Below, one piece after another: positions 1-40,249 of a stretch of 40,249 nt of DNA. The stretch's first letter is position 1. Each line of letters begins with the position of its first letter. Location of the stretch: assembly GCA_002688355.1 (NCBI GenBank), contig NZCT01000023.1, forward strand, positions 1 to 40,249, written 5' to 3'. Origin of the DNA: an archaeon. Its GTDB lineage: Archaea > Nanobdellota > Nanobdellia > SCGC-AAA011-G17 > GW2011-AR20. The notes beneath the pieces are model-generated. The model was not told the origin of the DNA. It saw only the letters and a list, made by a program, of their open reading frames with translations, and did no database searches. Made by a program: the position numbers and the translations under genes.

Positions 1-1
1 A

Positions 2-142
2 ACTTTTTACTCACAGAAGAAAGAAGTAATTTGTAAATTGATAGCATATAATTTAGATAGAAAAATTAAATCAATTTTAGTAGGGTTTCAGCAGAGCCCT
101 AAATTCAAAAGGTTTATATATCAAAAAAAGTTATATTTATGA
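2..142 (+). mobile_element. 3' end of an IS transposase gene (C-terminal fragment, N-terminus outside window)
   Basis: Open frame 2 from the window edge encodes TFYSQKKEVICKLIAYNLDRKIKSILVGFQQSPKFKRFIYQKKLYL*, resembling a transposase C-terminus (EvxCKxxAYN pattern). It contains GGTTTCAGCAGAGCC (84-98), whose inverse occurs at 40155-40169. Confidence 0.5.
84..98. repeat. Putative IS terminal inverted repeat (right end), GGTTTCAGCAGAGCC
   Basis: Exact 15-bp inverted match to 40155-40169 (GGCTCTGCTGAAACC). Confidence 0.55.
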
Positions 143-258
143 AGGTTTAATCATGGTCAAAACGCGCCATTTGATAGCCTGCTAAATAGACTTCATAAGA
201 TGCTTATCTGCATCGCAGGTCGCTTATGAGGGTTGAGGGGCATTGCCCAATTTTTTTT
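141..258 (+). ncRNA. Candidate structured small RNA with U-tract terminator
   Basis: TATA-like GGTTTATATA (110-119) lies ~25 nt upstream. GC-richer segment with stems 191-199/223-231, GATGC/GCATC (199-203/210-214) and possible crossing pairing 177-182/215-220. Ends in GGGCATTGCCC followed by T8. Confidence 0.35.
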
Positions 259-871
259 ATCTAAACGCTTTCTTTATATATTCTTCATTTAATTTATAAT
301 CACACGCTTTGAATAATCCAAAATTATCTAAATCCTTCTTCTTCATTTTTCTATGTGCTGAAGCTACAAAATCTGAAAATTTAATCAAATCATTTGTTTT
401 TGACATTGCTATTGAAAAATTAAATTTAAATTTATTAGCTTTTGCTATTCTATTTGATATCATTATAGCCTTTTTTATGTCCATATATGATTCAATATCT
501 AAAATTATTTGATGGGATTTGTGCTGTCTACATACGATCTCCAATACAAGAACATATAACATCCCAATTACTCTTTCAATTAAATTAGATTTGTTTTTAT
601 AGTGGTTTAAAAAATTCATCCATTCTTCAGTTTTAAAACGAAGAGAAACCATACGAACATTATTTTCATTTAGAAATCTAATGATTGATTTTAATTCATC
701 TGGTTTTCTTTTAGATCCTTTTTGTTTTGATCTAAAGAATAAAGGATATTTCTTTTTAAATTTTTTAGTTATTTTATCTATAGAATGACTGGGAATACTT
801 ATTAATCCTAAATATAATGTCGCATAAGGTTGGCCACTTATATCAATTATTATGTTTACAGGTAATGCCAC
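257..871 (-). CDS. Hypothetical protein, possibly DUF3800/RNase H-like fold
   Basis: 204-aa ORF; N-terminal IIDISGQPYATLYLGLISIP resembles the DESG-type start of DUF3800 proteins. Confidence 0.4.
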   Translation of the reverse strand: MALPVNIIIDISGQPYATLYLGLISIPSHSIDKITKKFKKKYPLFFRSKQKGSKRKPDELKSIIRFLNENNVRMVSLRFKTEEWMNFLNHYKNKSNLIERVIGMLYVLVLEIVCRQHKSHQIILDIESYMDIKKAIMISNRIAKANKFKFNFSIAMSKTNDLIKFSDFVASAHRKMKKKDLDNFGLFKACDYKLNEEYIKKAFR

Positions 872-960
872 TCTCTTTAATCCTATTTTTTAAATCAATC
901 ACAAAAATAAACATATGATAATATATTTAATATTTGCGACGATTTCTTATGCTCTCTTAA

Positions 961-1110
961 TCATAATTTTTTCTTAATATCTTCTGAAGAATTTTCTTTT
1001 TGACAACTTCTACAAACACTTCTTTGTTTCTTATCCACTCTAATATAAGTCCCAATAATCTTATTCAAAAAAGTTTCATCAATAGTTTTCTTACACAAAT
1101 CACATTTCAT
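961..1110 (-). CDS. Small zinc-ribbon protein (49 aa), not in the supplied ORF track
   Basis: MKCDLCKKTIDETFLNKIIGTYIRVDKKQRSVCRSCQKENSSEDIKKKL*; paired CxxC...CxxC motifs. Confidence 0.65.
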   Translation of the reverse strand: MKCDLCKKTIDETFLNKIIGTYIRVDKKQRSVCRSCQKENSSEDIKKKL

Positions 1111-1136
1111 TTTATTCTTTTAATGATCTAAAATAT

Positions 1137-2057
1137 TTAAACTTTTCCTATTCTATCTTTCAAAGCTGCTAAAATAATGGGTAACGCAATCGTAGAATCA
1201 CACTTTAAATCAACATAATTAGCACTTTCGTCTAACTTTCCCCAAGAAATACCTTCATTTAGCGGAGCGCCACTAGAACCACCATAATTAGGAACATCTG
1301 TAGTTATTTGTACAGCATATTTAGCTTCCTTAGAAAATTGCATTGCCTGTTGTATAAAGTTCTTAGGAACTCCGCCACTTACGTAAAATACTCCAGATTT
1401 TTTAGAAGTCCAAGCAGTATCTAATATTTCTTTTAAATCATCAAAAGCATCAATATTTATTTTCATACCTTTAGCTAATTTCCCCCAAATCATTAATCCA
1501 ATACCAGAATCAGCAATAGCAGGACAATATATTGGAATTTTATTTTTATAACAAGTATGTAAAACAGTATTTTCAGGAGAAACTTTACCTAAGATATTTA
1601 AAAATTCTTTAATATTCTTAGCTTTACTTAACTCTTCAAAATTATCTTCAAAGAAAACTTCTAATCTTTCATAGACACTATTTTGCATTAAAGAATCATA
1701 CATCCTAACTAAACCTTTTTTATTTAACTCAGCATCATCCATCTTTTCATTACCTTGAATATGATTGTAACCAAGACCTTCAACTAAATCATGTGTTAAC
1801 ATAGCTCCAGTCGTTACAAATACATCAACATATTTATTATCAAGAAAATCAATAATTACATTTTGCATTCCACCAGGAATCATAGCTCCAGCAACACCAA
1901 AAAATACTTTACATTCTTTATCATTTATCATTAATTCTAAAGCATCAACGGCTTTTCCTAAATTACCAGAACCCATAACACCAACATTAGCCATTTCTTT
2001 AATTAAATCATTAACTTTTAAATTTCCACTAATTTTAATTTGTTTAACTGGTTTCAT
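1137..2057 (-). CDS. dys: Deoxyhypusine synthase
   Basis: MGSGNLGKAVD..., FFGVAGAMIPGGM, TTGAMLTHDLVEG, and the active-site ISWGK motif near the C-terminus. Confidence 0.93.
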   Translation of the reverse strand: MKPVKQIKISGNLKVNDLIKEMANVGVMGSGNLGKAVDALELMINDKECKVFFGVAGAMIPGGMQNVIIDFLDNKYVDVFVTTGAMLTHDLVEGLGYNHIQGNEKMDDAELNKKGLVRMYDSLMQNSVYERLEVFFEDNFEELSKAKNIKEFLNILGKVSPENTVLHTCYKNKIPIYCPAIADSGIGLMIWGKLAKGMKINIDAFDDLKEILDTAWTSKKSGVFYVSGGVPKNFIQQAMQFSKEAKYAVQITTDVPNYGGSSGAPLNEGISWGKLDESANYVDLKCDSTIALPIILAALKDRIGKV

Positions 2058-2606
2058 TTATTCAAGATGTGTATGGTCATCAAAACATATTGCAACAATT
2101 GCAGTTCCATATTCTTTTTTAGATGTAATGCTTTGTGTTACTATCATATCTTCTAACATATAACCTTCTTCCATATGATTTTGATACATTTCCTTTAAGC
2201 TAGTCCTAAGAAAATTTTCAGCATCTTGTTTAGATGAGTATACAACACATCTTTCAACATCACCTTTAATTTCGCAAACAAATCCTTTTAATCTTTCTTG
2301 TGATCCAAAATCGTAAAGCCATCCAAGAATGATACCTGCTATTCCTGTTTCATCCTTTCTAACATTTACTCTAGATTGGATTAGAGATTTCTGCTCACCA
2401 TGTAAAATTTTAGATTCATCTATTGAAATTTCTTGAGCTTCTTTAGGCATTGTAGAAGAATATAAACTAATATTCAGTCCACTAATTTCAGCATCATACA
2501 ACGCTTTATGATAAGATCCAGGATCATGACTTAAATCACTTTCTCCAGCACCTTTAGTCCAAAAATATTTTCTAGGTATTATATGTTTTACAATTCTACT
2601 TTCCAT
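2058..2606 (-). CDS. Pyruvoyl-dependent arginine decarboxylase
   Basis: PRKYFWTKGAGESDLSHDPGSYHKALYDAEISGLNISLYSSTMPKEAQEI matches the PvlArgDC N-terminus including the SS cleavage region. Confidence 0.88.
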   Translation of the reverse strand: MESRIVKHIIPRKYFWTKGAGESDLSHDPGSYHKALYDAEISGLNISLYSSTMPKEAQEISIDESKILHGEQKSLIQSRVNVRKDETGIAGIILGWLYDFGSQERLKGFVCEIKGDVERCVVYSSKQDAENFLRTSLKEMYQNHMEEGYMLEDMIVTQSITSKKEYGTAIVAICFDDHTHLE

Positions 2607-2657
2607 TATAAAATCAAAATAAATATAATTATAAGGCTATCTTTTTAAATAAAATTT

Positions 2658-3470
2658 ATGGATTCAATAATAGTTAGATACGGAGAAATATGGCTAAAAG
2701 GCCAAAATAGACCCTTATTTGAGAACAAATTAGTTAGAAATATAAAAGAATTTCTTAAAAAAAATAATATAGAAGCAAAGGTAAAAAAATTCAGAGGAAG
2801 AGTTCTAATTAACTACAATAAAAAATTACCAAACTTAAAAAATATCTTCGGAATAACAAGTTACAGTTACGCTAAAGAATTAGATTTAGATATAGAAATC
2901 ATAAAAAAACAAGCAATTAAACTAATAACTAAAAATACAAAATCATTTAGAGTATCTTCCAAAAGAGTTCAAAAAGACATAGACATAAATTCCCAACAGA
3001 TTAACGAAACAATTGGAGAATATATCTTTGAAAAATTAAAAACAAAAGTTAATCTAAAACAGCCAGAAAAAAACATAACAATTGAAATATTTAACAAAAA
3101 AGCATATTTATTTGAAAATAATAAACAAACAGTAAAAGCTTATGGTGGCCTTCCCGTAGGTGTTTCAGGTTTAACAACACTAATCTTAGAAAATAAAGAT
3201 TCGTTATTGGCTGGAGTTTTAATGTTAAAGCGTGGCTGTTCCTTAGAATTAATCAACAAAAATAAAATTAACCACAAAACTTTAGAAAATTATTCTTATG
3301 GTTTAAACATAAAGGAAACTAAAACCTCAACTGAAAATTCTTATGCCATAGTTCTTTCAGAAACCCTAAAAAATTACAAGGAAAGAAAATTTAAAAAAAT
3401 AATCTTAAGACCTTTAATTTCTTACTCAGAAAAAGATATAAAAAATCAAATAAAATATTTTAGTATATAA
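2658..3470 (+). CDS. ThiI-like THUMP-domain protein, PP-loop degenerate and C-terminally short
   Basis: VRYGEIWLKGQNRPLFENKLVRNI and YGGLPVGVSG are ThiI signatures. The PP-loop SGGxDS position reads LENKDS and the protein stops at 270 aa. Confidence 0.75.
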   Translation: MDSIIVRYGEIWLKGQNRPLFENKLVRNIKEFLKKNNIEAKVKKFRGRVLINYNKKLPNLKNIFGITSYSYAKELDLDIEIIKKQAIKLITKNTKSFRVSSKRVQKDIDINSQQINETIGEYIFEKLKTKVNLKQPEKNITIEIFNKKAYLFENNKQTVKAYGGLPVGVSGLTTLILENKDSLLAGVLMLKRGCSLELINKNKINHKTLENYSYGLNIKETKTSTENSYAIVLSETLKNYKERKFKKIILRPLISYSEKDIKNQIKYFSI

Positions 3471-3483
3471 AAAAGAAAAAAAG

Positions 3484-4299
3484 TTATTTAACTTTCTCTG
3501 CAGCTGGCATTTGATTCCAAGCTAAGTCAAATACTCCTTCTAAAGCATTTGCAAAGTATGGTGTGTTAACCCAGATACCAATATCATAACTTGGATGCAC
3601 ATTATCATCATGCATTACCATAAACATTAATTCCTTACCATCGACGATAGCAAATCTAGAATTAACTTTAGTTGAGTTCCTAACTTCAGAAAACTTAGAT
3701 AAATCTTTTAAAGCATCTGAATTCTCTTTGTTAATTGGTGCTGCAACTCTAATTTTAACATTTTTCTTTTTTAATTTTTCTAATGTTGGTTTTAAAGTAT
3801 CTAATTTTCTCAATAAACCTTTACTTGTCGTAACAATAGTAACATTCTTTTCAGCACCTTTCAACATAGTTTCTAAATGAGAATAGATATTATGTCTACC
3901 TCTTATTGCACCAGATAAATCTGTTGGTTCAACAAATTCTATTCCTTGGTTAAATAATAAATCTAATTCTTTTAATACATCCGTACCTTTTAATTCATCT
4001 AATCTTAGTACAGCATCTTCAGCATTACTTCTCATTAATTTTTTTGATCTTTCAACAACCTCTTTAGGTTCAACAGCAATGTATTTTATTGGTTTACCCA
4101 ATTTCATAACAACAAAACCTTTTTTTTCTAAACTTTCTAGAATATCATATGCCCTTGATCTTGGAACATTTCCAATATCAGATAATTCTCCTGCAGTGCT
4201 AACACCACGAGAAAGAAGCGCAGTCCAAATCTTTACCTCATATAGATTTAGAGCAAAAAATTGCCTCAACTTATTCAAAAATTCATCTTTTACAATCAT
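3484..4299 (-). CDS. TrmB-family transcriptional regulator
   Basis: N-terminal wHTH LNLYEVKIWTALLSRGVSTAGELSDIGNVPRSRAYDILESLEKKGFV plus TrmB-type C-terminal domain. Confidence 0.9.
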   Translation of the reverse strand: MIVKDEFLNKLRQFFALNLYEVKIWTALLSRGVSTAGELSDIGNVPRSRAYDILESLEKKGFVVMKLGKPIKYIAVEPKEVVERSKKLMRSNAEDAVLRLDELKGTDVLKELDLLFNQGIEFVEPTDLSGAIRGRHNIYSHLETMLKGAEKNVTIVTTSKGLLRKLDTLKPTLEKLKKKNVKIRVAAPINKENSDALKDLSKFSEVRNSTKVNSRFAIVDGKELMFMVMHDDNVHPSYDIGIWVNTPYFANALEGVFDLAWNQMPAAEKVK

Positions 4300-4413
4300 T
4301 CTTAAATCAACCTCCTTTTATTACACCTTATTACTTTTTAAATACTTTTATTATTGAACAGATAAAACAAATCTACTATATAAAGATTACTATCTTTCAG
4401 TTATAATTTTATG

Positions 4414-6087
4414 TTACCTCTCTCCTCTTTGTATTTTATATATTTTCTCGACGGTGTTTAAATCATTTACTTCACTTAATGGCTTATCCATACGTAAAAA
4501 GTGTACGCGAGGAAATCTTAACGCAAATCCAGAATTATAATTAGTACTTTTTTGTATTTCTTCATAACCAACTTCAATAATTATTTTTGGTTTAACAATA
4601 ACTTCCTTACCTTTTTGTTTTTTTATCAATGGTTTTAATAGTTTAGTCATTTCATTATACGTTAGCCCTTCAGTTTTTTCTTTAACACCGGTAGAAACTT
4701 TGCCCAACTCTAAATACTCATCACCATTCTTACATGCAACAGTATAACTAGATAACCATTTAGTTCTTTTACCCTCTCCAAATTCAGCTTTAACAATTAC
4801 CAAATCTAAAGGATCTAAAATATTCTTTAACTTAACCCAACCATTAACATATCTCCCTGGTCTATATTTAGAATCTAAATTCTTAACCATAACACCTTCC
4901 ATTCCTTTCTTCAAAGATTCATCATAAAATTTCTCTGCTTTTTCTATAGAATTAGTTACTAATTTTTTAGTCAAAACTATTTTCCTCTTACTTTCCTTAA
5001 CAATCTTCTCAAGTAATTTTCTTCTTTCCATTAAATTTTTGTCCATTAAACTTTTGTCATTATAAAAAATTAAATCAAAAACACTAATCTCAACTGGAAA
5101 ATCTTTAGCCATTTTTTCAATATCATGTTTTCTTCTAATTCTCTGAGAAATACTTTGAAAAGGAGTATGTTTTCTAGTTTTCTTATCAATACCAACAACT
5201 TCACAATCTAAAATAAAATTTTCACCCTTAACTTTTTCTTTAATAATAGAAACAACATCAGGAAATTGATTAGTAACTTCTTCTAAATTTCTTGTAAATA
5301 ATCTAATATTATCACCATATTTATGCACCTCAACACGAAAGCCATCAATTTTTTCTTCTATCTGTACTTTCTTACCTAAAGATTCAAAAGATTCTTGAAT
5401 ATTTTTACTTAACAAAGCTAACATTAATTTCAAAGGTCTTCCAGGTTTTAAAGAAACTTTATTTAATTTATTTTCCTTAGCTAATAATGCAACTTCACCA
5501 AAATCAGCAAGTAAATCTGAACTTTTCTCAACATCTTTTACATCTCTATCAAAAGCCTTAGATATGGAATCTCTCATTACACCAGAAGCAGTGCCAACTC
5601 TTAACTCTTCTAAAATAGTTTTAACAATATATCTAGCTTCTTCTTTATTAGCATGAACTAATAGTTCAGTAACGTACGATAATTTTTTATTAACTGTTCC
5701 CTCACCTTCCAAGTCCGCGAGTTTATGAATATTCAGAACAACTTTATCAACTGTAATATTTTTACTTGTTAAAGTTCTTTGAGTTTTCTTATCTAACAAT
5801 TCTAATGCAGCATCTCCTAAATCTCCTTTCTTAGTAAACAGTTTTTCTACATCATCAGAAGTTCTTCCAGAACAAGTAGCTAAAGCCTTTATCATTAACC
5901 TAGTAGAAAAACCAATTTTCCTATCATCCCATTCAGGAAAGATTCTACCCTCTAACAAATATATAATTTTACTTAAGTTTTCTTTACTAATTTTCTTAAT
6001 AAAATCAGCTATAATATCTGTTTTTTCAAGCCTTTTAGTTGTTTTTTCAAGTTCTTGGTATACTTTTACTAATTCTGAATATAGCAT
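4414..6087 (-). CDS. lig: ATP-dependent DNA ligase
   Basis: Nucleotidyltransferase motif I EEKIDGFRVEVH, further ligase motifs, full length 557 aa. Confidence 0.95.
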   Translation of the reverse strand: MLYSELVKVYQELEKTTKRLEKTDIIADFIKKISKENLSKIIYLLEGRIFPEWDDRKIGFSTRLMIKALATCSGRTSDDVEKLFTKKGDLGDAALELLDKKTQRTLTSKNITVDKVVLNIHKLADLEGEGTVNKKLSYVTELLVHANKEEARYIVKTILEELRVGTASGVMRDSISKAFDRDVKDVEKSSDLLADFGEVALLAKENKLNKVSLKPGRPLKLMLALLSKNIQESFESLGKKVQIEEKIDGFRVEVHKYGDNIRLFTRNLEEVTNQFPDVVSIIKEKVKGENFILDCEVVGIDKKTRKHTPFQSISQRIRRKHDIEKMAKDFPVEISVFDLIFYNDKSLMDKNLMERRKLLEKIVKESKRKIVLTKKLVTNSIEKAEKFYDESLKKGMEGVMVKNLDSKYRPGRYVNGWVKLKNILDPLDLVIVKAEFGEGKRTKWLSSYTVACKNGDEYLELGKVSTGVKEKTEGLTYNEMTKLLKPLIKKQKGKEVIVKPKIIIEVGYEEIQKSTNYNSGFALRFPRVHFLRMDKPLSEVNDLNTVEKIYKIQRGER

Positions 6088-6125
6088 AAAATATTTAACT
6101 AACCTATACTTTTAATCTTTTTGGA

Positions 6126-6695
6126 ATGAAAAAAAGAAACAAAATAATAACAATCTTTATAATCCTAATCTTGATCGTAATAGGTTATAAAATGACTCAA
6201 GAAACACCAGAATTAAAAGAAAATACAATAGTTTTGCTAGAAACAACTAAAGGTAATATTAAAATTGAATTATACAAAAATATGCCAATAACAGCAGGAA
6301 ATTTCATAGATCTAGTTAAAAAAGGATATTATGATGGAATAATATTCCATAGAGTTATACCAGATTTTATGATACAAGGTGGAGATCCTAAAGGTGATGG
6401 TACCGGAGGTCCTGGTTATTCTATAGACGATGAATTTGTTGAAGGCTCCTCAAATATTAGAGGAACAATATCAATGGCTAATTCAGGCCCTAATTCAGGG
6501 GGAAGCCAATTTTTTATAAACATAAAAGATAATACTTTCTTAGATTGGGATAAAGAACCTTCTTCAAGTAAACATCCTGTTTTTGGTAAAGTTATTGAAG
6601 GGCTAGAAATAGTAGATGAAATATCTTTAGTTGATCGTGATTCCGGTGATAAACCTTTAGAAGATGTTAAGATAACAAAAGCTTCAATTCTATAA
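6126..6695 (+). CDS. Cyclophilin-type peptidyl-prolyl cis-trans isomerase with N-terminal membrane anchor
   Basis: Hydrophobic N-terminus, then FHRVIPDFMIQGGDPKGDGTGGPGY and GSQFFI. Confidence 0.95.
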   Translation: MKKRNKIITIFIILILIVIGYKMTQETPELKENTIVLLETTKGNIKIELYKNMPITAGNFIDLVKKGYYDGIIFHRVIPDFMIQGGDPKGDGTGGPGYSIDDEFVEGSSNIRGTISMANSGPNSGGSQFFINIKDNTFLDWDKEPSSSKHPVFGKVIEGLEIVDEISLVDRDSGDKPLEDVKITKASIL

Positions 6696-6734
6696 ATCGA
6701 AATTATTATAAGTAAATATTCTTAACAAGTTATT

Positions 6735-7364
6735 ATGGATTTAGACAAAGCAATAGATAATAGATTTTCGTGCAGATCTTTCTTAGATAAAAAAATAGAA
6801 TTTGAAACTTTAAAAAAATTATTTGATTCTTGTATAAAATCACCAACAGCAGGAAATTTACAAGATTTTAGATTTATCATAGTAACAGATGAAGGAAAGA
6901 AAAAAGAAATTGCAGAATCTTGTTTGAAACAATTATGGATGTGTAACGCTCCTGTATTAATAGTTATAGCTAGTGATTTAAAAAATTTAATAAGATTTTA
7001 TGAAGATAGAGCCGAATTTTACGCTGTACAAGATACTGCAGCAGCAGCACAAACTTTAATTTTAAAAGCTACAGATCAAGGTCTAGGAAGTAATTGGATT
7101 TCAGTTTTTGATACTAATGTTATTTCACGAGTCTTAAAACTACCAGATCATGTTAAACCATATGTTATCGTTCCATTAGGTTATACAAAAGAACAACCGC
7201 AAGAGAAAAAAAGACATGCCACTGAAACATTTTGTCACTTTAATGAATATGGAAATAAACAACATGGTAAAGATGTTTTTCCAATATTAAAATATCAACA
7301 AGAAAAACCTGAAGAAAAGAAAAATATTTTTACAATATTAAAAGAAAAGTTTTCTAAAAAATAA
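6735..7364 (+). CDS. Nitroreductase family protein
   Basis: NRFSCRSFLDKKIE, SPTAGNLQDFRFIIV, DTAAAAQTLILKATDQGLGSNWI, VPLGY. Confidence 0.9.
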   Translation: MDLDKAIDNRFSCRSFLDKKIEFETLKKLFDSCIKSPTAGNLQDFRFIIVTDEGKKKEIAESCLKQLWMCNAPVLIVIASDLKNLIRFYEDRAEFYAVQDTAAAAQTLILKATDQGLGSNWISVFDTNVISRVLKLPDHVKPYVIVPLGYTKEQPQEKKRHATETFCHFNEYGNKQHGKDVFPILKYQQEKPEEKKNIFTILKEKFSKK

Positions 7365-7366
7365 AA

Positions 7367-7690
7367 TTATTTAATGTTTTTTCCCATCGCTTCATAAACT
7401 TCTTTTGCTCCTTTGATTCTGCCTTTAGATATTTTTATTCTACTTTCTAAACCATAAAGTGTAATTTTAACATGTTCTAAACTTTTTTTATAAATCTTAG
7501 ATTTATTTTCAACTTCTAAAGTATCAGAACTTACAAACTTCAAAGTTATTCCTTCGGGGTCCATATGATATGTAAATTCATTGGAGGAAGAAGAAACTTG
7601 GTCTACCTCATCAAAATATTCCATAAATTTTGGAAATTCATCTCTATTATAAATTATTGTCGCTGGACCTTCATATAATATCTTTTCCAT
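7367..7690 (-). CDS. Hypothetical protein (107 aa)
   Basis: Complete ORF in an intergenic space. Confidence 0.6.
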   Translation of the reverse strand: MEKILYEGPATIIYNRDEFPKFMEYFDEVDQVSSSSNEFTYHMDPEGITLKFVSSDTLEVENKSKIYKKSLEHVKITLYGLESRIKISKGRIKGAKEVYEAMGKNIK

Positions 7691-7727
7691 AATTCAAGAA
7701 AAAGTGAAATTTATTTAAACTTAATTA

Positions 7728-7766
7728 TAAAAAAATAAAAAAAGAACTAATGCCAAGCGGCATTAG
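7728..7766 (-). terminator. Hairpin plus U-tract downstream of ftsZ
   Basis: Minus strand CTAATGCC-GCTT-GGCATTAG (8-bp perfect stem, 7747-7766) followed by TTCTTTTTTTATTTTTTT. Confidence 0.65.
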
Positions 7767-7790
7767 CCAGACACAAAGGGGGTAAATCTT

Positions 7791-8867
7791 TTATGCCTTA
7801 ACCATGTCAATACCTAGTTCATTACTAAGTCTGGCAGACTCAGTACTTTCTTTTGTCCTGTCAACTTTTCCTAGTACGTAAGGACTATTAACTCCGGTAA
7901 TTATTGTCATTACTCGTAGTTTATTCGTCATGTCTTCACTAATTCTAGCTCCCCAGATAACTTGTGCATCTGGATCTAAAGCTTCAGTCACTAATTCTCC
8001 AACTTTACTCACTTCATCTAGTGTTAAATCTTCTCCACCAGAAATATGAATTAAAGCACCTGAAGATCCTTCATAACTAACGTCAAGTAAAGGATTACTC
8101 AATGCTCTTTTGACAGCTTCATCCACTTTTCTTTCAGTATCACTTTCTCCAATACCAATTACAGAAACTCCACCATCACTCATAATTGCTTTTACATCTG
8201 CATAATCTAAGTTTACTAATGATGGTACAGCAATAGTTTCTACAATACCTTTAATCATAGTACTAATTAATTCATTAGCAACTGCAAAAGCCTGTCTTAA
8301 TGGTAAATTACCAGCAATTTGAACTAATCTATTATTATCAATTACAATAACAGTATCACAAGTATTTCTTAATTGTTGCAAGCCAAATTCAGCTTTATCA
8401 ATTCTAGCTTTTTCAATATCTAAAGGCATAGTTACAGTTCCTATAACAATAGAACCAGTTTCTTTAGCCAATTGTGCAACAACTGGTGCAGCACCTGTTC
8501 CAGTACCTCCACCCATTCCAGCACATATAAAAACCATATCAGAACTTTTAACAGAATCTCTTATTTGGTTCATACTTTCTTTAGCAGCTTCTTGTCCAAC
8601 ATTTGGGTATCCACCAGCTCCTAGCCCTTTCGTCAAATTAGCTCCAATAAGAAATTTGCTATCAGCTTCACTTATATCTAAATGCTGTTTATCAGTATTT
8701 ATAGCATAAATCTCTGCTCCTTGTATTCCTTTTTTATATAACCAAGATGTCGCATTAGTTCCTGCTCCACCTATCCCAATTACTTTTATATTAGCTTTTC
8801 CGATCTCTGTTTCAGAAAAATTATTCTGTTTTGACCCTTGCAACGCGTCTTGCACAATAAACTCCAT
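7791..8867 (-). CDS. ftsZ: Cell division protein FtsZ
   Basis: Tubulin signature FICAGMGGGTGTGAAPVVAQLAKE and overall FtsZ sequence. Confidence 0.97.
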   Translation of the reverse strand: MEFIVQDALQGSKQNNFSETEIGKANIKVIGIGGAGTNATSWLYKKGIQGAEIYAINTDKQHLDISEADSKFLIGANLTKGLGAGGYPNVGQEAAKESMNQIRDSVKSSDMVFICAGMGGGTGTGAAPVVAQLAKETGSIVIGTVTMPLDIEKARIDKAEFGLQQLRNTCDTVIVIDNNRLVQIAGNLPLRQAFAVANELISTMIKGIVETIAVPSLVNLDYADVKAIMSDGGVSVIGIGESDTERKVDEAVKRALSNPLLDVSYEGSSGALIHISGGEDLTLDEVSKVGELVTEALDPDAQVIWGARISEDMTNKLRVMTIITGVNSPYVLGKVDRTKESTESARLSNELGIDMVKA

Positions 8868-8981
8868 TTTTATTTTCCCCCTTTTGGTTTAGTTTTATTT
8901 ATATAAGGTATATAATTTAACACAGTAATATTTATATATCACTAGCGATTATACTACCTCTAAGAAATCATATATACATAT

Positions 8982-9053
8982 CTAAACAGCCCAATGTTTA
9001 GTATTACAGATTTCAGCTGCCCATTAGATTTTAACGCCCAAGAAAAAATCTAA
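8982..9053. repeat. Hairpin array upstream of ftsZ with three GCCCA motifs
   Basis: CTAAACA[GCCCAA]TGTTTAG (8982-9001) and TTAGATTTT[AACGCCCAAGAA]AAAATCTAA (9024-9053), with a third GCCCA at 9019-9023 between them. Confidence 0.5.
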
Positions 9054-9215
9054 CAATTTTGAAATCTTTTCTAATTTTTATATTTAATTGACAGAAGTTA
9101 TATTTAAATGTTATTAAACAGTAAAATATATTTTTCTCCACATATATGGATGATATTCTTGCTTGTTAAAGCGTAATTAAAAAGATTTTTATACTTTCAA
9201 ACTTTCTAAAATTTT

Positions 9216-10535
9216 ATGAAAAGTTTAAATTTTGGTGATCACATCGAAATAACAACAAAGAATCAGTCTTTAAAAGGAATCTACATAAATTCTCCAAAAA
9301 AAGATGTAATAATTCTAAAAAAGAACTCAGGTTATAATATGGGAGTAAATAAAAAAGATATTAAGAAAATAAAGGTTGTAAAAAAAGCTTCAAAAGCCAA
9401 AAAAGTAAAAGGTAAAGGTTCAATAAAAACTAACAAAAAGCTACCAAATATTACTATACTAAAAATTGGCGGAACAATAGTTAGTAAATTAGATTATTCA
9501 ACTGGAGCTGTCTCAGCGAAAATTACAGCAGAAGAACTTTTAGAAAATATACCTGAACTTAGAAAAATAGCTAATATCAATTACAAAGATATTGCATCCA
9601 TAATGTCGGAATCTATGAGGTTCTCTCATTACAATTTAATTGCAAAAGAAATACAAAAAGAAATTAAGAAAAATAAAAACTTAAAAGGAATAATAATTCC
9701 TCACGGAACAGATACATTACATTACACCTCAAGTGCGTTATCATTTATGTTAGAAAATATTAACATTCCAATAATTCTTGTTGGAAGTCAAAGATCCTCT
9801 GATCGTGGAAGCTCAGATTCTTTCATTAATTTAACTTGTGCAGCTCAATTTATTGCAAAAACAGATTTTAAAGGAGTAGCAATTTGTATGCACGAAGATA
9901 TCTCAGATGATACGTGTTTAATTCTTCCAGGAACTAAAACAAATAAAATACACACTTCAAGAAGAGACGCATTTAAATCAATTAACACACAGCCAATAGC
10001 AAGAGTAGATTACTTCAAGAATAAAATAGATTTCTTAACTAAAAATTATAACAAGTTTTATGACGAATCTAAAAAAATAAATACAAAATACTTTAAAGAT
10101 AATTTAAAAGTAGGAATCCTAAAATCACATTCAAATATTCATCCTGAAAATATTTCTGCTTTTAAAAATTATAAGGGATTAATCTTAGAAGGAACAGGTT
10201 TAGGACATTTTCCTACAAAATCTTTTGATCCTTTATCTAAAGTTAATGAAAAGAATAGAAAAGAAATTGAACGTTTAATTAAAAAAAATTGTGTAGTAAT
10301 CTTAACAAGCCAATGTACTTATGGTCGTGTTAATATGAACATCTATACACCAGGAAGAGAGTTAATAGAACTTGGAATTGTTCCAGGAAAAGATATGACA
10401 ACAGAGACAGCATTTATAAAATTAGCATTTTTATTAAGCAATTACAAAAAAGAACAAGTTAAATCTTTATTTAAAGAAAATTTAAGAGGAGAGATTAGTG
10501 AAAGAATATTACCTCATGAATTCGTTGATTATTAA
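9216..10535 (+). CDS. gatD: Glutamyl-tRNA(Gln) amidotransferase subunit D
   Basis: N-terminal small domain plus asparaginase domain (ILKIGGTIVSKLDYSTGAV, PHGTDTLHYTSSALSFM). Confidence 0.94.
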   Translation: MKSLNFGDHIEITTKNQSLKGIYINSPKKDVIILKKNSGYNMGVNKKDIKKIKVVKKASKAKKVKGKGSIKTNKKLPNITILKIGGTIVSKLDYSTGAVSAKITAEELLENIPELRKIANINYKDIASIMSESMRFSHYNLIAKEIQKEIKKNKNLKGIIIPHGTDTLHYTSSALSFMLENINIPIILVGSQRSSDRGSSDSFINLTCAAQFIAKTDFKGVAICMHEDISDDTCLILPGTKTNKIHTSRRDAFKSINTQPIARVDYFKNKIDFLTKNYNKFYDESKKINTKYFKDNLKVGILKSHSNIHPENISAFKNYKGLILEGTGLGHFPTKSFDPLSKVNEKNRKEIERLIKKNCVVILTSQCTYGRVNMNIYTPGRELIELGIVPGKDMTTETAFIKLAFLLSNYKKEQVKSLFKENLRGEISERILPHEFVDY

Positions 10536-10547
10536 TTCTTTAGAAAA

Positions 10548-10603
10548 CTATATAAATGGACAAATGTTCATTATATTGGACAATTATATAAAAAAATGGA
10601 CAA
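10548..10603 (+). promoter_or_regulatory. TATA-like element plus three TGGACAA direct repeats at 20-bp period
   Basis: ACTATATAAA followed by TGGACAA at 10557, 10577 and 10597; the last overlaps the start codon region at 10596. Confidence 0.65.
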
Positions 10604-11126
10604 TATAATAGAATATTTCATAAAAGAAACAGAGAGAGAATTCCATGTTAGAGAACTAGCGAAATTAACAAGAAAATCACCTACAACAATATCAAAATAT
10701 CTAAGTGAGTTAAAAAAAGAAGATCTATTAACTTCAAGGAAGAAATTTAATCATCTATTATTCAAAGCTAATACAGAAAATACCAATTTTAAAGATTTAA
10801 AACTTTATTATAATATAAAAAAATTAAGGGAATCTAAATTAATAAATTATTTAATAGAAAAACTTAACCACCCAGAAGCAATAATTTTATTTGGGTCATA
10901 TCAAAAAGCAGAAAATACAGTTAACAGTGATATTGATATACTAATAGTAACATCTTCTAAAAAACCATTAAGCCTAGAAAATTTTGAGAAAATATTAGGA
11001 CATAAAATACAATTATTTTTACATTCAAATAATGATATAGATAAAATGAAGACACAAAATAAAGAGTTATTAAATAATATCCTAAATGGAACTATACTGT
11101 ATGGATATTTGGAGATTTTCAAATGA
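10596..11126 (+). CDS. wHTH-fused minimal nucleotidyltransferase (MNT/MntA-like)
   Basis: N-terminal HTH (FHVRELAKLTRKSPTTISKYLSELKKEDLL) and GSYQKAENTVNSDIDI, matching the GSx10DxD motif. Confidence 0.88.
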   Translation: MDNIIEYFIKETEREFHVRELAKLTRKSPTTISKYLSELKKEDLLTSRKKFNHLLFKANTENTNFKDLKLYYNIKKLRESKLINYLIEKLNHPEAIILFGSYQKAENTVNSDIDILIVTSSKKPLSLENFEKILGHKIQLFLHSNNDIDKMKTQNKELLNNILNGTILYGYLEIFK

Positions 11127-11545
11127 ACTTTAAAAATTTTATTGAAAAAGGACAAGTAAGAAAAGCTTCTAAAGATATACAATTAGCAAAATCATTAATA
11201 GATACAGCAGATAGTGATCTAATTTTTTTCAAAAAAATAGAAATAAATAAAATTTCTGCAAGAAAAGTAATGACAAATTACTATGATATTCTAAGAAGTA
11301 TACTAGAAGCAACAGCAGCTCTTGAAGGCTATAAAATCTACTCACATGAAGCATTTACATATTTCTTAATAGAGAAAAATGAAACATTAATCTCACAAAA
11401 ATTTGATCGATTTAGAAAAATAAGAAATGGAATAAATTACTATGGGAAAAACATATCTCCAGAAGAAACAAAAGAAAATATAGTAGAAATAGTTAAGTTA
11501 ATTAATGTTTTAAAAAAGAGATATTTAATTAAAAATGAATTATAA
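11123..11545 (+). CDS. HEPN-domain protein
   Basis: Helical ORF directly after MNT (4-bp overlap); FRKIRNGINYYG sits at the expected HEPN RN...H/Y position. Confidence 0.78.
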   Translation: MNFKNFIEKGQVRKASKDIQLAKSLIDTADSDLIFFKKIEINKISARKVMTNYYDILRSILEATAALEGYKIYSHEAFTYFLIEKNETLISQKFDRFRKIRNGINYYGKNISPEETKENIVEIVKLINVLKKRYLIKNEL

Positions 11546-12965
11546 AAAACTCAATCTAAAAATTGGAATAGAAGTTCACAGACAATTAAATACTGGAAAA
11601 TTATTTTGCCGTTGCCCATCATTATTAACAGAAGACAAACCAGATTTTACATTTAAAAGAAAACTAAGACCTGTTATTTCCGAGTTAGGAGAAATAGATA
11701 AAACAGCATTATATGAATCAACAAAGAAGAAATATGGTATTTATGAAGGTCACTATAAAAATTCTTGTGAAGTAGAACTAGATGAATCCCCAGTTTATGA
11801 TATAAATATGGATGCATTAAATACAATGATACAAGTTTCTAAAATGTTAAATGCTTCTACAATTAACACAATAGAAATTATGAGAAAACAAGTTCTAGAT
11901 TACTCTAACACAACAGGTTTTCAACGAACAGCATTAATCTCAACAAACGGAAATATCAAAACAGAAGATAACAACATAAAAATAGATACAATAATTCTAG
12001 AAGAAGATGCAGCTAGAAAAACTAAAGAAACAAAAGAGTCTATTTCCTTTAAATTAGATAGACTAGGTATACCATTAATAGAAATTGCAACAGCTCCAGA
12101 TATTAAAACTCCTGAAGAGGCAAAAGAAATTGCAGAACATCTTGGAATGGTTTTAAAATCAACTGGAAAGTTCCGATCTGGTTTAGGAACAATTAGACAA
12201 GATTTAAATCTATCAATTAAAAATGGTTCAAGAGTAGAACTAAAAGGTGTACAAGATCTAAAAAATATTCCAAAAATAATTGATATTGAAATAGAAAGAC
12301 AATTATCCATACTTAAAGAAGGAAAAGAGGTAGAAGAAGGTGTAAGAAGAATAGACAAAGACCTAACAAGTACTTACTTAAGACCTCTTCCAGGAAAATC
12401 TAGAATATATTCTGAAACAGATCATCCTCTTATATCAATTACTGATGAACACATTAAAAAAATAAAAATACCAGAATTAATTTCAGATCTCTCTTTAGCA
12501 TTAGAAAAAAAATACAAACTAAGTAAAGAATTAGCAAAGGAAATAATTAAAGAAAATAAAAAAGAATTCTTTGAAACATTAACAAATAAACTAAAAAATT
12601 TAACTCCAGGAATAATTGCTCATACAATCATAGACACACCAAAAGAGATAGAATCTAAATTTAACATTACAACAGAAAAATTAAATGAGAATGTTTTTTA
12701 CAAAATCTTAGAAGCATTAAACAATGAAAAAATTAGTAAAAATTCAGTAATAGAAATTTTAGTCGATTATATTAACACAGAAAAACTAGATTTAAGTAAA
12801 TATAAAACAGTTAACACAAAAGATCTAGAAAAGGAAATAAAGGATTTAATTCAAAAAAACCCTGAGTTAAACATCGGAGCATTAATGGGTATTTTAATGT
12901 CTAAACACAAAGGCAAAGTTGACGGAAAGTTAGCAGCACAATTAATCAATAAATATAAAAAATAG
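11535..12965 (+). CDS. gatE: Glutamyl-tRNA(Gln) amidotransferase subunit E, short form
   Basis: LKIGIEVHRQLNTGKLFCRCPS, YSNTTGFQRTALISTNG, LRPLPGKSRIYSETDHP; 476 aa. Confidence 0.95.
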   Translation: MNYKKLNLKIGIEVHRQLNTGKLFCRCPSLLTEDKPDFTFKRKLRPVISELGEIDKTALYESTKKKYGIYEGHYKNSCEVELDESPVYDINMDALNTMIQVSKMLNASTINTIEIMRKQVLDYSNTTGFQRTALISTNGNIKTEDNNIKIDTIILEEDAARKTKETKESISFKLDRLGIPLIEIATAPDIKTPEEAKEIAEHLGMVLKSTGKFRSGLGTIRQDLNLSIKNGSRVELKGVQDLKNIPKIIDIEIERQLSILKEGKEVEEGVRRIDKDLTSTYLRPLPGKSRIYSETDHPLISITDEHIKKIKIPELISDLSLALEKKYKLSKELAKEIIKENKKEFFETLTNKLKNLTPGIIAHTIIDTPKEIESKFNITTEKLNENVFYKILEALNNEKISKNSVIEILVDYINTEKLDLSKYKTVNTKDLEKEIKDLIQKNPELNIGALMGILMSKHKGKVDGKLAAQLINKYKK

Positions 12966-12970
12966 GTGAA

Positions 12971-13828
12971 ATGGACTCTAAAAAAATAATAGAATTAGTT
13001 ATAATATTTGCAATTTTATTAGTTTCTGCTAGAGTGGCAAATGAATTCGCAGCTCAAAGTGTTGATGATTCCTTAGAACGTAACGAAGATGGAGTAATAA
13101 TTGGTGCTGAAACTTTTTACATAGATAATAACTCTACAAAATCAGTTTTATTATTACATGGTTTTGGTGCAAATCCTTTCAGTTTTCAAGAGATGTCCAC
13201 TTTCTTCTCAGACTTAGGTTACAATGTTTACAGTCCTCGTTTACCCGGACATGGAACTTCTGGTTTTGATTTAGAAAAATATTCTTGGAAAGATTGGGAA
13301 GCTGAAAGTGAAAGAGCATATCTTTCCCTAAGAGAAAATTCAGAAGAAGTATATGTTCTAGGATACTCAATGGGAGGAGATCTAGCACTAAATTTAGCAA
13401 AAAAGTATGATATTGATAAATTAGTAACAATGAATGCTCCTTATCATTTATTAACCAAATTAAAATACGCAATACCAATAGCATATATATCGCAAAGTTA
13501 TACAATAGATATTTTATTCAAAGGAACAGATAGAGAGAAAAAAAGTAAAAAATATAAAATATATCCAGTTTTACCTATAAAAAGTTTTAGTGATCTTCTA
13601 GAGTTAGTTACAAATACAAAAATAGATTTAGAAAGCATAGAAGAAGATATACTAATTATCCAATCAAAACAAGATACATTAGTAGATCCAGAAAGTGCAA
13701 ACACAATATACAGAAGAGTAAGTTCTAAAAATAAAAGATTAGTTTTCTTAGAATATTCAGATCATATAGAAATAGAAGAATATGATAAAGAAGTTACTTC
13801 TCAAGCTTTAAAAGAACATTTAAAATAA
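12971..13828 (+). CDS. Alpha/beta hydrolase (esterase/monoacylglycerol lipase-like) with N-terminal hydrophobic segment
   Basis: VLLLHGFGANPFSF, GYSMGGDLAL nucleophile elbow, C-terminal SDHIE. Confidence 0.9.
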   Translation: MDSKKIIELVIIFAILLVSARVANEFAAQSVDDSLERNEDGVIIGAETFYIDNNSTKSVLLLHGFGANPFSFQEMSTFFSDLGYNVYSPRLPGHGTSGFDLEKYSWKDWEAESERAYLSLRENSEEVYVLGYSMGGDLALNLAKKYDIDKLVTMNAPYHLLTKLKYAIPIAYISQSYTIDILFKGTDREKKSKKYKIYPVLPIKSFSDLLELVTNTKIDLESIEEDILIIQSKQDTLVDPESANTIYRRVSSKNKRLVFLEYSDHIEIEEYDKEVTSQALKEHLK

Positions 13829-13839
13829 AAAATAAAAAA

Positions 13840-14166
13840 TTATCTTCTTCTTCTAACTGTTTTCTTTACTTTTCTTTTAGCAGCAGATCGAACATTCTTT
13901 ACTTTCTTTCTTATTCTTGAAGATTCTTTTTTAGAAGCTCTTATTGCTTTACCTATTTCCTTTCTAGCTTTAGCTTGTAAAATCTTCCTCACTCTCTTTT
14001 CTTCTTTTAGAGTTTCTCTCAAAACAGTTTTACTTAACGCAGAAGCTTTTTTTCTATCTAACCCACTCTTAGAAATTGCTCTTTTTATAACACTCTTAGC
14101 TTTGTTTTTTGTTATATTACCTAAAGCCAATCCCAATGAAATTCCTTTTTTTAAGTACTTAGTCAT
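13840..14166 (-). CDS. Small basic protein, phasin-like N-terminal region with Lys/Arg-rich tail
   Basis: KKGISLGLALGNITKNKAKSVIKRAISKSG...; tail VRSAAKRKVKKTVRRRR; adjacent to a UbiB-family gene. Confidence 0.5.
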   Translation of the reverse strand: MTKYLKKGISLGLALGNITKNKAKSVIKRAISKSGLDRKKASALSKTVLRETLKEEKRVRKILQAKARKEIGKAIRASKKESSRIRKKVKNVRSAAKRKVKKTVRRRR

Positions 14167-14167
14167 T

Positions 14168-15847
14168 CTAACCTCCTTTTTTTAAATTCCTCGAACTTAA
14201 AAATACTAAAAATAGAAGAATTGCTAACATTAAAAAGATTACTGAAGCTAAAGGAATTCCAAAAATTGAATTTTTAGCCTCTTTTGTTAGCATAAATGCC
14301 GAGCTTAAGATTAAAGCTGCTATAATCAATCCATATGTTACCTTAGACATAGATTTATTTACACTATCTTCAATTTGTTCTATATTTCTTTGATCTAATT
14401 GTATTTTATGATTTTCTTTAGAATTTAAAAATCTTTTAAAATTATTAGGCAAATCAGTAATAAAATTTCTTAACTCAAATGCATTTTCTTTCACAGCAGA
14501 TATAATATGATCAGGGTCTTTTCTCTTTCTTAATATTTTATTCATATAAATCTTCCAATATTTCATATAATCATATTCTGGATAGTATTCTTTAACAAAA
14601 CCATCTATTGTTATCATAGATTTAACAAATAAAATAAAATTCTGAGGGTAATCTATTTCATATTTTCTTGCAATAGTTATTAAATCATATAAAACATTTC
14701 CAATTGCTATATCAGCTAAACCGGCAGCATAATATTGTGATAAGTGTTCTGATAAATCATTCTTAAATTCTTCAACATTAACATCATTTTTAACAAAACC
14801 AAGTCCAATCATTGATTCAGCTAACATAACTCGATCAGCAGAGACTAATGAAATAAATAAATTCTCAACTTTTTCTTTTAAGTCATGACTAATATGTCCA
14901 ACAATACCAAAATCTAGTAAAGCAATTTTATTATATTTTAAAAATAAAATATTTCCAGGGTGTAAGTCTGCATGAAATGTATTAAAAACAAAAAGTTGTT
15001 TCAGATATGAATTAGAAACTGAATTAACTATATTTTTTTTATGTAATTTAAACTTTGAATCATCTTTTATTTCTGTTAGTTTATCTCCATCAATAAATTC
15101 AGCAACTAAGATTCTTTTATTACTATATTTTTTGTACACTTCAGGTATTACAACATTCTTATCAGATTTAAAATTATTATAAAAAACTTCGATATTTCTT
15201 GCTTCAATTGTAAAGTCCAATTCTTTCTTACTATAGTTCTCAAATTCTTTTATTAATTTTCTAGGATTTATTACTTTTAGTTCAGGATAATGTCTTTCTA
15301 TTAAACCAGCAAGATCTTTTAATAAACTAATATCTGTTTCAAAAATATCTTCAATTAAAGGTCTTTGTATTTTAACAGCAACTTTTTTACCATTTTTTAA
15401 CCAAGCTTTGTGAACTTGACTTACAGAAGCAGAAGCTATGGGTTTTTTTTCAAACTTTAAAAAAACTCTTTTTAATTTTTTACCATATTCTTCTTCAATA
15501 ATATCTACAACATCATCATAAGGAACTTCTTTTACATTATCTTGTAATCTAGAAAATTCTTCAATATATTCTTTTGAGATTAAATCAGGTCTTAAACTTA
15601 GTAATTGTCCTAGCTTAACAAAAGAACCACCTAATTTTTCCATAGAAATTCTTATTCTTTTAGGCATATCTTTAGAACTAGGAGTTTCAGAAAATTTCTT
15701 TCTATTAACTCTTTTATGGAAGAACAAATGAGTTTTTAATTTAGTTTTTTCTATTAAATAACCAAAACCTTCCTCAAATAAAATATTAACTACTTGCCTT
15801 AATCTATCAAGCTCTTTTATCTTTGTTACAATACCCATATTAATCAA
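14168..15847 (-). CDS. ABC1/UbiB/AarF-family protein kinase-like
   Basis: LGGSFVKLGQLLSLRPDLI, PIASASVSQVHKAWLKNGKKVAVKIQRP, FHADLHPGNILF, LLDFGIVG. Confidence 0.95.
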   Translation of the reverse strand: MINMGIVTKIKELDRLRQVVNILFEEGFGYLIEKTKLKTHLFFHKRVNRKKFSETPSSKDMPKRIRISMEKLGGSFVKLGQLLSLRPDLISKEYIEEFSRLQDNVKEVPYDDVVDIIEEEYGKKLKRVFLKFEKKPIASASVSQVHKAWLKNGKKVAVKIQRPLIEDIFETDISLLKDLAGLIERHYPELKVINPRKLIKEFENYSKKELDFTIEARNIEVFYNNFKSDKNVVIPEVYKKYSNKRILVAEFIDGDKLTEIKDDSKFKLHKKNIVNSVSNSYLKQLFVFNTFHADLHPGNILFLKYNKIALLDFGIVGHISHDLKEKVENLFISLVSADRVMLAESMIGLGFVKNDVNVEEFKNDLSEHLSQYYAAGLADIAIGNVLYDLITIARKYEIDYPQNFILFVKSMITIDGFVKEYYPEYDYMKYWKIYMNKILRKRKDPDHIISAVKENAFELRNFITDLPNNFKRFLNSKENHKIQLDQRNIEQIEDSVNKSMSKVTYGLIIAALILSSAFMLTKEAKNSIFGIPLASVIFLMLAILLFLVFLSSRNLKKGG

Positions 15848-15875
15848 ATATTATTTTCGTTTAAATAGATTTCTT

Positions 15876-17198
15876 TTACAAAACAGGCCTAGTTATATTC
15901 ATATCTTTAACTAAAATACTCGGAGCAATAACAGGAATTTCAGCTTCCCAACTTCTAATCTGTTGTAAATCATTTGCTCTATCTTTAATATTATTCAAAA
16001 TATTTAACATATTCTCACTAATTCTTATATTATTAACAGCCCCATTAATCTCTCCGTTTTTAATAACAAATATTCCATCTCTTGGAATAGTTGAAAAGTC
16101 TCCAGTAGCGTAATTAGTAAATCTTGTATACCAAACATTTGTAATATACAACCCATCTTTAACGTCTTTAATTAAACTTTCAACACTCTTACTTCCATTA
16201 TCTAAAACAATATTACTTGGATCTGGAGAGACTAAACCAGCATTTCCAGTACTCTTAGTTTTGTATTTCTTAGCTGTAGAAGCATTATGTAAATAAGATT
16301 TCAAAACTCCATTTTTAATTACTGTAGTTTTCTGAGATGGACTTCCTTCCCCATCAAAATCACTTGAATTTAGCCCATTAGCGTAAGTGGCATCATCATA
16401 TAAAGTAAAATTATTATTAGCCACTTTCTGATTTAATTTATCCATGAAAAAACTTGTTCCAGATTCAACACTAAATATGGAAGCAGAGTTTCCTATATTA
16501 TCTAACAAAGGAGCGCTAGCAAGAGGATCTAAAATAACATCAAATTTTCCAGGATTTCCTTTCTTAGGTTTCCTAGAGTCTTTAGCAATCTCTCCTGCCT
16601 TTAAACCAGCATACTCAACATTAAAATCTTTTAACATTCTTCCTGCAACGTTCTTATGTCCACTACTATCTTTATCATAAAAAGATCTTAAAGATAAATA
16701 AAAATGAGTTCCTTCTTGTTCCTTCTCAACATTATTAGACGTTAGTAAATAATTCTTAAATTTATTAGATTCTAATATGCCACTAGATCTTTTTCCATTG
16801 ACTAAAGAAGCATTAATCGCTTTCATAGTTAAATCAACCATATCAATATTATCATATTTTTTATCATACAAATCTTTAACATTTTTATATTTGAAATCTC
16901 CTTTAGCAACACCATAGTAATCATCTTTCTTTTGAATATTTTTAGAGAAAGCTAATATCTCTTTTATTAGTTTATCAGCAGCTGCTTGAGAAAAATCTCT
17001 TAAAGAAGTAGAAACCAACTTATTTTTAAAATTAGCAAACACATCTAAATGATCTATAAACTCAACTCCTGTTTTTACAATTTCATTATTAACAAATTTT
17101 ACTTGTTTAGCATCTACTTCACCTACATTAACTACAACATCAGAGGCACCTTTCTTTACTAATTCCTTGTTAATATATTTAGCTAATTTTTCTTTCAT
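15876..17198 (-). CDS. pmbA: TldD/PmbA family protein, PmbA (TldE)-like
   Basis: PmbA-type C-terminal domain; 4-nt overlap with upstream TldD gene. Confidence 0.88.
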   Translation of the reverse strand: MKEKLAKYINKELVKKGASDVVVNVGEVDAKQVKFVNNEIVKTGVEFIDHLDVFANFKNKLVSTSLRDFSQAAADKLIKEILAFSKNIQKKDDYYGVAKGDFKYKNVKDLYDKKYDNIDMVDLTMKAINASLVNGKRSSGILESNKFKNYLLTSNNVEKEQEGTHFYLSLRSFYDKDSSGHKNVAGRMLKDFNVEYAGLKAGEIAKDSRKPKKGNPGKFDVILDPLASAPLLDNIGNSASIFSVESGTSFFMDKLNQKVANNNFTLYDDATYANGLNSSDFDGEGSPSQKTTVIKNGVLKSYLHNASTAKKYKTKSTGNAGLVSPDPSNIVLDNGSKSVESLIKDVKDGLYITNVWYTRFTNYATGDFSTIPRDGIFVIKNGEINGAVNNIRISENMLNILNNIKDRANDLQQIRSWEAEIPVIAPSILVKDMNITRPVL

Positions 17199-18607
17199 TT
17201 TATTGTAATATTTCTAATTCTAATACTTGGTCCACCTAAACTAACTGGTAATCCTTGCATTGGCTCCCCCTTACCACATGAAGCAGAATGCAACTCAAAA
17301 TTTTTACCAATTGCATCTATAGATCCATACAACGATGGCGTAGTAATTTCAATAGTTGGTCTAATTAATGGATAAGCAATCTCTCCATTCTTAATTAAAT
17401 AAGCTTCACTTCCAACATATTTTTGATTCCATCTCTTATCATCAATATTCCATTCTGTAAAACTCTTCATTAAAATTCCATTTTTCACACCTTCAATCAA
17501 CTCTTCTTCAGAATATTTTCCTTGTTTAATGTAAGTGTTACTCATTCTAATTAATGGTTCAACTCCAAAAGAAGAAGCTCTGGAAGATCCATTACTCTTT
17601 TTATTTAACTTAAAAGAAGTTTGTCTGTCATGTAAAAATTCATTTATTATTCCATTTTTCATTAAATATTTTTTCTTAGCTTTGACACCTTCATCATCAT
17701 ATTGATAATATCCAAAAGCATTCTCAATCATAGGGTCATCTATTACAGTAACAGCCTCATTACCAATCTTCTCTCCAATTGAATTAATATTAACAAAAGA
17801 TTCTCCAGCTTGTGCACCTTCTCTTCCATAAATCCTATCAGCTTCATAAGGATGACCACATGCTTCATGCACAGCTATTCCAGTAATCTCAGGACCAGCA
17901 ACAACATCTATCTTTCCTTGCGGTCCTTTCTTACCATTTTTCTGCACAAGATCAAGAGCTTTTATTTCATCTTGTAAAACATTATGAATATTCCATTTCT
18001 TAATAGCCTCATAACCAGAAACAGCACCATACTGCCAATATCTTTGAACTAATTTTTTACCAGCACCAATAGTTAAAAAATAAAATAAATTTATCCTAGG
18101 GATTGTAGATGTAATCTCCTTACCTTCTGAGTTAATATAATATTTCTTAGTTAAAACATCACTTAAAGAAAAATATCTTGCAGGGACTTTAACTTTAGTG
18201 TTTAAAACATCTTTATCTAATTCTTTTAAAATATTTATCTTATCCTCTGGTCTCAGATCTTCTATTTTTTGTTTCTGCTTTACTTCATAATTTTTCTTGT
18301 AAATAGAATCTTTAGATAAATCAACTTTCTCTCCTATTTGAGAAGATTTTTTAGTTAAGCTTAAAGATTTGTCAATAGTTTGTTTTATTTTATCTTTATC
18401 AAAATTATTAATAGAAACAAAACCCAATGTTTGATGATAAATAAATCGTAAACCTAAGCCTGAATTCTTATCAAACCCGCTGATTTCAGGAGTATTGTTC
18501 TTCAACATAAATCCAGTATTATCATATTCTTCTAATCTGGCTTCTGCATATTCAGCTCCTTTTTCTTGTAAATACTTAATAGAAAAATTAGCAATGTCTT
18601 TTTCCAT
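17195..18607 (-). CDS. tldD: TldD-like metalloprotease
   Basis: HEACGH metal-binding motif (AVHEACGHPYEADRIYGREGAQAG). Confidence 0.93.
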   Translation of the reverse strand: MEKDIANFSIKYLQEKGAEYAEARLEEYDNTGFMLKNNTPEISGFDKNSGLGLRFIYHQTLGFVSINNFDKDKIKQTIDKSLSLTKKSSQIGEKVDLSKDSIYKKNYEVKQKQKIEDLRPEDKINILKELDKDVLNTKVKVPARYFSLSDVLTKKYYINSEGKEITSTIPRINLFYFLTIGAGKKLVQRYWQYGAVSGYEAIKKWNIHNVLQDEIKALDLVQKNGKKGPQGKIDVVAGPEITGIAVHEACGHPYEADRIYGREGAQAGESFVNINSIGEKIGNEAVTVIDDPMIENAFGYYQYDDEGVKAKKKYLMKNGIINEFLHDRQTSFKLNKKSNGSSRASSFGVEPLIRMSNTYIKQGKYSEEELIEGVKNGILMKSFTEWNIDDKRWNQKYVGSEAYLIKNGEIAYPLIRPTIEITTPSLYGSIDAIGKNFELHSASCGKGEPMQGLPVSLGGPSIRIRNITIK

Positions 18608-18649
18608 GTTTTCTGAAAAGAAAATAGAGTTTAAATAGATTACGCTGAA

Positions 18650-18853
18650 CTATGAACTTACTTTGTTTTCTATAGTTCTTGAGTATGCAACTCTAGTTAC
18701 GGCAATACTCTTTAATTTTCGATCAGAATATAAAAAGTGAATAAGATCTAGATAATTTTTTGGCTGTAATATCATCTTATATTTTCCAAGAACTTCAATA
18801 GGTTTATCCTTATATATTTCGCAAAACTTATCAATAATATCTTCTTTTTTCAT
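18650..18853 (-). CDS. Hypothetical protein (67 aa)
   Basis: Small ORF in the gap between tldD and the membrane-protein gene. Confidence 0.5.
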   Translation of the reverse strand: MKKEDIIDKFCEIYKDKPIEVLGKYKMILQPKNYLDLIHFLYSDRKLKSIAVTRVAYSRTIENKVSS

Positions 18854-18899
18854 ATTGCTTTTTAGAAAATCAAACTTTAAATATATTGCGCTAATTTGT

Positions 18900-19673
18900 T
18901 TATCGCTTCTTATCTTTCTTTTTACTTAAAACTGCTTTCAACAGACCTTTAATTAGCTTACGACCATCGGTTTTTTTATTTTTCTCTCTAGTTTCTTCTT
19001 TTAATATTATCTCTTGCAATGTCGAATTTTTCTTATCTTTAACCATATCTTTAGATATTTTTTCTTGCAATGTCGAATCTTTCTTCTTCTTCAACATATC
19101 TTTCGATATTCTTTTTTGCAATATTGAATCTTTATCTTTTTTGACCATTTCTTTAAATATTTCTTTTTGCAATATTAAATTAGGTTCCTCTAATTTAGAC
19201 TTAGGATCTTTTTCATTCTTTAGAATCTTTAGGACATCTCTAATTATTTTGTTTATCTCAATCCTCTTAAAATAAATTATCATATATATCGATAATAATA
19301 TTATAACCCACCAAATTACATCAGGTGATTGGCCTTTAGGCTCTTCTAATGTAACTTTTATCTCCTCTCCTTGTTCAACAAAGACAGTTCTATGTGATGT
19401 TGCTTGATAATTTTCAAATGTTACCTGTACATTAAATTCATAAGACCCAGTTTCTAAATCTTTAGGGATAAATATCTTCGTTACTTCTGTTTTTTCCTCA
19501 AAAGCTCCTAAATATATTGTGTCTTGTCCAGAACTAATCATTTCTTCATCTTTTTCAAGCCAAAAATTTATTATAACATCTCCATAAATCTGAGCCATGC
19601 CTTTTATAAGATATTTAAAATCCAGAAATCCATCATTACCTACTGGAGAATCAACATCAATTATTTTACACAT
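18900..19673 (-). CDS. Single-pass membrane protein: extracellular Ig-like region, TM, charged tail with four 17-aa repeats
   Basis: TM VIWWVIILLSIYMIIYF; tail SILQKRISKDMLKKKKD / STLQEKISKDMVKDKKN etc.; overlaps the upstream LamG gene by 13 nt. Confidence 0.75.
   Translation of the reverse strand: MCKIIDVDSPVGNDGFLDFKYLIKGMAQIYGDVIINFWLEKDEEMISSGQDTIYLGAFEEKTEVTKIFIPKDLETGSYEFNVQVTFENYQATSHRTVFVEQGEEIKVTLEEPKGQSPDVIWWVIILLSIYMIIYFKRIEINKIIRDVLKILKNEKDPKSKLEEPNLILQKEIFKEMVKKDKDSILQKRISKDMLKKKKDSTLQEKISKDMVKDKKNSTLQEIILKEETREKNKKTDGRKLIKGLLKAVLSKKKDKKR
19014..19217 (-). repeat. Four tandem 51-bp coding repeats
   Basis: TTGCAAT(G/A)TCGAAT-type units begin at 19014, 19065, 19116 and 19167, exactly 51 bp apart. 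Confidence 0.8.
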
Positions 19674-22600
19674 TGATTATAGAAACATGTTTTATCTTCA
19701 GAGCAATCAGAGTTAGTAACACATTTAAATTTCTCAATAGTATCTTCTTCAACTACTTTTTTACTTCTACGTCCACCACTTCCACTTCCACTAGTGCTAC
19801 TTGTACCACTAGGATCAGCTTGAATTCCTCTTATACCTGAATATTTTAAGTTTTCAATCTTGATCGTTGATCCATCATCAGTGCAGTTTATACCATTTAT
19901 TCTAACAACACTTCCTAAACAAGAATTAAAATTAGTTTCATTACTTCCAGTACAATCAGAACTAATTTCATCTATAGAATTTATCTCTTCATCTTTAACA
20001 CATAAACTAACAAAACTATTATCTGTAATATATAAAGTTTTATTACCTTGTAATTGACCAGATAAATTAAATATTAATGATGTTGATGTTTTACTGATCG
20101 TAATTTTGCTTAAATCTAAATTCGATTGACTAAAATTATGACTAAAATTAACAATTAAATCGCTTTGATCATAAAATAAAATTTCTTCTGTACTAATACT
20201 AAATGTACTACTAGTAGAGTTTCCACCAATAGTAATATTTAATTCACTAACTCCAGAAGTTGTGACATTTGTTTCATTATATAATAATTTATCAGAATTA
20301 TCTGAGACTCCATCCCCATCAGTGTCTGTCACATTTACAGTATAATATCTATTTGATGAAACATTCAAATTTGCAGAACTCCCATTACCATAAGAGCTCC
20401 AGTTATAAAGATAAGTCTCGTTTATCAATCCAGAAATAGAAAGATTATATACATTTGAAGTAACATTATTAACATAATAATCACTCCCATTTATTGTTAA
20501 AAAAACTGTCCCATTTGTATTCTCAACAGTTACATTAAATAATGCAACTCCTCCAGAAATTATTGAAGCATTGTTATCATAGTAACCTGAAAAAGTTGGA
20601 TAAGTTGTATCTGAACTAATTGTAACTGTTCTAGTTTCAGTTTGATTTGAATTTCCTGCTTTATCTTTTACTGAGATAAAATAGGTATAATCGGCATTAT
20701 TTAAACCTGAAGTTGAGTTAGTACTTTGATTCACATATAGGTACCATTGTGTTTGATTAAACTTATTTAAATTTGAAGCATATAGTTGATAAATCTCTTC
20801 TTCCGATAAAGTTCGATTCCATATCTGAATTTCATCTAAGGTTCCATTCCACTCCCTATTGGTATTATGATTCCATGTTCCGATTCTCATATTTGTTTCA
20901 ACGTTAGGTGGTTGTGTTGGAGAATCACCACTTCCCCATGTGATACCTGTAATATTAATCCCATTAAGATAGATGGCATAATATGAATCAGAAATAACTG
21001 CGGCCATATGAATCCAGTTTTCATGTAATGCAAAACCTTGTGCCCCTGCATCTGCTGTTATAGTATTGCCATCAACTGCAATATTAATATCGTTATCATT
21101 CTGAACATATATTGCATACCCGTTCTGTGCAGTACCTCCATCAGATTTGTCTATTATTCTCTGCCAACTGTTTCCTGCATATTTATAGAACCAAGCTGTA
21201 ATTGTTAAATTAGAATTTGCAAACATTAGTGGATGCCCTGGAGTTATTGCTCCCAACTCAATAAAATCATCATCTCCATCAAATTCGAATGCCCCATTAT
21301 ATTTGCCTGTTAAATTCCATGTTGGATTTGTTCCTGCAGTTGAATCTCCTAAAGTACCGTTATTTTTATATTTTGAGATATCTACAACACCATTTGTTGC
21401 ATTTCTGGTATAATTCTCTCCAATTGAGGTGATATTATCAAAGTTCATCATGAAGATTAAAGAATCATTATACATTGTAAAATTAGTACCATTCCAGTTG
21501 TATTTTATATCATTTATCTCATTTAGATCTGTTATAGATATATTGATTTTAATAGAAGTGTTTGTTGTAGTTGAAGCGTTGCTTAAAGTAGGGTATGTGA
21601 AATTTATTATTGGAGAGGTAGTGTCAACAATTATTGTTCTAGTTGTTGTTATATTTTCACTTCCTGAACCATTTGTTACAGATGCATAGTAAGTATAAGT
21701 TCCATCATCTAAGACTGTTGTAGCATTTTTAGATTGATTTACATATAATGACCAATTTTGTGTGTCATATTTATTTAGATTTGAGATGTATAATTGATAG
21801 ATTTCTTCCCTTGTTAAGACTCTGTTTAAAATCATATAATTATCAACTAATCCATCTAGATCTTTAGTTGTACTAGGAGGGGTTGGTGCACCAATTCTTA
21901 CTTTGTCTGAACTAGATTCTATGGATGTTATTGTTGCTGTTGATTCTGCAGTAGCTGCTTGTTTACCATCTAAATATAAATTTAATCCTGTTAAATCACT
22001 AGCTTTAAATGTCCCAACTATAAAATGCCAATTATTATCATTAAAAGATCCTGAAGAGGAACAAATTCTTTGATCTGTTGCACCTGTTGATACAAGTAAA
22101 GTTAATGTGTCACTAGCAGAAGAACAAGGATTAGATGTTGATTCATCTCTCCAGAATAAAACAGGGACCCTGGTACTAAAAGCTCCTTTTGATAAAAATG
22201 TATTGTCTTTTGTTAAGTCATCAACTTTCGCCCAGAAGACAACACTAAATTCTGTGGCTGAATCAAAAATTATATCTCCAAGTTCAATATAATCTGCGTT
22301 TCCATCAAAATCGACTGCACTTCCGTATTTTCCAGTTACCCAGTTGCAACTGTCTCCCATTCCTGTACAATTTCCATTATTCGTATGATTCGAGATATCT
22401 ATAGTGGTATTAGTGTCAGCTTCATTTAGAGCACTTACGTTGTCTAGATTTAAGAAGAGGAGAACACTTTCATTATATAATGTATAGTTAATATCATTCC
22501 AATTATATTTTATTTCACTGATATTTGAAGCTGTAAAAGTAAAGTTAATTCAATAGTGGTTTTTTGTGTATGATTATTATTGGCAGGAGTTAATGTTGAG

Positions 22601-22680
22601 AAATCAACTAATGGTGTTGCTGAAACTACTGTGATAACAAATAAGATTATTGCTACAAATAATAGGTTTTTTTTATTCAT
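19661..22680 (-). pseudogene. Large secreted LamG/Ig-like surface protein, interrupted by one frameshift near 22512-22549
   Basis: Signal peptide ORF (MNKKNLLFVAIILFVITVVSATPLVDFSTLTPANNNHTQKTTIELT) continues in another frame as TFTASNISEIKYNWNDINYTLYNESVLLFLNLDNVS..., which aligns with the internal copy INISITDLNEINDIKYNWNGTNFTMYNDSLIFMMNFDNIT. Two LamG-like domains and a Cys-rich C-terminus (KCVTNSDCSEDKTCFYNQCVK). Confidence 0.8.
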
Positions 22681-22874
22681 AATTTCTTCCTCTTCCAATA
22701 ATGTAGTTTAGCTTTTCCAACAGGCCTAATCCTAATCAAATTAGCACCTTTCAATTCTGCCAAAATAACAGGGACAGTATTCCTAGAAATTTTCAATTCT
22801 TTAGCAATCTCTATAATGGTAAGTCCATCAGTATTCTTTTTCAGTAATTTAACAACTAATTCTTTCTTATTCAT
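22677..22874 (-). CDS. Small HTH transcriptional regulator (65 aa)
   Basis: MNKKELVVKLLKKNTDGLTIIEIAKELKISRNTVPVILAELKGANLIRIRPVGKAKLHYW; wHTH pattern. Confidence 0.8.
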   Translation of the reverse strand: MNKKELVVKLLKKNTDGLTIIEIAKELKISRNTVPVILAELKGANLIRIRPVGKAKLHYWKRKKL

Positions 22875-22876
22875 TA

Positions 22877-22929
22877 TGCATTAATGCACCTTTTAATGCT
22901 ATGCATTAATGCACTATCATTTATAAACT
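22877..22929 (-). promoter_or_regulatory. Operator with two perfect 12-bp palindromes TGCATTAATGCA plus TATA-like box
   Basis: Palindromes at 22877-22888 and 22902-22913 (25 bp apart), half-site TTAATGC between, TTTATAA upstream on the minus strand. Confidence 0.8.
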
Positions 22930-22977
22930 TTTCTATCAATAATAAGCTTTAAAAATTCTACTTATTCAATAATACAA

Positions 22978-24045
22978 ATGACAATAGATCCAAGAATAAC
23001 AAAAGCAGCAGAAATCTTAGTTAATTACTCAACTAAAGTTCAAAAAGGTGAATATGTTCAAATCTTAGGTGATATAGAATCTAAAGATTTAATTCTAGAA
23101 GTATACAAATTATGCATACAAAAAGGAGCTTTCCCAACTACAAAAATAGGTTTACCTGGACAATCTTACATTTATTACAAAAACGCATCAGAAGAACAAT
23201 TAGAACATTATCCGGAAATTTCAGAAGAAGAAATGAAAAAAACAGATGCATATATTGCTATTCGTGGTAATTCTAACACTAGAGAATTAACAAACATAGA
23301 TCCAAAAATAATATCAAAGAGAAGAAAAGTTCTAAGACCCTTACAAAATATTAGACTAACAAAAAAATGGGTTCTTTATGATTATCCTTCTCATAGTCTA
23401 GCTCAAGAAGCAGATATGTCAACAGAAGAGTTTGAAGATTTTGTTTTCTCCTCAACAAACATAGATTGGACATCATTCATTAAAGATTTAGAAAAAATTC
23501 AAAAAATAATGCAATCTGGAGATGAAGTACGTATTGTAACAAAAGATACTGACATTAAGTTTAATACAAAAGGAAGAAAATATATCATAGGAGACGGTAC
23601 GCATAACATGCCAGACGGAGAAATATTCACAGCACCAATTGAAACATCAACTGAAGGTCATATTAAATTTTCTTATCCTACTATCTATGGTGGTAGAGAA
23701 GTTGACGATATTTACTTAGAATTTAAAAATGGAGAAATTGTAAAATTCTCAGCTAAGAAAAATGAAGAATTCTTAAAGACAATGATAGCTTCTGACGAAG
23801 GTGCAAAAAAATTAGGAGAATTAGGTATAGGATTAAATCCAATGATTAAAAAACCAATTAAAAATATCTTATTCGATGAGAAGCTCAATGGAACAATTCA
23901 CTTAGCTATAGGTTCAGCATACAAAGAATGTGGAGGAGTTAATGAAAGCTCTGTACATTGGGATATGATTAAAGATCTTAAAAAAGATGGAAAGATATTT
24001 TTGGATGGAAGATTAATCTATGAGAAAGGTAAATTCCTTCAATAG
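22978..24045 (+). CDS. M29-family aminopeptidase (AmpS-like)
   Basis: AAEILVNYSTKVQKGEYVQI, GDGTHNMPDGEIFTAPIE, TSTEGHIKF, C-terminal HLAIGSAYKECGGVNESSVHWDMIKDL. Confidence 0.9.
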   Translation: MTIDPRITKAAEILVNYSTKVQKGEYVQILGDIESKDLILEVYKLCIQKGAFPTTKIGLPGQSYIYYKNASEEQLEHYPEISEEEMKKTDAYIAIRGNSNTRELTNIDPKIISKRRKVLRPLQNIRLTKKWVLYDYPSHSLAQEADMSTEEFEDFVFSSTNIDWTSFIKDLEKIQKIMQSGDEVRIVTKDTDIKFNTKGRKYIIGDGTHNMPDGEIFTAPIETSTEGHIKFSYPTIYGGREVDDIYLEFKNGEIVKFSAKKNEEFLKTMIASDEGAKKLGELGIGLNPMIKKPIKNILFDEKLNGTIHLAIGSAYKECGGVNESSVHWDMIKDLKKDGKIFLDGRLIYEKGKFLQ

Positions 24046-24080
24046 AAACCTTAATAAAAACTATTCTTTAATAAATTAAA

Positions 24081-24575
24081 ATGGTAGAAAGAACATTTGT
24101 TGCAATAAAACCAGATGGTGTGCAAAGATCTCTAGTTGGAGAAATTCTAAAGAGATTTGAATTAGCTGGTTTAAAAATTGTAGGAATGAAGATGCAATGG
24201 CTTGATAAGGAATTTGCAGAAAAACATTATACAGAAGATATTTCAAAAAGAAGAGGGGAAAAAGTAAGAAACTTATTATTAGATTTTATAATAGAAGGTC
24301 CTGTTCTAGCTATAGTTTTTGAAGGTGTTAATGTAATTGAAAACGTTAGAAAATTAGTTGGAGACACAGAACCAAGAGCAGCTCAACCTGGAACTATAAG
24401 AGGAGACTTCTGTCATGTAAGTTATGATTATGCTGATAAAAAAGAAATAGCAATTAAAAATATAATACATGCTTCTGCAAATAAAGAAGATGCTGAGTAC
24501 GAAATTAAACTATGGTTCAAAGATGAAGATTTACATTCATATGAAACAGTTCACGAGAAACATATTCTAAATTGA
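24081..24575 (+). CDS. ndk: Nucleoside diphosphate kinase
   Basis: ERTFVAIKPDGVQRSLVGEI and NIIHASANKEDAEYEIKLWF (catalytic His). Confidence 0.96.
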   Translation: MVERTFVAIKPDGVQRSLVGEILKRFELAGLKIVGMKMQWLDKEFAEKHYTEDISKRRGEKVRNLLLDFIIEGPVLAIVFEGVNVIENVRKLVGDTEPRAAQPGTIRGDFCHVSYDYADKKEIAIKNIIHASANKEDAEYEIKLWFKDEDLHSYETVHEKHILN

Positions 24576-24613
24576 TAAAAAGGCTTATATATTTTTTTAA
24601 ACACTAAACTAAA

Positions 24614-24925
24614 ATGGGCGGCGGAACAGGAACAATTGATGAGAGAATAGATTTCAAAGAAGGTTCAATAAAGAAACAACATGGTGCTTTAGCACTTACT
24701 TTTGGAAATTATTTTTCCACTTTTGAAGACATAGAAAAATTAGATGAAATAATTCTGCCTTTTATTTTCTACAGAACTATTAACGATAATACAAAAGCAA
24801 AGAAAACATTAGTGGGCGGATTAAAACTAAAAAGAAGATATTTTGCAGACAATTTTCATGGTAATGGAGAGACAATTTTTTCCAGGAAAGAATACCAACA
24901 AATAAGAGAGCATTATCAAGATTAA
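24614..24925 (+). CDS. Hypothetical protein (103 aa)
   Basis: Complete ORF; no family recognised. Confidence 0.5.
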   Translation: MGGGTGTIDERIDFKEGSIKKQHGALALTFGNYFSTFEDIEKLDEIILPFIFYRTINDNTKAKKTLVGGLKLKRRYFADNFHGNGETIFSRKEYQQIREHYQD

Positions 24926-24970
24926 ACAATATCTTTAAATAATAATTAATTCTCACATTTTAAAGAGGTA

Positions 24971-25879
24971 ATGAAAATTATAGAAAAAAGAGATAGATTT
25001 GGAAAATTTGTAAAAGGGATAGTACCTTGGAATAAAGGAAAGAAAGAACCATATTCTGCAGAAACATTAAAAAGAATGAGTGGTGCCAAGAAAGGTAAAT
25101 GTCCAAATACAGGTTATGAATTTAAAAAAGGACATATTCCATGGATTAAAGGAAAAAAAGGAGTAACAAAAGCTAATATAACTTCATTTAAAAAAGGACA
25201 AATATTTTCCAAGGCAATAATAGAAAAAAGACTAAAAAATCTTAGGAAAAAAGTTCTAATAAAACCAAACTTAAAAATAAGTCAAGATTTAGCTTATATT
25301 ATTGGTATATTGCTTGGAGATGGGTCAGTTTTTAAATGCAGTACAACATATAATATTGTTCTTGACATAACAGATAAAAATATAGCACTAAAATTCTTTA
25401 ATTCATTGAAAAGTATAGGATTAAATCCAAGAATTAATGAAAGGATGCCTACAAACGGCATCGGAAAGCTAAAAAAATATATTGTAATTGCACATTCGAC
25501 TAATTTTGGTTTGTGGTTTAAAAATTTATCAATTAAAAAATTAAAGAAATCGTTAAATAAAAAATATTTACTTAAATCATTCATATGTGGATTCTATGAA
25601 GCAGAAGGTACAATGTATACGACCAAACAAAAATATAAAAACAAAGTATATAAAAAATTTCACATAGGAATGTCAAATACAGATATAAAACTTATCCAAT
25701 TTGTTAAGGGTTTAACTGATAAATTAGATTTTAAATTTAATCTAAATGGTCCTTATAAAAATCATGGATTAGGATACCCCAATGCAAAATCAATATACAG
25801 AATTGAAACAGCTATTAAAGATGATGTTTATAGATTCATAGAATTAATAAAGCCAGTTGGTAAGAATATTTGGAGGTAA
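24971..25879 (+). CDS. Free-standing LAGLIDADG homing endonuclease with NUMOD3-like motifs
   Basis: LAYIIGILLGDGSV and FICGFYEAEGTM dodecapeptide motifs; N-terminal WNKGKKEPYSAETLKRMSGAKKGK and related repeats. Confidence 0.9.
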   Translation: MKIIEKRDRFGKFVKGIVPWNKGKKEPYSAETLKRMSGAKKGKCPNTGYEFKKGHIPWIKGKKGVTKANITSFKKGQIFSKAIIEKRLKNLRKKVLIKPNLKISQDLAYIIGILLGDGSVFKCSTTYNIVLDITDKNIALKFFNSLKSIGLNPRINERMPTNGIGKLKKYIVIAHSTNFGLWFKNLSIKKLKKSLNKKYLLKSFICGFYEAEGTMYTTKQKYKNKVYKKFHIGMSNTDIKLIQFVKGLTDKLDFKFNLNGPYKNHGLGYPNAKSIYRIETAIKDDVYRFIELIKPVGKNIWR

Positions 25880-25884
25880 TTTTT

Positions 25885-26994
25885 ATGGAAGTAATTTTTG
25901 ATGAATTTGGACCTGAAAAAATCTTAGAAGTCTACAATCCAAAAGTTGGAATGCATGGTTTTGTTTGTGTAGATTCAAGTGCATTGGGTGTTGCAAAAGG
26001 TGGAATTAGAATGACACCAACAGTTTCTATTGAAGAAGTTGCTAAATTAGCAAGAACTATGACATGGAAGAACAGCATGGCCTCGATTCCTTTTGGTGGA
26101 GGAAAAGCAGGAATAATAGCAGATGATAGACAAATCTCACCAGAAAAAAAACAAGAAATAGTACAAGCTTTTGCTGAAGAAATAAAAGCAATCTGTCCTT
26201 CTTTTTACATTGCAGGTCCAGATATGAACATGGCAGAAGGAGAAATGGAAACATTTGCAAAGGCTAATGGAAGTAGAAAATCTGTAACAGGAAAACCAAA
26301 ATCTTTAGGTGGTTTACCACATGAACTTGGCTCAACTGGGTTTGGAGTTTCTCACGCTACTATAGTTGCAGCAAAATACAAAAAATTAAAAATTAAAAAT
26401 TCTTCTTTCACAATAGAAGGTTTTGGAAACGTAGGCTGGTTTGTAGCTAAATTTCTAACAATGCAAGGAGCAAAACTAGTTGGTGTTTCAGATTCAAAAG
26501 GTTCTATTTACAATAAAGATGGATTAATCTTTGAGAAACTTTGTAATATAAAAGAAAAAACAGGTTCAATAATAAATTACACAGATGCAGAACAACACCC
26601 TTCAACAGACATAATAAAACTAAAAACAGATATCCTAGTAACTGCAGCAATTCCTGACTTAATAAAAGCAGGAGATGTAAATGAAGTCAATGCAAAAATT
26701 ATAGTAGAGGGTTCAAATATTCCAATGACATCAGATATAGAAGAAGTATTCCATAAAAAAGATGTTTTAGTTATCCCAGATTTCGTAGCTAACGCAGGTG
26801 GTGTTATCTCATCTTACGTAGAAACTATTAATGGCACACCAGAAAAAATGTTTAAAATAGTTGAACAAAAGATCCTAAAAAACACTGAAGAAATGTTAAA
26901 AACATCTTACAAGAAAAAAATAATGCCTAGAACTGCAGCATTAGAAATTGCTCAAGAAAGAGTTAGAAAAGTTTGTAAGGTCTGTAAGATTTAA
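25885..26994 (+). CDS. Glu/Leu/Phe/Val dehydrogenase
   Basis: ALGVAKGGIRMTPTVSIEEVAKLARTMTWKNSMASIPFGGGKAGI; GFGNVGW nucleotide-binding motif. Preferred start is the ATG at 25885 after GGAGGT. Confidence 0.93.
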   Translation: MEVIFDEFGPEKILEVYNPKVGMHGFVCVDSSALGVAKGGIRMTPTVSIEEVAKLARTMTWKNSMASIPFGGGKAGIIADDRQISPEKKQEIVQAFAEEIKAICPSFYIAGPDMNMAEGEMETFAKANGSRKSVTGKPKSLGGLPHELGSTGFGVSHATIVAAKYKKLKIKNSSFTIEGFGNVGWFVAKFLTMQGAKLVGVSDSKGSIYNKDGLIFEKLCNIKEKTGSIINYTDAEQHPSTDIIKLKTDILVTAAIPDLIKAGDVNEVNAKIIVEGSNIPMTSDIEEVFHKKDVLVIPDFVANAGGVISSYVETINGTPEKMFKIVEQKILKNTEEMLKTSYKKKIMPRTAALEIAQERVRKVCKVCKI

Positions 26995-26996
26995 AT

Positions 26997-27269
26997 TTAT
27001 TTTTCTTGTTTTTCTATTAATTCATCTATAATTAATTCAATAGAATGTGGATCAAATCTAATATTTTTAGTATCTAACAAATATTGACGTACAATAACCC
27101 CAGAGTAGTCTTCCACATGGCCTTGTGGATCAATCTTTATACCTTGTTCTTTGCATTGAGATTTGTGTTCTAAAACTCCCATAACTTTATCTCTAAAGTC
27201 AGAATTAGTTCTGTATGTATTTAGTGCTTTTGATACAGTCCCTTCATTAACATAATCTGTAATTACCAT
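26997..27269 (-). CDS. Hypothetical protein (90 aa)
   Basis: Complete ORF convergent with the dehydrogenase gene. Confidence 0.55.
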   Translation of the reverse strand: MVITDYVNEGTVSKALNTYRTNSDFRDKVMGVLEHKSQCKEQGIKIDPQGHVEDYSGVIVRQYLLDTKNIRFDPHSIELIIDELIEKQEK

Positions 27270-27291
27270 AATAACACATAGAAAAATATAT

Positions 27292-28857
27292 TTATAAATT
27301 TATTGAAAATCTAATAGTAAAAAATATGACAAACATGATTACAAAAATTAATAAAAAATACAAATTATATTTTAAGTTAGAAGCTCCCTTGACATTACCA
27401 ATTGGAATTAATTTAACAGTTTTCTTAGAAATTCCAGCTTTATCCACTGAATCAATTACTTCATCAACATCTTTATACGCTCCACCAAATTCTTCAGCTA
27501 ATCCTGGAAATGAAATAGCTTTAACATAAATTCCTCTTTTCTCCATATCTTGTTGTAATTTATCTCCTCGAACCATTTTTTTAGCTTTAGTTCTAGACAT
27601 AGTTCTTCCAGATCCATGACATGTACTACAAAAAGTTTCTTTTGAATTTTCACTTCCAGTTAACAAATAAGAACCTGTCTCCATAGACCCTCCAATTATA
27701 ACAGGGCTTCCACTTTCTCTATACAAAGGAGGAATTTCTTCTCTTCCAGGATAATAAGAACCTGTAGCTCCTTTTCTATGCACAATTAATTTTTTCATTT
27801 TACCATCAACTTCATGTTTTTCTAAACTTGCACGATTATGAGAAACATCAAAAACCTGTTTCATCTCAAGTTCCTCTGGAGATTTATTAAATATTGAAGA
27901 AAATGTTTCCCTTAACCTATGTACAATAACTTGTCTATTTGCAAAGCTCATATTGACACCACAAGCCATTGCTTTGTAATAATCTTGACCTTCATCACTA
28001 TTAAAAGGAGCGCATGCTAACTCTCTATCTGGAATTTTAATATTATACTTTGGTCCCATTACTTTCAAAAACTGCTGTAAATAATCTGTTGCAACCTGAT
28101 GTCCAAAACCTCTAGAACCACAATGAAACATAATTACAATTTGATCTTCAAATATTCCATATTTTTTTGCTAGTTCTTCATCAAAAATATTACCTCTCTT
28201 AACATGTTGAATTTCTAAATAATGATTTCCAGAACCTAAAGTTCCAATTTGATTAAATCCTCTTTGTATTGATCTTTCTGAAATTTTAGAATTGTCAGCC
28301 CAATCAGCTCTTCCATCTAATTCAGTTTTTTCTAAATCTTCTTCCCAGCCATATCCTTCTTTTACACACCATTTAGATCCTTCTTCCACAACTTCTTTAA
28401 ACTGATTTTGATTTATTTTTAAGAATCCTTTTGAACCTACACCAGCTGGAACTTTCTTAAATAACTCATCCACTAAAGTTTTAATTTTAGGTTTAACATC
28501 TTTTAAAGTTAAATTTGTAGTAATTAAACGCATTCCACAGTTTATATCAAAACCAATTCCCCCAGGACTTATTACACCCCCATCTTCAACATCAAAAGCA
28601 GAAACTCCACCTATAGGATAACCATATCCATAATGTCCATCAGGCATACACATAGCATACTTTACAATTCCAGGCAATGTAGCAACATTAGTTATTTGGT
28701 CAAAAACTCCATAATCCATATCGTTTAAAATTTTCTTATTTGCATAAATTCTTGCTGGAACTCTCATCTCTTTCTTAAATGATTTTGGTACTTCCCAAAC
28801 TAAACCTTGCTTATCTACTTGTTTTATACTCTTTGGAGGTCCAGTTCTTTGTTCCAT
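27292..28857 (-). CDS. rtcB: RtcB RNA ligase with C-terminal hydrophobic extension
   Basis: MPDGHYGYGYPIGGVSAFD, SPGGIGFDINCGMRLI, FHCGSRGFGHQ, RKGATG; extends past the usual end (..IGNVKG) with ASNLKYNLYFLLIFVIMFVIFFTIRFSINL. Confidence 0.95.
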   Translation of the reverse strand: MEQRTGPPKSIKQVDKQGLVWEVPKSFKKEMRVPARIYANKKILNDMDYGVFDQITNVATLPGIVKYAMCMPDGHYGYGYPIGGVSAFDVEDGGVISPGGIGFDINCGMRLITTNLTLKDVKPKIKTLVDELFKKVPAGVGSKGFLKINQNQFKEVVEEGSKWCVKEGYGWEEDLEKTELDGRADWADNSKISERSIQRGFNQIGTLGSGNHYLEIQHVKRGNIFDEELAKKYGIFEDQIVIMFHCGSRGFGHQVATDYLQQFLKVMGPKYNIKIPDRELACAPFNSDEGQDYYKAMACGVNMSFANRQVIVHRLRETFSSIFNKSPEELEMKQVFDVSHNRASLEKHEVDGKMKKLIVHRKGATGSYYPGREEIPPLYRESGSPVIIGGSMETGSYLLTGSENSKETFCSTCHGSGRTMSRTKAKKMVRGDKLQQDMEKRGIYVKAISFPGLAEEFGGAYKDVDEVIDSVDKAGISKKTVKLIPIGNVKGASNLKYNLYFLLIFVIMFVIFFTIRFSINL

Positions 28858-28938
28858 TATACATTTCAATAAACTACACTATTTATAAGATTTTTTCTAA
28901 TTCGTATAATTTTTAAACTATATTATTCTAAAATTTAT

Positions 28939-29817
28939 ATGAAAAAAACTCCAACATTAATAATAACAGGATACTTAGGATCTGGAAAAACAACATTACT
29001 AAAGCATATTCTAAAAAATTCTAAAAAGAAAATTGCAATTATAATGAATGAATTTGGCGAAATATCAATAGACTCTAAGATTGTAAAAGGTAAAAACATT
29101 AACATGACAGAACTAATGAATGGTTGTGTATGTTGTTCCTTAACTGGAGAGTTTGAAGAGGCTATAAAAGAAGTAATAAACAAAATAAAACCAGAATTAA
29201 TAATTGTAGAAACAACAGGAATAGCTGAACCAGATGCCTTAATAGTAGACGTAGAAAAAAACCTAAAAGAAATTTACCTAGATTCTGTTATTACAATAGT
29301 TGATGTAGATTCTATAATTGAATTTCCGCAAATAAGTAGAACAACGATATTACAAATAGAAATGGCAGATATTATTTTACTAAATAAAGTAGATCTTATA
29401 ACAAAAAAACAATTAACTTTAGTTAAAACAAAGATTACTAAAATAAATAATAAAGCTTCTCAAATTGAATGTTTAAATTGTGATGTTGATATCAATTTAT
29501 TATTCTCTTTACATGAAAAGCACTGGATCAATTTAAAGAAAAATAAACAACATACAAAAATAGAAACTTTTACATTTGAAAAAGATATTAAATTTAATAA
29601 ATCTAAATTAGAAAAAATAATAAAAACACTACCAAAAGAAATATACAGATTAAAAGGTTTTGTAAATTTTAAAAACGGAACTTTCTTATTAAATTACGTT
29701 TCCTCAAGATTTAATTTAGAAAAATCTAATAAAGAGAAAACACAATTAGTTTTCATTGGAGAAAATATTAAAAAATATCAAAGTGAAATGGAGAAAGAAT
29801 TAGAAAAATCAAAATGA
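28939..29817 (+). CDS. CobW/COG0523-family GTPase (metallochaperone-like)
   Basis: Walker A GYLGSGKTTLLKHIL, NEFGEISIDS, GCVCCSL (CxCC), ETTGIAEPDAL, NKVDL. Confidence 0.93.
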   Translation: MKKTPTLIITGYLGSGKTTLLKHILKNSKKKIAIIMNEFGEISIDSKIVKGKNINMTELMNGCVCCSLTGEFEEAIKEVINKIKPELIIVETTGIAEPDALIVDVEKNLKEIYLDSVITIVDVDSIIEFPQISRTTILQIEMADIILLNKVDLITKKQLTLVKTKITKINNKASQIECLNCDVDINLLFSLHEKHWINLKKNKQHTKIETFTFEKDIKFNKSKLEKIIKTLPKEIYRLKGFVNFKNGTFLLNYVSSRFNLEKSNKEKTQLVFIGENIKKYQSEMEKELEKSK

Positions 29818-30233
29818 CATATAAATTCATAGAACATACAGCAGATGTTGCTTTTGAAATAAAAGATAAAACTCTAGACGAATTATTCGAATCAGCAGCG
29901 TTAGCAACAGAACAAACAATGATCAAAGATCTAAAAACAATTAAAACTACAACAACTAAAAAAATAAAACTAAAAGCAGATGATCTAGAAGAATTATTAT
30001 TCAATTTCCTACAAGAACTAATTTTCTTAAAGGATGCTAAATTATTACTATTTTCAAAATTTAAAATAAAGATAGATCAAGATAATAACTCTTTAACAGC
30101 AGAATTAAAAGGAGAAAAATTAAATCCTAAAAAACATGAGTTATTAGTAGATGTAAAAGCTATTACGTATCACAAGTTCAAATTAGAAAAGGTTAAAAAT
30201 TCTTGGGAATCATTTATTATATTGGATGTTTAA
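29814..30233 (+). CDS. Archease (RtcB cofactor)
   Basis: YKFIEHTADVAFEIKDKTLDELFESAALA ... DLEELLFNFLQELIFL ... LLVDVKAITYHKFKL. Confidence 0.95.
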   Translation: MTYKFIEHTADVAFEIKDKTLDELFESAALATEQTMIKDLKTIKTTTTKKIKLKADDLEELLFNFLQELIFLKDAKLLLFSKFKIKIDQDNNSLTAELKGEKLNPKKHELLVDVKAITYHKFKLEKVKNSWESFIILDV

Positions 30234-30234
30234 A

Positions 30235-30579
30235 ATGTCACTATTTGAAGAATCTAAAAAAGATGAAAATATAGAAGAAATTGAAGGTCATTATGATGAG
30301 ATGAAAGACTGGAAATATGATCCTAAAGGGTATTTTCTCATTCGCGTTAACAAAAAAACAAAAGAAATTGAAGCAGCTCATTGTAAACAAAACAACGTAG
30401 TAGAAAAAATAATCAAAGGTAAAAAACCTCAAGATGTTTACTTTACTATAACAGAATTAGAATTAGTCTCAAGACCAGATCATGCTGCTTACTTAGGCAA
30501 GGAACTAGAAAAAGCATACTTATCTATAAAATATGATTTAGATTACGTACAAGACAAAGAATTAAAGATAAAAAATTAG
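30235..30579 (+). CDS. DUF4346-like protein
   Basis: WKYDPKGYFLIRVNKKTKEIEAAHC and DHAAYLGKELEKAYLSIKYDLDYVQD. Confidence 0.6.
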   Translation: MSLFEESKKDENIEEIEGHYDEMKDWKYDPKGYFLIRVNKKTKEIEAAHCKQNNVVEKIIKGKKPQDVYFTITELELVSRPDHAAYLGKELEKAYLSIKYDLDYVQDKELKIKN

Positions 30580-31469
30580 TCGAAACCAATCAGTAAAGTA
30601 GCTTCGTCTTTTAATTTTAAATTAAACTTTTCAACTAAATAATCATGAATTTTCTTATTGGGGGAAGAACTTACCACATTCTCTTCATTAACTTCTGGAA
30701 ATGGAATTCCTGGAAATAAAATATTTTTTTTACCTTTTACAACGATTTTTCCTTTAGGATTTCTAAAATGGGAATTATGAGTTAACACAATTGTATATCT
30801 CCTTTTCAAACATTCTAAAACTCCTCTATTATTCTTATCTTCTTTTTTAAAAATATATTTTTTAACCTCTTTATCTAATAAATAAATATTATCTAAACCC
30901 TTAACATTTTTCAAGTGAGAAATAACTTTTTTTATCTTATCTAAAGCTTTTAAATTTAATTTACCTAAAATATCTTTAAAAACATCTTTTCTAGTTTGAT
31001 AGCCATTAACAACAATTAATTTATCTAATTTCTTATAATATTCTATAATTGATTTTATATTATCTTCATATGTCTTTACTCTCTTGTTAATGATATCTTC
31101 ACTTCTATCATCAGCTCTATTTTGAGTTCTTCCTCTAATTTTTAATCTTTTTATTATTTCATCTTTACTTAAAGTAATTAAAATAACAAAATCAGGGTCT
31201 TTACAATATGAAAGTTTTAACTGTTCCTTAGATCTAGGAGTTCCATCTAAAACTATATTTTTTTTATCTTTAACATATTTTGAAACTATCTCATCAAATA
31301 AATCATCAGGAATTAAATTTCCTTTATCAATATAAGAACTTATCCTTGGATCTGTTTCTTTTCTTAATACTTCTCCAGTTGAAATTACTTCTAAATTAAA
31401 ATAATTAGCTAATCTATCTGCTTGAGTATCTTTACCAGCTCCAGGCGGACCTAAAATTATAATATTCAT
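30576..31469 (-). CDS. Adenylate kinase-family nucleoside monophosphate kinase with uncharacterised C-terminal extension
   Basis: MNIIILGPPGAGKDTQADRLANYF, STGEVLRKE, LDGTPRSKEQ, RADD; ~115 extra C-terminal residues. Confidence 0.87.
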   Translation of the reverse strand: MNIIILGPPGAGKDTQADRLANYFNLEVISTGEVLRKETDPRISSYIDKGNLIPDDLFDEIVSKYVKDKKNIVLDGTPRSKEQLKLSYCKDPDFVILITLSKDEIIKRLKIRGRTQNRADDRSEDIINKRVKTYEDNIKSIIEYYKKLDKLIVVNGYQTRKDVFKDILGKLNLKALDKIKKVISHLKNVKGLDNIYLLDKEVKKYIFKKEDKNNRGVLECLKRRYTIVLTHNSHFRNPKGKIVVKGKKNILFPGIPFPEVNEENVVSSSPNKKIHDYLVEKFNLKLKDEATLLIGFD

Positions 31470-31518
31470 AATACACCTCTTCAATAAAAAAAGAATCATC
31501 TATTTAATATTTTTGAAA

Positions 31519-32016
31519 TTATCCAAAATAATTATCTGGAACTATCTTTTCTTCTTTTCTCCAAGATTCTTGCATTATATCTACAACATTTTTCATCTCT
31601 TTTTTGTATTTTAATAATTCATTATAAACATTATTAATATATTTAGCATCTTTTTCACTATTAGGTATAATATCTAATCTTAAAGATTCTCTTTCAAATA
31701 TCATTAATTGTCTATATGATTCTAATATTTTTTTCTTAATATCATCATCAAAATATTTAGATTCATGCATGTTAATTATATTAGCTTGAACAGGAAACAA
31801 TAAACCTTCAATAATTCTACAAAAGAAAATAATCTTATCATTCATCTTTCTTCTAATATCCCTTAATAAAAATTCTTTTTTATAATCACTTTCATTTCTA
31901 GAAATTTCAAACTCATCATTTAATTTTTCAAAATTAGGTAGTTTAGCTTTTAATTGTGAATATTCTTCTTTTAATTTAAATTTATCTTTTTCCATTTTTA
32001 CTTTAAATCTATACAA
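31519..32016 (-). CDS. Hypothetical helical protein (165 aa)
   Basis: Complete ORF, charged and helix-rich. Confidence 0.55.
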   Translation of the reverse strand: MYRFKVKMEKDKFKLKEEYSQLKAKLPNFEKLNDEFEISRNESDYKKEFLLRDIRRKMNDKIIFFCRIIEGLLFPVQANIINMHESKYFDDDIKKKILESYRQLMIFERESLRLDIIPNSEKDAKYINNVYNELLKYKKEMKNVVDIMQESWRKEEKIVPDNYFG

Positions 32017-32082
32017 AATATATAAATCTTCTTAAATTTAAATAACAATAATATTTTTAAACACATAACCTAAACTATAATT

Positions 32083-33108
32083 ATGAATTTTAAAAAATTC
32101 TCTCTAATTATCTTCATTTCACTACTTTTGCCGCTTTCTGCAGATGCATTAAAAGTAAATAATATAGAATGTAATAATGATGGTTCCTTAGAATTTAAGA
32201 TAGAAGGAGAGTTTGATGATAAAATATACACAAAAGATATAGGTGTTATCGTTGAAGACCATGAAGATAATGGTTCATGGGACAGTATTAGTATACAAAA
32301 ATCATACAGTGATTCTCAAAGATATGCAACATTCGCCATACCAGAAGCATCTTTAAATGAAAATAAAATTTATAAAGTTTCTTTAAATTACACAGAGGAT
32401 GGTCAAGATAAGAAAAAGGAATTCAACGCAGAATGTCCAGGTTTATTGTTTAGTTGTAATTTACTAAATATAGATATCACCAAATGTTCAACACAAGATA
32501 GAAAATTTACAGCTGAGTTCAGCGCCAAAGGATTAAAACAATCAAAGTTATCTGGAGGTTTTAATGTAGATGTAAGTAAAGTTCTAGATTTTTTTATAAA
32601 CACAGACGAACCTTTTAAATCCAGAAAGAACATTTCATATAAATCTGGACCCCTACCAACTGAAGTGGATTTTAAACATTTAGGTAATGATAATTATATT
32701 CTTAGTTTCGATTTTGGTTCAGATAATTATGTTAAAAACATAAGAGTTGATTATGATCCTCAAAGTAAATATCCTGCAACCCTTGCAAATTCTTGTAAAG
32801 AAAAAGATTACCCAAATATTAACCTATCAGATTACACAACTTGTTTTATTTCCCAAGGAGAAACTACAACAACCTTAAACGAAAATAATGTAACTGAAGA
32901 AGAAATAGTGGAAACTACAACTACCATCATAACTACCACTACAACTATTGAAAAGATACAGAATAATCCCATTACAGAAAATGTAGTAGATGAACAACTA
33001 AAATACAATGGTATTATTTTAGGTTTTGTTATTGTTGTAATTCTTTTATTGATTTCTATTATAATAAATTTATATTTTATTAATAAAAAATTAAGAGAAA
33101 AACTCTAA
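32083..33108 (+). CDS. Secreted/surface protein with signal peptide, Thr-rich stalk and C-terminal TM
   Basis: N-terminal MNFKKFSLIIFISLLLPLSADA, TTTT-rich region near 280 aa, terminal GIILGFVIVVILLLISIIINLYF. Confidence 0.75.
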   Translation: MNFKKFSLIIFISLLLPLSADALKVNNIECNNDGSLEFKIEGEFDDKIYTKDIGVIVEDHEDNGSWDSISIQKSYSDSQRYATFAIPEASLNENKIYKVSLNYTEDGQDKKKEFNAECPGLLFSCNLLNIDITKCSTQDRKFTAEFSAKGLKQSKLSGGFNVDVSKVLDFFINTDEPFKSRKNISYKSGPLPTEVDFKHLGNDNYILSFDFGSDNYVKNIRVDYDPQSKYPATLANSCKEKDYPNINLSDYTTCFISQGETTTTLNENNVTEEEIVETTTTIITTTTTIEKIQNNPITENVVDEQLKYNGIILGFVIVVILLLISIIINLYFINKKLREKL

Positions 33109-33109
33109 A

Positions 33110-33191
33110 GCCTTGGCTGAGAATTGAACTCAAGACCTTCACATTTTTGTAAAATACCAATGTGATGCTCTACCTACTAAGCTACCAAGGC
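33110..33191 (-). tRNA. tRNA-Thr(GGT) with ~10-nt intron at 37/38
   Basis: GCCTTGG/CCAAGGC acceptor, D-arm GCTTAGTAGGTAGAGC, anticodon stem TCACA/TGTGA, loop TTGGTA|TTTTACAAAA|A, T-arm TTGAG-TTCAATT-CTCAG, discriminator T. Confidence 0.85.
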
Positions 33192-33207
33192 ATGTAAAAT
33201 TATGAAT

Positions 33208-33367
33208 GCGAGAGACAGGATTTGAACCTGCGTAAGCACTAAGCTACAGGATTTCTCAACATGAAAAATCTGCGCTTAAGTTTGACATAGATTTATAAAA
33301 AACCTAACCTGCCCGTTGACAGTCTGAGATTTAAAAAACCTCAAATTCCAGACTCCGGCACTCTCGC
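33208..33367 (-). tRNA. tRNA-Leu (probably GAG) with two apparent introns
   Basis: GCGAGAG/CTCTCGC acceptor, T-arm GCAGG-TTCAAAT-CCTGT, long variable arm, discriminator A. The 160-nt span exceeds a ~86-nt mature tRNA by ~74 nt, in a ~28-nt D-loop insert (about 33320-33347) and a ~46-nt anticodon-region insert (about 33260-33305). Confidence 0.75.
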
Positions 33368-33405
33368 ATACAAATACTAATGAAGAATTATTTTATAAAA
33401 CTTTC

Positions 33406-33534
33406 TCACCTTTTAAATGCACTTCTAAAGCTCTTAACTATCTTATTAAACACACCAATCTGATATAATATAGCAATTAGTGGAGCTGTAAATACTAATA
33501 ATAACCCAAAAGATTCAATTGTTTCACTAACCAT
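33406..33534 (-). CDS. 42-aa single-TM micro-protein (copy 2)
   Basis: MVSETIESFGLLLVFTAPLIAILYQIGVFNKIVKSFRSAFKR*; overlaps the stop of the preceding micro-ORF. Confidence 0.55.
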   Translation of the reverse strand: MVSETIESFGLLLVFTAPLIAILYQIGVFNKIVKSFRSAFKR

Positions 33535-33652
33535 GTTTCTTAAATAATTTTTTGTATAATTTACTCAAATATTTTTCTTCATATAAAATAAGTATAATTG
33601 GCAATAGGAATAACAAAAACACTCCAAACACACCTAAGATTTCATTTACCAT
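33527..33652 (-). CDS. 41-aa single-TM micro-protein (copy 1)
   Basis: MVNEILGVFGVFLLFLLPIILILYEEKYLSKLYKKLFKKHG*; similar pattern to copy 2. Confidence 0.55.
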   Translation of the reverse strand: MVNEILGVFGVFLLFLLPIILILYEEKYLSKLYKKLFKKHG

Positions 33653-33655
33653 TTT

Positions 33656-34381
33656 TCATTTAAAGTTTAATAAATATTCTTCTTCAATAAAATGTAATTT
33701 TCCCGGAACAATTATACAGTAAGGTTCCTTCCCAAAATCAACATCTTTTATTTTATCAATTTCTCCAAATTTTATAAATCTATCTTTTCTACCTAATCGA
33801 GAACAACCAATCACTTTTTCCCCTTTATCTAAACCATTTCTTAAAAGATAATCTAATCCTTCTTTAATTGTTAAAAACTTTTTATCTTTTGGATTTAAAT
33901 CTAATAGCAATAAAGTATGCATCCCTAATCTTTTATTTTGTTTTAAAATATCGTAAGCTATCTTAACATCTTTATTTTCAAAGGGTATTGAAGCTACTTT
34001 TCCAAAATTGTACAAATTCAAACCAGTTTCACTTATACTTGTTAAAATAGAAACACCATGGATAACTTCTACTTTAACATTTAGCTCTTTAGCTTCCTGT
34101 AATAAAGAAATATGTGTAGTTGCACTTAAACAATCTCCATAAACTAACAAACCAATATTATCTTTTTTTGCTTTTTCTATTAAAGATTTAGAATTATTTT
34201 CTAATAAATCTCTATCGGCAAGTAATATTTTTTTATTAAACAGTTTTTCTAATTTTTCAACATCAGAACCAACAGAGGTATAATTATCTAAGTAAATTTC
34301 CTTGCATTCCTTTATTGCTTCTAACGCCTTTAAAGTTAAATCGTTTTCATCTAGTCCAATTCCAATTAAATATAATGTCAT
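33656..34381 (-). CDS. dph5: Diphthine synthase
   Basis: MTLYLIGIGLDENDLTLKALEAIKECKEIYLDNYTS; GDCLSATTH; VIHGVSI. Confidence 0.94.
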   Translation of the reverse strand: MTLYLIGIGLDENDLTLKALEAIKECKEIYLDNYTSVGSDVEKLEKLFNKKILLADRDLLENNSKSLIEKAKKDNIGLLVYGDCLSATTHISLLQEAKELNVKVEVIHGVSILTSISETGLNLYNFGKVASIPFENKDVKIAYDILKQNKRLGMHTLLLLDLNPKDKKFLTIKEGLDYLLRNGLDKGEKVIGCSRLGRKDRFIKFGEIDKIKDVDFGKEPYCIIVPGKLHFIEEEYLLNFK

Positions 34382-34382
34382 T

Positions 34383-34670
34383 TTATAATAAACTCCACAT
34401 ACTAAACCCACCTTCTAAATTTTTGATATTTGAATACCCTCTAGATTCTAAAAATTGAGCAGCAATACCTGAACGAAAGCCACTTCTACAATAAACAACA
34501 ATTTCTTGATTCCTAGGAATATTTGCACCATTATCTCTAATTACCTCTCCTAAAGGAATATGGATAGCATTCTCAATATGTTCTTGATCATACTCATCTT
34601 TCTCTCTAACATCAAGTATGAAAACTCCATTTATCTTTTTCTTAAATTCTTGAGGTGTGATAACTTCCAT
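34383..34670 (-). CDS. Single-domain rhodanese
   Basis: LDVREKDEYDQEHIENAIHIPLGEV and active-site loop VYCRSGFRSGIAAQFL. Confidence 0.93.
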   Translation of the reverse strand: MEVITPQEFKKKINGVFILDVREKDEYDQEHIENAIHIPLGEVIRDNGANIPRNQEIVVYCRSGFRSGIAAQFLESRGYSNIKNLEGGFSMWSLL

Positions 34671-34697
34671 AGAAATATTAGATTAATTAGCTTTAAA

Positions 34698-35414
34698 TCA
34701 CTTTCTTATTACAAAAAAGATCTCATTTTCAATATCATAATCCTTGTATTCATAGTTTAATTCACTTAAAATTCTTCTAAACCAGCTTCTACCTTTTTTC
34801 CTTATATTCCCTCTTTTACTCAAAACATTCTTCGCAAAACTAACAATTATTAATTTACTCTTTAATTTTTTAAGAATATCCTTACTAATATTTCTTTCAT
34901 AGTATTCTAAAGATTCTAAAACTCTAAATAAGAACACAACATCAACTCTAGGCAATTTTCCTAAATCATCATAAATTAAATCAAAAATAAATCCTTTTCC
35001 TTTAATTTTATTCTTCTTCAAATATTCATTAATATTTTTGATCTCATCAACATTAACATCGCCACAATAATATTTGGAATTTTTATTTAACTTAGCATAA
35101 TCTAATGGATTCAACCCGCAACCCAAATCTAATAAACTATTAAACTTGCCAATTAAAGAAAATATTTCCTTATAAGATTCTAAACTTCTCTTATCTTTAA
35201 CATTTCTAAAAACACCATAAACAATTCTTAGCTCTCTTCTCATATCTTTAAAAAATTTAATATATTTTTTATTTCTATTTTTAAAATCTTCTTCCTTAAT
35301 TTCTAAATTGTTTTTCTTTAAATAATCTTTGACTCTAAGTAAAACAAATTTATCATCTAAATCTTTTAGTTCTTTCTTTCTCTTAATGTCTTTTGATATA
35401 TTCTTTAATAGCAT
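34698..35414 (-). CDS. SAM methyltransferase, Arm/FmrO-like (16S rRNA methyltransferase family)
   Basis: LLDLGCGLNPLDYA and SFAKNVLSKRGNIRKKGRSWFRRIL at the expected C-terminal position. Confidence 0.65.
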   Translation of the reverse strand: MLLKNISKDIKRKKELKDLDDKFVLLRVKDYLKKNNLEIKEEDFKNRNKKYIKFFKDMRRELRIVYGVFRNVKDKRSLESYKEIFSLIGKFNSLLDLGCGLNPLDYAKLNKNSKYYCGDVNVDEIKNINEYLKKNKIKGKGFIFDLIYDDLGKLPRVDVVFLFRVLESLEYYERNISKDILKKLKSKLIIVSFAKNVLSKRGNIRKKGRSWFRRILSELNYEYKDYDIENEIFFVIRK

Positions 35415-35898
35415 GTAAAAAGGCCCCTATACAAATCCCATTTAAAATAACATTATAACTTAAAACAAAATCTCCAAAAAATACTAAAACAAAAGGAATA
35501 ATAAAAATCACAAAACTTTTCATTACTTCTAAAATTATTCTTTCTCTTGTTAAATCTATAAATTTCCTACTGTAAACTAATCCAATTATAAAAATTAAAA
35601 CCACTAAAGGTAAAACAAAACCATTAACACTTAACAACAATCCAAAGTAAAAATAAATATTCTTTAAAATAAAATACAAAAAGAATCCAATTAAAATTCC
35701 TAATAGAATCATATAACTAAAATCAAAAATTAAAACAGCTATAATAATTAACAAAAAAGAATAAGCAACATCAAAATATCTTTCCCAATCTTTTAACTCT
35801 TCTTTTGAGATCTTAGATATAAAAATTCCAAATATTAACCCCAAAAAACTTAGTATTTCTATCATTTTACTTTTAAAACAAATTATACTTAAAAACAT
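35383..35898 (-). CDS. Polytopic membrane protein (171 aa)
   Basis: Several hydrophobic segments; overlaps the start of the methyltransferase gene. Confidence 0.6.
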   Translation of the reverse strand: MFLSIICFKSKMIEILSFLGLIFGIFISKISKEELKDWERYFDVAYSFLLIIIAVLIFDFSYMILLGILIGFFLYFILKNIYFYFGLLLSVNGFVLPLVVLIFIIGLVYSRKFIDLTRERIILEVMKSFVIFIIPFVLVFFGDFVLSYNVILNGICIGAFLHAIKEYIKRH

Positions 35899-35973
35899 AA
35901 CTAAAACCTATATTTTCTATTTTACTATTCTATAATAAAAAACTTTATAAAAAGAACCCTCTTTTAGGAATAT

Positions 35974-36234
35974 ATGGCTGAAATTAAGTATGTAGAAGAG
36001 GATGGTAAAAAATTTAAGGTTGATAATGATGGTGAGAAATATCGAATTAGCTGGTCTGAAGAACTACAATTAAAACAATTAAAAGAACAAAAATCAACAA
36101 GAAGATTGTTAACTATGAATTTCTATGTTGCTATAGTTTTAGGGATATTATTCTTAACATTAGTTGTTACAATGATATTTACACTATACAGATTAGATCA
36201 AATAAATTTCTTTACAGGATTACTGTATAGATAA
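35974..36234 (+). CDS. Small membrane protein (86 aa)
   Basis: Charged N-terminus and one TM (NFYVAIVLGILFLTLVVTMIFTL). Confidence 0.65.
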   Translation: MAEIKYVEEDGKKFKVDNDGEKYRISWSEELQLKQLKEQKSTRRLLTMNFYVAIVLGILFLTLVVTMIFTLYRLDQINFFTGLLYR

Positions 36235-36266
36235 CATTTTTATATTAAATAAATTTAAAACAACTT

Positions 36267-37085
36267 ATGATTGCAATAATTACATCTAAAAAATGTCCCG
36301 TTGGTATTAATGTTAGTTCTATTTTCCTAGATTCATATAATTTTAAAGAAACAGAAAACTTTGAAGATAATCCAGTTTATACTTTAAACGAGAATAAAGA
36401 TATTAAGCTATACACAATAAATGAATTACATATTAATGCAGAAAATTTACATAAAAAAATAAAAGCAGATCTCTTTCTTTTTGTAAGCACCCATAGAAGT
36501 AAGAAACAAGTAAACTCTTTATCAATACATCCAATAGGCAATTGGAACGACGCAAGATTAGGAGGTTTACCAAATAAACTAGTTCCTGTAAATTCAAATT
36601 ACTTAAAAGAATTATTTTTAGAATTAGAAAAAAATAACAATCTAGATTACGAAACAATAATAGAATCAACACATCATGGACCATACAACGAAAAACCTTG
36701 TCTATTTATAGAAATAGGATCATCAGAAAAACAGTGGCAAGATAAAAAAGCAGGAGAAATCATAGCAAAAACAGTTATTAACACATTAACAAAAAAAATA
36801 AATTCTTACAAAAATGTTGTAATCTTTGGAGGAACTCATTATAATTACTTAGCTATTAAAATTCTAAAACAATCTAATTACTCAATAAGCCACATTTGCC
36901 CAAAATATAACATGGAATCTCTTTCTGAAAACTTAATTAAACAATCTTTTGAAAAATCAATCCCAAAACCAGAATTTGCAGTTATAGAATGGAAATCCAT
37001 GAACGCAGAACAAAGAAATGAATTAATTCAAAAATTTGATTCTTTAAAAATAAAATATAAAAAAGATAAGGAATTATTCAATTAA
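36267..37085 (+). CDS. dtdA: D-aminoacyl-tRNA deacylase (archaeal DtdA/DTD2)
   Basis: [54 protein letters not shown]. Confidence 0.93.
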
Positions 37086-37394
37086 AACAGCTGTTCCACT
37101 TACACTTACCATTAGCATGCTACCTTGTGCACCAACAGTTTCATAATCTAAATCAACACTTAAAACAGCATTAGCACCTAATTCTTGAGCCCTATCTTCC
37201 ATTTCCTTAACAGCTATCTCTCGTGCTTTACCTAATTCCTTTTCATAAGCTTCAGATCTTCCACCTACTATGTCTCTAATACCTGCAAAAAAATCTTTAA
37301 AAATATTAGCTCCCAATATTGCTTCTCCAGTTACAAGACCTAAATATTTCGTAGCTTTTTTACCTTCTATACTTGGTGTTGTTGAAATTATCAT
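37074..37394 (-). CDS. YbjQ/UPF0145 family protein
   Basis: [54 protein letters not shown]. Confidence 0.9.
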
Positions 37395-37410
37395 TTTATC
37401 CTCCAATAAA

Positions 37411-38151
37411 TTATATCTCATCATACTTAAATTGTTTTCCATCAATCTTAAAATCATCTCCAAAAGCTTTAGCTAGTTTTTCGTCTTTTTCCCCTAATTT
37501 AAGTTTTAAAAAAGAACTTGCAATAACGCCATATTCATATTCCTTTATCTTGTATTTCTTAATGTTATATTTATTCTCAATCAAGTTATTTAAAAGGATA
37601 GGGTTACTATTATGGCAAACTAAAAATCCTTCTTCATCTAGGAGATTCTTCAAATCAGATAAAAACTTCCTGCCATATAGTTCCTTATTTTTAACATATG
37701 AAAAAGGATCCAAAAGAATAACATCGAATTTATCATTTATGTTTTTTACAATATTAGAAGCATTTCTAACTTCTAATTTAAAATTAATATTATCTGTTCT
37801 TAACTTTTTTAGTTTTACACCTTTTTTTAAAATGTCAAAACTATTAATTAAGTTCTGAGAAATAACTAAAGATTCTATTTCATTTAAAATTAAAGAATTT
37901 TTTTCAATAGCAAATATTTCTAATTTAATATTATTTTGTATACATTTTTCAATTACACACAAACTATTGTAACCTAAGCCAAAACCAATATCTAAAATTC
38001 TTAATTTTTTATATTTAGCAAAATCTATTTGATTAACATAAACATCATTTGCTCTCTTTACTGCCCCATACAAAGGATTGTAAACTTCTTTAATATCTGA
38101 ATCTAAGAAAGTATACGATCCATCATTAGTCTTAATTTTTCTCATTTTCAA
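37411..38151 (-). CDS. MnmC methyltransferase-domain-like protein
   Basis: [53 protein letters not shown]. Confidence 0.8.
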
Positions 38152-38665
38152 AAATCAAATAAACATACAATTTTTCAAAGAATAATTTCTCTTCTTCAAT
38201 TAGTTTAAATTTCAAATTATTTTTACTTATCAAACTATCTATTTTTTCTTTATTCGTCAAAGAACTAAATAATAATAAAACTTTACCATTTTCAGTTAAG
38301 TGTTCTTTTATTTGTTCTAAAAATCTCTCAATAATTTCATAACCTTTCTTTCCACCAGAAACAACAGCACTAGTTTCTCGTTTCTCCAATTCTTTTTCAG
38401 GCAAGTATGGTGGATTAAAAATAATTAAATCAAATTTTTCTTTAACATTAGAAAATAAATCTGATTGCCTTACATTAAGTCCTTTTTCCTTACAATATTT
38501 AACAACTTCAGAATTAACATCAACAGATAGAACATCTTTAGAATATTTTAATGCTTCTTCACTCAATATTCCAGAACCACAACCTAGATCTAATACTTTA
38601 TCTTTACAATATTTTTTTACACATTTTAATAATAAGTAAGAATCTTCCTGTGGTTCATATATCAT
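38132..38665 (-). CDS. HemK2/PrmC-like protein methyltransferase
   Basis: YEPQEDSYLLL, VLDLGCGSGILS, IIFNPPYLPEKE. Confidence 0.9.
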   Translation of the reverse strand: MIYEPQEDSYLLLKCVKKYCKDKVLDLGCGSGILSEEALKYSKDVLSVDVNSEVVKYCKEKGLNVRQSDLFSNVKEKFDLIIFNPPYLPEKELEKRETSAVVSGGKKGYEIIERFLEQIKEHLTENGKVLLLFSSLTNKEKIDSLISKNNLKFKLIEEEKLFFEKLYVYLIFENEKN

Positions 38666-39117
38666 TTTTTATCATCTAAAATATCAAAGTAATCTTTCAC
38701 CCTATCTAATATGCTACTTAAATAATAATTTTGAATCTTATCCTCAAATATTTTCTTTAATTTCTCATTTTCCGTAATTCTATAATTGTTATTGATATTC
38801 TCAATTAAAAAAATATCTTTTAATCTTTTCAATTGTCTCCTTATATTAGATGGTGCAATTCCCTTTAATGGCAAGCTCTCTTCCTCTCTACCCTTTATAG
38901 CAAGATTCTTTATCTCTTCAGAGCTTAAAGCATCCTTAGAGTTTATTAAAACATGTAAGACATCCACTACAATATCTCTAGAATCTCCTGGTTGTAAAAG
39001 ACCAATACTTAAACATAATTTTCTAATCAATTCTCTTTTACCCTGATCATAAGGTCTTTCATATTTTCTTAAAGTAATTTCTGCTAAAGGAATATCTTTT
39101 GAAACTGTTTTAACCAT
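38662..39117 (-). CDS. Winged-helix protein, conserved hypothetical
   Basis: HTH-like region GIAPSNIRRQLKRLKDIFLIE; ATGA overlap with the HemK2-like gene. Confidence 0.55.
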   Translation of the reverse strand: MVKTVSKDIPLAEITLRKYERPYDQGKRELIRKLCLSIGLLQPGDSRDIVVDVLHVLINSKDALSSEEIKNLAIKGREEESLPLKGIAPSNIRRQLKRLKDIFLIENINNNYRITENEKLKKIFEDKIQNYYLSSILDRVKDYFDILDDKK

Positions 39118-39156
39118 TTTAAACCTTAAACAATATTAATTTAAATTATTTACTAA

Positions 39157-40107
39157 TTACAAATTTTCAACATAATTTCTTAAAGATTTAGTCAAATTAA
39201 AATGGTACTTATTTCTTATTCTTAAAGCGTTGTCATAAAAAGAAGTCCCAGGTTTAGAATTCAATTCAACTAACCAAGCTTTTTTATCATTATCAATTAA
39301 AAAATCAGCAGAATATGATCTTTCTCCAAATTTTTTAAGTTTTTTATCAATAAAATTTACTTTCTCTTTAATGTTTTTAGGGATTTCATCATTATCAATA
39401 TATTTTTTTGTTGCTCCATATTCCATATTGCCTAAAAAAGAATTTCTCTTTGGTAATCTAAAATAACTATGGTCTATTTTCCCATCAACAATCACACATC
39501 TTAGGTCATGAGATCCTTTAACTTTTAATGACTTAACACCATTGGATGAATCAATAAACTCTTGTAAAACAGTATCTCTTGTAATCCCATTTTTCAGATC
39601 TTTTTTATCAATAATTACAACACCTCTCCCCAGAGATCCAAACCTAGGTTTAATGACTACTTTGTCACTTCTTATATATTTTAAGCATCTCTGTAAATCA
39701 TAATGATTATTAATCAAGAATGTTTTTGGCATTAACCTTGGGAACACAATACTCGTTAATATTTTATCACAACATAAATTTTCTAATTCATAATTGTTTC
39801 TCATAGGATATTTTAATCTGTTAATATATTTCCCAAATTTTAAACCATTAACATTCCTACCCCTATAAAAGATCATATCAAATTTTTTATTTTTAATCTT
39901 AGACCATTTCCCATCTTCAAAAGTCCAAGCAATATTAATTTGTTTTTTATTTCTATTATAAAATTCCATATTTGAAAAAATAACATTTAAATCGCTTTTT
40001 CTTCCTTGTTCTACAAGGCTAGAAAATGAATTATTTTTCCTTTCGCTTGAACTAGGAACATTGTCCTTAAAAGAAAAACCAACTTGGTGAACCATTACTG
40101 TCTTCAT
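39157..40107 (-). CDS. ATP-grasp (RimK/glutathione synthetase-like) ligase
   Basis: VVIKPRFGSLGRGVVII, DLRCVIVDGKIDHSYFR, AWLVELNSKPGTSFYD. Confidence 0.85.
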   Translation of the reverse strand: MKTVMVHQVGFSFKDNVPSSSERKNNSFSSLVEQGRKSDLNVIFSNMEFYNRNKKQINIAWTFEDGKWSKIKNKKFDMIFYRGRNVNGLKFGKYINRLKYPMRNNYELENLCCDKILTSIVFPRLMPKTFLINNHYDLQRCLKYIRSDKVVIKPRFGSLGRGVVIIDKKDLKNGITRDTVLQEFIDSSNGVKSLKVKGSHDLRCVIVDGKIDHSYFRLPKRNSFLGNMEYGATKKYIDNDEIPKNIKEKVNFIDKKLKKFGERSYSADFLIDNDKKAWLVELNSKPGTSFYDNALRIRNKYHFNLTKSLRNYVENL

Positions 40108-40154
40108 TCTTTTGCTGTGAATTATTATTTGTTATTTAAGTCTTTCTATTATTT

Positions 40155-40169
40155 GGCTCTGCTGAAACC
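40155..40169. repeat. Putative IS terminal inverted repeat (left end of a second IS copy), GGCTCTGCTGAAACC
   Basis: Exact inverse of 84-98. Confidence 0.55.
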
Positions 40170-40186
40170 TTTAAATAATTAAAAGA

Positions 40187-40220
40187 ATTGGATGTCAACT
40201 TGAAAGAGGTGACATCCAAT
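40187..40220 (+). promoter_or_regulatory. Hairpin overlapping Shine-Dalgarno and start codon of an ORF at the window edge
   Basis: ATTGGATGTCA (40187-40197) / TGACATCCAAT (40210-40220), perfect 11-bp stem; GAGGTGA at 40206-40212; ATG at 40219. Confidence 0.6.
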
Positions 40221-40249
40221 GATAAATAAAAATGATTCTAAATATTTAA
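40219..40249 (+). CDS. Start of ORF running off the window (possible transposase)
   Basis: ATG ATA AAT AAA AAT GAT TCT AAA TAT TTA = MINKNDSKYL..., strong SD upstream, just inside a putative IS terminal repeat. Confidence 0.4.
   Translation, partial: MINKNDSKYL

Follow-up and report, generated by a model that had tools for sequence, protein, structure and literature searches.

gatD and gatE encode the two subunits of one obligate heterodimer, the archaeal Glu-tRNA(Gln) amidotransferase. In the archaeal DNA analysed here, a stretch of 40,249 nucleotides called the window below, they are separated by two small genes resembling a toxin-antitoxin (TA) pair of the MNT/HEPN kind, the second of which overlaps the start of gatE. 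This raises the question of whether the pair has been placed there to control gatE and, with it, Gln-tRNA supply, as a sequence-only reading had proposed, or whether it is a mobile cassette that has inserted and is tolerated.

Gene order and reading frames

The genes gatD, HTH-MNT, HEPN and gatE are consecutive and run in the same direction (Table 1). A recheck of the reading frames and profile searches reproduced all ORFs and coordinates of the sequence-only reading, including the position of the MNT/HEPN pair between gatD and gatE, and both Gat subunits scored above the NCBIfam equivalog cut-offs. HEPN begins on the MNT stop codon (ATGA, an overlap of 4 nt), and its own stop codon (11543-11545) lies 11 nt inside gatE, for which 11535 is the earliest possible start following a stop. 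A Shine-Dalgarno core is present before HEPN, and none was found before gatE.

The GC content of the two inserted genes (22.6% for MNT and 22.5% for HEPN, versus 26.7% for gatD and gatE) was considered as a sign of foreign origin, but the gap is not decisive. No Rfam match at gathering scores was detected for a structured RNA at the gatD/gatE junction. Elsewhere in the window, ARAGORN reported a tRNA-like gene with an unassignable two-base anticodon (33109-33191, minus strand).

Table 1. Features of the gatD-gatE region (positions in the window)
Feature	Position	Strand	Remarks
gatD promoter, TATA box	9184..9195	+	-32 from ATG; score 9.84; 0.05% of coding windows as high
gatD, Glu-tRNA(Gln) amidotransferase subunit D	9216..10535	+	NF003217 472 bits, TIGR02153 444 bits, both above cut-off
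Cassette TATA box ACTATATAAATG	10547..10558	+	-49 from MNT ATG; score 7.06, equalled by 1% of coding windows; conserved in the module subclade
Operator palindrome 1, ATGGACAA/ATGTTCAT	10556..10571		abuts TATA box; conserved in 13 modules
Operator site 2, TTGGACAATTAT	10576..10587		20 nt beyond palindrome 1
Third half-site ATGGACAA	10596-10603		includes MNT start codon
HTH-MNT protein, 176 aa	10596..11126	+	winged HTH at about residues 4-58, MNT at about 80-170; GS-x10-D-x-D at residues 100-114 (10893-10937)
HEPN protein, 140 aa	11123..11545	+	RN-GIN-Y-Y-G at residues 101-108 (within 11414-11446); His75 at 11345-11347
Overlap of HEPN 3' end and gatE 5' end, 11 nt	11535..11545	+	ORF coordinates
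gatE, 476 aa	11535..12965	+	NF003107 499 bits; without the AspRS-like insertion of GatE proteins of about 610-620 aa
Alpha/beta hydrolase gene	12971..13828	+	conserved gatE neighbour within the family; profile match and neighbourhood comparison

The HTH-MNT and HEPN proteins

The 176-residue protein combines a winged HTH with a Polbeta/MNT domain. It matches PF18765 (E 1.4e-11), exceeds the Pfam cut-off for PF01022, and aligns over nearly its full length with the PADLOC profile PDC-M05A (E 2e-21); its AlphaFold model (pLDDT 94) resembles the MNT antitoxin 8xeo and winged HTH folds. The 140-residue protein showed no Pfam match at E 0.01 and no NCBIfam match, and a modest, near full-length match to PDC-M05B (E 1.6e-7). 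Its AlphaFold model (pLDDT 95.7) has the four-helix HEPN fold, with 7ae8 and 7ae2, the HEPN toxins of HEPN/MNT systems, as the best solved matches at a Foldseek probability of 0.99, but with an E value of only 0.056. A viral source of the HEPN protein was also considered, and the fold search gave no convincing match.

Residue conservation was counted over 129 modules of this HTH-MNT/HEPN family. In the GSX10DXD motif of MNT, both Asp residues and the Gly are present in all 129 proteins and the Ser in 125, and the third-carboxylate position, as placed by our own alignment rather than by a structure, is occupied by Gln, Ser, Asn or His in most proteins and by Asp or Glu in six. The HEPN proteins have the motif RNGINYYG (RN-x3-Y-Y-G) in place of the RX4H RNase motif, with the His position of the latter being Tyr in 128 proteins, Met in one and never His. 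Arg101 and Tyr54 are invariant, followed by Tyr106 and Gly108 (128 each), His75 (127) and Asn102 (124); His75 lies between the model helices 46-67 and 88-107. The near-invariance of the Arg, Asn, Tyr and His residues suggests strong selection on a site in HEPN. Since the catalytic His of the proven HepT toxins is missing and the third carboxylate of MNT is mostly non-acidic, the HEPN RNase activity or the MNT activity, either one, could be altered or absent. A decaying insertion was ruled out, since the family-invariant residues are all present and both ORFs are full length.

Comparison with known systems

The module belongs to an already known kind, and its placement is unusual but not unique. 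PDC-M05 is a phage-defence candidate from PADLOC, composed of an NTase and a HEPN protein and enriched in archaea (PMC12988326). The adjacent M05A and M05B matches, which cover most of both proteins, the identical gene order and the archaeal spread place the window's pair with PDC-M05, but the M05B match is modest, the pair sits inside gatDE, and the antiviral role of PDC-M05 is itself only a candidate one.

HEPN/MNT pairs without RX4H form Class II, a class without biochemistry (Yao et al. 2020, PMC7641770). The window's pair shares with it the missing RX4H, a conserved tyrosine and a GSX10DXD-type MNT. However, Class II is defined by PF05168, whereas the window's HEPN has no Pfam match, and its MNT bears an N-terminal winged HTH. 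The HepT/MntA type VII TA systems (Class I; PDB 5yep, 7bxo, 7ae2) have the same HEPN and MNT folds, the GSX10DXD motif, the MNT gene in first position and overlapping genes. In contrast to these systems, the window's HEPN lacks RX4HXY, its MNT is fused to an HTH, and the pair stays below the NCBIfam cut-offs (MntA 31.2 bits against a cut-off of 60; no HepT match). AF0298-like HEPN-T and AbiV HEPN proteins are among the families that lost the His of RX4-6H and kept a second His in an insert between helices 2 and 3 (PMC3710099). The window's HEPN likewise keeps the Arg and has a second conserved His (His75) N-terminal to the motif, a resemblance that concerns motif layout only.

The window's genome also encodes a HepT/MntA-type pair (G000:C17, L001), whose canonical, paralogous HepT reaches 106.7 bits, over the NCBIfam cut-off, and at least two more HTH-MNT/HEPN modules (G000:C24:61075-61434 and G000:C24:25112-25504).

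Spread of the module family

With the window's HEPN as query, relatives were found in 69 of the 103 genomes searched within the order, with up to 11 per genome, some carrying stop codons or present as broken copies. In a scan of 84,980 prokaryote genomes, the loci found were almost all labelled Woesearchaeota, Pacearchaeota, Nanoarchaeota, Aenigmatarchaeota or DPANN. The closest HEPN proteins (58-70% identical) occur in other families or records beside unrelated genes, one of them a DNA-ligase-like ORF (named by eye), whereas in the nearest sampled relative, genome G006, the best match is 36% identical and located elsewhere in the genome. This is the pattern of a mobile module, and the window's pair is a member of a DPANN-wide mobile PDC-M05-like family. 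At one locus (L133, G033:C104), a family MNT and HEPN are convergent instead of tandem, with overlapping 3' ends.

The gatD/gatE junction across the order

The neighbourhood survey of gatDE called for in the sequence-only reading was carried out on 89 gatE loci of the order and revealed a labile junction. With contiguity taken as gatD at most 100 nt upstream, 17 loci were contiguous, 31 were interrupted by 0.2-4.8 kb of cargo, 28 lacked gatD over 4.9 kb or more of upstream sequence, and 13 were located at a contig edge. G006 has the order ftsZ, gatD, 61 nt, gatE, hydrolase and ABC1 with no module, and its gatE, gatD and ftsZ are 63%, 71% and 91% identical to those of the window. With this block otherwise syntenic, the insertion of a TA-type module between gatD and gatE is well founded; the 61-nt spacer could not be aligned, so the insertion end points are known only roughly. 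The window comes from a MAG, in which assembly errors are possible, and both flanks of the insertion are syntenic. The sequence-only reading had named contiguous relatives combined with a decaying insertion as evidence against itself: the former were found, in G006 and in the lability of the junction, but the insertion is intact.

The cargo in these junctions is diverse, comprising (by eye) small DUF504-like proteins, Lrp-type regulators, transporters, metabolic enzymes, a P-type ATPase and a LAGLIDADG-like ORF, and in several junctions it lies on the opposite strand. The DUF504-like protein of about 80 residues recurs between gatD and gatE (L041, L068, L102, L110, L116 and others), and in L116 (G027) the LAGLIDADG-like ORF of 381 residues overlaps gatE by 11 nt. 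G001, from the same family as the window's genome, has an MNT/HEPN pair together with the P-type ATPase between gatD and gatE; this pair matches the MntA and HepT profiles and carries an RX4HXY-type motif. MNT/HEPN pairs have reached this spot more than once. Modules also occur convergent with gatD in G003 of the same family (12 nt apart by ORF calls) and divergent from gatE in G072 of another family. By these comparisons, the window's module is a recent, intact insertion, and its placement is not conserved in relatives.

Other translation genes

In G008, a module splits pheS and pheT and overlaps pheT by 14 nt (L139/L305, 1-3393), and the two genes are contiguous in its congener G011. The pheS/pheT gap of G012 (L328) holds a VapBC-like pair (AbrB-like and PIN-like, by eye), cargo of 0.4-1.4 kb occupies this gap in several further genomes of the order, and the EF-1 alpha and uS10 genes of G064 have a module between them. 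Thus, the genes of obligate heterodimers (gatD/gatE, pheS/pheT) are unprotected from insertion in the archaea of this order. Two full-length PheT matches were found in the window's genome (G000:C28:5170-6651 and G000:C13:11832-13340, 62% and 56% identical to PheT of G008), which points to either a paralogue or a contaminating contig.

Background rates of neighbourhood and overlap

The order survey supplied 85 modules for an analysis of their surroundings, to which 60 more were added, and overlaps were compared between 51 module pairs and 511 ordinary co-directional pairs. The downstream gene is co-directional for 61% of modules versus 55% of ordinary genes (P 0.36), and overlaps occur in 27% versus 26% (P 0.87), so the co-directional neighbour and the 11-nt overlap can both be taken as ordinary. 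The overlap as a mark of targeted coupling is refuted by this comparison. Overlaps of 4-19 nt with gatE are also formed, in other genomes, by gatD itself or by unrelated ORFs inserted there (11 nt in L109 and L116, 4 nt in L056 and L106, 19 nt in L120), and a convergent gene faces the module in 33 of 85 cases. Between same-strand genes, modules are co-oriented with their neighbours 60:25 (P 1.9e-4; 38:15 in one sample and 22:10 in the other), which is the bias that purging of antisense insertions from operons would leave.

In the first sample, seven of the 51 co-directional downstream genes encode aminoacyl-tRNA synthetases or Gat subunits (gatE, pheT, gltX, cysS, thrS, asnS and gatB), and in the second none of 31 was assigned to aminoacyl-tRNA synthesis by eye. 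The second-sample downstream genes and the Ham1-, FtsJ-, TrmJ- and aIF2-beta-like names were read by eye. Without the index case, both samples give 6 of 81 (P 0.02 against an assumed 2.7%, which is our own estimate, for a partly post hoc category). A preference for aminoacyl-tRNA synthetase genes, suggestive in the first sample and absent in the second, is too weak to be retained.

Promoters and operators

A TATA model built from 313 upstream regions of this order showed a sharp peak at -32, the spacing of leaderless transcripts. It identified strong candidate boxes upstream of gatD and of the cassette (Table 1) and no promoter upstream of HEPN. The TATA-like GTTTTAAAAAAG at -28 of gatE, located inside HEPN, scored 4.28, with 6.8% of coding windows as high. 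Upstream of MNT, TATATAAATGGACAA.TGTCCATTAT.TTGGACAATTGT recurs in thirteen modules that belong to the same subclade and are inserted at unrelated sites, and over these modules conservation averages 1.17 bits per position at -60 to -1 versus 0.29 at -130 to -61. As this conserved block is preceded by 70 unconserved nucleotides, the cassette takes a promoter and a double palindromic operator along from site to site, and HTH-MNT presumably binds this operator. In agreement with a promoter of its own, MNT has a co-directional gene 25 nt or less upstream in just two of 95 modules, against 48% of ordinary co-directional pairs spaced by 30 nt or less.

No terminator-like site was detected between gatD and gatE in a scan that used bacterial criteria; a sigma-70 scan of the junction was uninformative, since the host is an archaeon. 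The strong module promoter, the weak gatE promoter and the missing terminator suggest that gatE probably depends on read-through, partly from the autoregulated promoter of the module. The weak promoter-like site inside HEPN could give gatE some independence.

The route to Gln-tRNA and the form of GatE

For ESSENTIALITY, no GlnRS above cut-off was found in the window's genome (97% complete), the best glnS match, at a GluRS-like gene, being 212 bits versus a cut-off of 426. An indirect route to Gln-tRNA is therefore required. The genome also encodes GatCAB on C11 (GatB at 440 bits over and GatA at 429 bits just under the cut-off). With no AsnRS above cut-off in this genome, GatCAB probably serves Asn-tRNA, and it could serve Gln-tRNA as well. 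Of the proposal that GatDE is the only route to Gln-tRNA, the lack of GlnRS therefore holds, but a sole route is not established, since GatCAB is encoded too.

GatE lacks an insertion of about 135 residues between positions 265 and 278, and its identity to full-length GatE is 45% and 37% on the two sides of the missing domain. The inserted domain is thought to help tRNA recognition. Most GatE proteins of the order are short, with about six genomes (for example G017, G024, G087, G091, G095 and G040) having open frames of about 590-620 residues, and this order-wide loss is a point worth attention.

Origin and role of the cassette

We consider it likely that a mobile, self-promoted HTH-MNT/HEPN cassette, probably of the TA or defence type, has recently inserted here and is tolerated in a labile junction. 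The entry into a syntenic block, the intactness of the cassette, its conserved promoter and operator, the lack of a terminator-like site and the overlap were read directly from the DNA. A cassette measuring about 1.0 kb, equipped with a TATA box and operators of its own, would have entered between gatD and gatE after the split from the nearest sampled relative. HTH-MNT may bind the TGGACA-nn-TGTCCA sites and repress its own promoter. Following the TA logic of MNT acting over HEPN (PMC7641770, PMC3710099), MNT would neutralise HEPN, probably by nucleotidylating the invariant tyrosine, Tyr106 or Tyr107. HEPN, when freed, would act on RNA as a defence or addiction effector, possibly through a site formed by Arg101 and Asn102 with His75 as an alternative to RX4H. 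Tolerance of the insertion would be due to the co-orientation of the cassette, to the promoter that it brings and to its lack of a terminator. gatE may now be the last gene of a merged operon, served by read-through from the gatD and cassette promoters. Since gatE is likely co-transcribed, autoregulation of the module may touch it, which looks incidental; the link to Gln-tRNA supply would be a by-product and not a selected circuit.

The opposite view, that the cassette gains from a place directly upstream of an essential translation gene, because its loss or loss of its control would cut gatE and Gln-tRNA, appears quite improbable to us. It draws on gatE, which starts inside HEPN, lacks a Shine-Dalgarno core and has a weak promoter of its own, on the seven translation genes in the first sample (about 1.4 expected at the 2.7% that we estimated), and on the three MNT/HEPN insertions into heterodimer pairs, two at gatD/gatE and one at pheS/pheT. 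However, the second sample has no such gene by eye, the combined count without the index case (P 0.02) concerns a category partly chosen post hoc, overlap and spacing are at background, many modules face a convergent gene, non-TA cargo occupies the same junctions, and the arrangement is not conserved in relatives. With contiguous genes in G006, a labile junction, overlaps at background and GatCAB also encoded, the coupling of gatE to the module that the sequence-only reading suggested is not supported as a designed feature. Alternatively, the module might be a neutral passenger functionally unconnected to gatE, which would be transcribed from its own promoter within HEPN. The -28 site, the strong promoters (scores 7-9) of unlinked gatE genes in many genomes, and the opposite-strand cargo in several junctions agree with this possibility. 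We regard it as somewhat unlikely, since the site is weak and falls in codons of the conserved VLKK/SLKN stretch of HEPN, where coding constraint could suffice, and the gatD and cassette promoters score clearly higher with no terminator between them and gatE.

The nature of the module can also be read differently, with no TA pair but a domesticated regulator formed by an HTH-NTase and an inactive HEPN as substrate-binding partner. The absence of RX4H from all 129 modules and the usually non-acidic third carboxylate would agree with this, and according to PMC7641770 a TA function of Class II HEPN/MNT pairs is undemonstrated. Nevertheless, we find it unlikely: the patchy, multi-copy and mobile spread with broken copies fits TA or defence better, toxicity persisted in HEPN proteins without the motif according to a genome-scale screen that PMC3710099 cites, and the HEPN site is under strong selection.

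The preferred reading, a tolerated mobile cassette, means that a candidate defence or TA cassette occupies an essential translation operon in a minimal DPANN genome, and it offers a testable account of such tolerance based on co-orientation, an own promoter with operator, and no terminator. The invariant R-N-x3-Y together with the alternative His marks a group of Class II HEPN proteins. It is highly doubtful, but conceivable, that DPANN cassettes gain stability when co-oriented inside essential aminoacyl-tRNA heterodimer pairs (gatD/gatE, pheS/pheT), with the downstream subunit placed on an autoregulated promoter so that loss or silencing of the cassette would harm tRNA charging. The order-wide survey is a caution against inferring regulatory coupling from adjacency.
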